Positions 1-64,000 of a stretch of DNA of 64,000 nt are shown in pieces (the stretch's first letter is position 1; the number at the start of each line of letters is the position of its first letter). The position numbers and the translations under genes were made by a program. The notes beneath the pieces are model-generated. The model saw nothing but the letters and a program-made list of their open reading frames with translations, had not been told where the DNA came from and made no database searches. The DNA is taken from NCBI GenBank assembly GCA_025456085.1, contig JALOLF010000001.1, positions 1 to 64,000 of the forward strand, in the 5' to 3' direction. This DNA comes from Acidimicrobiales bacterium (lineage in GTDB: Bacteria > Actinomycetota > Acidimicrobiia > Acidimicrobiales > Acidimicrobilacustridaceae).

Positions 1-558
1 TGGGGCCGCACCGGGGAGCACTTCTGGGGGTTCCAGGCCCACGGCGTCACCCCCGACGTGATCACCTTCGCCAAGGGCCTCGGCAACGGCCTGGCGATGG
101 CGGGGGTCATCGCCCGGCCCGACCTCATGGACGGACTGACCGCGAACTCGATCTCCACCTTCGGGGGCAACCCGCTCGTGTGCGCCGGCGCGCTGGCCAA
201 CCTGCGCTACCTGCTCGACCACGACCTGCAGGCCAACGCCCTGCGCCAGGGCACGACGCTGCTCGACGGCCTGCGCCCACTGGTGGACAAGCTCGACATC
301 GTCGGCGACGTCCGCGGCAAGGGCCTCATGATCGGTGTCGAGCTGGTGGGCCCCGACGGTCGTACGCCCGACGCGGCGGCCGCCAGCCGGGCGCTCGAAG
401 CGGCGCGGACCTCGGGCCTGCTGGTCGGCAAGGGCGGGCTGTTCGGCAACTGCCTGCGCATCGCACCCCCGCTGTCGGTGACCGACGAGGAGACGGCAGA
501 GGGGCTGCAGATCCTGTGCGACACGCTCGCCGCTCTCGACGGCGAGGCCGGCCGGTGA
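1..558 (+). CDS. class III (PLP) aminotransferase, C-terminal part
   Basis: The gene runs in from the left edge, so only the last 185 codons are present. It is a fold-type I PLP aminotransferase of class III: the motif TFAKGLGNG carries the PLP-binding lysine (codon 73-75), and STFGGNPLVCAG and GKGGLFGNCLRIAPPL are typical of the AGXT2 / (R)-3-amino-2-methylpropionate-pyruvate transaminase branch. Its TGA stop overlaps the GTG start of the next gene (GTGA), so the two are translationally coupled. The neighbour is a methylmalonate-semialdehyde dehydrogenase, so the likely substrates are beta-alanine or 3-aminoisobutyrate, giving malonate or methylmalonate semialdehyde. The substrate is inferred from context only; 4-aminobutyrate or an omega-amino acid is also possible. 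Confidence 0.85.
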   Translation, partial: WGRTGEHFWGFQAHGVTPDVITFAKGLGNGLAMAGVIARPDLMDGLTANSISTFGGNPLVCAGALANLRYLLDHDLQANALRQGTTLLDGLRPLVDKLDIVGDVRGKGLMIGVELVGPDGRTPDAAAASRALEAARTSGLLVGKGGLFGNCLRIAPPLSVTDEETAEGLQILCDTLAALDGEAGR

Positions 559-2051
559 CCGCCCTCATCGAGCACTGGCTCGACGGCAAGCGGTGGCAGG
601 GGACCTCGACCCGCCGCGCACCGGTGTTCGACCCCGCGACCGGGGAGACGTCGGCGGAGGTGTGCCTCGCCTCGACCGCCGACGTCGATCTCGTCGTGTC
701 GTCGGCCGGGGCGGCCGCGGGCGAGTGGCGTCAGGCCTCGCTCACCCGGCGCACCCAGGTGCTGTTCGCATTCCGCGAGCTGCTGCACCGCCGCCGCCGG
801 GACCTCGCCGAGGTGATCACCAGCCAGCACGGCAAGGTGCTCGCCGACGCCCTCGGCGAGGTGACACGCGGCCTCGAGGTGGTCGAGTTCGCCTGCGGCA
901 TCCCCCACGCGCTCAAGGGCGCCTACAGCGAGGGCGTGTCCAGCGACGTCGACGTCTACTCCATCCGCCAACCGCTGGGGGTGGTGGCCGGCATCACCCC
1001 CTTCAACTTCCCGGCCATGGTGCCCCTGTGGATGTTCCCGGTGGCCATCGCCTGCGGGAACGCCTTCGTGCTCAAGCCCTCCGAGCGCGACCCCGGCGCG
1101 TCGTTGCTGCTGGCCGAGCTGTGGTCCGAGGCCGGCCTGCCCGACGGCGTGTTCTCCGTGGTCCAGGGCGACGCCGAGGCCGTGGACGCGCTGCTGGAGC
1201 ACCCCGGCGTCGAAGCCGTCAGCTTCGTGGGCTCGACGCCGATCGCCCGCCACGTCTACGAGACCGCGGCGCGCACCGGCAAGCGGGTCCAGGCCCTGGG
1301 CGGTGCCAAGAACCACATGGTCGTGCTCCCCGACGCCGACCTCGACCAGGCCGCCGACGCCGCCGTGAGCGCCGGCTACGGATCGGCCGGTGAGCGCTGC
1401 ATGGCCATCTCGGTCGTCGTGGCCGTCGACCCCGTGGGCGACGACCTGGTGCAGCGCGTCCGCGACCGGGTCGAACGCCTGGTGGTGCGCGACGGACGCG
1501 AGCCCGACACCGACATGGGGCCGCTCGTCACCGCCACCCACCGGGACCGGGTGCGTGGCCTGGTGGACGCCGGCGTCGCCGACGGCGCGCACCTCGTGGT
1601 CGACGGCCGGGACCTGCAGGTCCCGGGCCGTCCGGACGGGTTCTGGCTCGGGCCCTGCCTGTTCGACCACGTCACGGCGGACATGCGCATCTACGACGAG
1701 GAGATCTTCGGTCCGGTGCTGTGCGTGGTCCGCGCCGCCAGCTACGCCGAGGCCGTCGAGCTGGTGAACGCCAACCGCTACGGCAACGGCGTGGCCCTGT
1801 TCACCCGCGACGGCGGGGCGGCCCGGCGCTTCCAGTTCGAGATCGAGGCGGGCATGGTGGGCGTGAACGTCCCCATCCCGGTACCGATGGCGTACTACTC
1901 CTTCGGTGGGTGGAACGACTCGTTGTTCGGTGACACGCACATGCACGGCCCCGAGGGCGTGCACTTCTACACGAGGGGCAAGGTCGTGACCTCCCGCTGG
2001 GCCGACCCCGAGACACGGGGTCCCAACCTCGGGTTCCCGGTCCATCGCTGA
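555..2051 (+). CDS. mmsA: CoA-acylating methylmalonate-semialdehyde dehydrogenase
   Basis: This is an aldehyde dehydrogenase superfamily protein of 498 residues, the usual MMSDH length. It oxidises methylmalonate or malonate semialdehyde to propionyl-CoA or acetyl-CoA with NAD and CoA. Visible signatures are TPFNFPAMVPLWMFP (about residues 148-162), FVGSTPIARHVYE in the NAD-binding fold, and GERCMAIS with the catalytic Cys at about residue 282. As is characteristic of MMSDH, the general-base Glu of ordinary ALDHs is absent and LGGAKNH stands in that region. The GTG start at 555 overlaps the stop of the upstream aminotransferase, and the longer reading upstream is only the out-of-frame extension through that gene. 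Together the pair fits valine, thymine or beta-alanine catabolism. Confidence 0.9.
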   Translation: MTALIEHWLDGKRWQGTSTRRAPVFDPATGETSAEVCLASTADVDLVVSSAGAAAGEWRQASLTRRTQVLFAFRELLHRRRRDLAEVITSQHGKVLADALGEVTRGLEVVEFACGIPHALKGAYSEGVSSDVDVYSIRQPLGVVAGITPFNFPAMVPLWMFPVAIACGNAFVLKPSERDPGASLLLAELWSEAGLPDGVFSVVQGDAEAVDALLEHPGVEAVSFVGSTPIARHVYETAARTGKRVQALGGAKNHMVVLPDADLDQAADAAVSAGYGSAGERCMAISVVVAVDPVGDDLVQRVRDRVERLVVRDGREPDTDMGPLVTATHRDRVRGLVDAGVADGAHLVVDGRDLQVPGRPDGFWLGPCLFDHVTADMRIYDEEIFGPVLCVVRAASYAEAVELVNANRYGNGVALFTRDGGAARRFQFEIEAGMVGVNVPIPVPMAYYSFGGWNDSLFGDTHMHGPEGVHFYTRGKVVTSRWADPETRGPNLGFPVHR

Positions 2052-2101
2052 GTCCGGCCCGCAGCGACCACATCGATCGAACGCACCAGGGAGGTCCGAG
2101 C

Positions 2102-3526
2102 ATGAGCGAACAGGAACCGATGCGCATCGGCGCCGCGCAGGTCACCACCGACGACAGCATCGTGGTGACCTCGCCCTATGACGGCCGCGAGCTCGCTCGG
2201 GTGCCCGCGGGCACCGAGGCCCACTTCGACGAGGCGGTCGCCGAGGCGCTCGCCCGCCACCGCGCCGGGGCACTCCCCGCCTGGCAGCGGGCCGAGATCC
2301 TCGACCGGGCCGCCGCCGTGCTGGACCGGCGGGTGGAGGACTTCGCCCGATCGATCAGCGAGGAGGCCGCCAAGCCCATCAGGACGGCACGGATCGAGGC
2401 GTCACGGGCGGTCGACACGTTCCGCTTCGCCGCCGCCACGGCCCGCACGCTCACCGGCGAGACGATCCCCCTCGAGGCCAGCAGCGCCGGTGTCGACAAG
2501 CTGGGGTTCGTCCTGCGGGTCCCGATCGGCGTCGTCGGCGCCATCTCGCCCTTCAACTTCCCCCTGAACCTGGTCGCCCACAAGGTCGCTCCGGCCATCG
2601 CCGCCGGTTGCCCCCTCGTGCTGAAGCCGGCGTCGTCCACGCCGCTCACGGCGCTGCGGCTGGCCGGCGTGCTGCTCGACGAGTGCGGGCTCCCGCCGGG
2701 CTGGCTCCAGGTCGTGACGGCGAGCGGACGCATCGCCAACCGACTCGTCGAGCACCCCGACGTGGCCATGATCACCTTCACCGGCTCACCCGAGGTGGGC
2801 TGGGGGATCCGGGCCCGCGCTCCCCGCAAGAAGGTCAGCCTGGAGCTGGGCAACAACTCCCCGGTGATCATCGCCGCCGACGCCGACGTCGAGGTCGCGG
2901 CGTCGAAGATCGGGGTAGCCGGCTACGCATTCGCCGGGCAGACGTGCATCTCGGTGCAGCGGGTGCTCGTCCACCGGTCGGTGCAGGCCGACCTCCTCGA
3001 CGCGCTCACCGCCCGGGTGGAGGCGCTCGTGGTGGGTGACCCCGCGGACGAGGCGACCGACGTCAGCTCGCTCATCGACCCCGGCGAGACGCAGCGGGTT
3101 GCGTCCTGGGTCGAGGAGGCCGTCGCCGACGGGGCCACGTTGCACGCCGGCGGCACGGTCGGTCACGACGGCGTGCTGCGCCCGACGCTGCTGTCGGGGG
3201 TCCGCCAGGAGATGAAGGTGTGCAGCACCGAGGTGTTCGGTCCGGTCGTGGGCGTGCAGGCCGTCGACGACATGGACGAGGCCTTCCGGCTGGCCAACGA
3301 CACCCGCTACGGCCTGCAGGCCGGCATCTTCACCGACGACCTCCACACCGCGCTGCGCGCCGCCCGCACACTGGACTTCGGTGGGGTCATGGTGAACGAG
3401 GTCCCGGCCTGGCGAGCCGACCAGATGCCCTACGGCGGACGACGCGACTCGGGCAACACCCGCGAGGGTCCGCAGTACGCCGCCCGGGAGATGACCGAGG
3501 AGCGCCTCGTCGTCCTCCACGGCTGA
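2102..3526 (+). CDS. NAD(P)-dependent aldehyde dehydrogenase
   Basis: This is a 474-residue aldehyde dehydrogenase. The catalytic Cys is in AGQTCIS (about residue 282) and the general-base Glu is in LELGNN (about residue 248). Both are intact, so it should act as a hydrolytic, non-acylating ALDH producing a carboxylate. SPFNFPLNL and FTGSPEVGW mark the cofactor site. Overall it looks closest to the GapN/lactaldehyde/phosphonoacetaldehyde dehydrogenase-type ALDHs, but the substrate cannot be read from sequence. A clear SD (GGGAGG) lies just before the ATG at 2102. It follows mmsA by 50 bp on the same strand and is probably in the same transcript. Confidence 0.85.
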   Translation: MSEQEPMRIGAAQVTTDDSIVVTSPYDGRELARVPAGTEAHFDEAVAEALARHRAGALPAWQRAEILDRAAAVLDRRVEDFARSISEEAAKPIRTARIEASRAVDTFRFAAATARTLTGETIPLEASSAGVDKLGFVLRVPIGVVGAISPFNFPLNLVAHKVAPAIAAGCPLVLKPASSTPLTALRLAGVLLDECGLPPGWLQVVTASGRIANRLVEHPDVAMITFTGSPEVGWGIRARAPRKKVSLELGNNSPVIIAADADVEVAASKIGVAGYAFAGQTCISVQRVLVHRSVQADLLDALTARVEALVVGDPADEATDVSSLIDPGETQRVASWVEEAVADGATLHAGGTVGHDGVLRPTLLSGVRQEMKVCSTEVFGPVVGVQAVDDMDEAFRLANDTRYGLQAGIFTDDLHTALRAARTLDFGGVMVNEVPAWRADQMPYGGRRDSGNTREGPQYAAREMTEERLVVLHG

Positions 3527-3556
3527 CCTCGGACCCGCCGACGCCTCCCGCTCCTC

Positions 3557-4270
3557 TCAGAGGACGGTGGAGCCGAGGTAGCTGGACTCGAGCACCTGGG
3601 CGTCGTCGCGGACCTGCGCGGCCGGCCCCGACACCACCACCTGACCGCGGTTCAGCACGTAGACCCGGTCGGCCACCTCGAGAGCCAGGTGCACGTGCTG
3701 CTCCACGAGCAGCACGCCCACGTCGGCCTCGTCCGCGATGCGGCGCACGACCGGCAGGAGCCGCTCCACGACGATGGGCGCCAGCCCGAGGCTCATCTCG
3801 TCGATCATGAGCAGCCTCGGGCGGCTGGCGAGGGCACGGCCGACGGCGAGCATCTGCTGCTCACCGCCCGACAGCAGGCCGGCCCGACGATCGAGGAGCG
3901 GCTCCAGGGCCGGGAAGTAGTCGAGGACGTCGTCCAGGTCGCGGCCATGCTGCAGACCCCCGAGGCGGAGGTTCTCCCGCACCGTCAGCTCGTGGAAGAT
4001 GGCCCGGTCCTCCGGGACGTGGGCCACCCCGCGACGGGCCGTCCGCTGTGGCCGACGGGTGGACGGCGGCCCGGCGCCCAGCACGTCGAGCTCGCCCCGG
4101 ATGACGGGGAGCAGGCCCGACACGGTGCTCAGCGTCGTGGTCTTGCCGGCACCGTTGGGCCCGAGCAGGGCCACCACCTCCCCCGCACCGACGTGCAGGT
4201 CGAGGTCGTGCACGACCGCGATGCCGTCGTAGCCCGCACACAGCCCCTGCACCGTCAGCAGGTCGCTCAC
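3557..4270 (-). CDS. livF: branched-chain amino acid-type ABC transporter ATPase LivF
   Basis: This is a 237-residue ABC ATPase of the HAAT (LivF) class. Walker A is GPNGAGKTT, the signature is LSGGEQQ, Walker B is LLMIDEMSLGL and the H-loop is LLVEQHVHLAL. LivF energises import of branched-chain amino acids or related amides/urea together with LivG. The GTG start at 4270 overlaps the stop of livG by 4 bp (GTGA), so I prefer it to any start in the long upstream reading through livG. No LivH/LivM permease or periplasmic receptor gene lies next to the pair in this window. Confidence 0.88.
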   Translation of the reverse strand: MSDLLTVQGLCAGYDGIAVVHDLDLHVGAGEVVALLGPNGAGKTTTLSTVSGLLPVIRGELDVLGAGPPSTRRPQRTARRGVAHVPEDRAIFHELTVRENLRLGGLQHGRDLDDVLDYFPALEPLLDRRAGLLSGGEQQMLAVGRALASRPRLLMIDEMSLGLAPIVVERLLPVVRRIADEADVGVLLVEQHVHLALEVADRVYVLNRGQVVVSGPAAQVRDDAQVLESSYLGSTVL

Positions 4271-5115
4271 GGTGTGCGCCCTCCGGCGCCGTCGCCGGGC
4301 ACCGCGACCGGCCCCGGGGACCGCCCGACCGGACGGGTCGGCCCCGGGCCATGGGTCTGGCCCAGGTAGGCGTCGATCACCGACGGGTCGTTGCGGATCT
4401 CGAGGGGTGTACCAGAGGCGATGACCCGACCGAAGTCCAGCACGTACACCCGGTCGCAGGTGCCGAGCACCAGACCCATGTCGTGGTCGACGAGCAGCAC
4501 GCCGATGCCGTGGCCGACCACGTCGCGGAGTCGCTGGCCCAGCACGAGGCTCTCGCCCGAGTCGAGGCCGGCCGCGGGCTCGTCGAGCAGCACCAGCTTG
4601 GGCTGGCCCGCCAGCGCGCGCGCCACCGCCACCAGCTTGCGCAGACCCAGCGGCAGCTCGAGCGGGTACCGGCCCGCCTCGGCCTCCAGCCCGACGACGC
4701 CCAGCGCCCACCACACGGCGTCCACGTCGACCCGTCGACCGGGACGCACGGCGTCGGCCGCCGTGGCCAGGAAGCCCGGCTGCTCCGCCGCCACGAGGCA
4801 GTTCTCCAGCACCGTCAGGTCGTCGAAGAGCTCGAGGGACTGGAACGTCCGGGCGAAGCCTGCCGACGCCCGGGCATGCGCAGGCAGGTGCGTGAGATCG
4901 GCGCCGTCCAGCAGGACCCGCCCGTCGTGGGGCACGAACCCGCTCAGCGCGTCGATGGTGGTCGTCTTGCCGGCCCCGTTGGGGCCGATCAGGCCGACGA
5001 GGCCGGCCGCGGGCACCTGCAGCGACAGGGCGTCGACGGCCCGGACACCGCCGAAGCGCACGGTCAGCTCCCGCGCGTCGAGCAGCACGTTCCCGCTGGC
5101 CACCGCCTCCCCCAC
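4267..5115 (-). CDS. livG: branched-chain amino acid-type ABC transporter ATPase LivG
   Basis: This is a 282-residue ABC ATPase and the partner of the downstream LivF. Walker A is GPNGAGKTT, Walker B is LVLLDEPAAGLD and the H-loop is LLVDHDMGLVL. The LivG-type insertion FARTFQSLELF follows the Q-loop region. The ABC signature is divergent: LPLGLRK instead of LSGGQ, a variation also seen in other LivG-like ATPases. The C-terminus (about residues 255-282) is a Pro/Gly-rich tail. The start is ATG at 5115; the preceding 128 bp to the small membrane gene probably hold the promoter. Confidence 0.87.
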   Translation of the reverse strand: MGEAVASGNVLLDARELTVRFGGVRAVDALSLQVPAAGLVGLIGPNGAGKTTTIDALSGFVPHDGRVLLDGADLTHLPAHARASAGFARTFQSLELFDDLTVLENCLVAAEQPGFLATAADAVRPGRRVDVDAVWWALGVVGLEAEAGRYPLELPLGLRKLVAVARALAGQPKLVLLDEPAAGLDSGESLVLGQRLRDVVGHGIGVLLVDHDMGLVLGTCDRVYVLDFGRVIASGTPLEIRNDPSVIDAYLGQTHGPGPTRPVGRSPGPVAVPGDGAGGRTP

Positions 5116-5243
5116 GCGCGTCCTCCGTCCACCCGCTGCGGTCCACCCGAGCGGCGGGTGAACGTCGTTCAGCGGGACAGTAGCAGCGGTTCCCGAACGG
5201 GACCCTCGAGGCCGGGAGCACCGACACCGGCCGTCACGGCCGT

Positions 5244-5459
5244 TCAGCTGGCCAGACTGGCCAGACCCCAGACGGCAGCCAGCGCGCCGATGGCGATCAT
5301 GACCAGACTGCGGGCCAGGGGTGGGCGAGTCAGGTCACCCTCGTCGCGTCGATCGGGCGGGCGCACCAACGCGACCGCCGTGCCGATGGCCAGCGCCCCG
5401 CCCATGGCGAGCAGCAACCACGGCAGCAGGTCGTCACCGAGTGGATTGACGTCGTTCAC
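5244..5459 (-). CDS. small two-helix membrane protein, function unknown
   Basis: A 71-residue protein with two hydrophobic segments (about residues 12-31 and 48-68) separated by a charged loop rich in Arg and Asp (RPPDRRDEGD). The pattern suits a small integral membrane protein. I do not recognise a family. The reading frame is on the same strand as livGF and ends 128 bp before livG, so it could be the first gene of that transcript, but no functional link is visible. Confidence 0.55.
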   Translation of the reverse strand: MNDVNPLGDDLLPWLLLAMGGALAIGTAVALVRPPDRRDEGDLTRPPLARSLVMIAIGALAAVWGLASLAS

Positions 5460-5696
5460 GGCCCCTCCCGGGGTCGACCGCGCCGGCTCCGGCGGGTCAC
5501 ACCGGAGATTTTCCCGGAGAACCGCTCAAGATCCCAACCCGGCAGGTCGAGAACTCTGGTGTCCGGTGGACATCGCCCGCCCGCCGGTCTCAACCGGGGA
5601 ACCGAGGCGGAGGCTGCACTCCCTCCACATCGCATCGCCCCGGCACCTCGGTGCCGGAACCTCCGTGGCCTCCGCCCTTCCCCTGCCGACACCGCC
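5460..5696. other. intergenic region with two hairpins
   Basis: No convincing gene is seen here; the short reverse frame across it is Arg/Gly-rich and lacks family features. It holds an inverted repeat CGGCACC-TC-GGTGCCG at 5641-5656 and the left arm of the hairpin at 5689-5710 that ends the next minus-strand gene. The region also serves as the upstream region of the small membrane gene at 5244-5459. Confidence 0.5.
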
Positions 5697-5710
5697 CTAC
5701 GGGGCGGTGT
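5689..5710 (-). terminator. hairpin overlapping a stop codon
   Basis: A perfect 9-bp inverted repeat, ACACCGCCC and GGGCGGTGT, with a 4-base loop. The TAG stop of the minus-strand gene (5697-5699) sits at the loop edge, so the hairpin forms from the last codons and the immediate 3' side. There is no U-tract, as is common for actinobacterial terminators; the terminator role is inferred. Confidence 0.5.
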
Positions 5711-6419
5711 TGTCGTTCTCCACGCCGGTCGAGGGCACCGGGTCGAACCGGGGGTCGTCCTCGAGCGAGAAGTCGTTGGCGGTCACGTCCACCCGGACGG
5801 CCAGGGCCTGCTCGGTCTCGACCACGCCCCCGGTGAGATGCCGCTCCACGTAGGTGCGGACGCCCGTGGTCGGATCGAAGCAGAACACGGCGAACCGTCC
5901 GTAGTCGGGGTCGGGATAGACGATCTGCTGCGTGAGCTCGAAGCAGCCGTCCTGCTCCCCGAAGCGGACCCGGTACAGCGCGGGCTCGGTGCCGCTGAAC
6001 ATGGCCCGCAGGTTGTCCAACTCGCCGGCGACCTCCTCCTCGTACGAGGGCAACACGCGCTCGCCGGTGACGCACGAGAACGCCCCCGACTCGTCGGTCG
6101 AGCAGATCACCGGGCGGTCGTCGAGACGCCCGTCGACGCTGCCCAGCGACCGGGAGATGCGGTCGGGCGGGCGCTGGGCCGTGAAGGTGGCCGAGGCCAG
6201 GGTGTCGCCGCCCGGCAGCACGCGGGCGAACTCCCCCTCGGCGGCGTAGGTGACGTCGCGGCTGCGCTCCCACGCGGCCAGGAAGTCCGCGCTGGCGTCG
6301 CGGTCGTCGGGCTCGTCAGGAAGCTCGAGCACGCCGCCCGCCACGAGCGTCGCCGTGGCCACGAGCCCCACCGCCACCCCTGCGACGGTGCCACGACGCG
6401 CCAGCTGCCGGGAGTCCAC
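5697..6419 (-). CDS. membrane-anchored extracytoplasmic protein, unknown
   Basis: About 240 residues from the GTG at 6419. An N-terminal basic stretch and a hydrophobic segment (about residues 10-30) form a signal anchor. The rest is an acidic, soluble extracytoplasmic domain containing paired cysteines (VICSTDES, FSCVTG, GCFEL and FCFDP), suggestive of disulfides. An upstream ATG at 6485 would extend the protein into the promoter region shared with the divergent VOC gene, so I prefer 6419. I do not recognise the family; weak resemblance to LppX/LprG-like or DUF-type lipoprotein folds cannot be tested here. Confidence 0.6.
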   Translation of the reverse strand: MDSRQLARRGTVAGVAVGLVATATLVAGGVLELPDEPDDRDASADFLAAWERSRDVTYAAEGEFARVLPGGDTLASATFTAQRPPDRISRSLGSVDGRLDDRPVICSTDESGAFSCVTGERVLPSYEEEVAGELDNLRAMFSGTEPALYRVRFGEQDGCFELTQQIVYPDPDYGRFAVFCFDPTTGVRTYVERHLTGGVVETEQALAVRVDVTANDFSLEDDPRFDPVPSTGVENDNTAP

Positions 6420-6499
6420 CCGGCGACGGTAGCCTCGTGCGATCCATCCGGGGTCGCGCCACGACGGCCGGCCACTCCGGCGCACAGGGGGTCAGGCGC

Positions 6500-7042
6500 A
6501 TGGGGTTCCACCACGTCGCGTTCGCCACACGCGACACCGCGGCGACGCACCGCTTCTACACCGAGGCCATGGGATTCGACCTGGTCAAGGTCGTCACCGC
6601 GCCGACCGACCACCCCGGCGGCTGGGCGAAGCACCTGTTCTACGACACCGGTGGCAACGGGCTCATCGCGTTCTGGGAGCTGCACGACGAGCGGGTGCCG
6701 GAGGACTTCGATCCCGCCATCTCCACGGGCATGGGCCTGCCGGTGTGGGTGAACCACGTCGCCTTCCACGCCGAGCCGGCCGAGCTCGAGGTCCGTCGGG
6801 AGCGCTGGCGCGACCACGGCTACGACGTGCTCGAGGTGGACCACGAGTTCTGCGTGTCGATCTACACCGTGGATCCCAACGGGATCCTCGTGGAGTGGTG
6901 CGCCGACGCGCGGGCCCTCACCGCGGAGGAGCGTGAGCGGGCCCACGCCGTGGTTGCCGACCCGTCACCCCCGCTCGAGGCGGCGCCGACGCCCGTGTTC
7001 CACCCCGCTCAGGCCCGCTCCAGCCACACCTCGGTCAGGTAG
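6500..7042 (+). CDS. VOC-superfamily (glyoxalase/bleomycin resistance-type) protein
   Basis: A 180-residue protein built of two beta-alpha-beta-beta-beta modules. Metal-ligand candidates are the His in FHHVAF (residues 4-5), the His in VNHVAF (residue 86) and the Glu in ILVEWC (about residue 132), the usual H-H-E arrangement of the vicinal oxygen chelate family. It could be a glyoxalase, an extradiol-type dioxygenase or an isomerase; the substrate is not readable. The ATG at 6500 places the first metal His at the expected position. Its 3' end overlaps the 3' end of the convergent binding-protein gene by 34 bp. Confidence 0.78.
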   Translation: MGFHHVAFATRDTAATHRFYTEAMGFDLVKVVTAPTDHPGGWAKHLFYDTGGNGLIAFWELHDERVPEDFDPAISTGMGLPVWVNHVAFHAEPAELEVRRERWRDHGYDVLEVDHEFCVSIYTVDPNGILVEWCADARALTAEERERAHAVVADPSPPLEAAPTPVFHPAQARSSHTSVR

Positions 7043-8676
7043 ATCGACCCCCACTGGATGGGTTGGGCCGGCTGGTCGAAGTCGGGGATGCTGAGCACGC
7101 CCACGTTGCGGACCCGGTCGCCGGAGGTGATGGTCCACTTGGCCTGGAACAGCCACAGGTAGGGGATGTTCTCGGCCCAGTCCTGCCACACCACCGCATA
7201 GCGGTCCCTGCGGTAGGCGTCGTCCTCGTTGGCCCGCCCGTCGAGCAGCGCCTGCTCGACCTCCCCGTTGGTGTAGCGGGCGAAGTTGAGGCTGATCGCA
7301 CCCGGTTCCCCGAGCGTCTGCTCGGTGTAGAAGATGAAGTCCCCGTCGGGGTCACTGGCGTTGAAGATGCGTGTGCCGATGGCGTCGAAGTCACCGGTCA
7401 CCAGGGTGAGCGAGAACTTCGTCTCCTCCTGGGAGTCGATGGTGGTCTCGACACCGACCCTGCCCCACTGGTCCTGGAGCGCCTGGGCCAGCGTCAGGTC
7501 CTCCTGGTTCGCCACCACGGTGAGGGTGATCGCCGCCGGGCCGTTCTCGGCTTCCCACTCCTCGACGAGTCGGGTCGCCTCGGCCGGGTCGTACTCGGGC
7601 CACTCGACGTCCACGTACCACGGTGAGGCAGCGCCGTAGGGCTCCTCGACGATCTCGTAGAGCCCGTCGTAGAGCAGGTCGTTGATGCCCGGCCGATCCG
7701 TGGCCAGCGCCAGGGCCCGCCGCAGTCGCAGGTCCGCGAAGGGACCGGTCTGGGTGTTGAACCCCACCCACAGCTCCTCGGCCTCGGCCGTGTTCTCGAA
7801 CGCCGCGAGGCCCTCGGGGAGCTGATCGGGGTTGCGGGCCCGGCTGAAGTCCGTGAAGGCGTTGGACTGGATCATGTCGACGTCGCCGGCGTCGAGCGCG
7901 TTGCGACGCGTGTCGGCGTCCACGATGGGCCGGAACTCCACGCGCTCGAGGTACGGCAGGCCGCTTCGCCAGTACTGGGTGTTGCGGGCCACCACCAGGT
8001 TGTCGCCCTTGGTCCAGTTCTGGAACACGAAGGGCCCCGTCCCCACCGGTCGGTCGGCGTCGCCGGCGGCCAGCTGCGACGGGGCCACGAGGTACCCGCC
8101 CTGCGTCGTGAACAGGATGGGGAACTGCGCCCACGACACGTCCGTGGTCACCCGCACGGTGAGGTCGTCGATCACCTCCACGGCCGTGACGGGCTGGTAC
8201 GCGGTGGAGCTCACCAGGCCGGTTCGGTACGCCTCCAGGTTCGCGGCGAGCGCTTCGGCGTCCGCGGGCGTGGCGTCGTGGAATCCCACGCCCGGGCGCA
8301 TCTTCAGATCCCACTGGGTGAAGTCGTTGCGGGCCGTCCACGACTCGAGGACGTACGGACGGGCCTTGCCATCGACGTCGTAGGTGGCCAGGGGATCGAA
8401 GATGGCCTTGGCCACCATGTGGGCGCTCGGACTCCACCGGCTCGAGGGCGGCAGGAAGCCGTCCACCTCCCCGAGGGTGCCCACGACCAGCGCGCCACCC
8501 GTCTGGGGCTGGACCGGCGCCTCCCCTCCCGCCGACACGCCGTCCGCGGCGACGCCGTCGTCGTCGTCCGCGGAGCTGCACCCCGCCAGCATCAGCGCCA
8601 GCGCGCACAGCACGCCGATCGATCCTGCCGCGACGCGGACTCCGCGCCTGCCGCCGTCGGTCCGGTGCCCCCCCAT
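7009..8676 (-). CDS. ABC transporter substrate-binding lipoprotein, family 5 (peptide type)
   Basis: A 555-residue SBP_bac_5 (OppA/DppA-like) protein. A lipobox LMLAGC with the lipidated Cys at about residue 33 follows a hydrophobic signal, so it is anchored outside the membrane. Family features include MVAKAIFDPLATYD, the AEALAANLEAYR helix, VGTGPFVFQNW and NTQYWRSGLPYLERVEF. It binds peptides, nickel or other solutes for import. No cognate permease or ATPase genes are adjacent: the neighbours are a VOC enzyme and a NadD-like gene, so it is an orphan receptor. The ATG at 8676 is placed directly before the signal peptide; longer readings run through unrelated genes. Confidence 0.87.
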   Translation of the reverse strand: MGGHRTDGGRRGVRVAAGSIGVLCALALMLAGCSSADDDDGVAADGVSAGGEAPVQPQTGGALVVGTLGEVDGFLPPSSRWSPSAHMVAKAIFDPLATYDVDGKARPYVLESWTARNDFTQWDLKMRPGVGFHDATPADAEALAANLEAYRTGLVSSTAYQPVTAVEVIDDLTVRVTTDVSWAQFPILFTTQGGYLVAPSQLAAGDADRPVGTGPFVFQNWTKGDNLVVARNTQYWRSGLPYLERVEFRPIVDADTRRNALDAGDVDMIQSNAFTDFSRARNPDQLPEGLAAFENTAEAEELWVGFNTQTGPFADLRLRRALALATDRPGINDLLYDGLYEIVEEPYGAASPWYVDVEWPEYDPAEATRLVEEWEAENGPAAITLTVVANQEDLTLAQALQDQWGRVGVETTIDSQEETKFSLTLVTGDFDAIGTRIFNASDPDGDFIFYTEQTLGEPGAISLNFARYTNGEVEQALLDGRANEDDAYRRDRYAVVWQDWAENIPYLWLFQAKWTITSGDRVRNVGVLSIPDFDQPAQPIQWGSIYLTEVWLERA

Positions 8677-8842
8677 GTTGCCCCCTCTGCACGATCCGCG
8701 TCCGACCCGCGTGCCCACCGGTCGAGCCTGCCCCGGTCGAGCGGTCCCGACCACCGGGTTCCCGCTCGCAGGGTTCCCATCGGTCACCACACCACGAACA
8801 TGAGGTTCTCCCTCGAACGACATCGGGGCGTGCCGACCGGGC

Positions 8843-9379
8843 CTACCGGGAGCCGGCCTCGCCCTCGTCGGGGGGCGGACCCGACTCCGCGTTGGCCGCC
8901 CGCCAGTCGTGGCGGCCCTCCCGCACCGCGGTGGCCGACACGTGATGGTGCTCGGGATCGAGGTCCAGCACCACCACGTGCCCGGGTGTGGGATGCGGCG
9001 GGCGGGGAGCCACCGCCACCGTCGGCAACCGACGCAGCATCTGGTCGCGCGCCGCCTCCGAGCCGTACCAGCCCGGCTCGTTGATCTGCGCCCACTTGTC
9101 CGCTCCCATGACCACCACGTCGTAGCCGGCCGCGATGTCCACCAGCAGCTGGTCACGGGTGACCCGCACGCCCAGCCAGGGGCGCGACGCCGCGAGCGCC
9201 TCGAGCTCACCGACGCGTTCGGCCAGGGCGCCGAGGTCGTCGGGGTGCTTGCCCAGGGTGTCCGTGGACAGGATCAGATCGACCCGATCGAGCCCGCACT
9301 GGCGCCGTGCCGCCTCGGCGACAGCCAGATGGGCGACGGTCGGCGGGTTGAACGAACCGGGATAGGCACCGACGCGCAC
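8843..9379 (-). CDS. nicotinate-nucleotide adenylyltransferase-like nucleotidyltransferase
   Basis: A 178-residue nucleotidyltransferase of the NadD/CoaD fold. The N-terminal nucleotide-binding motif is GSFNPPTVAHL (about residues 8-18), where AHL is equivalent to HxGH-family His residues. The C-terminal VSATAVREG (about residues 147-155) corresponds to the ISSTxxR motif. The fold transfers AMP from ATP to nicotinate mononucleotide or a similar phosphate. It is shorter than housekeeping NadD (about 190-210) and does not sit in the usual obgE-proB-nadD-rsfS context, so it may be a paralogue rather than the essential NAD enzyme. Confidence 0.72.
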   Translation of the reverse strand: MRVGAYPGSFNPPTVAHLAVAEAARRQCGLDRVDLILSTDTLGKHPDDLGALAERVGELEALAASRPWLGVRVTRDQLLVDIAAGYDVVVMGADKWAQINEPGWYGSEAARDQMLRRLPTVAVAPRPPHPTPGHVVVLDLDPEHHHVSATAVREGRHDWRAANAESGPPPDEGEAGSR

Positions 9380-9409
9380 GACGGCACCGTACCGGCACCG
9401 GTCGGTCGA

Positions 9410-10315
9410 TCAGAGCTCGCCCCGGTTGTGGGCGACGAGCAGTGCCCGGTAGTCGGACACGGTGACCGCCGTGGCCGTCTCGTGCATGAAGTCGCGCACG
9501 ACCTCGGCGAAGCGCACCGGCTCCTCGGCGTGCGGGAAGTGCCCGCAGCCCTCGAAGATCTCCAGCCGGCTCCCGGGGATGGCGTCGCGAGCGGCGTAGG
9601 CGTGGGCGACCGGGATGACCGGGTCGCGATCGCCCCACACGATCAGCGTCGGCATGGCCGCCGCCAGATAGATGCGGTCCAGGGCGCTCACCGCCTGCCC
9701 ACCGGTGTCGATCACCGCCCGCAGGGTCCGGATGAAGGCCCGGCGGTTCTCCGGTTCGGCCAGGGAGGCGTAGGCCCGCCAGATCTCCGCCAGGTGCGGC
9801 GCGCGCAGACCCTTGTCGTGCACGAACTGGCTGATGTCGTTGCCCCGGTCGCGCACGAACCCCGGGAACAGCAGCGGCATGACGTACTCGGTTCCCGGCA
9901 GGGTGAACAGGCGAAGGATCGGGTTGACCTCACGACCGAGGCCGCCGCTGCCCACGAGGCCCAGGCGCTCGACCAGCTCGGGATGCTGGTAGGCGAGCTG
10001 CATGGCCACTCCCCCGCCGAGCGACTGCCCGATCACCGACACCCGCTCGATCTCGAGCAGGGCCAGCAGGTCACGCAGCCCGCTGGCGTAGGCACCGAGG
10101 GAGTAGTCCCCCATGGGCTTGGCCGATTCGCCGTGGCCGAGCAGGTCGGGAGCGATGACGGTGAAGTCACGGGCCAGCAACGGCAGCACGTCGCGCCAGG
10201 TCCGGGAACTGCCCGCCATGCCGTGGATGAGGAGGATGGCCGGGCCCTCGCCCCCCCGACGGAACCCGACCTCGTGACCGTGGAGGGTCACACGCTGCTG
10301 AGGAAATGCCGACAC
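9410..10315 (-). CDS. alpha/beta hydrolase
   Basis: A 301-residue alpha/beta-hydrolase fold enzyme. The oxyanion region is HGMAGSSRTW, the nucleophile elbow is GQSLGGG (Ser98), the acid is in WGDRDPVIP (Asp229 or Asp231), and the catalytic His is in GCGHFPH (His259). The triad is complete, so it should be an active esterase, epoxide or C-C bond hydrolase. The substrate is unknown; similar proteins occur in ring-cleavage and lipid catabolism. A perfect 14-bp palindrome lies 9 bp upstream of the ATG (10315), so a TetR-type repressor probably controls it. No regulator gene is adjacent. Confidence 0.87.
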   Translation of the reverse strand: MSAFPQQRVTLHGHEVGFRRGGEGPAILLIHGMAGSSRTWRDVLPLLARDFTVIAPDLLGHGESAKPMGDYSLGAYASGLRDLLALLEIERVSVIGQSLGGGVAMQLAYQHPELVERLGLVGSGGLGREVNPILRLFTLPGTEYVMPLLFPGFVRDRGNDISQFVHDKGLRAPHLAEIWRAYASLAEPENRRAFIRTLRAVIDTGGQAVSALDRIYLAAAMPTLIVWGDRDPVIPVAHAYAARDAIPGSRLEIFEGCGHFPHAEEPVRFAEVVRDFMHETATAVTVSDYRALLVAHNRGEL

Positions 10316-10324
10316 GCAGAGATG

Positions 10325-10338
10325 TTACCGATCGGTAA
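10325..10338. promoter_or_regulatory. palindromic operator upstream of the hydrolase
   Basis: TTACCGATCGGTAA is a perfect 14-bp palindrome ending 9 bp before the hydrolase start codon. Its size and symmetry fit a TetR-family site, which would overlap the promoter or leader and repress transcription. The binding protein is not encoded nearby, so the family assignment is inferred from shape. Confidence 0.5.
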
Positions 10339-10364
10339 TGACCGGAGGGAAGGGCCGAAAGGCC

Positions 10365-10766
10365 TCACAGCGCCGCGCCGAGGAGCAACCCCACGCCGAT
10401 CGACGCCAGGTTCGCGCTCGCCGAGACGCCGAGGAGCAGCCCGAACGACCGATGGACCAGGCGGGCGGCGAGTCCCGCCTCGAACGACCACACCAGGCCC
10501 TCGGCGAGCGCCACCGCGGCTACCGTCGTCCCGGTGACGGCGTCCAGCCACGGCACGAGCACGAACCACAGCACCGGGTGGGACACGACGTTGACGACCA
10601 CCGCGGTGCGTACAGCGGCGACGGGGGGCACGGCGGTGGCGCGCAGCAACACCGTCCAGATGGGCACCTCCACGAGCAGCGTGAGCCCGAACGCCACGGG
10701 GAAGGTCAGCTCGGCCACCGCCACCATCCTGGTCGCCTCGCTCGTGGCGTTGGTGGCGGCGCTCAC
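10365..10766 (-). CDS. polytopic membrane protein, unknown
   Basis: A 133-residue very hydrophobic protein with about four predicted membrane segments (VAFGLTLLVEVPIWTVLL; VVVNVVSHPVLWFVLVPWL; VALAEGLVWSFEAGLAARL; LASIGVGLLLGAAL). The motif NVVSHPVLWFVL places a His-Pro inside a helix. An internal ATG at 10727 (residue 14) is a more economical start. With either start, its 5' end abuts or overlaps the 5' end of the divergent membrane protein gene. No function can be assigned. Confidence 0.5.
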   Translation of the reverse strand: MSAATNATSEATRMVAVAELTFPVAFGLTLLVEVPIWTVLLRATAVPPVAAVRTAVVVNVVSHPVLWFVLVPWLDAVTGTTVAAVALAEGLVWSFEAGLAARLVHRSFGLLLGVSASANLASIGVGLLLGAAL

Positions 10767-11688
10767 GCTGCCCCTGAGCGTGGCCGTGTTCGGGTTGCTC
10801 GTCCTCGGTGTGCCCCACGTCGTGCTGGAGGTCCGCTACGTGCTCGGCCGGCACCGCGACCTGCTGCAGGGCCGGTTCCTGCTGGTGGTCAACGTGCTGC
10901 TCGTGGTCCTCGTCGTGACCCGACTGCTGTGGCGCGAACCGGCGGGCCGACGGGCAGAGGTGCTGGTGCTGGTCGGGCTCCTGGCCCTGGTGCTGGCCTT
11001 CGGCCGATGGCCGCCCCGGACGCTGGCCGTCGGCGCGGTCGCCGTCGCCGCCGTCGGTGTGCTGACCTGGGTCCGGGTCGAGGACTGGTTCGTCGTGCAG
11101 ACGCACCTGCACAACCTGGTGCCGGTGGTGTTCCTGTGGAGCTGGTCGGCCGAGACCCTCGCGCCGGCGGCCCGCGTCCGGTTCCGGGCCGCCACCCTCG
11201 CCTGGGCGCTCGTCGTGCCCGCGCTCGTGCTCGTCGGCGCGTTCGACCCGCTCCAGGCCACCACGCCGGCGGCGCCGGGCACCGGCGGCCTGGAGACCGC
11301 CGGGGTGCTGCGCAGCGTCGCGCCGGGCGGTGCCACCGACACCCTCGCCCTGCGCCTGCTGACGTTGTTCGCCTTCGGGCAGTTGATGCACTACGCCGTG
11401 TGGTGCTGGCTGCTACCTCGACACGCACCTGGGGCCACCGCAGCCTTCGACGCCACCCCCGCCGGTCGAGCGGTACGGGGCTGGCGCCTCCCGGCGCTCA
11501 CCGTGGGCCTCCTGGCGGTGGTCGCCGCCGTGGCCGTCGTCGACTACGCCGACGGCCGCACCGTGTACTCGAGCCTCGGGGTCTACCACGCCACCCTGGA
11601 GTACCCGATCCTGTTGGCCCTGGCGCTCCTGCTCGTCACCCGACGACGCTCGACACGATCCACCCACTCCTCCGGAGCTGCCCCATGA
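10681..11688 (+). CDS. polytopic membrane protein with conserved-looking intramembrane histidines
   Basis: From the GTG at 10681 this encodes about 335 residues with eight or more hydrophobic segments. Histidines occur within or at the ends of helices: GVPHVVLEVRYV, QTHLHNLVPVVF, GQLMHYAVWCWL and GVYHATLEYP. Multiple membrane-embedded His residues recall metal-dependent membrane oxygenases and desaturases such as the Brp/Blh carotene dioxygenases, but the match is only by pattern and I do not claim the family. GTG at 10744 or 10753 are alternative starts that avoid overlap with the divergent gene. It overlaps the next gene by 4 bp (ATGA). The long in-frame extension to 10534 lies inside the divergent gene and lacks hydrophobicity. 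Confidence 0.55.
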   Translation: MSPNATGKVSSATATILVASLVALVAALTLPLSVAVFGLLVLGVPHVVLEVRYVLGRHRDLLQGRFLLVVNVLLVVLVVTRLLWREPAGRRAEVLVLVGLLALVLAFGRWPPRTLAVGAVAVAAVGVLTWVRVEDWFVVQTHLHNLVPVVFLWSWSAETLAPAARVRFRAATLAWALVVPALVLVGAFDPLQATTPAAPGTGGLETAGVLRSVAPGGATDTLALRLLTLFAFGQLMHYAVWCWLLPRHAPGATAAFDATPAGRAVRGWRLPALTVGLLAVVAAVAVVDYADGRTVYSSLGVYHATLEYPILLALALLLVTRRRSTRSTHSSGAAP

Positions 11689-11894
11689 CCGCGCTCGTCG
11701 CCCATCTCGTCGCCGTCGCCGTGCTGGCCGACGTCCCCGCCGACATCCCCGAGGAGAGCTCCTCGGGCGGCGCAACGGCCGTGGTCGTCGCCGTCGTCGT
11801 GCTCGTGGTGGCGCTCGCCGTGGGTCTGGGGGTCTGGTTGGCGGCGCGCCGGTCACGCCGGTCGAAGCGCTCGGACGGGCACGGCCCCCGCTGA
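11685..11894 (+). CDS. small single-pass membrane protein
   Basis: A 69-residue protein with an N-terminal hydrophobic stretch (residues 1-15) that may act as a signal, an acidic Ser/Gly linker, a strong membrane helix (about residues 31-54) and a basic Arg/Lys C-terminus. Its ATG overlaps the TGA of the upstream polytopic protein, implying translational coupling and probably a shared complex. The family is not recognised. Confidence 0.55.
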   Translation: MTALVAHLVAVAVLADVPADIPEESSSGGATAVVVAVVVLVVALAVGLGVWLAARRSRRSKRSDGHGPR

Positions 11895-11955
11895 GCCGGG
11901 GCGCCCACCTGCTGGTGCTGGTACCCTTCGACAACCACGAGCCAGGCGGGGTCGT

Positions 11956-12747
11956 ATGGACGAGACGCACGACGGTTCACGGCGGAACGTGTTGCGGCTG
12001 CTGGGTGCGGGCGCGGCGGCCGGCTGGGTGGCGCCGCTGGTGCTGAGCACCCCGGCGATCGCGCAGACCTCGCCCGGCGGGGGCACCACCACGACCACCG
12101 GCGGCGGCCCACCCACCCCCAACGGCAAGCTCTTCGACTACACGGGTGGCGACCGGGCCCTGAGCGGACTCGCCCACACCCAGCTGGCCACCGCCAACAG
12201 CCTGACCTACACCTCGGGCGCCACGCTGCCGGCCGATCTGGCGTCGTACAACTGCATCGTGCTCTCGGCCCACCGCGTGGGCTTCTCGGCCGGCGAGGTG
12301 GCACTGCTGGCCGCGGCACTGACCGCCGGTCGCACCGTCATCTACGAGACGGACTCGCGTGTCGTCGCGGGCTCGAACGCCATGTCCACGGTCTTCAACG
12401 CCGTTGCGACGGGCCTCGGGATCGGCGTCACCGACGACAACGCCGACCTCGACTTCTCGACCTGCTATCTGGCGTCGGTCACGAACGCGGCGGAGCCGCT
12501 GACCCTCGGCTTCACCTCGATCTCCTACAACCTGACCTCGCGCCTGACGCTCACGGCATCGGCCCGATCGCTGCTCACCGGCGTGAGTGGCCAGGTTCTC
12601 GCTGCTGCCCAGACGGTCGGCACCGGCACGTTCGTGGCCATCGCCGACGTGAACATCGTCAGCGACGCTGCGCTCTCGGTGAACGTGCCCGGCAACGAGT
12701 GCTACACGTCAGCCGCGGTCACCAGGTTCCGCCAGAATCTCTGCTGA
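11956..12747 (+). CDS. Tat-exported protein with a GATase-like/DUF4350-like fold
   Basis: A 263-residue protein with a Tat signal: SRRNVLRLLG followed by a hydrophobic segment and probable cleavage after AIA (about residue 36). A Gly/Thr-rich linker leads to a domain resembling the Rossmann-like half of class I glutamine-amidotransferase-like or ThuA/DUF4350 proteins (YNCIVLSAHRVGFSAGEVALLAAAL then TVIYETDS). No GATase catalytic Cys-His-Glu triad is evident. Four cysteines could form disulfides. It stands alone between membrane genes; the role is unknown and the fold assignment is an inference from secondary-structure pattern. Confidence 0.6.
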   Translation: MDETHDGSRRNVLRLLGAGAAAGWVAPLVLSTPAIAQTSPGGGTTTTTGGGPPTPNGKLFDYTGGDRALSGLAHTQLATANSLTYTSGATLPADLASYNCIVLSAHRVGFSAGEVALLAAALTAGRTVIYETDSRVVAGSNAMSTVFNAVATGLGIGVTDDNADLDFSTCYLASVTNAAEPLTLGFTSISYNLTSRLTLTASARSLLTGVSGQVLAAAQTVGTGTFVAIADVNIVSDAALSVNVPGNECYTSAAVTRFRQNLC

Positions 12748-12810
12748 CCCGGCCGCCCGCGCCGCCGCCGGTTCCAGCACGCGGCCGGCGGGAGTGCGAC
12801 ACTGTGCGCC

Positions 12811-13470
12811 ATGAGCGACTACCAGGGCCAGTACCCCGGACAAGCCCCCCAGCAGTACCCCGGCGGCCAGTATCCCGCCGGCGCGCCGCAGCAGTACCCA
12901 CCCGCAGCGCCGCAGCCGCAGGCCCCTCCTCCACCCCAGGCCCCTCCTCCACCCCAGGCCGCACCGCCACCCCAGGCCACACCGCCCCCGGCTCCGGGGG
13001 GTTCGGCTTCGCCCTCCGGCATGGGTGGCATGTTCCAGGACGCCTCCACCCTGGCCGCCACCGGCATCCTCGCCGCGGTGGCCATGGCGATCCTCGCCGG
13101 GGTGTCCGCCTTCCTCGGCGACCCGGTCATCAACGACGAGGAGTTCCGCCAGCGCCTCCTCTCGCTGACCGACGCCGCCGGCATCGCCGACGTGGCACTG
13201 CTCGCCGTGGGCGTCATCCTGCTGCTGCTCACTCCCGACCCGCCGGGCGGCATCGCCCGCTCGCTGCTGCTGCGGATCAACGCGGGCCTGGCCGGGATCA
13301 TCACCCTCTACGCCGTCATCCGGGCCCTGGTGCTGGTGAGCACCGGCGACACCGGGTTCTTCTTCAAGATCGCCGACCTGACCTCCAACGTGGGTGTGGC
13401 TCTCGCCGCGGCGACGGTCACCTTCTACGCCGCCAAGGAGTCGTTCCTCAAGGAACGCGGCCAGATCTGA
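12811..13470 (+). CDS. membrane protein with Pro/Gln-rich cytoplasmic N-terminus
   Basis: A 219-residue protein. Residues 1-65 are a low-complexity Tyr/Pro/Gln/Ala-rich region (QQYPGGQYP, then repeated APPPPQ units), the type often found as N-terminal tails of actinobacterial membrane proteins. Residues 75-210 contain about four membrane helices. The duplicated PPPPQ units are also visible as tandem DNA repeats around 12926-12975. No catalytic motif is seen. The start at 12811 is the first ATG of the frame. Confidence 0.65.
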   Translation: MSDYQGQYPGQAPQQYPGGQYPAGAPQQYPPAAPQPQAPPPPQAPPPPQAAPPPQATPPPAPGGSASPSGMGGMFQDASTLAATGILAAVAMAILAGVSAFLGDPVINDEEFRQRLLSLTDAAGIADVALLAVGVILLLLTPDPPGGIARSLLLRINAGLAGIITLYAVIRALVLVSTGDTGFFFKIADLTSNVGVALAAATVTFYAAKESFLKERGQI

Positions 13471-13477
13471 GGACGCG

Positions 13478-13903
13478 GTGCAGCTCCTCGTCCCCGAGGG
13501 TGGCAGCATCCTCGACACGGTGTTCTCCTCGTCGTCGATGGACATCTTCGACGGCGGCCATCAGGGCGTGGACGGCCCGTCCGATCAGGACCTCACGGAC
13601 GCGCTCGCTGCCCTGCGTGCCGGCTGGATCGAGTACGTGATCCTGCAGGACGGCGACGAGTTCCTCCAGGTCGCCGGGGAGGGGGACGGGCCGTACCTCG
13701 TGCAGCTCTGCCCCGGCGACCCCGACCAGATGCTGACCGCCTCGCCCGTCCGCTTCGGCGACGTGGTCCCGCTGTTCAGCTCGTATCTGCGCGGCGACGG
13801 GGCCTGGCGGCAGCTCGCGGGCTGGTCCGGTGGCGGCGGGCAGGCGACCGGCCAGGCGTCGCCGCGCGGCGGCTTCCTCGGTCGACTCCTCGGGCGGGAC
13901 TGA
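13478..13903 (+). CDS. conserved-looking soluble protein, unknown
   Basis: A 141-residue protein from the GTG at 13478, 7 bp after the stop of the preceding membrane gene. The N-terminal ~110 residues form an alternating alpha/beta pattern (TDALAALRAGWIEYVILQDGDEFLQVAG; FGDVVPLFSSYLRGD), and the C-terminus is a Gly/Arg-rich tail (GGFLGRLLGRD). The spacing suggests co-transcription with its neighbours. The family is not recognised; starting further upstream would intrude into the membrane gene. Confidence 0.55.
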   Translation: MQLLVPEGGSILDTVFSSSSMDIFDGGHQGVDGPSDQDLTDALAALRAGWIEYVILQDGDEFLQVAGEGDGPYLVQLCPGDPDQMLTASPVRFGDVVPLFSSYLRGDGAWRQLAGWSGGGGQATGQASPRGGFLGRLLGRD

Positions 13904-13916
13904 TCCGGAGGTGGAC

Positions 13917-15533
13917 ATGGCCCGACGGCGCCGTCTCGGCGTGCAGGACGCCCTCTGGCTGGAGATGGACCGTCCCAACAACCTGATGGTCGTGGACTCG
14001 GTGATCTGGACCGCCGAGCCCCTGGACTGGGACCGGGTCCGCGCCGTCATGCAGGAGCGGCTCAGCGACCGGTTCCCGGCCTTCCGCAGCCGGGCGGTGC
14101 GCGACGACGAGGGCGCCTGGTGGTGGGAGGAGGACGAGGCCTTCTCCTTCGACGACCACGTCACGATGGTCGAGCTGGACCCGCCCGACGACCCACGGTC
14201 CCTCCAGCGCCTCGTCGCCGAGCACCGCAGCGATCCCCTGCCCAGGAACCGTCCCCTGTGGCAGTTCCTGTGGGTCGACCGCTACCTCACCGGCAGCGCC
14301 GTCGTGCTGCGCAGCCATCACGCCCTTGCCGACGGCATCCGCATGGTGCAGATCGCCATGTCGCTGTTCGACGCCACCCCCGAAGGCGGTCCCGTGCTGG
14401 GGCCCACGGTGTCCCAGCACGCGGCCCGCACCCCTCGGTCGACCGAACCAGCGACCGACACGACAACCGGCACGTCCGCCGCACCTGGCGTGGCCGACCG
14501 GCTGCGGGCGGGGCTGTCGAGCGCCGGGCACCAGGCCGCCGACACGGCTCGCAGCGCGCGCGACGTCGGCCAGCAGGCGGTCAACCTCCTCGGACGCGCC
14601 CCCGAGGCGGCAGCGGGCACGGCCCGTTTCGCCCAGTCGGCCCTGAGCAACCCGATCGGCGCCACCCACGGCCTGCTCACCGGGGCGTGGGCCAGCCTGG
14701 CCGACGCCGCCACCTCGATGCGTTCGTCGCTGCAGACGTCGTTGCCTGGCGGAGGCGCGATCGTCGATGTCTTCTCCGCCGCGCCCGGCGACATCGACAG
14801 CGCCCGCAAGCTCCTGCTGGGCACCCGCAACGACGCCACGATCTGGACCGGCACCGCAGGCGTGGACAAGGCGGTGGCCTGGTCGGCTCCGCTGGACCTG
14901 GCCGACGCGAAGGCGGTGGCTCGCGCCAACGGGTCGACCGTGAACGACGTGCTGGCGACGTGCGTCGCCGGCACCCTGCACGACTACCTGGTCGCGCACC
15001 ACGAGCGGTGCGGCTCGGTCACCTTCATGGTGCCGGTGAACCTGAAGCCGCTCGACCTCACGTTGCCCGAGGACCTCGGCAACGAGTTCGCGCTGGTCCA
15101 GCTCGAGCTCCCGACCGATCAGCCGGACCTGCTGCAGGTCCTCCACGTGACCAAGCGTCGGATGGACCGGATCAAGCACGGCCACGAGGCGGCGATCGCC
15201 TTCCGCCTGCAGGAGGCCGTCGCCGGGCTGAGCCGCAGCATCTACGAGGCGTCCGTGGACCTGCTCGCCAACCGCACCGTCGGCGTGTTGACCAACGTGC
15301 CGGGCCCGCCGATCCCGGTGTACCTGGCCGGCTCGCCGGTCGAGGCCGTGGTCGGTTGGGCACCCCTGTCGGGCGACTGCCCGCTGAGCTTCACCATCTA
15401 CAGCTACAACGGCCAGATCACCGTGGGCATCGCCTGTGACCGCGAGCTGGTTCCCGACCACGACATGATCGTCGACGGCTTCAGCCGCGCGTTCGAGCGG
15501 CTGCTCGCCAGCACCCCCGGCCTCGAGCGCTGA
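13917..15533 (+). CDS. wax ester synthase / diacylglycerol O-acyltransferase (WS/DGAT)
   Basis: A 538-residue bifunctional acyltransferase of the WS/DGAT family, which esterifies acyl-CoA to diacylglycerol or fatty alcohol for neutral-lipid storage. The catalytic motif HHxxxDG is intact as HHALADG (H134, H135, D139, G140). The C-terminal half has MVPVNLKP, LGNEFALVQLELP and NVPGPPIPVYLAG, the usual second-domain signatures. A ~130-residue Ala-rich linker between the halves (about 150-280) is longer than typical. An SD (GGAGGT at 13907-13912) fixes the ATG at 13917. The preceding reading frame to 13830 lies in the upstream gene. Confidence 0.9.
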   Translation: MARRRRLGVQDALWLEMDRPNNLMVVDSVIWTAEPLDWDRVRAVMQERLSDRFPAFRSRAVRDDEGAWWWEEDEAFSFDDHVTMVELDPPDDPRSLQRLVAEHRSDPLPRNRPLWQFLWVDRYLTGSAVVLRSHHALADGIRMVQIAMSLFDATPEGGPVLGPTVSQHAARTPRSTEPATDTTTGTSAAPGVADRLRAGLSSAGHQAADTARSARDVGQQAVNLLGRAPEAAAGTARFAQSALSNPIGATHGLLTGAWASLADAATSMRSSLQTSLPGGGAIVDVFSAAPGDIDSARKLLLGTRNDATIWTGTAGVDKAVAWSAPLDLADAKAVARANGSTVNDVLATCVAGTLHDYLVAHHERCGSVTFMVPVNLKPLDLTLPEDLGNEFALVQLELPTDQPDLLQVLHVTKRRMDRIKHGHEAAIAFRLQEAVAGLSRSIYEASVDLLANRTVGVLTNVPGPPIPVYLAGSPVEAVVGWAPLSGDCPLSFTIYSYNGQITVGIACDRELVPDHDMIVDGFSRAFERLLASTPGLER

Positions 15534-15686
15534 GTCGGGTCCCCCGACACCGACGCCGGGGTGTGGCTCCCCCGTCATCGGGTCCTCCCCGGTCGCGTGT
15601 GTCACCGTCGAGTACCGGTGCGAGAGCCTTCCCCTGACGCACAGCGGGTCGAGGTCGCAGCGGCGCCCGATCAGCCCACGAGCGGC
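15534..15686. other. convergent intergenic region
   Basis: A 153-bp space between the ends of the WS/DGAT gene and the minus-strand TPR gene. No gene, tRNA or clear U-tailed hairpin is seen. Confidence 0.4.
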
Positions 15687-17288
15687 TCAGCGTGACGAGA
15701 GCGGGCCGGTGATCTCGGCCCAGACCTGGGCACCGTCGTCCCAGGAACCGACGACGCACTCGGTGGTGCGGGCGCCCGACAGCCAGGCGTCCTCGACGAT
15801 GGTGAGGCTCGCCACCGCCTCGCCCGGCGGGAGCATCCTGCCAGGTCGGTACGTCTCGAGTGCCTCCGCACACTGGGCCCGTGCCGCCGCCCACTGCTCG
15901 TCCGCCGTCGGTGGCCGTCCCCCGCTGTCCTCCAGCGTGGCGTGACCGACGACCTCCTGGAAGTGCGGTCCCCCGCAGTCGACCGGCGCTCGCTGGAACT
16001 CGGGGAACCCGGCGAGCGAGCCCACACAGGTTCCGACGGGGAAGACGAAGGACTGATCCCGATCGCGGACCGCGCCTTCGAAGGGGGCGCCCAGGCGCCC
16101 GGACACCGAGGCGCTCAGTTGGAGCACGCACGTCACCTGGCGGTCACCGACGGCCCACCCTTCCTCCGACGGCCGCAGCAGGGATGCGAAGAACCGGCCG
16201 TGGGGATTGAAGGGGTATCCCAGGTAGCCCTCCAGCTCTGCGATGCACCGCTCGGCGGCGGCGTCGATCGCCACCTCGTCCGGATAGGGCGCGCCGGCGG
16301 GACCGTCCAGGTCGAAGACGGCGTAGATCTCGTCGGTGTGGGGCTCGTCGCAGGGGACGAGTCGGCCCTCCCGAGTCCCTTCCTCGTCGTCGTCCCACCG
16401 CGCACAGTCACCCGCTCGGTAGGGCAGGCGCTCGACCGGCTGGAACGCGACGCCGGTCGGAGCCTCGCCGCCGGCGCTCGCCTCCGGGCTGGTGTCGATG
16501 GGCGTCGTCGGTGTCGGGTCGGCATCGGCCGTGTCTCCGGATCCGGTCGCGGTGGCCCCGTCGGCGAGCACCTCGGGATCGTCCTCGCGCGCCACGACGA
16601 ACCAGCCGGCCGCTGCCAGCGCCACGACGACACCCACGGCGAGGAGCGTCCTGGCGTTGAACCGCCGCCTCCTCGCCGCCTTGCGCTCGATCCGCTGGTC
16701 TGCCCGCTGCTGCACCTCCGCGTCGCGCGCCCGCTGGAGCTGCTGCGCGAGTGCACCGCTGTCGGGATCGGCTGCCAGGGCGGCGTCGTAGCGCTGGACC
16801 GCGCGGTCGGCATGACCCGAGGTGAGCTCGATCTCGCCCGCCAGGGCCAGGGCGTCGCTGTTGCCGGGTGCGAGCTGGACCGCCCGCTCCACTGCCGTTC
16901 GGGCGCGGTCGCGCAGGCCCGCCCGCTTGTAGTTGCGTGCCGTCGTCAACCACGCGTCGACGTCGTCCGGGGCGGCGCGTGCCCACTCCTCGGCGACCTC
17001 CCCGGCGGCGAAGTGCTTGCCGCGTGCCTCGAGCAGCTCGGCTCGGTAGCGCAACGCCGGGACACCGGGCGCGAGCGATGCCCACCGGTCGGCAGCGACC
17101 TGGGCCTGGCTCAACTCGCCCGCACCCCGCAGGGCGAGGGCCTGGTAGCGCCAGAAGTCGGGATCGGTCCGCCCCTGCTCACGGTACGGGCCGAGCGCAC
17201 GCAGCGCGTCGCCCCACTGCTGCCGGTCGACGAGCGCTCCGATCTCCCGCAGCGCCTGCCCGAGGTCGAGTCGATCCTGATCCGCCAC
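15687..17288 (-). CDS. TPR protein with transmembrane helix and two septum-formation-like domains
   Basis: About 533 residues from the GTG at 17288 (ATG at 17330 is an alternative). Residues 1-190 are tetratricopeptide-type helical repeats (WGDALRALGPYREQG, ALRGAGELSQAQVAADRWASLAPG, AVERAVQLAPGNSDALALAGEIEL). A basic stretch (RKAARRRRFNAR) precedes one membrane helix (about 218-235). After an acidic Thr/Pro linker come two copies of the pattern GDC/GTC...V(P/D)C..PH..E(I/V), matching the Septum_form domain found in actinobacterial envelope proteins. The N-terminus is therefore cytoplasmic and the paired domains extracytoplasmic. It may couple protein-protein contacts inside to the envelope or septum outside. 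Confidence 0.75.
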   Translation of the reverse strand: MADQDRLDLGQALREIGALVDRQQWGDALRALGPYREQGRTDPDFWRYQALALRGAGELSQAQVAADRWASLAPGVPALRYRAELLEARGKHFAAGEVAEEWARAAPDDVDAWLTTARNYKRAGLRDRARTAVERAVQLAPGNSDALALAGEIELTSGHADRAVQRYDAALAADPDSGALAQQLQRARDAEVQQRADQRIERKAARRRRFNARTLLAVGVVVALAAAGWFVVAREDDPEVLADGATATGSGDTADADPTPTTPIDTSPEASAGGEAPTGVAFQPVERLPYRAGDCARWDDDEEGTREGRLVPCDEPHTDEIYAVFDLDGPAGAPYPDEVAIDAAAERCIAELEGYLGYPFNPHGRFFASLLRPSEEGWAVGDRQVTCVLQLSASVSGRLGAPFEGAVRDRDQSFVFPVGTCVGSLAGFPEFQRAPVDCGGPHFQEVVGHATLEDSGGRPPTADEQWAAARAQCAEALETYRPGRMLPPGEAVASLTIVEDAWLSGARTTECVVGSWDDGAQVWAEITGPLSSR

Positions 17289-17435
17289 GCCCTGACCGCT
17301 TTCCGTCACCTGGTGAGGTTCGTGCCGCATCCCCCGCAGAGGGGGGCGTGCGTCCCTATTCTTGTCGATCCAGCCGAGGTCACGATCGCGGTGGCGTCGA
17401 CCGTCCACGTGACGCCGTGGTAGCGGGCAGCCCGC

Positions 17436-17472
17436 CGGTGTCCCCCAGGGGCGGAGCCCCAGCGGGACACCG
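17436..17472. terminator. large imperfect hairpin downstream of the SARP gene
   Basis: Outer arms CGGTGTCCC (17436-17444) and GGGACACCG (17464-17472) enclose inner arms GGGGC (17448-17452) and GCCCC (17456-17460). The structure lies 64 bp beyond the stop of the minus-strand regulator and upstream of the TPR gene. It is a good candidate for a terminator between them, although no U-run follows. Confidence 0.55.
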
Positions 17473-17535
17473 CTTCGATCGGGGGGCTCGTGACCCGGAT
17501 CGGGCCGTCGGGGCCATGGGAGGGCGACGGGTCGG

Positions 17536-20500
17536 TCATGGATCCAGTCCGTGTTCGGTGCGGGCGGCGGCGGCGTCGATGGCGATGCGGGGTAGGCCGA
17601 GGCGCTGTCCGACGGCTTCGGCTTCGCCGAGCAGGGCCTGGGCGGTGTCGGGTCGGTGGTCGCTGGCGGCGAGGCGGGCCTGGTTGATCATGACCATGGC
17701 TTCCCAGGCGTCGAGGCCACGGGTGTGGCACTGGTGGCGGGCCCGGTCGAGGAAATGGCGGGCCCGGTCGTGGTCGCGGCGGTGGAGGGCGAGCCGGCCG
17801 AGGTAGAGGTCGACAGGCCCGACGCACATGCCGATGTTGGCGACGAACAGCCCGCTGACGGTCTCGAGTCGACGGGCCAGTGGGGCGGTGTCGACGTCGA
17901 CCCCGAGGCGGACCACAGCGTCTGCGAGTGGGGCAACGCCGAGGAGCCACCCGACCCCGGTGATCATCCAACGCTCGGGGTGCGCGGCGAAACGTCGAGT
18001 TGCTCGGCGGTTGTCGTCGTCGGGTCCGGAGAGCGCGTGGAACATGCACGCGCCGGCGAACAGCGTGTCCCGGGTGAGCGCCGGGCCGTTCCGAGCGATC
18101 ATCTCGAACCCGTCGGCCGCCTGAAGGACCTCGTGCTGGAGCCAGAGGGCGTGGTAGGCGGCGAGGTGGAGGCGGCCGGCGTCGACGCCGTCCTTTGCGG
18201 CGGTGGAGCGCTGTTCGATCGGTTCCAGCGTCGCCATCCAGTCGTCGAGGCCGTTACCGTCTCCGGTCAGGTGTGCCCGCAGCGCGGCCAACAGCGCGGC
18301 GCCAATGGTGGGGCCGTTGGCCGGGAGTTGCCGGGCGAGGGTCGCCAAGCGGTCGGCCTTCTCGTTGAGGGCGTCGACGTCGCCGTGGAGGCCGTCGAGG
18401 AAGCCGCCGATGAGCAGGCCGTTGAGGTGGCTGTGGGGCAGGCGGCGGCGCTCGGCGCGCTCGAGCAGGGTGCGGGCCTGTACGTGGTGGGTGGGGTCGG
18501 CGAGGGCGAGCAGCGCGTCGGAGTAGACACGGTCGGCGGTGCGGGGGTCGATCGTCGGGTCGAGGAGTTGGTCGGCTTCGTCGCACAGCCCGGCCAGCTC
18601 GTCGTCCCGGTCGTTCCACAGCAGCAGGGCGGCGAGGTGGGCGAGCAGCCGGGCCCGTTGGCCGGGGTGGTCTGGCCCGACGGCTTGGAGGGCCCGGCGG
18701 ACCATGGCGATGCGCCGCTGGTCGTGGTAGCCCCAGTGGGGGAAGGGGTTGAGGAGCCCGTCGAGGGTGGCGATGCGCACGATGAGGTCGGGGTCGCCGA
18801 GGTCGAACGCGGCCTGTTCGGCGGCTTCGCAGGCGGCGGTGAGCTCGGGCGGTTCGTCGGGGCGGGTGGTCTCGTAGCGGGCGAGGGCCCGTTCCACGAG
18901 CACGGCGGCGCGTAGCGGTGGGGGGACGGTGGGGCGGCGGGCGAGGTCGGCGGCGCGTTCGAGGTGGCGGAGCGCGGCGCCGTAGGCGGCGTTGCGGCGG
19001 GCGTCCTGCCCGGCGCGCAGCAACACGTCCGCGGTCCAGGTGAGGTCGCCGGCGAGCAGCCCGTGGTAGGCGTGGTGGGCGATCTCGTCGAGCGCAGTCG
19101 GGGCGTCGGCGGCGAGCACGGTGGCGGCGGCCCAGTGCAGCTCGGCGCGGCGGGCGGCGCCCAGCCCGTCGAGGAGCACCTGACGGTACCCGTCGTGGGT
19201 GAACTCGACGCCGGCAGGGTCGTCGCCGTGGACGATGGCACCGGCGGTGATGCCGGCGTCGATGGCGTCGAGCACGGTGTGGCGGTCACCGCCGGTGATG
19301 CGGGCGAGCAGCGCAGTGTCGAACGTCAGGCCCAGCACGGCGGCTGCGGCCAGGAGGTCACGGTCGCGGTCGGGGAGGTGCCGCAGCCGGAGCCCCATGA
19401 CTTCGCGCACGCCGCTGGGCAGGTCGATCTCGGTGAGCGCGGTGTCGGCGGTGAGGCGCCCGTCGCGGCGGTGGAGCACCTCGGTGTCTTGCAGGTAGCG
19501 CAGGGTCTGCACCGCGAAGTAGGGGTTGCCGCCGGTGGTGTGGTGCAACGCCCGGGCAGCGGCAGCCAGCGTCTCGTCGAGGTCGTGGCCGGCCTCGAGG
19601 CGCACCAGGTCCGCGGTCTCGGCCGCGGACAGCCCGCCGAGGGACAGGTGCTCGAGGCGTTCCGTGCGACGCAGCTCGGGCAGCAGCACCCGCAGCGGGT
19701 GCCCGGCGGCGAGGTCGCCGCCCCGGTAGGTGCCCACCACCGCCAGCCGCGCCGACGTGGCACTGCGAAGCAGGTGGTGCAACAGGCGCAACGTCGGCGG
19801 CGACGCCCAGTGCAGATCGTCGAGCACCACCAGCACCGGGACGTCGGCGGCGATCGCGTCCAACAACCCCCGCACCGCGTCGAAGGTGCGGTGCTCCTCG
19901 GTCTCGGGCTCCACCACACCGGCCGCGCCCGTGAGCCCGATGCGGTCCGTCAGGCCCGGCGCGACGCGGGCCAGCAGCGGACCCCGGTCGCCGACCTGGC
20001 CGCGCAGCACCCCGACCGGCACGCAGGCGGCGTAGCCGTCCAGCGCCTGGGACCACGGCTGGTAGGCGGCGCCCAGCCCGTCGTCGCAGCGGCCGAACAA
20101 CACCAGGGCCCCCTCGTCCAGCAGGCTGTAGGCGAACCGGGCCGCCAGGCGAGTCTTGCCGATACCTGCCTCGCCGCACAGCAGCACCAGCCGCCGTCGA
20201 CCCTGCAACGTCGCCGACCACGCCTCACCCAGGGCGTCGAGCTCCCGGGCGCGCCCCACGAAGCCGCCTGGCGGGAACAGGTCGATCCACCCCGTCGCCG
20301 AACATGCGCTCAGGTCCTCTGGGCCGTCAGCGTCTGCCGGCGGCGTCGACTGGGGGAGCAGGTCGGGGTCTTGGCGCTTGAGGCGCACCACCAGCTTCTG
20401 CAGCGTTGGCGACGGCTCGGCGTCCAGATGCTCGGCCAACAGGCCGGCCAGCTCGTCGTAGGCCTCGAGGGCGGCTGCTTGTCGACCGCCCCGGTACAGG

Positions 20501-21105
20501 GCCCGCATCCACTGGCCCCACAGGCCCTCCCGGAACTCGTTGCGGTCGATCTCCTGGCGGATGTCCGCCGCCAGCTCACCCCCGGCACCCAACTCCAACA
20601 ACACCTCGAAACGGGCCTCCACGACCTCGTCACGCAACTCCTCGGCCCACCGGATGGCGCTCGCCGCTGCCGGCGAGTCGTCGGCCACGTCCGGCAACGG
20701 ACGGCCACGCCACAGGGACAGGGCCTCGTCGAAGGCCGCCACCGCAGCCGGCGCGTCCCCGACCTCACGAGCCGCCAGGCCCCGACGGGCCGCAGCCTCG
20801 AACCGGGCGACATCGACCTCGGACGGCTCGATGCGCAACCGGTAGCCGGACCCGACCGTCTCGATCGCCTCCCGACCCAGCATCTTGCGCAACCGGTGCA
20901 CCAGCCGCTGCAGGTCGGTGTACGCCCCGCGCCCGGCGGACTCGCCCCACACCACCTCCACCAGCGACTCGATCGACACCACCTCGCCGGCGTGCCACGC
21001 CAGCCACGACACCACCGCCCGGTTCTGCCGCGCCGTCACCCCGACCACCGCGCCGTGCTCGTCGGTCACCGACACCGGCCCCAACACCGCCACCCGCACC
21101 ATCAA
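17536..21105 (-). CDS. SARP/BTAD-family transcriptional regulator with AAA ATPase domain (AfsR-like)
   Basis: A 1189-residue multidomain regulator. Residues 1-95 are a winged-helix DNA-binding domain of OmpR/SARP type (VRVAVLGPVSV, ARQNRAVVSWLAWHAGEVVS, LQRLVHRLRKMLG). Residues 100-250 are the bacterial transcriptional activation domain (ALSLWRGRPLPDV, AALEAYDELAGLLAEHLDAEPSPTLQKL). Residues ~285-560 are an AAA/STAND-type ATPase with GFVGRARELDAL, Walker A GEAGIGKT and Walker B LVVLDDLHWAS. The remaining ~600 residues are helical, TPR-like repeats. No C-terminal LuxR helix-turn-helix is visible, so DNA binding relies on the SARP domain. Such proteins switch on adjacent genes in response to signals sensed by the ATPase/repeat part. 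Two ATGs lie in tandem at 21105 and 21102. Direct 11-bp repeats lie just upstream. Confidence 0.9.
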   Translation of the reverse strand: MMVRVAVLGPVSVTDEHGAVVGVTARQNRAVVSWLAWHAGEVVSIESLVEVVWGESAGRGAYTDLQRLVHRLRKMLGREAIETVGSGYRLRIEPSEVDVARFEAAARRGLAAREVGDAPAAVAAFDEALSLWRGRPLPDVADDSPAAASAIRWAEELRDEVVEARFEVLLELGAGGELAADIRQEIDRNEFREGLWGQWMRALYRGGRQAAALEAYDELAGLLAEHLDAEPSPTLQKLVVRLKRQDPDLLPQSTPPADADGPEDLSACSATGWIDLFPPGGFVGRARELDALGEAWSATLQGRRRLVLLCGEAGIGKTRLAARFAYSLLDEGALVLFGRCDDGLGAAYQPWSQALDGYAACVPVGVLRGQVGDRGPLLARVAPGLTDRIGLTGAAGVVEPETEEHRTFDAVRGLLDAIAADVPVLVVLDDLHWASPPTLRLLHHLLRSATSARLAVVGTYRGGDLAAGHPLRVLLPELRRTERLEHLSLGGLSAAETADLVRLEAGHDLDETLAAAARALHHTTGGNPYFAVQTLRYLQDTEVLHRRDGRLTADTALTEIDLPSGVREVMGLRLRHLPDRDRDLLAAAAVLGLTFDTALLARITGGDRHTVLDAIDAGITAGAIVHGDDPAGVEFTHDGYRQVLLDGLGAARRAELHWAAATVLAADAPTALDEIAHHAYHGLLAGDLTWTADVLLRAGQDARRNAAYGAALRHLERAADLARRPTVPPPLRAAVLVERALARYETTRPDEPPELTAACEAAEQAAFDLGDPDLIVRIATLDGLLNPFPHWGYHDQRRIAMVRRALQAVGPDHPGQRARLLAHLAALLLWNDRDDELAGLCDEADQLLDPTIDPRTADRVYSDALLALADPTHHVQARTLLERAERRRLPHSHLNGLLIGGFLDGLHGDVDALNEKADRLATLARQLPANGPTIGAALLAALRAHLTGDGNGLDDWMATLEPIEQRSTAAKDGVDAGRLHLAAYHALWLQHEVLQAADGFEMIARNGPALTRDTLFAGACMFHALSGPDDDNRRATRRFAAHPERWMITGVGWLLGVAPLADAVVRLGVDVDTAPLARRLETVSGLFVANIGMCVGPVDLYLGRLALHRRDHDRARHFLDRARHQCHTRGLDAWEAMVMINQARLAASDHRPDTAQALLGEAEAVGQRLGLPRIAIDAAAARTEHGLDP

Positions 21106-21158
21106 CCCCTCACCCTAGGCACTCACTGCCACGCACGGACACGCATCTATCCCAGCGC

Positions 21159-21191
21159 GTTCGCATCCCGTTCGCATCCCATTCGCCCACC
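21159..21191. promoter_or_regulatory. three 11-bp direct repeats, probable SARP operator
   Basis: GTTCGCATCCC occurs twice in tandem (21159-21169 and 21170-21180), followed by a degenerate third copy ATTCGCCCACC (21181-21191). This gives heptamers TTCGCAT, TTCGCAT and TTCGCCC at an exact 11-bp period. SARP proteins are known to bind direct heptamer repeats with an 11-bp repeat length. The site lies between the SARP gene and the divergent gene pair. Opposite-strand copies GCGAACCA at 21217 and 21239 are 22 bp apart, the same periodicity. Confidence 0.65.
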
Positions 21192-21286
21192 GTGCACACG
21201 CACCCCTGCCACTCCGGCGAACCAGCAGCGACCCGGCCGCGAACCACCGGGTGCACGGTGGCCCCATCGACCCCATGGAGGCGGCC

Positions 21287-21715
21287 ATGAACCAGCACCA
21301 CGACAACCTCGACCCCTACACCACAGAGACGTGCACCACGCCCGCACCGCCGACGGCGACCCCCATCGCTGCTCTCCGACAGCGCCTGGCCGCCCTCGCG
21401 TCGGTTGCCATCATCGCCGGCGCAACCGGCTGGGCCCTCGCCGGCCCACTCCACACCGACCCCGACACCCCCGCGCCGGCCGCCGACACCCAGACGTTCT
21501 CGACCGACCCCTGCGTCGAAGCCGTCGGCATCGCCCACCAGCGCTTCGTGAACCTGCGCGACGCCCAGTCCGCCGTCGCCTCGCTCGAGGTGTCCCTCGC
21601 CGCCGACGGCGCCCTCGTGACACCCATGCTCCAACGCCACGACGATCTCATCGCCGACGACGCCACCCTCGGCGCCGACTGGGACGCCGCCCGCGACCGA
21701 TGCCTCGCCCAGTGA
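21287..21715 (+). CDS. small membrane-anchored secreted protein, unknown
   Basis: A 142-residue protein from the ATG at 21287, which has a GGAGG motif 5' of it. A polar Thr/Pro-rich N-terminus is followed by one membrane helix (about residues 33-54), then an extracytoplasmic helical domain with two cysteines (DPCVEAVG and DRCLAQ) that may pair. An in-frame ATG at 21251 would add 12 residues. Its end overlaps the SGNH hydrolase start by 16 bp, so the two are coupled and probably controlled by the divergent SARP regulator. Confidence 0.6.
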   Translation: MNQHHDNLDPYTTETCTTPAPPTATPIAALRQRLAALASVAIIAGATGWALAGPLHTDPDTPAPAADTQTFSTDPCVEAVGIAHQRFVNLRDAQSAVASLEVSLAADGALVTPMLQRHDDLIADDATLGADWDAARDRCLAQ

Positions 21716-22464
21716 CCGGCACATCACGGCCGCGCCCTCGCCGAGCTCGCGCGCTGCCCGTAGTCGGCTGGCTGACAGCCCTGTCGACGCTGACCGGCGG
21801 GGCGTACACCATCGCAACCTGGCAGGCCGGCCCGCCAGGCGCAGCCGACGCCATGCCGACGCTCCGAACCACCGGGCTGCCGGCACCGGTGCCCGCGCCA
21901 CGGTTGCGGGTGCAGGTGATCGGCGACTCGCTGGTGTACGGGACCTACAACGAGCTGTTGGATCGGCTGTCGGACCACGACACGACCGTGCGTGCTCTGC
22001 CCGGACGGCCGCTTCGTGACCCGTGGATCCGAGAACAGATCGCCGCCGCGGTGGGCAGCGACATCGTCGTGATCGCCACCGCCTCCAACGACAACCTCGC
22101 CTACGGACCGGCCGGCGACTGGCCCGGCTACCAGGCGCTCCTCGGCCAGGTCACGGCCCAGCTGGACGGGTCGTGCACGGTGTGGGTCGACGTCCGCGAC
22201 CGGGTGGATGAGCGGTACTCGCCGGCAACCGCGGCGACCACCAACCAGGTGCTGCGCGCCACCGTCGAACCAGCCGGCGCGGTGGTGGTCGCCTGGTCCG
22301 ACATCAGCCGCCCACACGACTCCAGCGACTGGTTCGCCACCGACGAGCTCCACTTCGAGGATGACACCGGCCGGCACCAAGCCGGCGCCGCCGCCTACGC
22401 CGCCGCCATCACCGACGGCGTCCACACCTGCGCCCAACGGCGTAGCCCTCTACCCGTGCACTGA
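21700..22464 (+). CDS. SGNH/GDSL-family hydrolase-like secreted protein
   Basis: A 254-residue protein. A basic N-terminus and one hydrophobic segment (about residues 18-36) anchor or export it. Block I is VIGDSLVYG with the nucleophile Ser at about residue 76. Block III is ATASNDN (an Asn-Asp pair in a GxND-like position), and block V is DELHF (Asp-x-x-His). These are the catalytic elements of SGNH esterases and acyltransferases, so a deacylase acting on an envelope glycan or lipid is plausible. The ATG at 21700 overlaps the preceding gene; the enormous in-frame extension upstream lies antisense to the regulator and is not coding. Confidence 0.72.
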   Translation: MPRPVTGTSRPRPRRARALPVVGWLTALSTLTGGAYTIATWQAGPPGAADAMPTLRTTGLPAPVPAPRLRVQVIGDSLVYGTYNELLDRLSDHDTTVRALPGRPLRDPWIREQIAAAVGSDIVVIATASNDNLAYGPAGDWPGYQALLGQVTAQLDGSCTVWVDVRDRVDERYSPATAATTNQVLRATVEPAGAVVVAWSDISRPHDSSDWFATDELHFEDDTGRHQAGAAAYAAAITDGVHTCAQRRSPLPVH

Positions 22465-22540
22465 CACCCCGGCAGAACCGCAACCGGCGAACCACTCGAC
22501 CCCGGCCGGCCAGGAAGGCACCAGCCCGCTTCGGCAAGAC

Positions 22541-22613
22541 CCGAATCTCAAATAGTCGACCCGAGTCTCGAATTCGCGCGCCGGAATCTCGAGAACCCCG
22601 TCCAGTCTCAAAA
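22541..22613. repeat. four phased short direct repeats
   Basis: The core GA(A/G)TCTC(A/G)A or a near version appears four times: CCGAATCTCAAA, CCGAGTCTCGAA, CCGGAATCTCGAG and CCAGTCTCAAAA. The TCTC blocks begin at 22546, 22566, 22587 and 22606, giving spacings of 20, 21 and 19 bp (two helical turns). The region is a convergent intergenic gap between the SGNH gene and the 3' end of dnaB. Its function is unknown; protein binding on one DNA face is a possible reading. Confidence 0.55.
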
Positions 22614-22630
22614 ACGGCCGCGGCTCCCAG

Positions 22631-24649
22631 CTACGCGCCGCGCGCCATGTTGGCGAACTTCGTGTAGTGGTCCAGGAAAGCCAGCCGCACCACGCCGGTG
22701 GGGCCGTTGCGCTGCTTGGCGACGATGATCTCGGCCGTGCCGCGGTCGGGGGACTCGCTGTTGTAGATCTCGTCGCGGTAGATGAACATGACGATGTCGG
22801 CGTCCTGTTCGATCGAGTTGTGCACGACGATGCCCTCGGCCACGAAGTTGTGCGTGCCGGGCACGGTGGCGTCGAACACCGGCTCCTCGCCGAGCTCCTC
22901 GATGCCGACGATCGTGTCCCACGCCACGTCGGCGGTGGCCAGGTCGGCCAGCACGCGATCGGGCACCACCTCGGCGATGCGGGCCAACGTGGCGCGACTC
23001 AGGGGCTCGCCGTACACCTCGTCGACGAAGGCCTGCCCGCCGAACCGCTCGGCCAGCGACCGCTCGTCGAGGCCGTGCTGGGGCAGGACCTTGCGAACGT
23101 AGGTCCACAGCTCCCGGGGCACCCGCTCGTCGAGCGTGGGCCCGTCGACACCGACGCTGGAGGGCCAGCGGCCCGCCACGGGCACCGCGATGCGGTCCCC
23201 GACGTCGAGGTCCTCGAGGGGGAACCAGCCCTCGAGGGCCAGGAAGGGGTGGTTGGCGCTCGCCTTGATGCGCCGGCCCGACGCCGTGCGCAGCTCGTAG
23301 ACGGTCTTGGTCCCACTGTGGAAGACACGGCTGACGAGGCCGGGGACGAGCCGGTAGCGCTCGTCGAGGGTCCACACGGGAACATCGGTGGCACGGGCCC
23401 GGTAGAGCTCCCCCATCGACACCTGCTCGCCGGTGTCGGCCCGGGTGAGCAGCGTGTCGGCGGTGAGGCAGCCGGACTCGCGGAGGTCGGCCAGCATGGG
23501 GCGCTTGTCGGCCCGCATCTCGAGCTGGCGGGACAGCTGCGAGAGCGCGATGACCGGGCACTCGAGCTCGCGGGCCAGGATCTTGAGGCCACGGCTGATC
23601 TCGGAGACCTCCACCTGGCGGGACTCGGCCCCCGCCCGGCCGGTCATCAGCTGGAGGTAGTCGACGACCACCAACCCCAGGTCGCCGACGCGGCTCTTGA
23701 GGCGTCGGGCCTTGGAGCGGATCTCCATGATGGTGAGGTTGGGGTTGTCGTCGATCCAGATGGGTGCGTCGGCCAGGCGGCCGGTGGCGTGGGCGATGCG
23801 GGCCCAGTCGCTCTCGTTCAGGTTGCCGTTGCGGATGCGCTTGGAGTCGACCCGGGCCTCGGAGCACAACATGCGCTGGGTGAGCTCGAGCTGGCCCATC
23901 TCGAGCGAGAACAGCAGCACCGGACGTTGCAGCTCGAGCGCGGCGTGGGTGCCGATGCCCAGCGCGAAGGCGGTCTTGCCGGCGCTGGGCCGGGCACCGA
24001 CCACGATCAGCGCCTGGGGCTGCAGGCCCGAGGTGAGCTCGTCGAGATCGAGATAGCCGGTCGGCACACCGGTGATGGACTGGCCCCGCTCGTAGAGCTG
24101 TTCGAGCCGGTCGAGGTTGGCGTCGAGCAGGTCGTGGATGGGAGCCATGGTGTCGGTGACCCGGCGCTGGGCCACGTCGAACACCAGCGACTCGGCGCGG
24201 TCGACCGCCTTGGTGACGTCCTCCGGGAGCTCGTAGCTCATCTCCGCGATCTCGCCCGCGACGCCGATCAGTCGCCGGAGCAGCGCGTGCTCCTCGATGA
24301 TGCGGGCGTAGCGCTGGGCGGAGGAGGTGGCCGGGGTGCCGGCCTGCAGGGTCACCAGCGTGGCCGGACCGCCGATGGCGTCGAGCAGACCGGCACGGCG
24401 GAGCTCCTCCGCGACCGTGACCGGGTCGGCCGGCTCGCCGGCGGAGCTGAGCGACGTGATGGCGTCGAAGATGTGGCTGTGGGCGGGCTTGTAGAAGTCG
24501 TCGGCCGTCACGACCTCGGACGCGACGGCGATGGCGTCCTTCGACAGGAGCATCGCGCCGAGCAGCGACTCCTCGGCCTGGAGGTTGTGCGGCGGGACGC
24601 GACCCGGGGAGGCGGATCGGGGACGGGGGGCATCTTCGGCGACGCTCAC
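22631..24649 (-). CDS. dnaB: replicative DNA helicase DnaB with in-frame intein
   Basis: The 672-codon precursor comprises an N-extein (residues 1-393), an intein (394-611) and a C-extein (612-672); the spliced product would be about 454 residues, the normal DnaB length. DnaB unwinds DNA at the fork. The N-terminal domain begins PPHNLQAEESLLGAML, Walker A is GARPSAGKT, Walker B is LVVVDYLQLM, and the intein interrupts RESG/SIEQDAD, a known DnaB intein site in the ATPase/RecA fold. The GTG at 24649 has GGAGG upstream and is preferred to the ATG at 24691. The gene is the last of the rpsF-ssb-rpsR-rplI-dnaB cluster. Confidence 0.93.
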   Translation of the reverse strand: MSVAEDAPRPRSASPGRVPPHNLQAEESLLGAMLLSKDAIAVASEVVTADDFYKPAHSHIFDAITSLSSAGEPADPVTVAEELRRAGLLDAIGGPATLVTLQAGTPATSSAQRYARIIEEHALLRRLIGVAGEIAEMSYELPEDVTKAVDRAESLVFDVAQRRVTDTMAPIHDLLDANLDRLEQLYERGQSITGVPTGYLDLDELTSGLQPQALIVVGARPSAGKTAFALGIGTHAALELQRPVLLFSLEMGQLELTQRMLCSEARVDSKRIRNGNLNESDWARIAHATGRLADAPIWIDDNPNLTIMEIRSKARRLKSRVGDLGLVVVDYLQLMTGRAGAESRQVEVSEISRGLKILARELECPVIALSQLSRQLEMRADKRPMLADLRESGCLTADTLLTRADTGEQVSMGELYRARATDVPVWTLDERYRLVPGLVSRVFHSGTKTVYELRTASGRRIKASANHPFLALEGWFPLEDLDVGDRIAVPVAGRWPSSVGVDGPTLDERVPRELWTYVRKVLPQHGLDERSLAERFGGQAFVDEVYGEPLSRATLARIAEVVPDRVLADLATADVAWDTIVGIEELGEEPVFDATVPGTHNFVAEGIVVHNSIEQDADIVMFIYRDEIYNSESPDRGTAEIIVAKQRNGPTGVVRLAFLDHYTKFANMARGA
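22817..23470 (-). other. DnaB mini-intein (218 residues)
   Basis: The protein insert begins with Cys1 (block A CLTADTLL) and ends with VVHN followed by Ser+1. Block B is KASANHPF (the usual TxxH core reads ASANH), block F is VFDATVPGTHNF and block G is EGIVVHN/S. All residues for protein splicing are present, so it is probably active. No LAGLIDADG motif is found: the region between blocks B and F is a ~100-residue mostly helical linker (PRELWTYVRKVLPQ, LSRATLARIAEVV), which looks like a decayed or reduced endonuclease segment. The junction codons were read directly: TGC at 23468-23470 and AAC at 22817-22819 (minus strand). Confidence 0.9.
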
Positions 24650-24993
24650 GGGAGAGCCTCCGCTGACACGACCGGCAGGTGAGCGACACACATGGCCCGA
24701 TCACTCTGACCGACCGACCCTGGGGATTCATAGACGCGTAACCCGGGAAATTCGGGGGATAACCACCCGGGGATGGTGGACCGCTCTGGGGACATGCTGG
24801 GGACAGACCGCGGGGTCCTGTGGATGAGGGTCCTGTGGATGAGGGCGGGCGCGGTGTTCGGCTCCACGTCACGAGCGTACGCGGGGGGTGTGTCAGGCAC
24901 GCGGCAGCATCTGGCGTCCACGCGACGATGCCGGACCCGAAGGCCCGGCATCGTCGGTGTCGGAGCTGGCGGCCGCGAGCACGGCCTCGGCGG
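24650..24993. other. dnaB-rplI intergenic region with tandem DnaA-box-like repeats
   Basis: A 344-bp gap with no convincing gene. The 15-bp unit GGGTCCTGTGGATGA is repeated in tandem at 24813-24827 and 24828-24842. Each copy contains TGTGGATGA, one mismatch from a DnaA box (TGTGGATAA). The region also holds the dnaB ribosome-binding site (GGAGG about 8 bp before 24649). It probably contains a dnaB promoter separate from the ribosomal-protein operon. Confidence 0.5.
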
Positions 24994-25440
24994 TCAGGCG
25001 CCGACGACCTCGACCGTGATCTGGAACTGCACGTCGGCGTGCAGCCTGGCCGTCACCTGATGGGTGCCGACCGTCTTGATGGGCTCGTCGAGGGAGAGGT
25101 CCTTGCGATCGACCACCAGGCCGGTCTGGTCCTCGACGGCCTCGACCACGTCGGCCGGCGTGACCGACCCGAACAGGCGCCCTTCGCCACCGGCCTTGGC
25201 TTCGATGGTGATGACGGCGGGCACCAGACGCCTGGCGATCTCCTCGGCGTGGGCGCGGTCGGTGGCGTCACGCAGATCGCGCGCCCGACGCATGGCCTCG
25301 GCCTGGCGGGCACCGCCGGGTGTCGCCTGCATGGCCAGACCCTTGGGAACGAGGTAGTTGCGGGCGTAGCCGTCGGCGACATCGAGGACGTCGCCCCGCT
25401 TGCCCAGGCCCGACACATCGGCGCGGAGCAGGACCTTCAT
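24994..25440 (-). CDS. rplI: 50S ribosomal protein L9
   Basis: 148 residues, the standard length of bL9, which bridges the L1 region of the large subunit. The N-terminal signature [28 protein letters not shown] is complete, followed by the long connecting helix and the C-terminal domain ([32 protein letters not shown]). The ATG overlaps the stop of rpsR (ATGA), so the two are translationally coupled. Confidence 0.97.
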
Positions 25441-25841
25441 TCCTCACCGACCTCCTCGACCGCGACGTCCGCCTCGACCTCGACGGTCGGGGCCTCGGTT
25501 GGTTCACCGCGGCTCTCCCGATCGCGGCGCGGACCGCGGTCGTCGTCGTCGCGGCGAGGACGACCGCCCCGCTGGGTGGTGATGCGGCTGGTGTAGGGCA
25601 GCAGCGCCATCTCACGAGCGTTCTTGATCGCCTTGGCGATCTCCTTCTGCTGCTGGGAGTCGTTGCCCGTCACCCGACGCGCCCGGATCTTGGCCCGATC
25701 GGACATGAAGCGGCGCAGCAGGTTGACGTCCTTCCAGTCGACGTACTCGACCTGCTCGGTCGTCAGGATGCTGGTCTTCTTCTTGCTGCGGCGGGCGTTG
25801 TCCTTGTTCTTCACCCGCCGGGTCGATGATGCCTTGGCCAT
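25437..25841 (-). CDS. rpsR: 30S ribosomal protein S18 with C-terminal extension
   Basis: 134 residues, against the usual 75-90. The core (residues ~20-88) is normal bS18: [28 protein letters not shown] then [22 protein letters not shown]. It is the cysteine-free form. Residues ~91-134 are an added tail, first Arg/Asp-rich ([15 protein letters not shown]) and then acidic ([15 protein letters not shown]). The start codon overlaps the stop of ssb (TGATG). S18 pairs with S6, encoded two genes upstream. Confidence 0.95.
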
Positions 25842-26293
25842 CAGAAGGGTTCCTCGTCGTCCGTGTAGCTCCCACCGGAGGAGCCACCGGCGGGTCGGCC
25901 TCCGCCGCCCCCGCCTCCTTCGAAGCCGCCGGTGCGGCTCGCCTTCGTCACCTGGGCGGTCGCCCACCGCAGGCTGGGTGCGATCTCGTCTGCGATCACC
26001 TCGACCGCCGTGCCCTGACCCCCGTCGCGCCGGTCGTAGGTGCGCACACGCAGGCGGCCGGTCACCACCACACGGGTGCCCTTGCCGACCGACTCGGCGA
26101 CGTTCTCGGCCATCTGGCCGAACGACGTCACGTCGAGGAAGGAGGTCTCCTCCTCCCACTCGCCGCTCTGACGGTTCTGACGACGGTTGTTGACGGCCAG
26201 GCCGAACGTGGTGACCTGCATGCCGGAGTTGGTGAACCGGAGTTCGGGGTCGCGGGTGATGTTGCCCACGACGGTCACGTTGGCGTCTGCCAT
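25841..26293 (-). CDS. ssb: single-stranded DNA-binding protein
   Basis: 150 residues. The OB-fold occupies residues 1-110 ([63 protein letters not shown]). A Gly-rich linker leads to the acidic tip DDEEPF, which binds replication and repair partners. It protects ssDNA during replication. It lies between rpsF and rpsR as in most bacteria. Confidence 0.96.
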
Positions 26294-26326
26294 GAGAGCT
26301 CTCCTTGTGCTCCGTGCGCCGCGGCG

Positions 26327-26662
26327 TCAGCCGGCCGAGGCGGGTGCCTCGAGCAGGCCGCGTCGGGCGGCCTCCTTGTCGGGGAGGCGGATCGACTTGT
26401 GGCGGACGACCTCGTCCGCGATACGGAGCGTGCGCTCGAGCTCGTCGAGGTTGGACGCCGGCGTCGAGATCTCGAGCACCACGTAGGTGCCCTCCCACTT
26501 GTGGTTGATCTCGTAGGCGAACCGGCGGCGGCCCCAGTTGTCGGTCTTGGCGACCCGACCGCCTGCGGCTTCGACGATCTGGGTGCTGTTGGCGAGCACC
26601 CGCTTGATGGCATCGTCCTCGACGTCTGCGTCGAAGATGATCATGAGTTCGTAGGCTCGCAT
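26327..26662 (-). CDS. rpsF: 30S ribosomal protein S6
   Basis: 111 residues, a complete bS6 ([62 protein letters not shown]). The ATG at 26662 is preceded by a strong SD (GGGAGGTGA). It is the first gene of the rpsF-ssb-rpsR-rplI operon. The frame extends upstream only by non-homologous sequence. Confidence 0.96.
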
Positions 26663-26857
26663 GGCGAGCGCTTCACCTCCCTTCGGACCCGGTGGCGATC
26701 CGCCGCCGGGGCCCCCGATCTGAGGGCAGGGCCTGCAATGACCTGGAGACTCTAGTGCCAACCGGTGGCGTGTTCCGCATCGGATGCACCGTAGCGACGG
26801 GGTGTGACGTCCAGGATGTGGTAGCCCTGCCCACGACACCGCCCCCTGGAGGACCGA

Positions 26858-27712
26858 TTGGGTGCCACCGAGCCGACCACGACGCGCCGACACGCAGCGG
26901 GACCGGTGCGACGCCTGGCAGGCCTCCTCGCCGTCCTGGCCGTGGGTGGCGTCGTGTTCGGCTGCGGCGGGGACACGGACCCCTCGACGTCGGCCGACAC
27001 CACGGTGGTGCCCGCCCGCCGCACGGTCGAGGTCGTGACGCGCTACCCGCACGACCCGGGCGCCTTCACCCAGGGCCTGGTGTACACCGACGACGGCCGG
27101 CTCTTCGAGAGCACCGGCCTGGAGGGCCGGTCCTCGCTGCGCGAGGTCCGGCTGGAGGACGGGGAGGTGCTCCGACTGCGGGCCAACGCCGCGGACGAGT
27201 TCGCCGAGGGCCTGGCGCTGGTGGAGGACCGCCTGATCCAGCTCACCTGGAAGGACGAGGTCGCCCACGTGTACGCGCTCGACACGTTCGATCCCGTCGA
27301 CGAGCTCGGCTACGAGGGCGAAGGGTGGGGGCTGTGCTACGACGGTGACCGGCTCGTGATGAGCGACGGCTCGGCCGAGCTGACCTTCCGTGACCCGATC
27401 ACCTTCGACGAGCTGGGCTCGGTGACGGTCCGGGCCTCCGGCACGGAGGTCGAGCGGCTCAACGAGCTCGAGTGCGTCGACGGGAAGGTGTACGCCAACG
27501 TCTGGCAGACGGAGCAGATCGTGGAGATCGATCCGGGCAGCGGCGCGGTCACCGCGCAGATCGACGCCTCCGGGCTGCTCACCCCGGCGGAGCGCGCCGG
27601 CACCGACGTGCTGAACGGCATCGCCTACGACGGGGCCGACGACACGTTCCTCGTCACCGGCAAGCTGTGGCCGGTGCTGTTCGAGGTGCGCATCGTGGAC
27701 GCCCCGAGCTGA
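26858..27712 (+). CDS. glutaminyl-peptide cyclotransferase (plant/bacterial type), lipoprotein
   Basis: 284 residues of the glutamine cyclotransferase beta-propeller family, which converts N-terminal Gln to pyroglutamate. Family signatures are YPHDPGAFTQGLVYTDDGRLFESTGLEGRSSLR, LTWKDEVAHVYA, EGWGLCYDGDRLVMSDGS and LNELECVDGKVYANVW. The N-terminus has a signal and lipobox (GVVFGC, Cys at about residue 36), so it is membrane-anchored and exported. The start is TTG at 26858; a GGAGG at 26848-26852 at correct spacing supports this unusual codon, and no ATG/GTG in frame lies near. Confidence 0.87.
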   Translation: MGATEPTTTRRHAAGPVRRLAGLLAVLAVGGVVFGCGGDTDPSTSADTTVVPARRTVEVVTRYPHDPGAFTQGLVYTDDGRLFESTGLEGRSSLREVRLEDGEVLRLRANAADEFAEGLALVEDRLIQLTWKDEVAHVYALDTFDPVDELGYEGEGWGLCYDGDRLVMSDGSAELTFRDPITFDELGSVTVRASGTEVERLNELECVDGKVYANVWQTEQIVEIDPGSGAVTAQIDASGLLTPAERAGTDVLNGIAYDGADDTFLVTGKLWPVLFEVRIVDAPS

Positions 27713-27736
27713 GCGGTCGGGTCGACCCCGAGGGGA

Positions 27737-28597
27737 TCAGACGGCGACGGGTGCGCTGCCGTACAGGCTGAGGGCCTCGGACTGCTCCGCCGAGAGGTGG
27801 TAGCTCTCGTCGTGCGCCGGGAAGCGGCCGGCCCGCACGTCGGCGGCGAAGCTCGACAGGGCCCGCACGCTGGTGTCCTTCACCGAGGCGTAGCGACGCA
27901 CGAACTTGGGGGTGATCCGATCCTCGATCCCCAGCACGTCGTGGTACACGAGGACCTGACCGTCGCACCACGGGCCGGCGCCGATGCCGATGGTGGGAAC
28001 CGAGACGGCGTCGGTGACCATGTGGGCGACCTCGTCGGGCACGCCCTCGAGCACGATGGCGAACGCCCCGGCCGCCTCGAGCGACTTGGCGTCGTCGACC
28101 AGCGCCAGCGCGGCCGAGGTCTCGCGGCCCTGCACCTTGAACCCACCCATGGCGTGCACCGACTGCGGGGTGAGGCCGACGTGACCCATCACCGGCACCT
28201 CGGCGTCCACGATGGCCTCGACCATCGGGACCCGCTTGCGTCCGCCCTCCAGCTTGACGGCCTGGGCGCCGGCGCGCACGAGGTCGGCGGCGTTGCGCAC
28301 CGTGTCCTCGATCGACACGTGGTAGCTCATCCACGGCAGGTCGCCCACGATCAGCGGCCGGGGCTTGGCCCGGGCCACGGCGGCGACGTGATGGGCCATG
28401 TCCTGCACCGTGACCTGGAGGGTGTCCTCGTAGCCCAGCACCACCATGGCCAGCGAGTCCCCGACCAGGATCAGGTCGGCACCCGCCTCGTCCACCATGC
28501 GGGCGCTCGGCGCGTCGTACGCGGTGAGCATCACGAGCGGGTCGCTCCCGGTGCGCACCTTGCGTGCCTTGATGGCGGGCGCGGTGACCTTGCTCAT
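27737..28597 (-). CDS. panB: 3-methyl-2-oxobutanoate hydroxymethyltransferase
   Basis: 286 residues, full-length PanB. It adds a hydroxymethyl group from methylene-THF to 2-oxoisovalerate, the first committed step to pantothenate and CoA. Visible signatures are LTAYDAPSARMVDEAGADLILVGDSLAMVVLGYEDT, VKLEGG, MGHVGLTPQS and VPTIGIGAG. The ATG at 28597 follows a strong SD (AAGGAGG). It stands alone, without panC or panD; its 3' end faces the glutamine cyclotransferase gene. Confidence 0.95.
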   Translation of the reverse strand: MSKVTAPAIKARKVRTGSDPLVMLTAYDAPSARMVDEAGADLILVGDSLAMVVLGYEDTLQVTVQDMAHHVAAVARAKPRPLIVGDLPWMSYHVSIEDTVRNAADLVRAGAQAVKLEGGRKRVPMVEAIVDAEVPVMGHVGLTPQSVHAMGGFKVQGRETSAALALVDDAKSLEAAGAFAIVLEGVPDEVAHMVTDAVSVPTIGIGAGPWCDGQVLVYHDVLGIEDRITPKFVRRYASVKDTSVRALSSFAADVRAGRFPAHDESYHLSAEQSEALSLYGSAPVAV

Positions 28598-28639
28598 GGC
28601 AAGCCTCCTTCGGTCCGTCCAGCGCCCCTCGGCTGCCGG

Positions 28640-28659
28640 CGGTACGCGCGAGTGTACCG
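28640..28659. promoter_or_regulatory. inverted repeat in the panB/zinc-ribbon divergent promoter region
   Basis: CGGTAC and GTACCG (6-bp perfect arms) are separated by 8 bp, in the 108-bp space between divergent starts. It could be an operator for either gene. No regulator is assigned. Confidence 0.3.
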
Positions 28660-28705
28660 ATGCGCCCTCGCCGCCGAAAGCTGGCGGGACCGCTACCGTG
28701 GCCCG

Positions 28706-28894
28706 GTGACCGGAACCTGTGAGAGCTGCGGCCGCGAGGACGAACCCCTCGTCCACGTGCGGCGCTACTACGTCACACCCGAGGCCTGGGACACCCCCGG
28801 CAAGGTCGAGCCCGCCGGGACCGAGTGGTGGTGCTTCTCGTGCCGCACGCACTACCCCCACGAGCCGATCGACGAGCCGGTCGGCGACGGCTGA
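28706..28894 (+). CDS. small zinc-ribbon protein
   Basis: A 62-residue protein with two CxxC knuckles: CESC near the N-terminus and CFSC near residue 44, the pattern of a treble-clef/zinc-ribbon. The middle is Tyr/Val/Trp-rich. It starts at the GTG at 28706 and ends exactly one base before the 3' end of the convergent PBP gene. Function is not known; similar short zinc ribbons occur widely in actinobacteria. Confidence 0.6.
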   Translation: MTGTCESCGREDEPLVHVRRYYVTPEAWDTPGKVEPAGTEWWCFSCRTHYPHEPIDEPVGDG

Positions 28895-31126
28895 TCAGGG
28901 AGAGCCGGCGCTCTGGCTCGACGGCGGTGTCGGGACGGTCGGGGGCGTCGTCGTGGCGGTGGTGGGCGCCTGCGTGGTCGTCGGGGCCGTCGTGGTGGTG
29001 GGAGCCGTCGTCGACGGCGGCAGCGAGCTCGTCGGCGCGGTGGAGGTCGGCGGGCTGGTCCCCGTCGGCGTCTGCGTCGTGGACGTCGACGACGGCGCTC
29101 GGGACGAGGGCGGCGCCGTGGACGGCGGGCTGGTCTCGAGTTGCTCGGACACGGTGACGGGGCGCTCGAAGGGGCAGTCCTCGAGGCCCTGGGTGGCCTG
29201 GTTCATGAAGGTCTTCCAGATGGCGGCCGGGAACGTGCCACCGGCCACCTTCTTGCCGTGGACGTCCTCCATGTAGCGCTCGGTGTCGGGGTAGCCCATC
29301 CACACCGCGGCGGTCATCTCACACGTGTAGCCGACGAACCACGCGTCCCGGTAGTTCTCGGTCGTGCCGGTCTTGCCCGCCGCGGTCTGGGAGATCCGGG
29401 CGGCCTTGCCGGTGCCGTTCTCGACGACCTGGCGCAGCACCCAGTTCACCGTGTCGGCGACGTCCTCGGACAGCACGCGTCGGGGCTGGCGGTCGGGCTC
29501 CCACAGCACGCGGCCGTCGGCATCGGTGACCTTGCTCACCATGAACGGCCCGACGTGCTCCCCCCGGTTGGCGAAGGTCGAGTAGGCGGAGGCCATGTCG
29601 AGCACCGACACGTTGCCCGTCCCCAGCACCAGCGACGGCACCTCCGGCAGGGAGGCCTCGACACCCATGTTCTCGGCGAGGGCCACGACGTTCGGGACAC
29701 CGACCTCGAGCATCAGCTGTGCGTAGGCCGTGTTGGACGAGACCCGCGTGGCGTCGATCAGGTTCAGCGTGCCCTGGCCGGCGTCGGCGTAGTTGCCGAC
29801 CACCCAGTCGGCGCCGCTGTCGGCACCCGCCAGCGTCATCCTGCCCGGTGACTCGTAGGTCTTCTCCAGGGGGATCCCCTGCTTGAGCGCTTCGGCCAGC
29901 ACGAGCGGCTTGAACGACGAACCGGGCTGGCGGCCGCTGCCGCCCCCTTCGCTGCCCACGGCCAGGTTCACCTGCGACGTCGAGTAGTCCAGTCCGCCCA
30001 CCATGGCCCGGATGTCACCCCGCGCGTCGATGGCCACGATCGACGCGGCCGGATCGTCGGGGAGGTTCAGGGTGGAGGTGATGGCCGAGATGGCGGCTTC
30101 CTGCAGGCCGAAGTCGAGGGTCGTGTAGATGCGCAGGCCACCGCCGTAGATCTCGGCCTCCGTGAAGTAGCCGTTGGACACCAGCCAGCGCTGGGCGTAC
30201 TCCACGACGTACTCGGTCCCGAGCTCCGGTCGGGCCACCTCGCCGTAGTTGTCGAGCGGTCGGCGGGGCACCACGTACTCGAACCCCAGGGCATCGACGG
30301 CGTCACGGGCCTGCAGGGTGATGTAGCCCTCCTCGAGCATGGCGTCGAGGACCTGGCCGCGCCGCACCCGGGCCGTCTCGATCTGCTGGTCCCGCAACGG
30401 ATCGTCGAGGGCACGGTTGGCGTCGGCGGCCTCCGGAGCCCGGATGATGCCGGCCAGGTAGGCCGACTCCGCCAGACCCAGGTCCTGCACGTGCTTGCCG
30501 AAGTACACGAGGGACGCCGCCTCGATGCCGTACGCGCCCCGCCCGAAGTAGATGGTGTTCAGGTAGCGCTCGAGGATCTCCTGCTTGGGGAGCTCCTGCT
30601 CGAGCTTGACGGCCAACACCGCTTCCTTGAGCTTGCGCTCGAGGGTGCGGTCCGAGGTCAGGTAGGCGTTCTTGACGTACTGCTGGGTGATGGTGGATCC
30701 GCCCTGGCGCAGCCCGTCGTCGCGCACGTCGGCCCACAGCGCACGGCCGATGGCCAGCGGATCGACCCCCTCGTGGTCGAAGAACTCGCGGTCCTCGGCC
30801 GACACGAGGGCCTGGATGAAGATGGCGGGGATCTGCTCGTAGTCGACGGTGACCCGGTCGACCCCGCCGCTGAGCTGGGCGATGGAGTTGTCGCGGTTGC
30901 AGTCGGCGGTCACGTCGGCCGCGCACACGAAGGTGGTCTGCAGCAGCGGTGGCTCGGCGGCGGGGAGCGGGGTCTGCCAGATCAGGTAGCCGGCGGTGGT
31001 GAGCGCGATGACGCCGAGCAGTGCCAGCACGAAGAAGAACCGCCGCCACCGCCACAGCGGGTTCCAACGACTGTGGGCACGGGGGCGGCGCCGCTGGCGC
31101 GAGCGTGTCGGGGGAGCAGGGGACAT
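28895..31126 (-). CDS. class A penicillin-binding protein (glycosyltransferase-transpeptidase)
   Basis: 743 residues. A cytoplasmic basic N-terminus and one membrane helix (about 31-52) precede a GT51 transglycosylase with EDREFFDHEGVDP (catalytic Glu), QGGSTITQQYVKN and LERYLNTIYFGRGAYGIEAAS. The transpeptidase domain has SxxK as SSFK (about residue 403), SxN as SSN, and KTG as GKTGTTEN. It polymerises and cross-links peptidoglycan at the outer membrane face. The last ~75 residues are a Thr/Pro/Ser-rich tail without fold. The DUF5318 gene just upstream is the usual actinobacterial neighbour of ponA-type genes. Confidence 0.94.
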   Translation of the reverse strand: MSPAPPTRSRQRRRPRAHSRWNPLWRWRRFFFVLALLGVIALTTAGYLIWQTPLPAAEPPLLQTTFVCAADVTADCNRDNSIAQLSGGVDRVTVDYEQIPAIFIQALVSAEDREFFDHEGVDPLAIGRALWADVRDDGLRQGGSTITQQYVKNAYLTSDRTLERKLKEAVLAVKLEQELPKQEILERYLNTIYFGRGAYGIEAASLVYFGKHVQDLGLAESAYLAGIIRAPEAADANRALDDPLRDQQIETARVRRGQVLDAMLEEGYITLQARDAVDALGFEYVVPRRPLDNYGEVARPELGTEYVVEYAQRWLVSNGYFTEAEIYGGGLRIYTTLDFGLQEAAISAITSTLNLPDDPAASIVAIDARGDIRAMVGGLDYSTSQVNLAVGSEGGGSGRQPGSSFKPLVLAEALKQGIPLEKTYESPGRMTLAGADSGADWVVGNYADAGQGTLNLIDATRVSSNTAYAQLMLEVGVPNVVALAENMGVEASLPEVPSLVLGTGNVSVLDMASAYSTFANRGEHVGPFMVSKVTDADGRVLWEPDRQPRRVLSEDVADTVNWVLRQVVENGTGKAARISQTAAGKTGTTENYRDAWFVGYTCEMTAAVWMGYPDTERYMEDVHGKKVAGGTFPAAIWKTFMNQATQGLEDCPFERPVTVSEQLETSPPSTAPPSSRAPSSTSTTQTPTGTSPPTSTAPTSSLPPSTTAPTTTTAPTTTQAPTTATTTPPTVPTPPSSQSAGSP

Positions 31127-31148
31127 GAGCGGGATCGGACCGGTCGGT

Positions 31149-31553
31149 TCAGGCCGACCGTGCCGGTCTGAGAACGAACGCCCGGGCCAGGTGGTTCCAC
31201 GAGCAGTCGATGCAGACCTCGACGATGTAGCAGGCGAAGTCGCCGGCACGACGGGCGAAGGCCTTCAGCTCACGCCGGTCGGTGATGCACCGGCCGCTGG
31301 CAGGGAGCCGGGGCCCGAACACGTAGGTGACCAGCACCAGGTCCGTCTCCTCGCAGATCGGGCAGCGCAGAGAGCTGGGCTCGCTGCACTCCCGGGCGTT
31401 GCGCAGCAGTTCGGGGTGCGCGTCGCACACCTCGTGCAACGCCAACCGGCCCCGCTTGTACTCGTTGATGAGGTGCCGGCGCGCCAGCCGGTAGTCGATC
31501 TCGCCGGGCACCCCGGCGTTCGCACCCTGGATGGCGGTCGGACCGAAACTCAT
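31149..31553 (-). CDS. DUF5318 family protein
   Basis: 134 residues. The N-terminus contains GEIDYRLARRHLINEYKRGRL, and two cysteine pairs (CPIC and CIDC) probably bind zinc. The family is restricted to actinobacteria, lies next to class A PBP genes, and has no assigned biochemical role. The start ATG at 31553 is chosen because the longer frame upstream is antisense to the methyltransferase. It is 22 bp from the PBP gene, so the two are likely co-transcribed. Confidence 0.8.
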   Translation of the reverse strand: MSFGPTAIQGANAGVPGEIDYRLARRHLINEYKRGRLALHEVCDAHPELLRNARECSEPSSLRCPICEETDLVLVTYVFGPRLPASGRCITDRRELKAFARRAGDFACYIVEVCIDCSWNHLARAFVLRPARSA

Positions 31554-31706
31554 CCCCGACAGGCTATCGAGCCCGGTCCGGGGCGCACAGGCGGTGCAGG
31601 TCGGGCATCCCACGCCCTCCCCGGTCGGCGCGCAACACTTCGAGGTGCCGTCGCTCGGGCACACTGTGGCCGAGGCGACCACGATCCCCGAGGAGAGCAG
31701 CGCTCG

Positions 31707-32507
31707 ATGGCTGACAGCACCGGTTCCGATGACATCACCGCGGGTCACCCCACCACCCGACGCCTCAAGCCGGCCAGCGCGCCCCAGGGCCTGACCGGCC
31801 CCCTGTCGGCGACCTTCCCCAGCGAGGCGTACCTGCCCTTCGACACCGTCAGCTACGGGCCGGACGTGCCCACGGAGCAGGCGCTGCGCCTCCTGGGCAA
31901 CGTCGAGGGAAGGCGGATCCTGGAGCTCGGCTGCGGCGCAGGACACGCAGCGGTGGCGCTGGCCAAGCGGGGCGCGCACGTCATCTCGGTGTCCCCCTCC
32001 TTCGCCCGCCTGGAGGTGGTCCGCTCGGCGTGCGAGCGCGAAGAGGTCCGCATCGAGACCCACCAGTCGGACCTCGCCGACCTGGCCTTCATCCGCGCCG
32101 ACACCGTGGACCTGGTCCTGGCCGTGTACTCGGTGGCCGGGGTCGACGACCTGGACCGCCTGCTGCGTCAGGTCCACCGGGTGCTGCGCACCGAGAGCCC
32201 GTTCGTGTTCTCCGTGCCCCATCCCGCCTTCTCGCTGCTCGACCCCACCTCCGACCAGCCGCTGCAGGTGCAGCGCTCCTACTTCGATCGCACCCCGATC
32301 ACCTACACCACCGCCGAGGGGACGGGCCGGGAGCACCCCCGGCCGATCAGCGAGCTGTTCCTGAGCCTCTCGCGCGCCAACTTCCGGGTCGACACCCTGC
32401 TCGAGCCCGAACCGGACCGCGACGGGGTGCACAGCCGGTACTGGACCACGGGGATGAACTGGGTGCCCTCGACGCTCATCATCCGGGCCCGCAAGGAAGG
32501 CCTCTGA
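31707..32507 (+). CDS. class I SAM-dependent methyltransferase
   Basis: 266 residues. Motif I is ILELGCGAGHAAVALAKRGAHVISVS (about 64-89); the acidic strand DTVDLVLAVYSVAGVDDLD and the post-motif LLRQVHRVLRTESPFVFSVPHPAF follow. The fold is that of small-molecule methyltransferases of the UbiE/BioC type. The substrate is not readable. The start ATG has GGAGAG upstream. It is divergent from the DUF5318-PBP pair. Confidence 0.85.
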   Translation: MADSTGSDDITAGHPTTRRLKPASAPQGLTGPLSATFPSEAYLPFDTVSYGPDVPTEQALRLLGNVEGRRILELGCGAGHAAVALAKRGAHVISVSPSFARLEVVRSACEREEVRIETHQSDLADLAFIRADTVDLVLAVYSVAGVDDLDRLLRQVHRVLRTESPFVFSVPHPAFSLLDPTSDQPLQVQRSYFDRTPITYTTAEGTGREHPRPISELFLSLSRANFRVDTLLEPEPDRDGVHSRYWTTGMNWVPSTLIIRARKEGL

Positions 32508-32519
32508 GCCGACCGCCCG

Positions 32520-33905
32520 TCAGGGGACCTCGGATCGGGCGGCCCACCAGGCGTCGAGACGCCGCAGCGCCTCCTCCTCGCCGAGCGGTCCCTCGTCCAG
32601 GCGGACCTCCATCAGGAAGGCGAGCGCCTCGCCCACGACGGGGCCGGGTGGGATGCCGAGGTGGTCCATGACCGCACCGCCGTCGAGATCGGGGCGCAAC
32701 GCGGCCAGCTCCTCCTGCTCCCGGAGCTCGACGATACGGGACTCCAGGTCCGCCATGCGCCGGGACAGCTCGTCGGCGCGGCGCTTGTTGCGGGTCGTGC
32801 AGTCGCACCGGGTGAGCTCGATGAGCTGGTCGAGCAGCGGCCCCGCGTCCCGCACGAATCGGCGCACCGCGCTGTCGGTCCAGCCCATCCCGTAGGTGTG
32901 GAACCGCAGGTGCAGGTAGACGAGCCGGCTGACCGCCTCCACGTCGGCTGCGGAGTACCGCAGGGCCCGCATCCGGTCGCGGGTCATGCGGGCCCCGACC
33001 ACCTCGTGGTGGTGGAAGCTGACGCCGTCGGGACCGACCGAGCGCGTTCGGGGCTTGCCGATGTCGTGGAACAGCGCCGCCAGGCGCACCAGGCGCTCGG
33101 GTCGCGTCTTGGCCACCACGGCGATGGTGTGGGTGAGGACGTCCTTGTGGCGGTGGATCGGGTCCTGCTCGACCCGCAGGGCAGGGACCTCGGGGAAGAA
33201 CAGCTGCATCAGACCCGTGTCGACCAGGAACCACAACCCCTCGCTCGGGTCGTCGACCACGAGCAGCTTGTCGAGCTCGTCGCGGACGCGCTCCCGGGAC
33301 ACGATGGCGAGTCGCTCGGCCATGGCCGCGACCGCCTCACGCAGCTCCTCGTCGGGGCGCAGCCCGTAGCCGGCGATGAACCGGGCGGCCCGCATCATCC
33401 GCAGCGGATCGTCGCCGAAGGACTCGACGGGGCCGAGCGGCGTGCGCAGCCGCTGCGCCGCGAGGTCGTCCGCGCCGCCGAAGGGGTCGATCAGCACGGG
33501 GTCGGGCAACGCCAGGGCCATGGCGTTGACGGTGAAGTCGCGGCGGGCGAGGTCGGCCTCCACCGCATCGGCGAACTCGACGTCGGGCTTGCGGGATTCG
33601 GGGTGGTAGGCGTCGGCGCGATGCGTGGTGATCTCGAAGGTCCACGCACCCCGCTTGCAGCCGATGGTGCCGAACCGCTCCCCCTGGGTCCAGATGGCGT
33701 CGGCCCAGCCGTCCAGGAAGCGCTTCGTCTCGTCGGGGCGGGCGTCGGTGGTGAAGTCGAGGTCGAGATCGGCCCCCACCTCGCGACCCACGAGGAGGTC
33801 CCGCACGATGCCACCGACCAGGTAGAGCGTGCGGTCGCCGGCCGTGAAGCGCTCGGCGAGGGGCCGGGCCTGGGCCAGCACCGGCTGGAGGCGTTCGGGG
33901 ATCAC
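32520..33905 (-). CDS. cca: CCA tRNA nucleotidyltransferase / poly(A) polymerase family
   Basis: 461 residues. The head domain shows LVGGIVRDLLVGRE and the DxD catalytic pair in DLDLDFTT, then RRDFTVNAMAL and DPLRMMRAARFIAGYGL. A C-terminal HD domain follows (HDIGKPRTRS). The enzyme adds or repairs the 3'-CCA of tRNA, needed here because the window's tRNA-Ile gene does not encode CCA. The GTG at 33905 gives the normal N-terminus. This gene opens the conserved origin-proximal block as it does in mycobacteria. Confidence 0.93.
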   Translation of the reverse strand: MIPERLQPVLAQARPLAERFTAGDRTLYLVGGIVRDLLVGREVGADLDLDFTTDARPDETKRFLDGWADAIWTQGERFGTIGCKRGAWTFEITTHRADAYHPESRKPDVEFADAVEADLARRDFTVNAMALALPDPVLIDPFGGADDLAAQRLRTPLGPVESFGDDPLRMMRAARFIAGYGLRPDEELREAVAAMAERLAIVSRERVRDELDKLLVVDDPSEGLWFLVDTGLMQLFFPEVPALRVEQDPIHRHKDVLTHTIAVVAKTRPERLVRLAALFHDIGKPRTRSVGPDGVSFHHHEVVGARMTRDRMRALRYSAADVEAVSRLVYLHLRFHTYGMGWTDSAVRRFVRDAGPLLDQLIELTRCDCTTRNKRRADELSRRMADLESRIVELREQEELAALRPDLDGGAVMDHLGIPPGPVVGEALAFLMEVRLDEGPLGEEEALRRLDAWWAARSEVP

Positions 33906-33972
33906 GGTCAGCGAACCTACCGGCAAGTGCCGAGGAGGTTCGACCCGGCTCTGTCCGACTCGAACCCGGCGC

Positions 33973-34986
33973 TCAAGCCCAGCCGGACCGGTCCCGCAGA
34001 CGCCGCACGGCGTCCACCACCGTGGTTCCCGGACCCCCGGCGGTGGGGGGCTCGGGCCGGTAGTCGACACCCAACAGCGCGCCGCACGCGGCGGCCGACG
34101 AGTCGGCCAACGCCTCGAGGTCGTAGCCGCCCTCCAGGAACACCACGCGTCGGCCGGCCGGGACCAGCGCCGCGAGGTCCGCGGTGAGGTCGGCGAAGTC
34201 GCCCGACGCCAGGCCCAGACCCGTGATCGGGTCGCGGCGGTGGGCGTCGAAGCCGGCCGACAGCAGCAGCCAGTCGGGCTGGAACGCGGCAGCCATCGGT
34301 GCCACCACCTCGTCGACGGCGCGGCGGTACACGTCGCCCGTCGTGCCCGAGGGGACGGGCACGTTGATGGTGGCACCCGAACCGCGGCCCTCACCGGTCT
34401 CCATCAGCGAGCCGGTGCCGGGGTAGAGCGGGTACTCGTGCATCGACACGTACACGACCCGGTCGTCGTCGTAGAAGGCGTCCTGGGTGCCGTTGCCGTG
34501 GTGGGCGTCGTAGTCGACCACGAGGACCCGCTGGCCCCGTGCAGCCAGCTCGGCGGCCACCACCGCCACGTTGTTGATCAGGCAGAACCCCATCGCCCGC
34601 CGTGGGGTGGCGTGGTGTCCGGGAGGTCGCACGGCGCAGAACGCCGCGTCGCCCAGACCCGACTCCAGCAGCCGCACGGCCTCCAGCCCGGCTCCGGCGG
34701 CGAGCATGGCGGCTTCGTAGGAGTACTCGCCGAGCACCGTGTCGCCGTCGAGGGAGCCGCCGCCGGCGAGGCTGAACTCCTCCAACGCCACCCGGTACCG
34801 GCCGGGGTGCACCCGCTCGACGGCGTCGAGCGGGGCCGGCTGGGGCTCGAAGCGCACGAGGGCGTCGTCGAGTCCGGACGCCCGCAGGCCGTGGAGCACG
34901 GCCTCGAGACGAGCCGGCCGTTCCGGATGGCCGGGCCCGGTGTCGTGGTCGAGGAAGAGCGGGTGCGTGGTGAAGAGCAGGCTCAC
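33973..34986 (-). CDS. class II histone-deacetylase-like amidohydrolase (AcuC/HDAC family)
   Basis: 337 residues. Conserved zinc amidohydrolase motifs are [37 protein letters not shown]-type (general-base HH), [16 protein letters not shown] (zinc ligands Asp and His), [12 protein letters not shown] (zinc Asp) and EGGYDL with the transition-state Tyr. The enzyme probably deacetylates acetylpolyamines or acetyl-lysine. It is divergent from a GNAT acetyltransferase, an arrangement that would allow opposing reactions on one substrate pool. Confidence 0.9.
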   Translation of the reverse strand: [337 protein letters not shown]

Positions 34987-35060
34987 GGTGCCCGTACGTT
35001 ATCGGGCGCCTATGGTTCCGCCAGAACCGAGTCCTCGGCGTGTGCGGTGGGCGCGTGCTC

Positions 35061-35825
35061 ATGATCCGGACCAAGCTCGACGTCGTGCAGTGGGGTACGG
35101 ACCGACTCCGCATCGGTCCCTGGCGCGGAGACCCCTCGATCGCGTACATCGCACCGGCCACGGGTCGGCCGCCGGGCCGCGAGGCCGTGGACCACTGCCT
35201 CGACCTGCTGCGCGCCCAGGGCTTCCACCACGTCCTGTCCAGCGCCCTCACCGAGGCCGAGCAGGCGCCCTTCCACGCCCTGGGCTTCACCCTGCACGAG
35301 CGGCTGCACCTGCTGTGCCTCGACCTGCGCCTGGCGGGGCTGACCGACTCCGCAGCCGCGGGCGACGGAGCCGACCGAGCGGCTCCTCCCCGTCCGGTGC
35401 GCCTCCGGCGGGCCTGGCGGGGTGACCTCCCCCGGGTGCTCGACATCGACGGTCGGGCCTTCGACCCCTTCTGGCGCTTCGACCGGGCCGGCATCGCCGA
35501 CGCCCGCACGGCGACGCCGGCCAGCAGGTTCCGGGTCGCGGTCGAGCACGGCGTCATCGGCTACGCCATCACCGGCCTCGCCGGTTCGTCGGCCTACCTC
35601 CAGCGCCTCGCCGTGGACCCGAGCCGTCAGGGGCGGGGAGTGGGGTCCGCGCTCGTGGGGGACGCGCTGTGGTGGGCACGCCGACGTGGCGCCGTCGACG
35701 TGCTCGTGAACACCCAGGAGTCCAACCACCGGGCGCTGGAGCTCTACGAGTCGCTCGGCTTCCATCGCCAGCCGTCCGGGCTGGCCGTGTTGGAGCTGCA
35801 GCTGGGCTCCGACGCCCGGTCCTGA
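35061..35825 (+). CDS. GNAT N-acetyltransferase, tandem-domain
   Basis: About 254 residues from the ATG at 35061 (GTG at 35040 and 35055 are possible). The C-terminal half is a normal GNAT domain: VRLRRAWRGDLPRVLDIDGRAF, LQRLAVDPSRQGRGVGSALVGDAL (acetyl-CoA loop Q/RxxGxG/A) and VNTQESNHRALELYESLGF. The N-terminal half has a degenerate GNAT-like shape (LRAQGFHHVLSSAL, FHALGFTLHERLHLLCLDL) without the acetyl-CoA loop. It transfers acetyl to an amine; the substrate is unknown. Confidence 0.8.
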   Translation: MIRTKLDVVQWGTDRLRIGPWRGDPSIAYIAPATGRPPGREAVDHCLDLLRAQGFHHVLSSALTEAEQAPFHALGFTLHERLHLLCLDLRLAGLTDSAAAGDGADRAAPPRPVRLRRAWRGDLPRVLDIDGRAFDPFWRFDRAGIADARTATPASRFRVAVEHGVIGYAITGLAGSSAYLQRLAVDPSRQGRGVGSALVGDALWWARRRGAVDVLVNTQESNHRALELYESLGFHRQPSGLAVLELQLGSDARS

Positions 35826-35840
35826 CGCCGGCGGGTCACA

Positions 35841-37988
35841 ATGGCGCCCATGCCGACGACGCGCCGGGTCCTGCTGCGCCTCGTCGCCTCGACCGTGTTG
35901 TGCTGGGCGGCCGTGGTGGCCACCGGTGCCGGCGCCGACACGGCGAGCCTGCCGACCGGCGACCCGTCCGCGCGTCGGACCCAGGCCGAGTCGTCGCTGA
36001 CGCTGCTCGGGCAGACCCCCGTGGTCGCCCCGAGCGACGAGTGGCAGGTGGACCTGGGCCTGGCGGGCACCTCCGGCGCGGAGTCCCTGGCGTTCACCCT
36101 GTACGAGCCCATCGTCTCGGGCCGTGACGGCCTGGACGACACCATCTCCGGAGCGCGGCTCGGCCGCCGCCTGCGCGCCCCGCTGAGCGTTCCCGTGGCG
36201 AACCTGCCCGTGGTGGGCGGCGCCGTGCAGGCACGGTTCCAGATCGTCAGCGAGGGCGACAACCCGCTCGTCGGGTTCCGCCTGTCGACCCCGGGCGTGT
36301 ACCCGGTGGCGATCGACCTGCTGTCGGCGGACGGGACCACGCTGGACACCCTCGTGACCCACATCATCCGCCTGCCGGCGCCGCAGGATCCCGATGCCGA
36401 GCGGCTCGTGGCGCTGGGCGTGGCCACGGTGATCCCCCTGCGGGCGCCGCTGGCCACCGGGACCGACGGCGGCCGGACCGTCGACGAGGCCGCCCGCGCC
36501 TGGCTGGCCGAGGTCGTCGACGCCATCGAGGCGCACCCCGAGGTCGCGTCGAGCATCGCCCCCTCACCCGAGACCGTCGACGTGTTGGCCAACGGCGACG
36601 CCGGACCCGACCCGCTCGTCGACACGCTGCGCACCGCGCTGGGCGACCGACAGGTCGTGTCGAGCACGTACGTCCCGCTCGACGTCGGCGCTTACGTGGA
36701 GGTGGGTCTCACCCAGGAGCTCGCCGACCAGCGGGCGGCCGGCCGCGCCGTGCTGGACCTCGAGCTCGTCGGCGAGCGGCCCCTCGACGACCGGACCTGG
36801 ATCGCCGACGGGTCGTTGACGGGCCCGGCACTCGACGTGCTGCGCGCCGACGGCATCGACCGGGTCGTCTTCGCCGAACGGGACCTCGACCCACTGGCCG
36901 ACGGGCAGACCCTGACCCGACCCTTCGACGTCGTCTCGGCGGCAGGCACGGCGGTACCGGCTGCGGCGGCCGACGCCCGGCTCTCCGATCGTCTCACGGC
37001 GACCGACGATCCGATCCTGAACGCCCACCTCGCGCTGGCCGACCTCACCCTCATCCAGGAGGAGCGCCCCGACGAGCAGGGCGTCGTGGTGCTGGCGGTT
37101 CCTCTGGGCAGCACCCCTCCCGCCACCGTCGACGAGCTCCTCTCCGGACTGGGGGAGGCCGGTCGCGACCGGGACGGGGCCGAGACGACGCTGGCCGCCT
37201 GGACGCTCGACGACGCCTTCGCCGTGCCCCCCGCCACCGCGCCCGCCACGACCACCGGCGCCGTGCCGCTGGTGCGCACCTGGGTTCCCGTCGCCGGCAC
37301 CGGGCTGGGCACCTACCCGGCGAGCCTCGACGCCGCCCAGATCTCCGTCGACGGCTTCGACTCGATGGTCGCGGCCACGGCCCCGGAGCTGGTCCTGCCC
37401 CTGCGGCGTCTGCTGTTGGTCTCGGGGGCCGCGGGCCTCGAACCCGACGTCCGCCAGGACTACCTCGACGCCGCCACCGCGACGGTCAACGACCAGGTGG
37501 CCGGCATCCGGGCGCCCGAGCAGCCCGTCGTCAACCTGACAGCGCGCGAGGCGACCGTCCCGGTCGAGCTCGTCAACGAGCTGGACTACCCCGTCGAGGT
37601 GCGGGTGGTCTTCGCCAGCGAGAAGCTGGAGTTCCCGGACGGGGAGATCGTGCTGGCCCGGCTCGAACCCGGCTCGAACCGGCTCGAGGTGCGGGTACAG
37701 GCACGGGCCTCGGGCACCTTCCCCGTCGAGATCCGCCTGTTCTCTCCCGACAGCGGCATCGCGCTGCCCCGGACGGAGGTGACGGTGCGGTCGACCGCGG
37801 TGTCGGGTCTGGGCCTGGTGCTGTCGATCGGCGCCGGGGTGTTCCTGCTCATCTGGTGGGGCCGACACCTGCACCGCACACGCCAGAACCGTCGCCTCGT
37901 CCCACAGCAGGCCACGGGCGAGGTCGACGCCGATGCCGATGCCGACAGGCCGTCGGCGCCGACCTCGGGACCCTCCCCCGTCCCATGA
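35841..37988 (+). CDS. DUF6049 family membrane-anchored extracytoplasmic protein
   Basis: 715 residues. A signal peptide (about residues 8-35) leads to a long extracytoplasmic region with beta-rich domains, a polysaccharide-deacetylase-like central part (LDVLRADGIDRVVFAERDLDP), an Ig-like C-terminal segment (VPVELVNELDYPVEVRVVF) and one membrane helix near residue 655-677 with a short basic cytoplasmic end. It corresponds to mycobacterial Rv3909, immediately upstream of the MurJ/pseudokinase gene. Here MurJ is missing and a DegV gene follows. ATG at 35850 is an alternative start. The biochemical role is not known. Confidence 0.8.
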   Translation: MAPMPTTRRVLLRLVASTVLCWAAVVATGAGADTASLPTGDPSARRTQAESSLTLLGQTPVVAPSDEWQVDLGLAGTSGAESLAFTLYEPIVSGRDGLDDTISGARLGRRLRAPLSVPVANLPVVGGAVQARFQIVSEGDNPLVGFRLSTPGVYPVAIDLLSADGTTLDTLVTHIIRLPAPQDPDAERLVALGVATVIPLRAPLATGTDGGRTVDEAARAWLAEVVDAIEAHPEVASSIAPSPETVDVLANGDAGPDPLVDTLRTALGDRQVVSSTYVPLDVGAYVEVGLTQELADQRAAGRAVLDLELVGERPLDDRTWIADGSLTGPALDVLRADGIDRVVFAERDLDPLADGQTLTRPFDVVSAAGTAVPAAAADARLSDRLTATDDPILNAHLALADLTLIQEERPDEQGVVVLAVPLGSTPPATVDELLSGLGEAGRDRDGAETTLAAWTLDDAFAVPPATAPATTTGAVPLVRTWVPVAGTGLGTYPASLDAAQISVDGFDSMVAATAPELVLPLRRLLLVSGAAGLEPDVRQDYLDAATATVNDQVAGIRAPEQPVVNLTAREATVPVELVNELDYPVEVRVVFASEKLEFPDGEIVLARLEPGSNRLEVRVQARASGTFPVEIRLFSPDSGIALPRTEVTVRSTAVSGLGLVLSIGAGVFLLIWWGRHLHRTRQNRRLVPQQATGEVDADADADRPSAPTSGPSPVP

Positions 37989-38037
37989 CGACCCGTCAGG
38001 TACGCTCCCCCGATCATCGAGGGGAACGAGGGGAACG

Positions 38038-38883
38038 ATGGCCGCAGTTCGTATCGTCACCGACAGCGCATGTGACCTGACCGCGGAGGAAGCCGCGGAA
38101 CTGGGCGTGGAGATCGTCCCACTCTCGATCCGCTTCGGCACGCACGAGTTCACCGACCGCAAGGACCTCAGCGTCGAGGACTTCTATCGGCGCATGAAGG
38201 TGTCCGACCAGCTCCCCGAGACGGCGGCACCCTCGCCCGGCTCCTTCGAGACGGCCTTCCGGTCGCTGGCCGACGAGGGCGCCGAGACCATCGTGTGCGT
38301 GGACCTGTCGAGCGCGCTGTCGGGCACCATGCAGTCGGCGCAGGCCGCGGCCACGTCGTTGGACGGCGAGATCGACGTCCGGGTGATCGACTCGGGATCG
38401 ATCACCTCCGGACTCGGCACCATCGTCATCGAGGCCGCCACGGCAGCCCGCGACGGCGCGTCGGCCGACGACGTCATCGCCCGGATCGAGGACCTGCGGA
38501 CCCGCACGCACGTCTTCGGCGCCCTCGACACCCTCGACTACCTGAAGAAGGGCGGCCGCATCGGCGGCGCCCAGGCGCTGCTCGGGGGGATGCTCTCCAT
38601 CAAGCCCATCATCGACATCTCGACGGGCACGGTGGAACAGGCCGCCAAGCCACGCACGCGGGGCCGGGCCATGCAGTGGTTGAAGGACAAGCTGCTGGCC
38701 TACCCCGGCCTCGAGCTCCTCGCCGTCTACCACGGCGAGGCCCCGGACGTCGACGAGTTCGTGGCGCTGCTCGAGCCCGAGTTCCCGCGCGGCACCTACC
38801 GTCTGGGCAAGATCGGTGCCGTGATCGGCTCCCACGGGGGCCCGGGGGTGCTCGGCATCACGTTCTGCGAACCTCCCCGCTGA
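38038..38883 (+). CDS. DegV family fatty-acid-binding protein
   Basis: 281 residues. Signatures are RIVTDSACDLTAEEAAELGVEIVPLSIRFG at the N-terminus, TAAPSPGSF, VDLSSALSGTMQSA and LDTLDYLKKGGRIGGAQALLGGMLSIKPII. DegV/FakB proteins bind a fatty acid for phosphorylation by FakA and entry into phospholipid synthesis. No FakA kinase gene is nearby. It starts at the ATG at 38038 (GGGGAAC upstream) and lies between DUF6049 and the Ser/Thr kinase, which is not the usual order of this block. Confidence 0.9.
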   Translation: MAAVRIVTDSACDLTAEEAAELGVEIVPLSIRFGTHEFTDRKDLSVEDFYRRMKVSDQLPETAAPSPGSFETAFRSLADEGAETIVCVDLSSALSGTMQSAQAAATSLDGEIDVRVIDSGSITSGLGTIVIEAATAARDGASADDVIARIEDLRTRTHVFGALDTLDYLKKGGRIGGAQALLGGMLSIKPIIDISTGTVEQAAKPRTRGRAMQWLKDKLLAYPGLELLAVYHGEAPDVDEFVALLEPEFPRGTYRLGKIGAVIGSHGGPGVLGITFCEPPR

Positions 38884-38917
38884 GCACGCCACGGCCCGCG
38901 GCGATCGGACCGCTACC

Positions 38918-40549
38918 GTGACCGCGGTGGCCGACGACCCGATCCAGCCTGCTGCCACGGTGGGTGCCCTCCCGCACGGCGCCCTTCCCGTCGGCACCGT
39001 GCTCGGACGCCGCTACGCGCTGGGCACCCTGCTGGCGAGGGGCGGCATGGCCGATGTGTGGCACGCCACGGACCTGGTCCTGGAGCGACCGGTGGCGGTG
39101 AAGGTCCTCCATCCGCATCTCGCTGCGGACGACGCCTTCGTGCGCAGGTTCAGGACCGAGGCCCTGGCCGCGGCACGACTGCAGCACCCCTCGATCGTGG
39201 CCATCTTCGACACCGTCAGCGACGGCGGCGTGGAGGCCATCGTGTTGGAACTGGTCGAGGGCGTCACGCTGCGCCAATGGCTGGACCACCGCGGTCCGCT
39301 CGACCCGTCTACCGTCGCCCGGCTCGGCGGCGACGTCGCCGGGGCGCTCGAGGCCGCGCACCGCAACGGCGTGATCCACCGCGATGTGAAGCCGGCAAAT
39401 ATCCTGGTCTGCCCCGACCACCGGGTGAAGGTGGCCGACTTCGGCATCGCCAAGGTGCACGACACCACCGATCACACCCAGACCGGCACCATGCTCGGCT
39501 CGGTCAAGTACCTGTCACCCGAGCAGGTCGACGGCCTGCCCGTCGACGCCCGCAGCGACGTGTACTCCCTCGGCATCGTGCTCTACGAGGCACTCACCGG
39601 GCGGACGCCCTTCGAGGCCGACACCCCGGCCGCCACGGCCCTCGGCCGCCTCCACCACCCGCCGACACCCCCCCGACAGCTGCGACCGGCGATCCCTGCG
39701 GAGCTCGAGGCCGTCGTGCTGCGGGCCCTCGCCCGCGACCCGGCACAGCGCTACGGCTCCGCGGCCGAGCTCTGCGCTGCACTGGCGGCACCGTCCCGTC
39801 AGACCGTCGGGAGCGGCGGACCGGACGCCACCGCCATCGCGCCGGCCCCGCAACGGGTGGCCGTGGTCCGCACCACACCGGTCGCCCCACCGCCCCACGC
39901 GTCGGGCGGCGGTGCACCCGGCCAACGGGAGGCAGCTGTCCCCACGCCGCCGCGACCTCGGCGGCGATGGGGCCTGCTGGTCGCCGTGCTCGGCGTCGTC
40001 ATCGCGGCGCTGGCCGTCGTCGCCGCGCTCCTCGTGGGTACCGATCCCGGCGAGGAGGTCCTGGAACGCCTCGAGGAGGGTGAGCTGCCGGTCGTGGGCA
40101 CCGACCGGCCGCCGCCCACGGTCAGCGGGGTGCAGACCTTCGACCCCCAGGGCTCGGGCGAGCCGGGCGAGATGGACCCCCTCGCGCCGCTGGCCATCGA
40201 CGGGGACGGTTCCACCGTCTGGCAGAGCGAGGGATACGACTCCCGCACCTTCGGCAACCTCAAGGAGGGCGTCGGGCTGGTGGTGCTGCTGGACGAGCCC
40301 ACCGACGTCTCCTCGGTCGAGGTCCTCTCGCCCACCCGGGGCTGGGCCGCCGAGATCTACGTCGCCCCCGCCCCGGGTTCGACGCTGGCCGACTGGGGCG
40401 ATCCGGTCGCCCGGGCCGACGGACTCGCGGGCGACGCCCGCTTCGAGTTCGACGGGGTCGAGGGCGGCGCCGTCCTGGTGTGGATCACGGACCTGGGCGA
40501 CGCCCCGCCGCGCGTACGGGCCGAGATCGCGGAGATCGTCGTCGGCTGA
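38918..40549 (+). CDS. transmembrane Ser/Thr protein kinase with extracytoplasmic C-terminal domain
   Basis: 543 residues from the GTG at 38918. The kinase domain (~30-290) has a Gly loop (ARGGMADVW), VAVK (Lys62), Glu81 in the C-helix, HRDVKPAN (Asp156, Asn161), ADFG (Asp174) and LSPEQ. All catalytic residues are present, so it should be active. A juxtamembrane Pro/Ala-rich segment, one membrane helix (~351-374) and an extracytoplasmic galactose-binding-like domain follow (LAIDGDGSTVWQSEGYDS; GVGLVVLLDEPTDVSSVEV; AVLVWITDLG). This tail strongly resembles the C-terminal domain of mycobacterial MurJ/Rv3910, which sits at this same position. Confidence 0.9.
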   Translation: MTAVADDPIQPAATVGALPHGALPVGTVLGRRYALGTLLARGGMADVWHATDLVLERPVAVKVLHPHLAADDAFVRRFRTEALAAARLQHPSIVAIFDTVSDGGVEAIVLELVEGVTLRQWLDHRGPLDPSTVARLGGDVAGALEAAHRNGVIHRDVKPANILVCPDHRVKVADFGIAKVHDTTDHTQTGTMLGSVKYLSPEQVDGLPVDARSDVYSLGIVLYEALTGRTPFEADTPAATALGRLHHPPTPPRQLRPAIPAELEAVVLRALARDPAQRYGSAAELCAALAAPSRQTVGSGGPDATAIAPAPQRVAVVRTTPVAPPPHASGGGAPGQREAAVPTPPRPRRRWGLLVAVLGVVIAALAVVAALLVGTDPGEEVLERLEEGELPVVGTDRPPPTVSGVQTFDPQGSGEPGEMDPLAPLAIDGDGSTVWQSEGYDSRTFGNLKEGVGLVVLLDEPTDVSSVEVLSPTRGWAAEIYVAPAPGSTLADWGDPVARADGLAGDARFEFDGVEGGAVLVWITDLGDAPPRVRAEIAEIVVG

Positions 40550-40609
40550 CCCGTCGGGCGCAGCACTAGCCTGCGCGGCATCACCCCCGAGGCCGATGAC
40601 CGGACGCTG

Positions 40610-41149
40610 GTGGCTGCCGCGCAGGCGGGCGATCGGGTCGCGCTCGACGCGCTCCTGCGGCGGCATCAGGACCGCATCCACGGGATCTGCCGGCGCCTGT
40701 GCGGCAACGAGGCCGACGCGCTCGACGCCACCCAGGAGGCTCTGATCGCCGTGGTGCGGGGGATCCACCGCTTCGATGGTCGGGCGTCGTTCACCACCTG
40801 GGCCTATCGGGTCACGACCAACGCCTGCCTGGACGAGCTTCGGCGTCGGGCCCGCCGACCCGACCCGGGTCTGCCGGACGTGGAGCGCCCCAGGCCCGGG
40901 CCGTCGTTCGACGAGGCCATCGCCGACCGACTCCTGCTCGACGACGCCCTGGCAGCCATCCCCGAGGACTTCCGGGTGGCGGTCGTGCTGCGGGACCACC
41001 TCGATCTCGACTACGCGCAGATCGGCGAGGTGTTGGGGATCCCGCCGGGCACCGTGCGCTCCCGCATCGCCCGTGGTCGGGCGGCACTGGCGGACCGGCT
41101 CGGGGGGAACCAGGACGCGGCCCCGAACGTCGAACGGGGTGCACCATGA
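40610..41149 (+). CDS. ECF-type RNA polymerase sigma factor (SigM-like)
   Basis: About 179 residues from GTG 40610. Region 2 (ALDALLRRHQDRIHGICRRLCGN; FDGRASFTTWAYRVTTNACLDELRRRARR) and region 4 (LAAIPEDFRVAVVLRDHLDLDYAQIGEVLGIPPGTVRSRIARGRAAL) are complete. The sequence before GTG (DRTLVAAAQAGD) continues the usual ECF N-terminus in frame, so the true start may be upstream at an unusual codon (ATC 40580 or CTG 40571). The stop overlaps the anti-sigma start (ATGA). Position matches mycobacterial sigM. The target promoters are unknown. Confidence 0.88.
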   Translation: MAAAQAGDRVALDALLRRHQDRIHGICRRLCGNEADALDATQEALIAVVRGIHRFDGRASFTTWAYRVTTNACLDELRRRARRPDPGLPDVERPRPGPSFDEAIADRLLLDDALAAIPEDFRVAVVLRDHLDLDYAQIGEVLGIPPGTVRSRIARGRAALADRLGGNQDAAPNVERGAP

Positions 41150-42102
41150 GCGAGCACGACCCCACCGCACCCTGGCCCGAGCAGGCCGACGAGCTCGTCT
41201 CCGCCCGCCTCGACGGGGAGGCGACACCCGAGGAAGCAGCGCGGGTCGAGGCGGACCCGGTCCTGCGAGCCCGGTTGCAGCAGTTCAGGGCCCAACGGGC
41301 GTCCATCGCCGTCCCCACCACGCTGTCCGATGCCGACCGGGAACGGCTCCTGCGCCGCGCCCTCGACGCCTTCGACACGCCCACCGCCACCAGCCCGTGG
41401 CCGACGCCCACCCCGTCGCCGACGACCGCCGACCCGCCGGCACCGGCCGCGGCGGTCGTCGACCTGTCCGCCCGGCGACGCCGCAGACGACTCGCTGGCG
41501 CCCTCCCGGCCGCCGCCGCCATCGCCGCGCTGGTGCTGGGGGGCCTGGCCCTGCTCGTGGCCTCACAGGACGACGAGGAGCAGTTCCGTGCCGTGGGCAG
41601 CGGGATCGAGAGCCAGCAGCGCTCGGACACCGCGGACGGGGCAGACGCCGCCGCGCCGGAGACACCCGCCTTCGAGGACGACGAGGAGTCCTCCGCCGTC
41701 GCCGAAGCCGGTTCTGCGGACTCGGCGACGGGCGAGGCGCCCACGACGACCGGTGGTGCCGCCCCGACCGAGCTGGGCGATCTCGGCGAGGTCGACGATC
41801 CCGCCGATCTCCGAGCTCCGGCGCTGGACGCGCTGGCGCGATCCGCCGCCGCCGAAGCTGACCCCGGCGATGCCGCGCCCACCACGACCGCGCCGCCGTC
41901 GGCCACGGTGACGTCGACCCGACCGGGCGGACCGGTCTGCGATCCCCTCGCCGCGGGCTCGGTCGATCCGGCCTCGCTGGTCGGCGAGGGCACGGCCACG
42001 GTCGACGGAGCTCCGGTCGTCGTGCTGGTGGTGAGTCGCGGGACCGAGCGCGTGGTGGTCGTGGTGGACGCGACCACGTGCGGCGTGCTGGCCCGCGGCT
42101 GA
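41146..42102 (+). CDS. membrane anti-sigma factor
   Basis: 318 residues. The N-terminus (~1-75) is a small anti-sigma-like helical domain (DELVSARLDGEATPEEAARVEADPVLRARLQQFR) without the zinc HxxxCxxC motif. An Ala/Pro linker, a basic stop-transfer stretch (ARRRRRRL) and one membrane helix (~111-134) follow. The rest is an acidic Ala/Thr/Pro-rich extracytoplasmic region ending in a small folded segment with two cysteines (VCDPL and TTCGV). Coupling to the sigma gene by ATGA indicates it holds that sigma factor inactive. It corresponds to mycobacterial RsmA. Confidence 0.8.
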   Translation: MSEHDPTAPWPEQADELVSARLDGEATPEEAARVEADPVLRARLQQFRAQRASIAVPTTLSDADRERLLRRALDAFDTPTATSPWPTPTPSPTTADPPAPAAAVVDLSARRRRRRLAGALPAAAAIAALVLGGLALLVASQDDEEQFRAVGSGIESQQRSDTADGADAAAPETPAFEDDEESSAVAEAGSADSATGEAPTTTGGAAPTELGDLGEVDDPADLRAPALDALARSAAAEADPGDAAPTTTAPPSATVTSTRPGGPVCDPLAAGSVDPASLVGEGTATVDGAPVVVLVVSRGTERVVVVVDATTCGVLARG

Positions 42103-42162
42103 CTCGGCGCGACGCGCGCAGCCCCTGCGGCCCCACGCGACGAAGCCCACTACGATGCGGCC

Positions 42163-42546
42163 ATGGCGACGACCACCGGGCCCGGCACGAGCGGCGGCAC
42201 CAACCCACCGCAGGTGGCCACCGCCCCCGACAGCGACGTCGACTGGCCCAGGCAGGCGACCGACTCGATCGTGCGCATGGTCGACACCGTGCGGGCCAAG
42301 ACCACCGGTCCGGCGTTGTCCGCAGCGTCGATCGCCGCTTACGGCCTGACGCTGCTCATCCTGGTGCTGCCCCTGGTGGTGCTGCTGCTGCTGGTGCTCA
42401 TGCGGGCGACGGAGCGGTTGTTCATCGCCATCGGCCTCGAGGACCCGATCTGGCTGGTCTACCTGCTCTACGGTGGCATGTTCTGCCTGGCGGGTCTCAC
42501 GCTGTGGGCGAGGCGCACCAAGCCCGTGGATCACGCCGCCACCTGA
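42163..42546 (+). CDS. two-helix membrane protein, unknown
   Basis: 127 residues. A polar Thr/Gly/Pro N-terminus is followed by an amphipathic stretch and two strong membrane helices (about 58-80 and 97-115), with a basic C-terminus (RRTKPVDHA). It lies between the anti-sigma factor and trxB on the same strand. The family is not recognised; a role with the neighbouring envelope/redox genes would be speculation. Confidence 0.6.
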
Positions 42547-42548
42547 GC

Positions 42549-42575
42549 GGGAATACCCCCGCAGGTATCCATGTT
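42549..42575 (+). promoter_or_regulatory. SigR/SigH-type promoter for trxB-trxA with embedded inverted repeat
   Basis: GGGAAT at 42549-42554 is followed by exactly 18 bp and GTT at 42573-42575. This matches the GGAAT-N18-GTT consensus of actinobacterial SigR/SigH promoters, for which trxBA is a classical target. The trxB ATG at 42614 is 39 bp further on. Inside the spacer region, ATACC (42553-42557) and GGTAT (42564-42568) form an inverted repeat with a 6-bp gap, similar in form to CsoR-family operators (ATACCC..GGGTAT). Both readings are motif-based. Confidence 0.6.
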
Positions 42576-42613
42576 GGCGTGCGCGCACGCTTCCGGCTGA
42601 AGAGGATCGATCC

Positions 42614-43582
42614 ATGACTGCTCCCGACGTCCGCAACGTCGTCATCATCGGTTCAGGCCCTGCCGGCCTGACCGCTGCGATCTACACGGCGCGCGCCAAC
42701 CTGGCCCCGCTGGTGATCGAGGGTGAGCCGTCCTCCACCAGCGACCAGCCGGGTGGCCAGCTCATGCTGACCACCGAGGTGGAGAACTTCCCCGGCTTCC
42801 CCGAGGGCGTGATGGGGCCCGAGCTCATGACCCGGTTCCGAGAGCAGGCGCTGCGCTTCGGAGCCGAGATCCTCACCGAGAAGGTCAGCCGCGTCGATCT
42901 GTCGGCCCAGCCCTACGGCGTGTGGATCGGTGATCCGCAGGCCGCCGAACCGACCTACCGTGCCCATGCGGTGATCGTCTCCACCGGGGCCCAGTCCATC
43001 ATGCTGGGACTCGAGGCGGAGAAGCGACTGCTCGGCCATGGGCTGTCCACCTGCGCCACCTGCGACGGCTTCTTCTTCCGCGACCACGACATCGCCGTCG
43101 TGGGCGGCGGCGACTCTGCGCTGGAGGAAGCCACCTTCCTCACCAAGTTCGCCCGATCGGTGACCATCATCCACCGTCGTGACCAGCTCCGTGCCTCGAA
43201 GATCATGCAGGACCGGGCCTTCGCCAACGACAAGATCCGCTTCCACTGGAACGCCGTCGTGGAGGACATCCTGGGCGAGGAGACCGTCGAGGGCGTGGTG
43301 GTCCGCGACGTCCACAGCGACGAGCGCACCACCCTTCCGGTGACCGGGGTCTTCGTGGCCATCGGCCACAAGCCCAACACCGACCTCTTCAAGGGCATCC
43401 TCGACATGGAGGACTCCGGCTACCTGGTCACCGGCCCCGGTACGGCGACCAACGTCGACGGGGTGTTCGCATGCGGCGACGTCCAGGACAGCACGTACCG
43501 CCAGGCCATCACCGCCGCCGGCTCCGGCTGCATGGCGGCCATCGACGCCGAGCGCTGGCTCGAGGCCCGCGGCGTGCACTGA
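42614..43582 (+). CDS. trxB: thioredoxin reductase
   Basis: 322 residues. The FAD-binding GxGxxG is [19 protein letters not shown], the redox-active pair is CATC (Cys147, Cys150), the NADPH site is [11 protein letters not shown] with [10 protein letters not shown], and the C-terminal FAD motif is [10 protein letters not shown]. It reduces thioredoxin with NADPH. trxA follows 141 bp downstream. The ATG at 42614 is the first Met of the conserved N-terminus. Confidence 0.96.
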
Positions 43583-43723
43583 CCCCGGCCGACTAGCGTT
43601 GTCGGCCAGGAATGCGGTTGCGACGGGGTGGGTTGACGATGCCAGCCCCCGCCGCACACGGCGCCGGACCACCAACGCACACCCCGTGAACCCGGGGATC
43701 CCCGCTACCGACGAGGCTTGCAG

Positions 43724-44050
43724 ATGTCCGAACACATCACGAACCTGACCGAGGCCACCTTCGACGAGGAGGTCGGTTCCGCCGACGGTCCCCTGCTCGT
43801 CGACTTCTGGGCGGAGTGGTGCGGCCCGTGCAAGATGATCGAGCCCATCCTCGAGGAGATCGCGGCGGAGAACGTCGGCAGGATCCGCATCGCCAAGCTG
43901 AACGTCGACGACAGCCCCGACGTCGCCCGCCGCTTCCAGGTCATGGCCATCCCCACCATGATCGTGTTCCAGGACGGGCAGCCCGCCAAGCGCCTCAAAG
44001 GCGCCAAGGGCAAGAACAGCCTCCTGCAGGATCTCGCCGAGTTCCTCTGA
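43724..44050 (+). CDS. trxA: thioredoxin
   Basis: 108 residues. The active site is WCGPC (Cys33, Cys36) within LLVDFWAEWCGPCKMIEP, and the cis-Pro loop is AIPTMIVFQDG. It is a general disulfide reductase. It is adjacent to trxB and precedes the cwlM-like gene as in mycobacteria (trxB2-trxC-cwlM). An in-frame TTG at 43718 would add two residues; ATG at 43724 is preferred. Confidence 0.96.
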   Translation: MSEHITNLTEATFDEEVGSADGPLLVDFWAEWCGPCKMIEPILEEIAAENVGRIRIAKLNVDDSPDVARRFQVMAIPTMIVFQDGQPAKRLKGAKGKNSLLQDLAEFL

Positions 44051-44078
44051 CCCCCCCGACCGGGCTACAACGGGCGGG

Positions 44079-45074
44079 ATGGCAACCGAGGGTCTGCCAC
44101 TTCGTGAAGGCGTCCACGGCGTTGCGGTGCGCGACCTGCAGCACCGACTCACGGCGCTGGGCTTCGAGTGCGCCGGCGAGACGGCCGGGTTCGGCGCGCG
44201 CACCCGCGCCGCGGTCGAGGCCTTCCAACGCCACCGGGGGCTCGTCGACGACGGGGTGTGCGGCACGGACACGTGGTCGGCGCTCGTCGAAGCCGGATAC
44301 CGACTCGGTGACCGCCTCCTGTACCTGCGTGCACCGATGCTGCGCGGCGACGACGTCGTCGACCTGCAACTCCACCTCGACTCGCTGGGCTTCGACGCCG
44401 GGCGACCCGACGGCATCTTCGGGCCCGACACCGAACGGGCCCTCCGGGACTTCCAACGCAACGCCGGGCTGAGCGTCGACGGGGTCTGCGGTCCCGACGT
44501 GCTCGCCGCCCTCCGTCGCCTGGGCGCCGCCACGACAGGCCCCTCGGGCGTCGCCGGTGTGCGCGAGCGCAACCGCCTGCTGTCGGCGTCGCGGGCCCAC
44601 CGGGGACGTCGCATCGCCATCGGGCAGGACGGCCAGCTCGGTGGGATCGCCCGGGCAGTCGAGCGTGCCCTGGCCGCGGACGGCGTCGAGGTCCGGTGCC
44701 TGGCCGACGCCGACCCGTCGGGCCAGGCCGGCGCAGCCAACGACTTCGACGCCGAGCTCTTCGTGGGTCTCGCCCTCAGCCCCGACACCACGCGCCGAGC
44801 CGCCTACTACGCGGCGCCCGGCTTCGAATCAGCAGGGGGTCGCCATCTGGCGGAGCTGCTCGCCGAGCGGGTCGGCCCGGTCGTCGAGTCGAGCTTCGCA
44901 GTCGTCGGGATGCGCGTTCCGGTGCTGCGCGAGACCCGGATGCCGGCGGTGCTGTGCCATCTCGGCCCCACCGTTCCCCCCGCCCAGTGCAGCACCGACG
45001 TCGCCGAAGCCGTGGCGCATGCCCTGCTGTGCTGGCTCGACGAGCCGCTCGGTGAGGACTCCCAGCCGACCTGA
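44079..45074 (+). CDS. cwlM: CwlM-like peptidoglycan-binding pseudo-amidase
   Basis: 331 residues. Two PG_binding_1 repeats (about 9-66 and 88-146: VRDLQHRLTALGF...TRAAVEAFQRHRGLVDDGVCGTDTW; VVDLQLHLDSLGF...RDFQRNAGLSVDGVCG) precede an amidase_3-like domain. The zinc and catalytic residues are missing: the DPGHGG loop reads IGQDGQLGG, the SIHAN motif reads VGLALSP, and the PAVLVE motif reads PAVLCH. There is no signal peptide, as for cytoplasmic mycobacterial CwlM, which regulates MurA/MurJ after phosphorylation by PknB. By position and degeneration this is probably a regulator, not an enzyme. Confidence 0.75.
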   Translation: MATEGLPLREGVHGVAVRDLQHRLTALGFECAGETAGFGARTRAAVEAFQRHRGLVDDGVCGTDTWSALVEAGYRLGDRLLYLRAPMLRGDDVVDLQLHLDSLGFDAGRPDGIFGPDTERALRDFQRNAGLSVDGVCGPDVLAALRRLGAATTGPSGVAGVRERNRLLSASRAHRGRRIAIGQDGQLGGIARAVERALAADGVEVRCLADADPSGQAGAANDFDAELFVGLALSPDTTRRAAYYAAPGFESAGGRHLAELLAERVGPVVESSFAVVGMRVPVLRETRMPAVLCHLGPTVPPAQCSTDVAEAVAHALLCWLDEPLGEDSQPT

Positions 45075-45109
45075 GCAACCGCCGCAGGCGCCGCAACGAA
45101 CAGCGCCCG

Positions 45110-45334
45110 TTCTCCACAGATTTCCCCAGGCTGTGGCCCAGACCTGAGGACAACCTGTCGATCCTCACGAAAGCCCCTGTTCAGGCCCCGTTCCGGTGCC
45201 TTCGTTGCGGCTGCAAGCTCCGGCCCAGAGCAGTGATCCACACCTTGTCCACAGCTAGCGGCGGGGTGTGGACACCGCTTCGAGCAGTGACGAGGGTAGA
45301 GATACCCACAGGCTTTGACACAGCATGTGGATGT
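45110..45334. promoter_or_regulatory. DnaA-box cluster in the convergent cwlM-parB gap
   Basis: The 329-bp gap (45075-45403) between converging genes has no coding sequence. DnaA-box matches are TTCTCCACA 45110, TGATCCACA 45234, TTGTCCACA 45245-45253 (perfect consensus), TGTGGACAC 45267, ATACCCACA 45302 and TGTGGATGT 45326. It could be an auxiliary origin element or a DnaA-titration site. Confidence 0.55.
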
Positions 45335-45403
45335 TCACCTTCAGCTCTGCTGACGGTCACCTGCCCATGACGGTGAGACTTCCGTCACATCGGTGCAGAT
45401 CGG

Positions 45404-46297
45404 TCACCGATCGACGTCACGACCCTCGGTGAGAACCCGGAAGACACGCTCCAGGTCGTCGAGATCGGCGAACTCGATGACGACTCGACCCCGCCGGCGG
45501 CCCATCTGGACCGACACCCGGGTGTCGAGGTGCGCCGAGAGGAGGTGTTCCAACTCCAGGAGCGCCGCGGGTCTGGAGGGCGCCTCGACCACTGCTGCGG
45601 GATCGAGCGGCTGTCGGGCCTCGTGGAGCTCCCCCTGGCGGCGCTTCACCAGCCGTTCGGTCTCGCGGACGTTCAAGGCCTCTCGCACCACGCGGGCCGC
45701 GAGCTGCTCCATCTCCCGCACGTCTTCGAAGGACAGCAGCGGGCGGGCGTGCCCCGCCGACAGCTCCCCTCGGTTCACCAACTCCTGGACCGACAGGGGC
45801 AGGTTCAGCAGTCGCAGGGTGTTGGCGACCGCGGATCGGGACCGGCCCACCCGACCGGCGACCTGCTCCTGGGTGAGGTGGAACTCCTCCATGAGCTGCA
45901 GGAAGGCCCGAGCCTCCTCGATGGGGGTGAGGTCGTCACGCTGGAGGTTCTCGACCAGCGCCTGCTCGAGGGAGACGGCGTCGTCGACGATGCGCACCAG
46001 CGCCGGGATCACCGGGAGGCCTGCACGTTGCGAGGCCCGCCAGCGGCGCTCACCGGCGATGAGCTCGAACTCCTCGCCGTCCTGTCGAACCAGGATCGGC
46101 TGCAGCACGCCCAACTCGCGAATGGAGTCCGCGAGGTCCTCGAGGCTCGCCTCGTCGAACTGCTTGCGAGGCTGGAACCGGTTGGGTCGAACGGCACTCA
46201 CGGGGATCTCACGCAGCTCCGTGAGCCCATCGGCGGTCCGATCACCCGTCGGGATCAGGGCCCCGAGGCCCCTACCCAACCCGCCGCGGCGCTCCAC
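45404..46297 (-). CDS. parB: chromosome partitioning protein ParB
   Basis: 297 residues. N-terminal GLGRGLGALIP, CTPase-domain NRFQPRKQFDEASLEDLADSIRELGVLQPI, LIAGERRWRASQRAGL and VENLQRDDLTPIEEARAF, then the helix-turn-helix LTQEQVAGRVGRSRSAVANTLRLLNLP. It binds parS, spreads and organises the origin region. The GTG at 46297 with AAGGAGG upstream is chosen over the ATG at 46351. Its start lies inside the 3' end of parA (26-bp overlap). Confidence 0.95.
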   Translation of the reverse strand: MERRGGLGRGLGALIPTGDRTADGLTELREIPVSAVRPNRFQPRKQFDEASLEDLADSIRELGVLQPILVRQDGEEFELIAGERRWRASQRAGLPVIPALVRIVDDAVSLEQALVENLQRDDLTPIEEARAFLQLMEEFHLTQEQVAGRVGRSRSAVANTLRLLNLPLSVQELVNRGELSAGHARPLLSFEDVREMEQLAARVVREALNVRETERLVKRRQGELHEARQPLDPAAVVEAPSRPAALLELEHLLSAHLDTRVSVQMGRRRGRVVIEFADLDDLERVFRVLTEGRDVDR

Positions 46298-47177
46298 CGC
46301 TGACCTCCTTCGCAAGCGACCGGTAGGCGATGGCACCTCGGGAGGTGCCATCGAAGACGCTGATGGGCTGACCGAACGACGGGGCCTCGGACAGCCGGAC
46401 AGACCGGGGCACCACGGTGCGGCAGACCTTGTCGCCGAAGTGGGTGCGTACCTCCTGTGCGACCTGATCGGCCAGCTTCGTGCGGGCGTCGTACATGACG
46501 AGCACCATGGTGCTGACCTCCAGACCGGGGTTGAGGTTGCGTCGCACCAGATCGACGTTGTGCAGGAGCTGACCGAGGCCCTCGAGCGCGTAGTACTCGC
46601 ACTGGATCGGAACGAGCACCTCGTCCGCGGCAGCCAGAGCGTTGATGGTCAGCAACCCCAGCGACGGCGGGCAGTCGACCAGCACGTAGTCGAAGTCGTC
46701 GTGGACCTGCGTGATGGCCTGACGCAGCTTGAGCTCGCGACTGAAGGCGGGTACGAGCTCGATCTCGGCACCCGCCAGATCGAGGCTGGCCGGCGCCACC
46801 TGGAGCCCGGCCACCATCGTCTCCACGAGGCACTCGTGCATGGGGACGTCGTCGAGGATCACGTCGTACATCGACACCGCCAACTCCCGGGTGTTGATCC
46901 CCAGCCCGGTGCTGGCGTTGCCCTGCGGGTCGAAGTCGACGACGAGCACCCGGTGGCCCAGGTCCGCCAGCGCCGCCCCCAGGTTCACCGCGGTCGTGGT
47001 CTTGCCCACCCCGCCCTTCTGGTTGGCCACGGCGATCACACGGTGGCGTGACCCGGTATCCCCGACGGAGCCGGCAGCCACCTGCCCGTCGCCCGCCTCG
47101 GGGGTCATGTCATCCACATCGTCGGGCACGCGGCCATCCTTCTCGCTGTCCCTTTTCTGGTCAAGGGGCTCCGCCAT
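46272..47177 (-). CDS. parA: chromosome partitioning ATPase ParA
   Basis: 301 residues. A ~45-residue acidic N-terminal leader precedes the deviant Walker A NQKGGVGKTTTAVNLGAAL, FDPQGNASTGLG, YVLVDCPPSLGLLTINAL and SVRLSEAPSFGQPI. It uses ATP-dependent DNA binding to move ParB-parS. ATG at 47177 is preferred to the ATG at 47270, which lies within the parS repeat region. Two parS sites are immediately upstream. Confidence 0.95.
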   Translation of the reverse strand: MAEPLDQKRDSEKDGRVPDDVDDMTPEAGDGQVAAGSVGDTGSRHRVIAVANQKGGVGKTTTAVNLGAALADLGHRVLVVDFDPQGNASTGLGINTRELAVSMYDVILDDVPMHECLVETMVAGLQVAPASLDLAGAEIELVPAFSRELKLRQAITQVHDDFDYVLVDCPPSLGLLTINALAAADEVLVPIQCEYYALEGLGQLLHNVDLVRRNLNPGLEVSTMVLVMYDARTKLADQVAQEVRTHFGDKVCRTVVPRSVRLSEAPSFGQPISVFDGTSRGAIAYRSLAKEVSGGAPRRVG

Positions 47178-47214
47178 CGCACCCGGCCCCTCGGGATCGG
47201 GCCGACCGTGGTCC

Positions 47215-47230
47215 TGTTTCACGTGAAACA
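47215..47230. promoter_or_regulatory. parS site 1
   Basis: TGTTTCACGTGAAACA, a perfect 16-bp palindrome identical to the bacterial parS consensus, located 38 bp upstream of the parA start. Confidence 0.95.
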
Positions 47231-47262
47231 GGACCCGGAGCGGCGCTCGGAGCAGCGGTGGG

Positions 47263-47278
47263 GGTTTCACGTGAAACA
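47263..47278. promoter_or_regulatory. parS site 2
   Basis: GGTTTCACGTGAAACA, a 14-bp perfect core with one change from the 16-bp consensus at the first base. It lies 32 bp from parS 1, between parA and rsmG. Confidence 0.92.
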
Positions 47279-47352
47279 GTTGGATCGTCCTCGGTCACAG
47301 CGGCCACCGCTCGGTGGGGCGGCCAGATGCTCATCCCTCGTCGGAGCTGCGG

Positions 47353-48024
47353 TCAACTCCCGAAGAGCGGACGGCGACGAGGGACACCCGGACGACGAGG
47401 ATACCGATCCGGGCAGGGGCTGACCCGACGGAACACCCGGATGCGGGCCGGACCCCGGTCGTCCCGGCGCAGGCCGACCGCTTGGAGGTCGCTGGTCGTC
47501 CCCCAGCGCTCCGGACCGCCGCCCGGTGGCTCGCTCACCAGCAGCAGACCGTCGTCGGCCAGGAACGCCGCTGCACACTCCACGACGACCGCCGGCGGAC
47601 CGAAGCTCCGGGCGACCACGAGCTGGAACCTGCCCCGCATCTCCGGCTGGCGAGCGGCGGTCTCCGCCGCGGCCAGCTCGACACGGACACGATCACCGAG
47701 GCGGAGACGACCACGGGCCTCGAGGAGCCAGTCGGTGCGACGCTCGCTGACGTCGAGGAGCGTCCCCCTGCTCGCGGGCCACGCCAGGGCGAGCACGAGC
47801 CCGGGGATACCACCTCCACTGCCCAGGTCGAGGAAGCGACCAGGCACGCCCCCCGAGGCCACGGCCGGCCACACCTCGGGAGCGGCTCGCTCCGCGGCCG
47901 CCGCGAAGGCGAGGGCCTGCTCCAGGTGCTCGTCAACGGGTGTCGGGCCGAGGAAGCCGCGACGCCGGGCCTCTTCGAGCACCTCGAGCAGCGATGCCCG
48001 AGCCGGAGCGGCCAACTCGACCAT
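47353..48024 (-). CDS. rsmG: 16S rRNA (guanine527-N7)-methyltransferase
   Basis: 223 residues of the RsmG/GidB family. SAM-binding motif is GRFLDLGSGGGIPGLVLAL, followed by TLLDVSERRTDWLLEA and the post-motif LVVARSFGPPAVVVECAAAFL. It methylates G527 of 16S rRNA; loss of function gives low-level streptomycin resistance in other bacteria. The C-terminus has an Arg/Pro-rich extension. Start ATG at 48024. It is in the conserved parA-rsmG-jag order. Confidence 0.92.
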   Translation of the reverse strand: MVELAAPARASLLEVLEEARRRGFLGPTPVDEHLEQALAFAAAAERAAPEVWPAVASGGVPGRFLDLGSGGGIPGLVLALAWPASRGTLLDVSERRTDWLLEARGRLRLGDRVRVELAAAETAARQPEMRGRFQLVVARSFGPPAVVVECAAAFLADDGLLLVSEPPGGGPERWGTTSDLQAVGLRRDDRGPARIRVFRRVSPCPDRYPRRPGVPRRRPLFGS

Positions 48025-48036
48025 GTGCGGCCGGCG

Positions 48037-48945
48037 TCAGGCGCTCGGAACGATCACCACCCGCCGATTGGGCTCCTGACCCTCCGACAGGGTCGACACA
48101 CCGTCGATCTCGTTGATCGTGTCGTGCACGACCTTCCGGTCGGCGGGACTCATCGGTTCGAGGGCCTTCTGCACACCGGAGGACAGCACGTCGTCGGCGA
48201 CCTGGTGGGCGAACCGAGCCAGCGCCTCCCGGCGCCGCTGCCGGTAGCCACCGATGTCGAGTCGCACCTTGCCGTGGTGGCGTCCGGTCGCCTTGCGCTG
48301 CACGTAGGTGCGGGCGAGCTCCTGCACGGCCGTGTAGGTGTTGCCCTTGGGGCCGATGAGCAGGCCGAGGTCGTTGCCGGCGACGTCGATCTCCACGACG
48401 TCCTCTTCCACCTGGTTCCGCTGGATGTCGGCCTCCAGGCCGAAGGCTGCGAGCAGCCCCTCCAGGAACTCCACCGTCAGGTCGGCCTGCGTCGCCACGT
48501 CCACCACATCGTCTGTCATCGGTTCTCCTTCACGCTGCGCGGATACCTTCCGACGCGCCGGCTCCTGCTTCCTCTGCACCGGCGGCGCCCCCCCATCGGG
48601 CACCGCGTCCTTCGTCGACTCCTCCGGGGCGGAGACCGGTGCTCCGCCATCCGTCGGTTCGGCGTCCCCGCCACGGCCGGATCGCGACCCGCCGCCGCGC
48701 CGCTCGGAACCCGGTCGGCGCTCGGGTCCCTTGCGCTTGCGATCACGCCGATCGACCTTGGGCCGAGGTCGGGTCGGACGGACACGGGCGCGCACGCGGG
48801 CTTCGCGACGCACCAGACCGAACAGACCGGCCTTCGGCTCCTCCAGGATCTCGAACTCTGCCTCTTGCTCGTCGACACCCAACTGATCGAGCGCGGCATC
48901 CTTCGCCTCGTCGATGGTGCGACCGGTGGTCTCCACCCACTCCAC
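48037..48945 (-). CDS. jag: RNA-binding protein Jag (KhpB) with N-terminal Jag domain, KH and R3H
   Basis: 302 residues from GTG 48945. Jag_N domain (VETTGRTIDEAKDAALDQLGVDEQEAEFEILEEPKAGLFGLV) occupies 1-55. A long basic, Ser/Gly/Pro-rich disordered linker follows (~57-145). The KH domain (DLGLLIGPKGNTYTAVQELARTYV) and R3H-type end (RREALARFAHQVADDVLSSG) lie at ~160-300. It binds RNA and influences cell-envelope growth in other Gram-positives. The GTG start has an AGGTGA upstream. Confidence 0.93.
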   Translation of the reverse strand: MEWVETTGRTIDEAKDAALDQLGVDEQEAEFEILEEPKAGLFGLVRREARVRARVRPTRPRPKVDRRDRKRKGPERRPGSERRGGGSRSGRGGDAEPTDGGAPVSAPEESTKDAVPDGGAPPVQRKQEPARRKVSAQREGEPMTDDVVDVATQADLTVEFLEGLLAAFGLEADIQRNQVEEDVVEIDVAGNDLGLLIGPKGNTYTAVQELARTYVQRKATGRHHGKVRLDIGGYRQRRREALARFAHQVADDVLSSGVQKALEPMSPADRKVVHDTINEIDGVSTLSEGQEPNRRVVIVPSA

Positions 48946-48948
48946 TGC

Positions 48949-50124
48949 TCACCTCTTCTTCGTCTTGCGCGCCCTCGGTTGCAGCGTTGGTGCCTGGGTT
49001 CCCCCGGCTCGCGAAGAATCCGACGACGACTTCTTGGACTGACCGCCGCTCTTGGTGGGAGCGGGCGGTCGTGACGACTTCTTGGCCCGATCGGCAGCGA
49101 TCGCATCGGCCTTGGCTCGGGCAGAGCCGACCAACGAGGTCGGCTTCGTGGTCTCGGACTTGCCGGCCGCCTTCCCGCCACCGGCGGCGGTCCCGGTCTT
49201 GTCGGCCGGCGCGCCCTTGGCCGCCTTGCCGGCCTTGGCGGCGCCTGCCTCCTTGCCCGACTTCGAACCGTCGCCCTTGGCGTCGGCGTCCCCCCGGCGC
49301 ATGCCGTAGATGTGCCGGGAGATGATCCACTGCTGACCGACCCGATAGGTGTTCGAGACCGCGAAGTAGAGCACGAGACCGCCGGGCAGGCCGAAGGAGA
49401 AGACCGGCAGGAAGAACGGCATGATCTTCATGATCTGCTGCTGCTGCGCGGCGGCAGGGGTCTGCGGCTGGCTCGACGCCCGGCCCTGGATCTGGCGCTG
49501 CTGGACCACACCGGTCACCAGCACGATGAAGATCAGCACGAAGTAGGGCAGCGCCGAGACGATCCCGTCCTGACCCATGACCTTGCTCGCCGAAGACGCG
49601 AGGTCGATGCCGAACCAGTTCATGGAAGTGGACTCGTGCAGGCTCTGCCACAGCGCCGAGTCCTCGTGCAGGTAGGCGGGGTCGAAGGGCACGTTCTGGG
49701 AGAAGTCAGGCGCCTTCACGGGTGTCGCCCCACCGGGGAGCTGCCCCGTGAACCACCCGCTGTAGGCGCCGGTGACCGAATCCCTCCGGGTCAGGCCCCG
49801 CAGGACCTGGTAGAGCACGATGAAGACCGGCATCTGCACCAGCAGCGGCAGACAGCCACCCATCGGGTTCAGGTTGTTCTCGCGGTAGAACTTCAGCAGC
49901 TCCTCGTTGAGCTTCTGCCGGTCGTCCTTGTACTTGGACTGGATCTTGCGGATCTCCGGCTGGAGCTGCTGCATCATCATCATCGAGCGGGTGCCCTTGA
50001 GCGTGAGCGGCGTCAGGGCCACCATCACCAGCAGCGTCAACCCGATGATGGCGAAGCCATACGAGGGCACGAGCTCGTAGAAGAACGCGAGCGCTTGGGC
50101 GAACGCGTCGAAGAGGAAACTCAT
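48949..50124 (-). CDS. yidC: membrane protein insertase YidC
   Basis: 391 residues, Gram-positive type (no large periplasmic domain). Helix-rich core: [69 protein letters not shown], then [20 protein letters not shown] and [32 protein letters not shown]. It inserts proteins into the cytoplasmic membrane. Residues ~285-391 are a basic Lys/Ala/Gly/Ser-rich C-terminal tail, the ribosome-contacting type found in high-GC Gram-positives. The start overlaps the yidD stop (ATGA). Confidence 0.95.
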
Positions 50125-50381
50125 CGCACGGCCTTCCGTTCAGGCACGGGGTCGTAGCCGAAGCCGCCCCAGGGGTGACAACGTCCGAGGCGCCTCATCG
50201 TCAGCCACGTCCCGCGCAGGACCCCGTGGCAGCGATAGGCCTCCATCGCGTAGGAGGAACAGGTGGGGTCGAACCGACAGGGGGACGGCCGACCGGCGCG
50301 AAGCACCTGGTAGACGTGCACGAACCACATGGCGACCCGCGCCGGGTAGGCCGGCCGCGACGCGACCGGTGCGTCGCTCAC
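50121..50381 (-). CDS. yidD: membrane protein insertion efficiency factor YidD
   Basis: 86 residues from GTG 50381. Signature [38 protein letters not shown], then [18 protein letters not shown]. The cysteines and His-Pro-Trp are those of the family. It assists YidC. It overlaps rnpA at its start and yidC at its end by 4 bp each, so the three genes form a coupled chain. Confidence 0.92.
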
Positions 50382-50758
50382 CTGCCGGCCCCCTCCGCGA
50401 TGTGTGCCACTGCTCGTTGCACGAACCGCCTCAACTCCTCGAAGGAACACTCGACTGCGTCCGGACTGGCTGTGACCAGGTAGACCCCGGCCGGCACCCG
50501 CCCCTGGGACACGAGCTCCGTGAAGACGTGGCGCAGGCGCCGTCGGAGCCGATTCCGCTGCACAGCATTGCCGACCTTCCTCCCCAGGGCGAATGCCAGC
50601 TGCACCTGGGACCCCGACCTGCTCCTCCGCCCGAGCCGGACACCGTCGGCCCGGTCGGCGAGGGGCAGGTGGACGACCGTGATCGGCCCGCTCCGGCGAC
50701 GGCGACCGGACCGCCGGAGCTCGGCGAAGGTCGACCGCTCACCGACGGCACCGATCAG
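50378..50758 (-). CDS. rnpA: ribonuclease P protein component
   Basis: About 126 residues. RnpA signature [26 protein letters not shown] and the N-terminal [25 protein letters not shown] are intact. It assists the catalytic RNA in tRNA 5' maturation. In this frame there is no ATG, GTG or TTG near the expected start: the conserved N-terminus begins at a CTG (50758) or ATC (50755) that overlaps the rpmH stop (TGATC). The start given is the CTG. A frame start further upstream would pass through rpmH and add about 90 unrelated residues. Confidence 0.85.
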
Positions 50759-50889
50759 GCGGACAGGCGCGTCCGCCCCTTGAGACGGCGGGACCGGACG
50801 ACTGCACGGCCGGCGCGTGTGGACATGCGGTGCCGGAAACCGTGCCTCTTGGCACGGCGCCGGTTGTTCGGTTGGTACGTGCGCTTCAC
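50755..50889 (-). CDS. rpmH: 50S ribosomal protein L34
   Basis: 44 residues, too short for routine ORF listing. It reads [20 protein letters not shown] then [20 protein letters not shown], the complete bL34. The start is GTG with AGGAGG 12 bp upstream on the minus strand. The stop TGA (50757-50755) overlaps the likely rnpA start. Confidence 0.96.
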
Positions 50890-51322
50890 GTCGACGTCCT
50901 CCTGTGCGCCCGACCGGGGCACGATGCTGTGGAAAAACCTTCATCACGGTCGGCGGCAACCCCGGACGTGTGCAGCACAGCGGGGACGGAGCGCCCTCGG
51001 AGAAGGCACCCGCGCGGTAGCGAACGACAACCGCCGCGAACCGGGACAGCCTAGACGGGGACGCCTCCGCTCGCCAACCGCGCCGCTCGGGACACCTCCG
51101 CTCGACCCGCACCACGCCTGTCCACAGCCCGTGTGCGCGCCCTGCCCACCGGTGCTACGGTCGCTCTCGCTCTGGGGCGGCACCGGCCGCACTCGTGGGT
51201 GAACCCAGGGCCTCGAAACAGACAATGGTGCACGTCGGGCGAGGTCGTCCGGCACGTCCACTTGGTCCACAGCTGTGGATGGTCCTGTGGACGTTCGACG
51301 GGCTGGGGAGGCGTTCACGCTG
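50890..51322. promoter_or_regulatory. rpmH-dnaA divergent region with DnaA boxes
   Basis: A 433-bp non-coding region between divergent rpmH and dnaA. DnaA-box-like sites: TGTGGAAAA 50928, CTGTCCACA 51118-51126, TGGTCCACA 51263-51271, TGTGGATGG 51274-51282 and TGTGGACGT 51286-51294. The last three overlap the GTG at 51275. This is probably the dnaA promoter with autoregulatory boxes and may form part of the origin. Confidence 0.6.
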
Positions 51323-52723
51323 GTGAGCGAGGCTGAAGTCCTGTGGAGATCCTGTGCGGAACTGCTCCGCGGACAGGTGTCGGAGGCCGTCTGGCTGACG
51401 TCGTTCAGCGCCGTCGAACCGCGGTCGCTCGATGGCACCCGACTCGTGCTCGCGGTGCCGAGCAGCGTCGTGCGCGACCGCATCGAGGGCCGCTACCTGG
51501 CGCTCGTGGAGGGAGCCCTGGCCGACACCGGAGCCGACGGCATCCAGGTCGCGATCGAGGTGCGCACCGATCCGTCGCCGGTCGTCGACTACGACACGGA
51601 GCTCGGTCCCGACGAGCACGAGACACCCGGCCCGTCCGCCGTCCCGGAACTGACCGAGCCCGCCGGGCCCAACCGGGACGGGGACCAGACGCCCGGAGCC
51701 GGAGGCGCGACGCGCTACACCTTCGACGCCTTCGTCATCGGCACGTCGAACCGCTTCGCGCACGCGGCCGCACTGGCCGTGGCCGAGACGCCCGCCCGGT
51801 CCTACAACCCGTTGTTCATCTACGGCGGCGCCGGACTCGGCAAGACGCATCTCCTGCAGGCCATCGCTCACTACGTGGGTGAGCACTACCCCACCTACAC
51901 GGTCCGCTACGTCTCGACCGAGTACTTCCTCAACCAGTACGTGGACGCGATCCGCACCGGTGAGATGGCCGACTTCAAGAAGCGCTACCGCGACGTCGAC
52001 GTCCTGCTGCTCGACGACATCCAGTTCATCGAGGGCAAGGAGGGCCTCCAGGAGGAGCTGTTCCACACCTTCAACGCCATCTACGAGCACAACCGCCAGA
52101 TCGTGCTCTCCTCGGATCGGCCACCCGATGCCATCTCCACCCTCGAGGACCGTCTGCGCAGCCGGTTCCGCATGGGTCTCACCACCGAGATCAACCCACC
52201 GGACCTCGAGACCCGGCTGGCCATCCTGCGCAAGAAGGCCGAGGGTGAGCACTCCCCGGTGCCGGCCGACGTGCTCGAGTTCATCGCCACCCACATCACC
52301 AACAACATCCGCGAGCTCGAGGGAGCGCTCATCCGGGTCACCGCCTACGCCAGCCTCACCGGCGAGGAGCTCTCGCTGGACCTGGCCGAGAAGGTGCTGG
52401 GTGACCTGCTCAAGGACAGCGAACCCCGCCCCATCACGCCCGACCTCATCCTGCGCAAGACCTCCGAGATGTTCGGGTTCAGCATCGAGGAGATCAAGGG
52501 CAAGAGCCGACGGCGGCCGCTCGTCACCGCCCGCCAGATCGGCATGTACGTCTTCCGCGAGATGACCGACCTCAGCTACCCGGCGATCGCGAGGGAGTTC
52601 GGCGGGCGCGACCACACCACGGTGATCCACGCCGTGGAGAAGGTCGGCGGCCTGATGAAGGAACGGCGTCAGATCTACGACCAGGTGACCTCGCTCACCC
52701 AGAGCATCCGCAACGGGAGCTGA
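51323..52723 (+). CDS. dnaA: chromosomal replication initiator DnaA
   Basis: 466 residues from the GTG at 51323. Domain I (LWRSCAELLRGQVSEAVWLTSFSAVEPR), a Pro/Asp-rich domain II, AAA+ domain III (YTFDAFVIGTSNRFAHAAA; Walker A GGAGLGKT; Walker B VLLLDDIQF) and domain IV (GFSIEEIKGKSRRRPLVTARQIGMYVFREMT and GGRDHTTVIHAVEKV) are complete. ATP-bound DnaA opens the origin. The in-frame GTG at 51275 would put the start inside a DnaA-box group, so 51323 with GGGGAGG upstream is preferred. Confidence 0.96.
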   Translation: MSEAEVLWRSCAELLRGQVSEAVWLTSFSAVEPRSLDGTRLVLAVPSSVVRDRIEGRYLALVEGALADTGADGIQVAIEVRTDPSPVVDYDTELGPDEHETPGPSAVPELTEPAGPNRDGDQTPGAGGATRYTFDAFVIGTSNRFAHAAALAVAETPARSYNPLFIYGGAGLGKTHLLQAIAHYVGEHYPTYTVRYVSTEYFLNQYVDAIRTGEMADFKKRYRDVDVLLLDDIQFIEGKEGLQEELFHTFNAIYEHNRQIVLSSDRPPDAISTLEDRLRSRFRMGLTTEINPPDLETRLAILRKKAEGEHSPVPADVLEFIATHITNNIRELEGALIRVTAYASLTGEELSLDLAEKVLGDLLKDSEPRPITPDLILRKTSEMFGFSIEEIKGKSRRRPLVTARQIGMYVFREMTDLSYPAIAREFGGRDHTTVIHAVEKVGGLMKERRQIYDQVTSLTQSIRNGS

Positions 52724-53001
52724 GCGGTGGCCGGCGCGCTCCCGAGGGTGACGACCACCCCTCCCGGTCCTGGGGGCAACACCGTGGACCGTGGTGTGGA
52801 CGACGCCGTTCACGGCGTGGACAACTCCGGGCCAATCCCCCGTCGCCGCCGCGTTGCATGCCAACCTGTGAGATCTGGGGATGTTCGCCGGACAACCGAA
52901 CCCGGCCTGACCAGCGAAAACCGCTGTTCTCCACAATCCACAGCCCTTATCACCATCATTGGCTGAGGAACAGCTGACCAGTAGGAAAGAGAGCTCGACC
53001 G
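52724..53001. promoter_or_regulatory. dnaA-dnaN intergenic region, oriC candidate
   Basis: A 278-bp non-coding space. DnaA-box-like sites: TGTGGACGA 52795, CGTGGACAA 52816, TTCTCCACA 52927 and the overlapping CAATCCACA 52934. A comparatively AT-rich stretch with TTATCACCATCATTGG follows near 52948 and could be the unwinding element. This is the standard actinobacterial oriC position, and gene orientation diverges around it. None of the boxes is a perfect TTGTCCACA. Confidence 0.6.
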
Positions 53002-54099
53002 GTGAAGTTCCGATGTGAACGCGACGTCCTGGCCGACGTGCTCGGCACCGCGGGCAAGGCCGTCTCGGCCAGGGGTGGCGCGCTGCCCGTGCTCAGCTGT
53101 CTGCGGCTCGCCCTCGTGGGCGACACCCTCCGGGTCACCGGCAGTGACCTCGACCTGACCATCACCGCCACCGCCGAGGTCGACGGCACGGCCGACGGCG
53201 AGGCAGTCATCCCGTCCAAGCTGGCAGCCGACATCGTCCGGGTGCTCGAGCCCGGAGCCGTCGAGCTGGAGGTCGGTGACGACGAGGCCACGATCACCCT
53301 CGGACGGGCCCAGTTCAACGTGCGGACGATCCCGGGCACGGAGTACCCGCGTCTGCAGGAACCTCCCCAGCACGGGGTGACCCTGCCGTCGCACTCGCTG
53401 GCCGAGGCCCTGCGTCAGGTCGTCGCCGCAGCCAGCACCGACGACTCGCGCCCCATCCTGACCGGCGTGCTCATCACCACCGAGGGCGACGGCCTGCGCC
53501 TGGTGGCGACGGACTCCTACCGCCTGGCCATCCGGGATCTGCCCGGCACGTCCCTGCTGGCCGAGGGCCAGAGCGTGCTGGTTCCGCGCACGGCGCTGCA
53601 GGAGCTGGCCCGGGTCGCCGACAAGTCCGCGGAGGTGACGGTTCGCCTCGGCGATCGGGATGCTGCGTTCGACGTGGGCGGTGTGTCGCTGATGACCAGG
53701 CTCATCGAAGGCGAGTTCCCGCCCTACCGGAGCCTGATCCCCGCCGCGCAGCCGAACCGTCTCACGATCGGGCGGGAGGCGTTGCTCGACGCGGTGCGTC
53801 GGGTGAAGGTGGTGGCCCGCGAGCCGTCGACGCCGGTTCGCCTGGCGTTGCGGGCTGACGGTGTGGACCTGAGCGCCACGGCCCAGGATGTCGGTACGGC
53901 CTTCGAGCAGCTCGACGCCAAGTACGAGGGCACCGAGATGAGCGTGGCCTTCAACCCGGACTACCTCATGGCGGGCATCGAGGCGGCCACCGGGGACGAG
54001 ATCACCCTGGAGACGGTCGACGCGCTCAAGCCGGCACTGCTGCGCTCGGTCGACGTGGCTGAGTTCCTCTACCTGCTCATGCCGGTGCGCGTCGCCTGA
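53002..54099 (+). CDS. dnaN: DNA polymerase III beta subunit (sliding clamp)
   Basis: 365 residues, three clamp domains. Signatures: RGGALPVLSCLRLAL, STDDSRPILTGVLI, ATDSYRLAIRDLP, LIEGEFPPYRSLIP and the C-terminal LMPVRVA. It encircles DNA and tethers polymerases and repair enzymes. The start is GTG. It ends 16 bp before recF. Confidence 0.97.
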   Translation: MKFRCERDVLADVLGTAGKAVSARGGALPVLSCLRLALVGDTLRVTGSDLDLTITATAEVDGTADGEAVIPSKLAADIVRVLEPGAVELEVGDDEATITLGRAQFNVRTIPGTEYPRLQEPPQHGVTLPSHSLAEALRQVVAAASTDDSRPILTGVLITTEGDGLRLVATDSYRLAIRDLPGTSLLAEGQSVLVPRTALQELARVADKSAEVTVRLGDRDAAFDVGGVSLMTRLIEGEFPPYRSLIPAAQPNRLTIGREALLDAVRRVKVVAREPSTPVRLALRADGVDLSATAQDVGTAFEQLDAKYEGTEMSVAFNPDYLMAGIEAATGDEITLETVDALKPALLRSVDVAEFLYLLMPVRVA

Positions 54100-54115
54100 G
54101 CAGCGGCGCGTCGCC

Positions 54116-55204
54116 GTGCACCTGCGCCGACTCTGGCTGCGTGACTTCCGCTGCTACGAGCAGGCGGAGCTCGTCTTCGACGAGGGTCTCACGGCCCTGT
54201 TGGGCCCCAACGGCCACGGCAAGACCAACGTGCTCGAGGCCATCGGGTACCTGGCGTCCCTGTCGTCGTTCCGGGGTGCTCCCAACGAGGCCCTCGTGCG
54301 TGCCGGGGCCACGCAGGCGATCGTGCGGGGCGAGGTGGACAACGCCGGTCGATCGGTGTTGATCGAGGCCGAGATCAACGCGGTGGGTCGCGGTCGGGTG
54401 CAGGTCAACAAGCAGCGCCTGCCTCGTGCCCGGGACCTCTTGGGGGCGCTGCGGGTGACGGTGTTCTCTCCCGACGATCTCGAGCTCGTCAAGGGCGGGC
54501 CGGGGCTGCGGCGAGGGTTCCTCGACGACACGCTCGTGTCCCTGCACCCCCGCTACGACGCCCTGCGAAGCGATCTGGACCGGGTGTTGCGGCAACGCAA
54601 CACCCTGCTGAAGCAGGCTGGCGGGCGGTTGTCGGATGACGTGGCGACCACGCTCGACGTGTGGGACGCCAAGCTGGCGGAGTCCGGCGAAGCGCTCGCC
54701 GCCGCTCGCACCGAGCTCGTCGATCGGCTGCGTCCGGCCATGGCCGGTGCGTACGACCGGGTGGCCGGCCGGCACGCCGAGGTGGCGGCCGTCTACCAGC
54801 GCTGCTGGGGCGACGGCTCGCTGGCCGAGGCCGTGGCGGCGTCGCGTCGCGACGATCTGCGCCGCGGCCTGACCCTGGTCGGTCCGCACCGCGACGAGCT
54901 GGCCCTCTCCGTGGGTGCTCTCCCGGCCCGTACCCACGCCTCCCAGGGCGAGCAGCGCTCACTCGCCCTGGCCATGCGCCTGGCCTCCCACGAGATCGTG
55001 CTGGCCGAGACCGGCACGGCACCGGTGCTGCTGCTCGACGACGTCTTCTCCGAGCTCGACCCCGCCCGCAGCGATGCCTTGCTGGCCAACCTCCCGGTCG
55101 GGCAGGCGGTTCTGAGCTCCGCCGCCGGACTGCCCCAGGGGGCCCAGCCCGGGCGCGTCTACCGGGTGGAGCACGGCCACCTGGCGGTCGCGCCGGCGGC
55201 GTGA
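54116..55204 (+). CDS. recF: DNA replication and repair protein RecF
   Basis: 362 residues. SMC-like ATPase: LRRLWLRDFRCYEQAELVF, Walker A GPNGHGKT, signature SQGEQRSLALAMRLA and Walker B VLLLDDVFSELDPAR. It loads RecA at gaps with RecO/RecR. The start is GTG at 54116. The dnaN-recF-DUF721-gyrB run is tight and probably one transcript. Confidence 0.95.
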   Translation: MHLRRLWLRDFRCYEQAELVFDEGLTALLGPNGHGKTNVLEAIGYLASLSSFRGAPNEALVRAGATQAIVRGEVDNAGRSVLIEAEINAVGRGRVQVNKQRLPRARDLLGALRVTVFSPDDLELVKGGPGLRRGFLDDTLVSLHPRYDALRSDLDRVLRQRNTLLKQAGGRLSDDVATTLDVWDAKLAESGEALAAARTELVDRLRPAMAGAYDRVAGRHAEVAAVYQRCWGDGSLAEAVAASRRDDLRRGLTLVGPHRDELALSVGALPARTHASQGEQRSLALAMRLASHEIVLAETGTAPVLLLDDVFSELDPARSDALLANLPVGQAVLSSAAGLPQGAQPGRVYRVEHGHLAVAPAA

Positions 55205-55237
55205 GCTGCGCCGGAGCGGCCGCGCCACACTGGTGCC

Positions 55238-55588
55238 ATGCCCTGGGAACCGCTGCGCGGACCGCGAGACGACCAACCGGCACCGTTCGGCGACGGCCTC
55301 GACCGGCTCCTGCGCAACCTGGGGGGGCCGTCCGCTGCCTCGGTGGGCGGGTTGTTCGAGGACTGGGTGGCGATCGTCGGGGAGGGGGTGGCGGCCCACG
55401 CGCAGCCCGGCGTGCTGCGCCAGGGTGCGCTCGTCGTGCTGGTCGACGATCCAGCGTGGGCCAGTCAGCTCAAGTACCTGCGAACCGACCTGCTCTACAA
55501 GCTGCACGCTGCTGGTCACGCGGAGATCACCTCGCTCGAGTTGCGGGTACGCGGCGAGGAACGCGGCGGTGGACGCCGACGCAGTTGA
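55238..55588 (+). CDS. DUF721 (DciA-type) protein
   Basis: 116 residues. DUF721 pattern LDRLLRNLGGPSAASVGGLFEDWVAIVGEGVAAHAQPGVLRQGALVVLVDDPAWASQLKYLRTDLLYKLHA. The family includes DciA, the ancestral operator of the DnaB helicase. Mycobacteria have the same gene (Rv0004) between recF and gyrB. Here the DnaB is the intein-carrying protein at 22.6-24.6 kb. Confidence 0.85.
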   Translation: MPWEPLRGPRDDQPAPFGDGLDRLLRNLGGPSAASVGGLFEDWVAIVGEGVAAHAQPGVLRQGALVVLVDDPAWASQLKYLRTDLLYKLHAAGHAEITSLELRVRGEERGGGRRRS

Positions 55589-57737
<2,149 letters not shown>

Positions 57738-57764
57738 GCTGCACACCCTCTTGTTCGGAGCACC

Positions 57765-60224
57765 ATGAGCGATACCCCACCCGAAGCACCCGGCGACGGC
57801 GCCGGCCATGTCGGCGTCGAGCCCATCGAGATCCAGGAGGAGATGGAGCGGTCCTTCCTGGACTACGCCATGTCCGTCATCACGGCCCGGGCGCTGCCCG
57901 ACGCCCGCGATGGCCTCAAGCCGGTGCACCGCCGGATCCTCTGGGGCATGTACGACCTGCGGGTCCTGCCCGACCGACCCACCATGAAGTGCGCCCGCAT
58001 CACCGGCGAGGTGATGGGGAAGTACCACCCCCACGGCGACTCGGCGATCTACGACGCGCTGGTGCGCATGGGACAGAGCTTCAGCCTGCGTCATCCACTC
58101 ATCCACCCCAAGGGCAACTTCGGGTCACCCGACGACCCGCCCGCCGCGGCCCGCTACACCGAGTGCCGGCTGGCGCCCATCGCCCTGCACATGCTCGACG
58201 GCATCGACGAGGACACGGTCGACTTCCTCGACAACTACTCGGGTGAGGTGACCGAGCCGGTCGTGCTGCCGGCGCGGTTCCCGAACCTGTTGGTGAACGG
58301 CTCCCAGGGCATCGCCGTGGGCATGGCGACCAACGTCCCCCCGCACAACCTGGCCGAGGTCATCGACGCCACCACCCACCTCATCGACAACCCCGACGCC
58401 ACGCCCGACGACCTGATGGCGTTCGTGAAGGGTCCGGACTTCCCCACCGGCGCGTCCATCATGGGGCGCCAGGGCATCCTCGACGCCTATCGCACCGGAC
58501 GGGGCTCCATCCGTCTGCGGGGCAAGGCCGAGATCGAGGAGGGCAAGCGCAACGACCAGATCGTCGTCACCGAGCTGCCCTACCAGGTGAGCCCGAACCA
58601 GGTGCTGACCAAGATCCGCGAGCTGGTCGAGTCACGCGAGCTCGAGGGCATCGCCGACCTGAACGACGAGTCGGCCAAGGGGAAGCTCCGCCTGGTCATC
58701 AAGCTGAAGAAGGACGCGCCCGGGCTCGTCATCCTGAACAACCTCTACAAGCGCACACCGTTGCAGACGAACTTCGCCGTGAACACCGTGGCTCTCGTCG
58801 ATGGCGTGCCGCGTCTGCTCAACCTGCGCGACGCGCTGCGCGCCTACATCGACCACCAGGTCGAGGTCATCCGTCGTCGTTCCGAGTACCGGCTCGCCCA
58901 GGCCCGGGCCAGGGCCCACATCGTCGAGGGCCTGCTGAAGGCGCTCGACCTCATCGACGAGATCATCGCCACGATCCGCGCCTCCGAGGACAAGGCGGCG
59001 GCCCGCGACGCGCTCATGGCGGCGCCGTTCGAGTTCAGCGAGATCCAGGCCAACCACATCCTGGACATGCAGCTCTCGCGACTCACCCGCCTGGGACGCG
59101 CTCAACTCGAGGAGGAGATGGCCCAGTTGCGCGAGACGATCGCCGAGCTCGAGGCCATCCTCGCCGACGAGGGCCGGCTGCGCGGCGTGATCAAGACCGA
59201 GCTGGGCGAGGTCCGCGAGAAGTACCTGCAGCCCCGCCGCACCGAGGTCACCTACGACATCGGTGACATCGACCTCGAGGACCTCATCGAGGACGAGGAC
59301 CTCGTCGTCACCATGAGCGCCCGGGGTTACATCAAGACCATCACCGCCGACGCGTTCCGCACCCAGGCCCGGGGCGGCAAGGGGGTGAAGGGCGGCAAGC
59401 TCAAGGACGAGGACTACGTCAGCCACATCATCCACACGTCCGCCCACGCCTACCTGCTGTTCTTCTCCAGCCTCGGGCGGGTGTACCGCCTGAAGGGGCA
59501 TGAGATCCCCATGAAGGACCGCACGGCGCGTGGCACGGCGATCGTCAACCTGCTGCCGTTGCAGCCGAACGAGACGATCCAGTCCATCATCGACACCCGC
59601 GACTACGAGACGAACCGCTACCTGTTCTTCGCCACCCGCAACGGCCAGGTGAAGAAGACCAAGTTCACCGAGTACGACTCGTCGCGTCGCGACGGCCTCA
59701 TCGCCATCAACCTGAAGGACGGCGACGAGTTGGTGCGGGTGATCCCCACCAACGGCGGCGACGACATCTTCATGGTGAGCCGTGCGGGCATGACCATCCG
59801 CTTCTCGGAGGACGAGGTGCGTGACATGGGTCGTGCCGCAGCCGGCGTGCGGGGCATGCGGTTGCGGGCCGAGGACGAGGTGGTCTCCTGCGACGTGGCC
59901 CGTGACGACGCGGCCATCCTGTTGGTCACCGACGGCGGCTACGGCAAGCGCACCCAGCTCGACAAGTTCAACCAGCAGGGTCGCGGCGGCCAGGGCGTGC
60001 GCGGCATCAGGATCACGGCGCGCAAGGGCCGCGTGGTGTCCGCCTTCATGGTGGGCATCGACGACGAGATCCTCGTGATCGCCTCCGACGGGCAGGTCAT
60101 CCGTTCCGCAGTGCGGCAGATCTCCTCGCAGGGTCGTGACGCCACCGGCGTGCGGATCATGAACCTCGACGAGGGACAGTCGGTGGCATCGGTCGCACTG
60201 GTGCTCCAGACCGACGAGGACTGA
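57765..60224 (+). CDS. gyrA: DNA gyrase subunit A
   Basis: 819 residues. The winged-helix core shows DGLKPVHRRILWGMYDLRV, the QRDR region HPHGDSAIYDALVRMGQSFSLRHPLI (Ser and Asp retained, so a wild-type quinolone-sensitive form), and ARYTECRLAP with the catalytic Tyr. The C-terminal beta-pinwheel carries the GyrA box as QARGGKG and a second RGGQGVRG motif. It cleaves and rejoins the gate segment. ATG start. Confidence 0.97.
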   Translation: MSDTPPEAPGDGAGHVGVEPIEIQEEMERSFLDYAMSVITARALPDARDGLKPVHRRILWGMYDLRVLPDRPTMKCARITGEVMGKYHPHGDSAIYDALVRMGQSFSLRHPLIHPKGNFGSPDDPPAAARYTECRLAPIALHMLDGIDEDTVDFLDNYSGEVTEPVVLPARFPNLLVNGSQGIAVGMATNVPPHNLAEVIDATTHLIDNPDATPDDLMAFVKGPDFPTGASIMGRQGILDAYRTGRGSIRLRGKAEIEEGKRNDQIVVTELPYQVSPNQVLTKIRELVESRELEGIADLNDESAKGKLRLVIKLKKDAPGLVILNNLYKRTPLQTNFAVNTVALVDGVPRLLNLRDALRAYIDHQVEVIRRRSEYRLAQARARAHIVEGLLKALDLIDEIIATIRASEDKAAARDALMAAPFEFSEIQANHILDMQLSRLTRLGRAQLEEEMAQLRETIAELEAILADEGRLRGVIKTELGEVREKYLQPRRTEVTYDIGDIDLEDLIEDEDLVVTMSARGYIKTITADAFRTQARGGKGVKGGKLKDEDYVSHIIHTSAHAYLLFFSSLGRVYRLKGHEIPMKDRTARGTAIVNLLPLQPNETIQSIIDTRDYETNRYLFFATRNGQVKKTKFTEYDSSRRDGLIAINLKDGDELVRVIPTNGGDDIFMVSRAGMTIRFSEDEVRDMGRAAAGVRGMRLRAEDEVVSCDVARDDAAILLVTDGGYGKRTQLDKFNQQGRGGQGVRGIRITARKGRVVSAFMVGIDDEILVIASDGQVIRSAVRQISSQGRDATGVRIMNLDEGQSVASVALVLQTDED

Positions 60225-60313
60225 GCCGCACCCCACCATCGCCGCGCCTGCGGCCGCTCTTCCCCCCGCCAGTACGACTCGCCGGCGCAGCAGGCGCCGG
60301 GAAGGGAGCCGTC

Positions 60314-60691
60314 ATGCGACGGGATGGCTCGCCAGGCCGTGAGTGCGGACAGGTGCTCCCGCTCGTGGCGCTCGTGATGGTGGTGGCGCTCGGGGCGGCG
60401 TTGCTCGTGGCCCACCTGGGCACGGTGGCCGTCGACCGGGCGGCTGCACGTTCGGCCGCCGACGCAGCGGCGTTGGCCGGCGCGGCAGAGGGCGAGGTGG
60501 CGGCCCGATGGGCCGCGGGCGCGAACGGCGGCACGCTCGAGCGCTTCGTGTGGGACGGCGCGCAGGTGGAGGTGACGGTCAGGGTGGGCCGAGCTCGGGC
60601 GAGCGCCCGCGCGGTCGCCACGAAGGGTGTTCGACCACCGGTCACAGCCGCCGTGCGCGGTGACACCGGTGGGGTGGTCGCCATCCCGTAG
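60314..60691 (+). CDS. TadG-like (Flp pilus-assembly) membrane protein
   Basis: 125 residues. GQVLPLVALVMVVALGAALLVAHLGTVAVDRAAARSAADAAALAGA is the N-terminal TadE/TadG (putative Flp pilus-assembly) motif: one membrane helix followed by an Ala-rich helical stretch. It is exported and membrane-anchored. An SD (GGGAGCC) precedes the ATG at 60314. It has no other tad genes nearby. It could be a minor pseudopilin or a stand-alone secreted helper. Confidence 0.7.
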   Translation: MRRDGSPGRECGQVLPLVALVMVVALGAALLVAHLGTVAVDRAAARSAADAAALAGAAEGEVAARWAAGANGGTLERFVWDGAQVEVTVRVGRARASARAVATKGVRPPVTAAVRGDTGGVVAIP

Positions 60692-60701
60692 ACTCTCCGG
60701 G

Positions 60702-61427
60702 ATGGCGTCTCCCGAGCCGCAGCCCCTGGTCGATGACCCGTCGCCGTCCGTGGGCGAGCGGGGCGGTTCGCGGTCCGCAGCGCCCGTCTCGGAGCTGGAC
60801 GCCGAGTTCTGGGGTGAGCAACGCAGGCCGCGGAGCCGCAAGAACCGCTCGAAGGACAGCGGCGGTCCCGCCGTGGTGACCGTTGCACCACCACCACCCC
60901 CGATTTCGCCGGTGACCGAGGTCGACGCCTCGGCCGAGGTGGAGGTGCCGGCTCCGATGCAGGCCCCGGCCGAGGTCGAGGCGCCGGTCGACCGGGGAGA
61001 CGCCAAGGCCGTGGGTCGGCTCAAAGCCCGCAAGGTGCGTCGCATCGTGCGCCACGTGTCGCCGTGGTCGGTGTTCAAGGTGGCGTTGCTGTTCTACGTC
61101 TGCCTCTGGTTGATCCTCATGGTGGCCGGCGTCATCCTCTGGCGGGTCGCCCAGGACGTGGGCGTCGTGACCAACGTCGAGGACTTCTACGCGGAGTTGA
61201 TGGGCAAGGAGTTCTACGAGTTCGACGGTCGCCGCATCTTCCGGGCCGGGGCGGTCATCGGCGGCATCCTCGCCGTGGCATCGACCGGTTTCACCGTGCT
61301 GATGACGGTGCTGTTCAACGTCATCAGTGACTTCACGGGCGGGATCCGCTTGTCGGTCATCGAGCTCGAGGAAGCTCGGCGGGAGACGCGCCGGCCTCGT
61401 GCGGTTCGGGGTGGGTCGGCGGAGTGA
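60702..61427 (+). CDS. DUF3566 transmembrane protein
   Basis: 241 residues. A Pro/Ala-rich disordered cytoplasmic region (1-105) precedes the DUF3566 domain with two membrane helices (KVALLFYVCLWLILMVAGVILWRVA; GAVIGGILAVASTGFTVLMTVLFNVISDFTGGI). It lies just after gyrA as mycobacterial Rv0007 does. The function is not established. The ATG at 60702 is 10 bp after the preceding stop. Confidence 0.85.
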   Translation: MASPEPQPLVDDPSPSVGERGGSRSAAPVSELDAEFWGEQRRPRSRKNRSKDSGGPAVVTVAPPPPPISPVTEVDASAEVEVPAPMQAPAEVEAPVDRGDAKAVGRLKARKVRRIVRHVSPWSVFKVALLFYVCLWLILMVAGVILWRVAQDVGVVTNVEDFYAELMGKEFYEFDGRRIFRAGAVIGGILAVASTGFTVLMTVLFNVISDFTGGIRLSVIELEEARRETRRPRAVRGGSAE

Positions 61428-61481
61428 GTCCGGCTTTCTCCCTCTGGCGGGCAGCGGCTATGGTTCGCCTTCCGATGATCC

Positions 61482-61555
<74 letters not shown>

Positions 61556-61563
61556 CGTTTCCG

Positions 61564-61588
61564 CGGCGGCGCACTCGGGGCGCCGCCG
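61564..61588 (+). terminator. hairpin downstream of tRNA-Ile
   Basis: CGGCGGCGC and GCGCCGCCG flank a 7-base loop, a 9-bp perfect stem starting 9 bases after the tRNA. There is no U-run. It probably terminates the tRNA transcript. Confidence 0.55.
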
Positions 61589-61635
61589 TCGTCGTCCACC
61601 GCCCCTGACGGGTGCGAGCGGGGAGCGAGTCGTCC

Positions 61636-61773
61636 ATGAAGATGTTGCGCCGAGCGTTGGTTGCCCTCGGCATCGCAGGCATGGTGGCTGCGGTGCTCCG
61701 GATGCGGGGCACGGGGGGGACGCCGCCGCAGGAAGGCGGCTGGCGCGAGTTGTCGGACTCCGAGCTCACCTGA
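61636..61773 (+). CDS. short membrane peptide, DLW-39-like
   Basis: A 45-codon frame: a basic start (MKMLRRALVALGIAGMVAAVLR) forming one membrane helix, then a Gly-rich turn and an acidic end (GWRELSDSELT). It has the size, position (near gyrA/ileT) and shape of the actinobacterial DLW-39 family, which is not functionally characterised. An SD-like GGGAGCGAG lies upstream. It ends 12 bp before the next gene. Confidence 0.5.
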   Translation: MKMLRRALVALGIAGMVAAVLRMRGTGGTPPQEGGWRELSDSELT

Positions 61774-61784
61774 TCGGCTGCCCG

Positions 61785-62795
61785 GTGCGATTCGCCGTCC
61801 TCGGACTCGGCGCCGTCGGCGCCCGCCTCGCCCGCCAGCTCGTGTCGACCGAAGGCGTCGAACGCGTCGTGCTGCGCGAGGAGCGCCGTGACCGGGTCGT
61901 CGCGCTGGGTGAGTCGCTCGGGGATCACGCCGAGGTCGACCTGTCCCGCTACGACGAGCCCGTGGACGCCGACGTCGTGATCCTGGCCGGCCCGGCCGGC
62001 ACGCACGTCGAGGCCGCGGCGGCCTTCGTGCGCCGGGGTCAGCCCGTCGTGTCGGTGGGTGACGCCGTGGACGACGTGCGAGGGTTGTTGGACCTGGATG
62101 CGGAGGCGGCCGAGCGGGGGGTCACCGTGGTGGTCGGTGCCGGGTTCGCGCCGGGCCTCACGTGCGTGCTGGCTCGCCACGCCGCCGGTCGTTTCGAGGC
62201 GATCGACGAGATCCACGTCGCGAAGGCCGGCACGGGTGGCCCCGCCTGCGCCCGCCAGCATCACGCGGCGCTGGCCCGGTCGGCGCTCGACTGGCGTGAC
62301 GGCGGGTGGGTGCAGCGATCGGGCGGGTCGGGCCGCGAGCTGTGCTGGTTCCCCGACCCGGTCGGCGGCCTCGACTGCTATCGGGCCGCCATGCCCGACG
62401 CCCTGCTGCTGGTGCCTGCGTTCCCCGGTGTGGGCCGGGTGACCTCCCGCATGGCGGCAAACCGGCGTGACCGACTGACCGCGCGGTTGCCGATGTTGCG
62501 CCCGCCCCACCCCGAGGGTGGGCCAGGTGGTGTCCGGGTGGAGGTCCGCGGCCGTCGTGGTGCGGGTCGAGACGTGGTCGTCCTCGGTGCCATGGACCGG
62601 CCCGCCGTCGCTGCGGGTGCGGTCGGCGCCCTGAGTGCCCTGTGGTTGGCGGGGGGACGGGTGTCGCGTCCCGGCGCGTCCGGGCTGGCGTCGCTCGTCG
62701 ATCCCGTCCCCTTCCTGGCCGAGCTCCGCCGGCGGGGGGTCCGGGCCGCCGTGTTCCAGGGTGACGCCACGGAACGCGACGTGGAGCAGGGCTGA
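61785..62795 (+). CDS. saccharopine dehydrogenase-like NAD(P)-binding protein
   Basis: 336 residues from GTG 61785. Rossmann motif VLGLGAVGARLARQL at the N-terminus, DADVVILAGPAGTHVEAAAAFVRRGQPVVSVGDAVDDVRGLLDLDAEAAERGVTVVVGAGFAPGLTCVLARH continues the saccharopine dehydrogenase NADP domain. The family covers saccharopine and carboxynorspermidine enzymes and uncharacterised reductases. No substrate can be assigned; it stands alone between a short peptide and a sigma factor. Confidence 0.75.
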   Translation: MRFAVLGLGAVGARLARQLVSTEGVERVVLREERRDRVVALGESLGDHAEVDLSRYDEPVDADVVILAGPAGTHVEAAAAFVRRGQPVVSVGDAVDDVRGLLDLDAEAAERGVTVVVGAGFAPGLTCVLARHAAGRFEAIDEIHVAKAGTGGPACARQHHAALARSALDWRDGGWVQRSGGSGRELCWFPDPVGGLDCYRAAMPDALLLVPAFPGVGRVTSRMAANRRDRLTARLPMLRPPHPEGGPGGVRVEVRGRRGAGRDVVVLGAMDRPAVAAGAVGALSALWLAGGRVSRPGASGLASLVDPVPFLAELRRRGVRAAVFQGDATERDVEQG

Positions 62796-62937
62796 TCTCA
62801 CGCATCGCGCGTGGTGGATGGGCCGTTGGACCCACGCCGCGAATTACATCGATGAGATTTCATCAGATCGCGTGAGATTCCTCTAAAGTCCGGCCCGGAC
62901 GGAGTCGACATCGGTGCAGGTCCGAGGGGAGGGGCGC
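62796..62937 (+). promoter_or_regulatory. sigma-factor upstream region with repeated TGAGATT elements
   Basis: TGAGATT occurs at 62853-62859 and 62873-62879, exactly 20 bp apart. GATGA-GATT-TCATC is an inverted repeat at 62851-62864. ATCTCACGC (62795-62803) is the reverse complement of GCGTGAGAT (62870-62878). GTCCGG-C-CCGGAC forms a palindrome near 62888-62900. The arrangement suggests a regulated promoter for the sigma gene, with GAGGGGAGGGG as the SD. Confidence 0.45.
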
Positions 62938-63819
62938 ATGCCCGAGCGCACCACGACAGGCGATGTCCAGGATGTGTCCCGGCTCATCGAGCACAACCTG
63001 CCACTCGTGAAGCACATCGTGTTCCAGGTCGCGGTGCACTTCCCGCGCCACGTCGACCGAGACGAGCTGGCCCGGGCGGGGGCGTTGGGACTGGTCGAGG
63101 CGGCCCGTCGCTATGACGAGTCCCGTGGCGTTCCGTTCGAGCGCTTCGCGGCGCAGCGCATCCGGGGAGCGATCCTCGACGCCGTCAGGGCGGCGGACTG
63201 GGCACCGCGTTCGGTGCGCACGTTGGCCCGCCGGCTCGAAGGTGTGGAGCAGCGCCTGGCGACCGAGCTGGGTCGGGTGCCGTCGGTCAACGAGATGGCC
63301 GAGGCGCTGGGGATGACGCGCAGCGAGCTGAACCGGCTGCAGGATCGTCTGTTCCGGTCGGTCGTGCTGGCGCTCGAGCACGAGGTCTCCGAGGCCGGTG
63401 AAGAGGACCTGACCCTTGTCGACGTGCTGAGCGACCGCAGCGCGGTGGAGCCTCTCGAAGAGCTCGAGACCCGTGAGCTGCACGCCTACCTCCGTGACGC
63501 GGTGACCCTCCTGCCGGAGCGGCACCGACTGGTCATCGTCGGCTACTTCCTGGAGGGTCGGACCTCACAGGAGCTCGCCCGGTTCCTGGGCGTGACGGAG
63601 TCCCGGGTGTCCCAGCTCCGCTCCGAGGCCCTGCTGATGCTCAAGGAAGGCATCGAGGCGCAGTACGCGGGTTCGACCCACCAGCGCGCCGAGCAGACGG
63701 TTGGGCGCGTCGCACGCCGCAAGGCGAGCTACGCCGCGGCCATCGCCGAAGCCAGTGAGTGGCGCAACCGGCTCGGGACGCAGCGCCATCCGGCGACCGT
63801 GCCCTCGGCCGCTCGCTGA
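62938..63819 (+). CDS. FliA/WhiG-type (sigma-28 group) RNA polymerase sigma factor
   Basis: 293 residues from the ATG at 62938. Region 2: LIEHNLPLVKHIVFQVAVHFPRHVDRDELARAGALGLVEAARRYDESRGVPFERFAAQRIRGAILDAVRAADWAPRSVR. Region 3 (ATELGRVPSVNEMAEALGMT) and region 4 (LLPERHRLVIVGYFLEGRTSQELARFLGVTESRVSQLRSEAL) follow. A ~48-residue basic C-terminal extension (RRKASYAAAIAEASEW) is extra. No flagellar or sporulation genes are in the window, so the regulon is unknown. Confidence 0.88.
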   Translation: MPERTTTGDVQDVSRLIEHNLPLVKHIVFQVAVHFPRHVDRDELARAGALGLVEAARRYDESRGVPFERFAAQRIRGAILDAVRAADWAPRSVRTLARRLEGVEQRLATELGRVPSVNEMAEALGMTRSELNRLQDRLFRSVVLALEHEVSEAGEEDLTLVDVLSDRSAVEPLEELETRELHAYLRDAVTLLPERHRLVIVGYFLEGRTSQELARFLGVTESRVSQLRSEALLMLKEGIEAQYAGSTHQRAEQTVGRVARRKASYAAAIAEASEWRNRLGTQRHPATVPSAAR

Positions 63820-63955
63820 CCCCCGGTCCGCTCGCTGACCCCGGCCCGCTCCCGGCGCGCGCCTGCCTCCACACCCGGCGGCGCGCGCCGCCTCGTCGGG
63901 CGCGCCCCGGTCCCGCACGGTTGTCCTCCTCCTCATTACGTGTAATCTTGTAAGC
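63820..63955 (+). promoter_or_regulatory. upstream region of the last gene
   Basis: A 136-bp GC-rich space ending in an AT-rich patch. ATTAC-GT-GTAAT (63935-63946) is an inverted repeat, and TGTAA recurs at 63941 and 63949 just before the start codon, a plausible operator or promoter. Confidence 0.4.
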
Positions 63956-64000
63956 ATGACGACCAACAAGCGAGATGACGTGATGGGATGGTTCGCGGGT
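63956..64000 (+). CDS. N-terminus of an unidentified protein (cut by window edge)
   Basis: Only 15 codons are present, reading MTTNKRDDVMGWFAG. An ATG follows the AT-rich operator-like patch. Too little is present to name a family. Confidence 0.5.
   Translation, partial: MTTNKRDDVMGWFAG

Follow-up and report, generated by a model that had tools for sequence, protein, structure and literature searches.

SARPs are best known as activators of antibiotic gene clusters in Streptomyces. Among the systems described in detail, AfsR of Streptomyces coelicolor is a large SARP in which an N-terminal winged helix and a BTAD domain are followed by an ATPase domain; the ATPase and the C-terminal parts inhibit the protein, and ATP relieves this inhibition (PMC10936776). 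The afs box at afsS comprises two direct repeats of the CGTT(T/C)ATCG type with 11-bp periodicity, which overlap the -35 element of a separate target gene and are followed by the suboptimal -10 element CACTGT, and as a rule the 3' repeat of a SARP promoter is located 8 bp from the -10 element (PMC10936776). For PimR at the pimM operator, PnR2, PolR and SanG, a SARP combined with a large ATPase is likewise associated with a main operator in which three heptamers, separated by 4-bp spacers, precede a neighbouring gene, and the genes for PnR2 and ChxA are oriented divergently from those with the repeats in their promoter regions. A divergent SARP-LAL operator of such layout is documented in the case of PimR; for PnR2, one has been inferred (PMC5930380). 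The PimR operator combines a single triplet with a 10-bp doublet, the heptamer being CGGCAAG, and its target gene encodes the pathway regulator of an antibiotic cluster. EmbR of Mycobacterium tuberculosis has the same winged helix and BTAD core and ends in an FHA domain.

Here, a stretch of 64,000 nucleotides from a genome of the order Acidimicrobiales (hereafter the window) was analysed, in which the gene of a large SARP is divergent from an operon for a small membrane protein and an SGNH hydrolase. Like the systems above, the regulator combines the winged helix and BTAD core with an ATPase, which is of the AAA_16 type, unlike in AfsR, and takes the place of the FHA domain of EmbR. The repeats differ from the afs box and from the PimR operator in that they form two inverted triplets next to a divergent operon, in the word, which is GCGAAC(C/G) or GTTCGC on the other strand, and in the presumed target, which is the small membrane protein and SGNH hydrolase instead of a pathway regulator. 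Control of this kind is already known, and the second, inverted triplet of the same word together with a target of non-biosynthetic appearance is a well-supported addition. From the sequence, we estimate a probability of roughly 0.75 that the SARP binds both triplets and thereby controls its own gene as well as the divergent operon. If true, the divergent triplet pair would mean that a SARP acts on a target that belongs to no obvious antibiotic cluster. Among the papers searched, none dealt with SARPs in Acidimicrobiia, which carries little weight.

The SARP gene and the divergent operon

The product of the leftward gene (Table 1) was confirmed as an AfsR-like large SARP, in agreement with the neighbour named in an earlier reading made from the sequence alone (the sequence-only reading). 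Pfam matches were obtained for Trans_reg_C (8.1e-7), BTAD (E 2.6e-31) and AAA_16 (1.4e-25), AfsR structures match residues 3-326, and the EmbR structure 2fez matches the N-terminus (E 7.6e-22). The order of domains is that of a large SARP, i.e. an OmpR-type winged helix followed by BTAD and an added ATPase (NOD/LAL) domain, the latter with the Walker motif GEAGIGKT. Where AfsR has the base-contacting R92, this SARP has an aligned Arg, and 24 of 38 relatives have Arg or Lys. No TPR family was found above the Pfam threshold in the C-terminal part, whose length and family suggest a TPR-like region. Like the NOD and TPR domains in AfsR, the ATPase and C-terminal parts might gate the activity of the SARP on some signal.

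The genome contains paralogues of the SARP elsewhere. Neither genome_contigs, searched by protein and by exact repeat DNA, nor 40 relatives and 394 other class genomes yielded a close orthologue; among the relatives and class genomes, the best match reached about 43% identity over the DNA-binding part. These searches gave no orthologous intergenic region for phylogenetic footprinting. Downstream of the SARP gene, a gene for a Septum_form and TPR protein is possibly part of the same transcription unit.

The reading frames of the small protein and of the SGNH hydrolase both show a GC bias across codon positions that supports them as genes, and the start codon of the hydrolase (ATG 21700) overlaps the 3' end of the small-protein gene. 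The small protein matched no Pfam or NCBIfam family and gave chance-level matches only in the 394 other class genomes; for the hydrolase, a direct sequence search of the same genomes found no homologue at 1e-5. The sequence-only reading had seen a sensing-effector module in this gene set, which was a guess: neither operon protein has a detectable homologue in the 394 class genomes, and therefore nothing shows a conserved module. No biosynthetic cluster was present among the immediate neighbours examined. Further along the window, a replicative helicase DnaB with an intein is encoded.

Table 1. Coordinates of the genes, repeats and candidate promoter elements at the locus (positions in the window)
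Feature	Position	Strand	Description
Septum_form + TPR protein	15687-17408	-	downstream of SARP gene
Large SARP regulator, 1188 aa	17539..21102	-	Trans_reg_C + BTAD, AAA_16 ATPase, long C-terminal part; start ATG 21102, possible leaderless start TTG 21105; coding GC bias 0.80/0.50/0.91
Candidate -10 TAGGGT of SARP gene	21112..21117	-	ends 6 nt before TTG 21105, 9 nt before ATG 21102
TG(C/A)GTG, three copies	21120-21147	-	TGCGTG TCCG TGCGTG GCAG TGAGTG; 10-bp spacing
Putative alternative, weaker -10 TAGATG of SARP gene	21144..21149	-	8 bp past last GCGAACG of array A
Array A	21159-21191	+	GTTCGCATCCC GTTCGCATCCC ATTCGCCCACC; hexamers GTTCGC/GTTCGC/ATTCGC, 11-bp spacing
14-bp inverted repeat	21187-21200 (CCACCGTGCACACG), 21248-21261 (CGGGTGCACGGTGG)	left arm +	93%; array B between arms
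Array B	21217-21245	+	GCGAACCAGCA GCGACCCGGCC GCGAACC; hexamers GCGAAC/GCGACC/GCGAAC, 11-bp spacing
Putative suboptimal -10 CACGGT of divergent operon	21254..21259	+	8 bp past last GCGAACC of array B
Ribosome-binding site GGAGG	21277..21281	+	before ATG 21287
Small protein, 142 aa	21287..21715	+	one apparent membrane span by eye; GC bias 0.73/0.55/0.91
SGNH/GDSL hydrolase (Lipase_GDSL_2)	21700..22464	+	GDS and DxxH motifs present
Replicative helicase DnaB with intein	22631-24691	-	N- and C-terminal splicing regions matched

Two mutually inverted triplets in one intergenic region

Between the leftward SARP gene and the rightward two-gene operon (about 21103-21286), one hexamer occurs in two triplets, which have exact 11-bp spacing and are inverted relative to each other. 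In array A, GTTCGCATCCC at 21159-21169 is followed by an exact second copy at 21170-21180 and by ATTCGCCCACC at 21181, just as the exact repeat with a third partial copy had been described before; read toward the SARP gene, the array is GCGAAT..GCGAAC..GCGAAC with GCGAACG as last heptamer. The inverse copies GCGAACCA at 21217 and 21239, previously taken as a pair 22 bp apart, are present as described, but the GCGACC at 21228 midway between them, 11 bp from each, had been overlooked, so that array B is a triplet as well. Its heptamers GCGAACC, GCGACCC and GCGAACC point toward the SGNH operon, i.e. opposite to array A. A SARP operator is characterised by at least two heptameric direct repeats with 11-bp or 22-bp spacing, and the region holds two triplets spaced by 11 bp; the likeness to SARP boxes drawn by the sequence-only reading rests on the same period (PMC10936776, PMC5930380).

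Genome-wide counts were obtained by pattern searches over the 4.85-Mb genome. The pattern TTCGCAT-N4-TTCGCAT, which the sequence-only reading had put forward for a genome scan, has exactly one match in 4.85 Mb, at array A. With up to one mismatch, GTTCGC-N5-GTTCGC occurs 52 times in the genome, four of these matches being located in the intergenic region, and the triplet pattern GCGAAC-N5-GCGAAC-N5-GCGAAC (searched to 3 mismatches) is found with at most one mismatch only at arrays A and B, while the reversed control triplet pattern has seven matches in all at up to three mismatches. The next-best triplet of the genome, C108 with 2 mismatches, overlaps with open reading frames and was disregarded as a possible target.

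Within the window, array A is the only exact threefold 5-mer at period 11. Single pairs of 8-mers at 11-bp spacing are found at about eight places in the 64 kb, as might be expected if such repeats arose by chance or from low complexity in GC-rich DNA. As an explanation of the two arrays, this can practically be dismissed: two triplets of one hexamer share one intergenic region, the genome holds only two such triplets, and in dinucleotide shuffles of the region two triplets appeared in 0/3000 cases and one as good in 22/3000. A second 11-bp repeat at 37657 (CGGCTCGAACC) is located within a coding region and was dropped. The 14-bp inverted repeat whose arms bracket array B might be recognised by another factor or have no special role, given that its core CACCGTGCAC occurs about 70 times in the genome.

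Repeats with 11-bp periodicity upstream of SARP genes of the class

For the class-wide analysis, 114 distinct SARP upstream regions including the one of the window were collected from SARP-domain matches (loci L006-L171) and searched for two 8-mers at a given spacing with at least 7 identities. Repeats at period 11 were found in 46 of the 114 regions (40%), whereas each of the other periods from 8 to 15 was found in 5-19 of them, and triplets in which 5 or more of the 7 columns are identical were present in 21 regions at period 11 and in 1-4 at other periods. The signature is shared by part of the SARPs, and the remaining 60% or so show no clear array. As controls, 162 regions upstream of other genes were taken from 20 segments of the same class; here period 11 showed no enrichment (13/162, 8%; Fisher p 1.8e-10 against the SARP regions). 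Gene calls for these controls were crude (long ORFs by GC bias), and therefore the comparison between periods within the SARP set is the stronger control. Equal frequency of such repeats at unrelated intergenic regions, which the sequence-only reading had named as contrary to it, was thus not observed in the class.

OmpR-type response regulators can also use 11-bp direct repeats, and the arrays might be bound by such a regulator or by another one different from the adjacent SARP. PhoP overlaps the AfsR box at afsS (PMC10972967), so that repeats of this kind are not confined to SARPs, and the SARP paralogues in the genome offer further candidates. Set against the enrichment of the 11-bp signature upstream of SARP genes compared with other genes of the class, and given that near-perfect triplets adjoin this SARP only while a global regulator would have more sites, binding by a different regulator appears very unlikely.

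A TANNNT hexamer ends 6 nt before the start codon in 33 of the 114 SARP genes and 7 nt before it in 9 more; over distances of 6-10 nt, about half of the genes have it, and their mRNAs are apparently leaderless. When upstream regions were anchored at the -10 element, the period-11 signal stood above neighbouring periods between about -80 and -44; array A extends from -42 to -74. The median distance from array centre to start codon is 68 bp for the 21 best arrays of the class (window excluded, 300 bp searched).

The heptamer words vary by gene (GGCTGTG, CTCGCGG, GGTCACT, CGGTTAG, CGGCTGA and others), as one would predict for regulators that each recognise a word of their own. A unit motif derived from 49 class arrays has the weak consensus C-G-(G/C)-C-T-G-A on the coding strand, with an information content that barely exceeds that of randomly reversed units, and it scores arrays A and B similarly or in conflict in the two orientations. 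Tentatively, and with odds that we consider slightly short of even, many SARPs of the class might carry a private 11-bp array at their own, often leaderless, promoter, so that genomes would pair dozens of them with operator words from which a recognition code could be read; at the locus in the window, the word would have been duplicated in inverted orientation, coupling the SARP to an orphan operon for a membrane protein and an SGNH hydrolase. The class-wide signature is more generally useful than the single locus. It yields many regulator-operator pairs from sequence alone and makes the recognition code and the generality of autoregulation testable.

Assignment of the arrays to the two genes

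The centre of array A is located 71 bp from the ATG of the SARP gene and the centre of array B 56 bp from the ATG of the operon. Each of the divergent genes is accompanied by a triplet of its own at a typical distance, which is most naturally read as control of both, and to this extent the regulation of self and operon claimed earlier holds up, while binding is what we infer. The intergenic region would then be a divergent pair of SARP-controlled promoters, with targets composed of two inverted triplets of one heptamer, GCGAAC(C/G) or equivalently GTTCGC. The AfsR-like SARP would presumably bind as side-by-side protomers, one per 11-bp turn; array A, beside the SARP gene, would serve autoregulation, and array B would recruit RNA polymerase to the operon of the small membrane protein and the SGNH hydrolase.

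A scan for canonical sigma-70 promoters found none. With TAGGGT as its candidate -10 element, the SARP gene apparently belongs to the leaderless half of those in the class. For the SGNH operon no canonical TANNNT -10 element was found, and its promoter may instead contain the suboptimal -10 CACGGT 8 bp downstream of the last heptamer of array B, which would fit the 8-bp rule and resembles the CACTGT of afsS. The 8-bp gaps to CACGGT on the operon side and to TAGATG on the SARP side presuppose the GCGAAC reading direction, and neither hexamer matches the canonical -10 element.

That the operon has no clear TANNNT hexamer and no conserved association with SARPs, and that the class-wide evidence covers the upstream regions of SARP genes themselves, would also be consistent with the SARP gene as sole target, both triplets forming one autoregulatory operator with array B as its distal part and the SGNH operon being independent. 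We regard this as rather unlikely, since only 56 bp separate array B from the operon start, compared with 129 bp to the SARP start, a distance reached by just two of the 21 best class arrays, and the last heptamer of array B lies 8 bp from CACGGT on the operon side.

The gene distances favour an orientation in which GCGAAC points at each gene, and a reading after the TTCA of AfsR would cross the assignment. In AfsR boxes, TTCA is found on the non-template strand, and the upstream repeat includes the -35 element TTCAGC (PMC10936776); array B fits the class unit motif better as GTTCGC than as GCGAAC. If GTTCGC were the productive direction, array A would drive the SGNH operon and array B the SARP gene from overlapping promoters. 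Such a crossed arrangement is distinctly unlikely: the arrays would be 114 and 129 bp from their genes compared with the class median of 68 bp, no -10-like hexamer is present 6-9 bp downstream of either array in the GTTCGC direction, and the class motif slightly favours the opposite direction for array A.

Just upstream of the candidate -10 element of the SARP gene, three TG(C/A)GTG hexamers are arranged at 10-bp spacing (Table 1). This set recalls the 10-bp secondary operator of PimR and may have arisen by chance.
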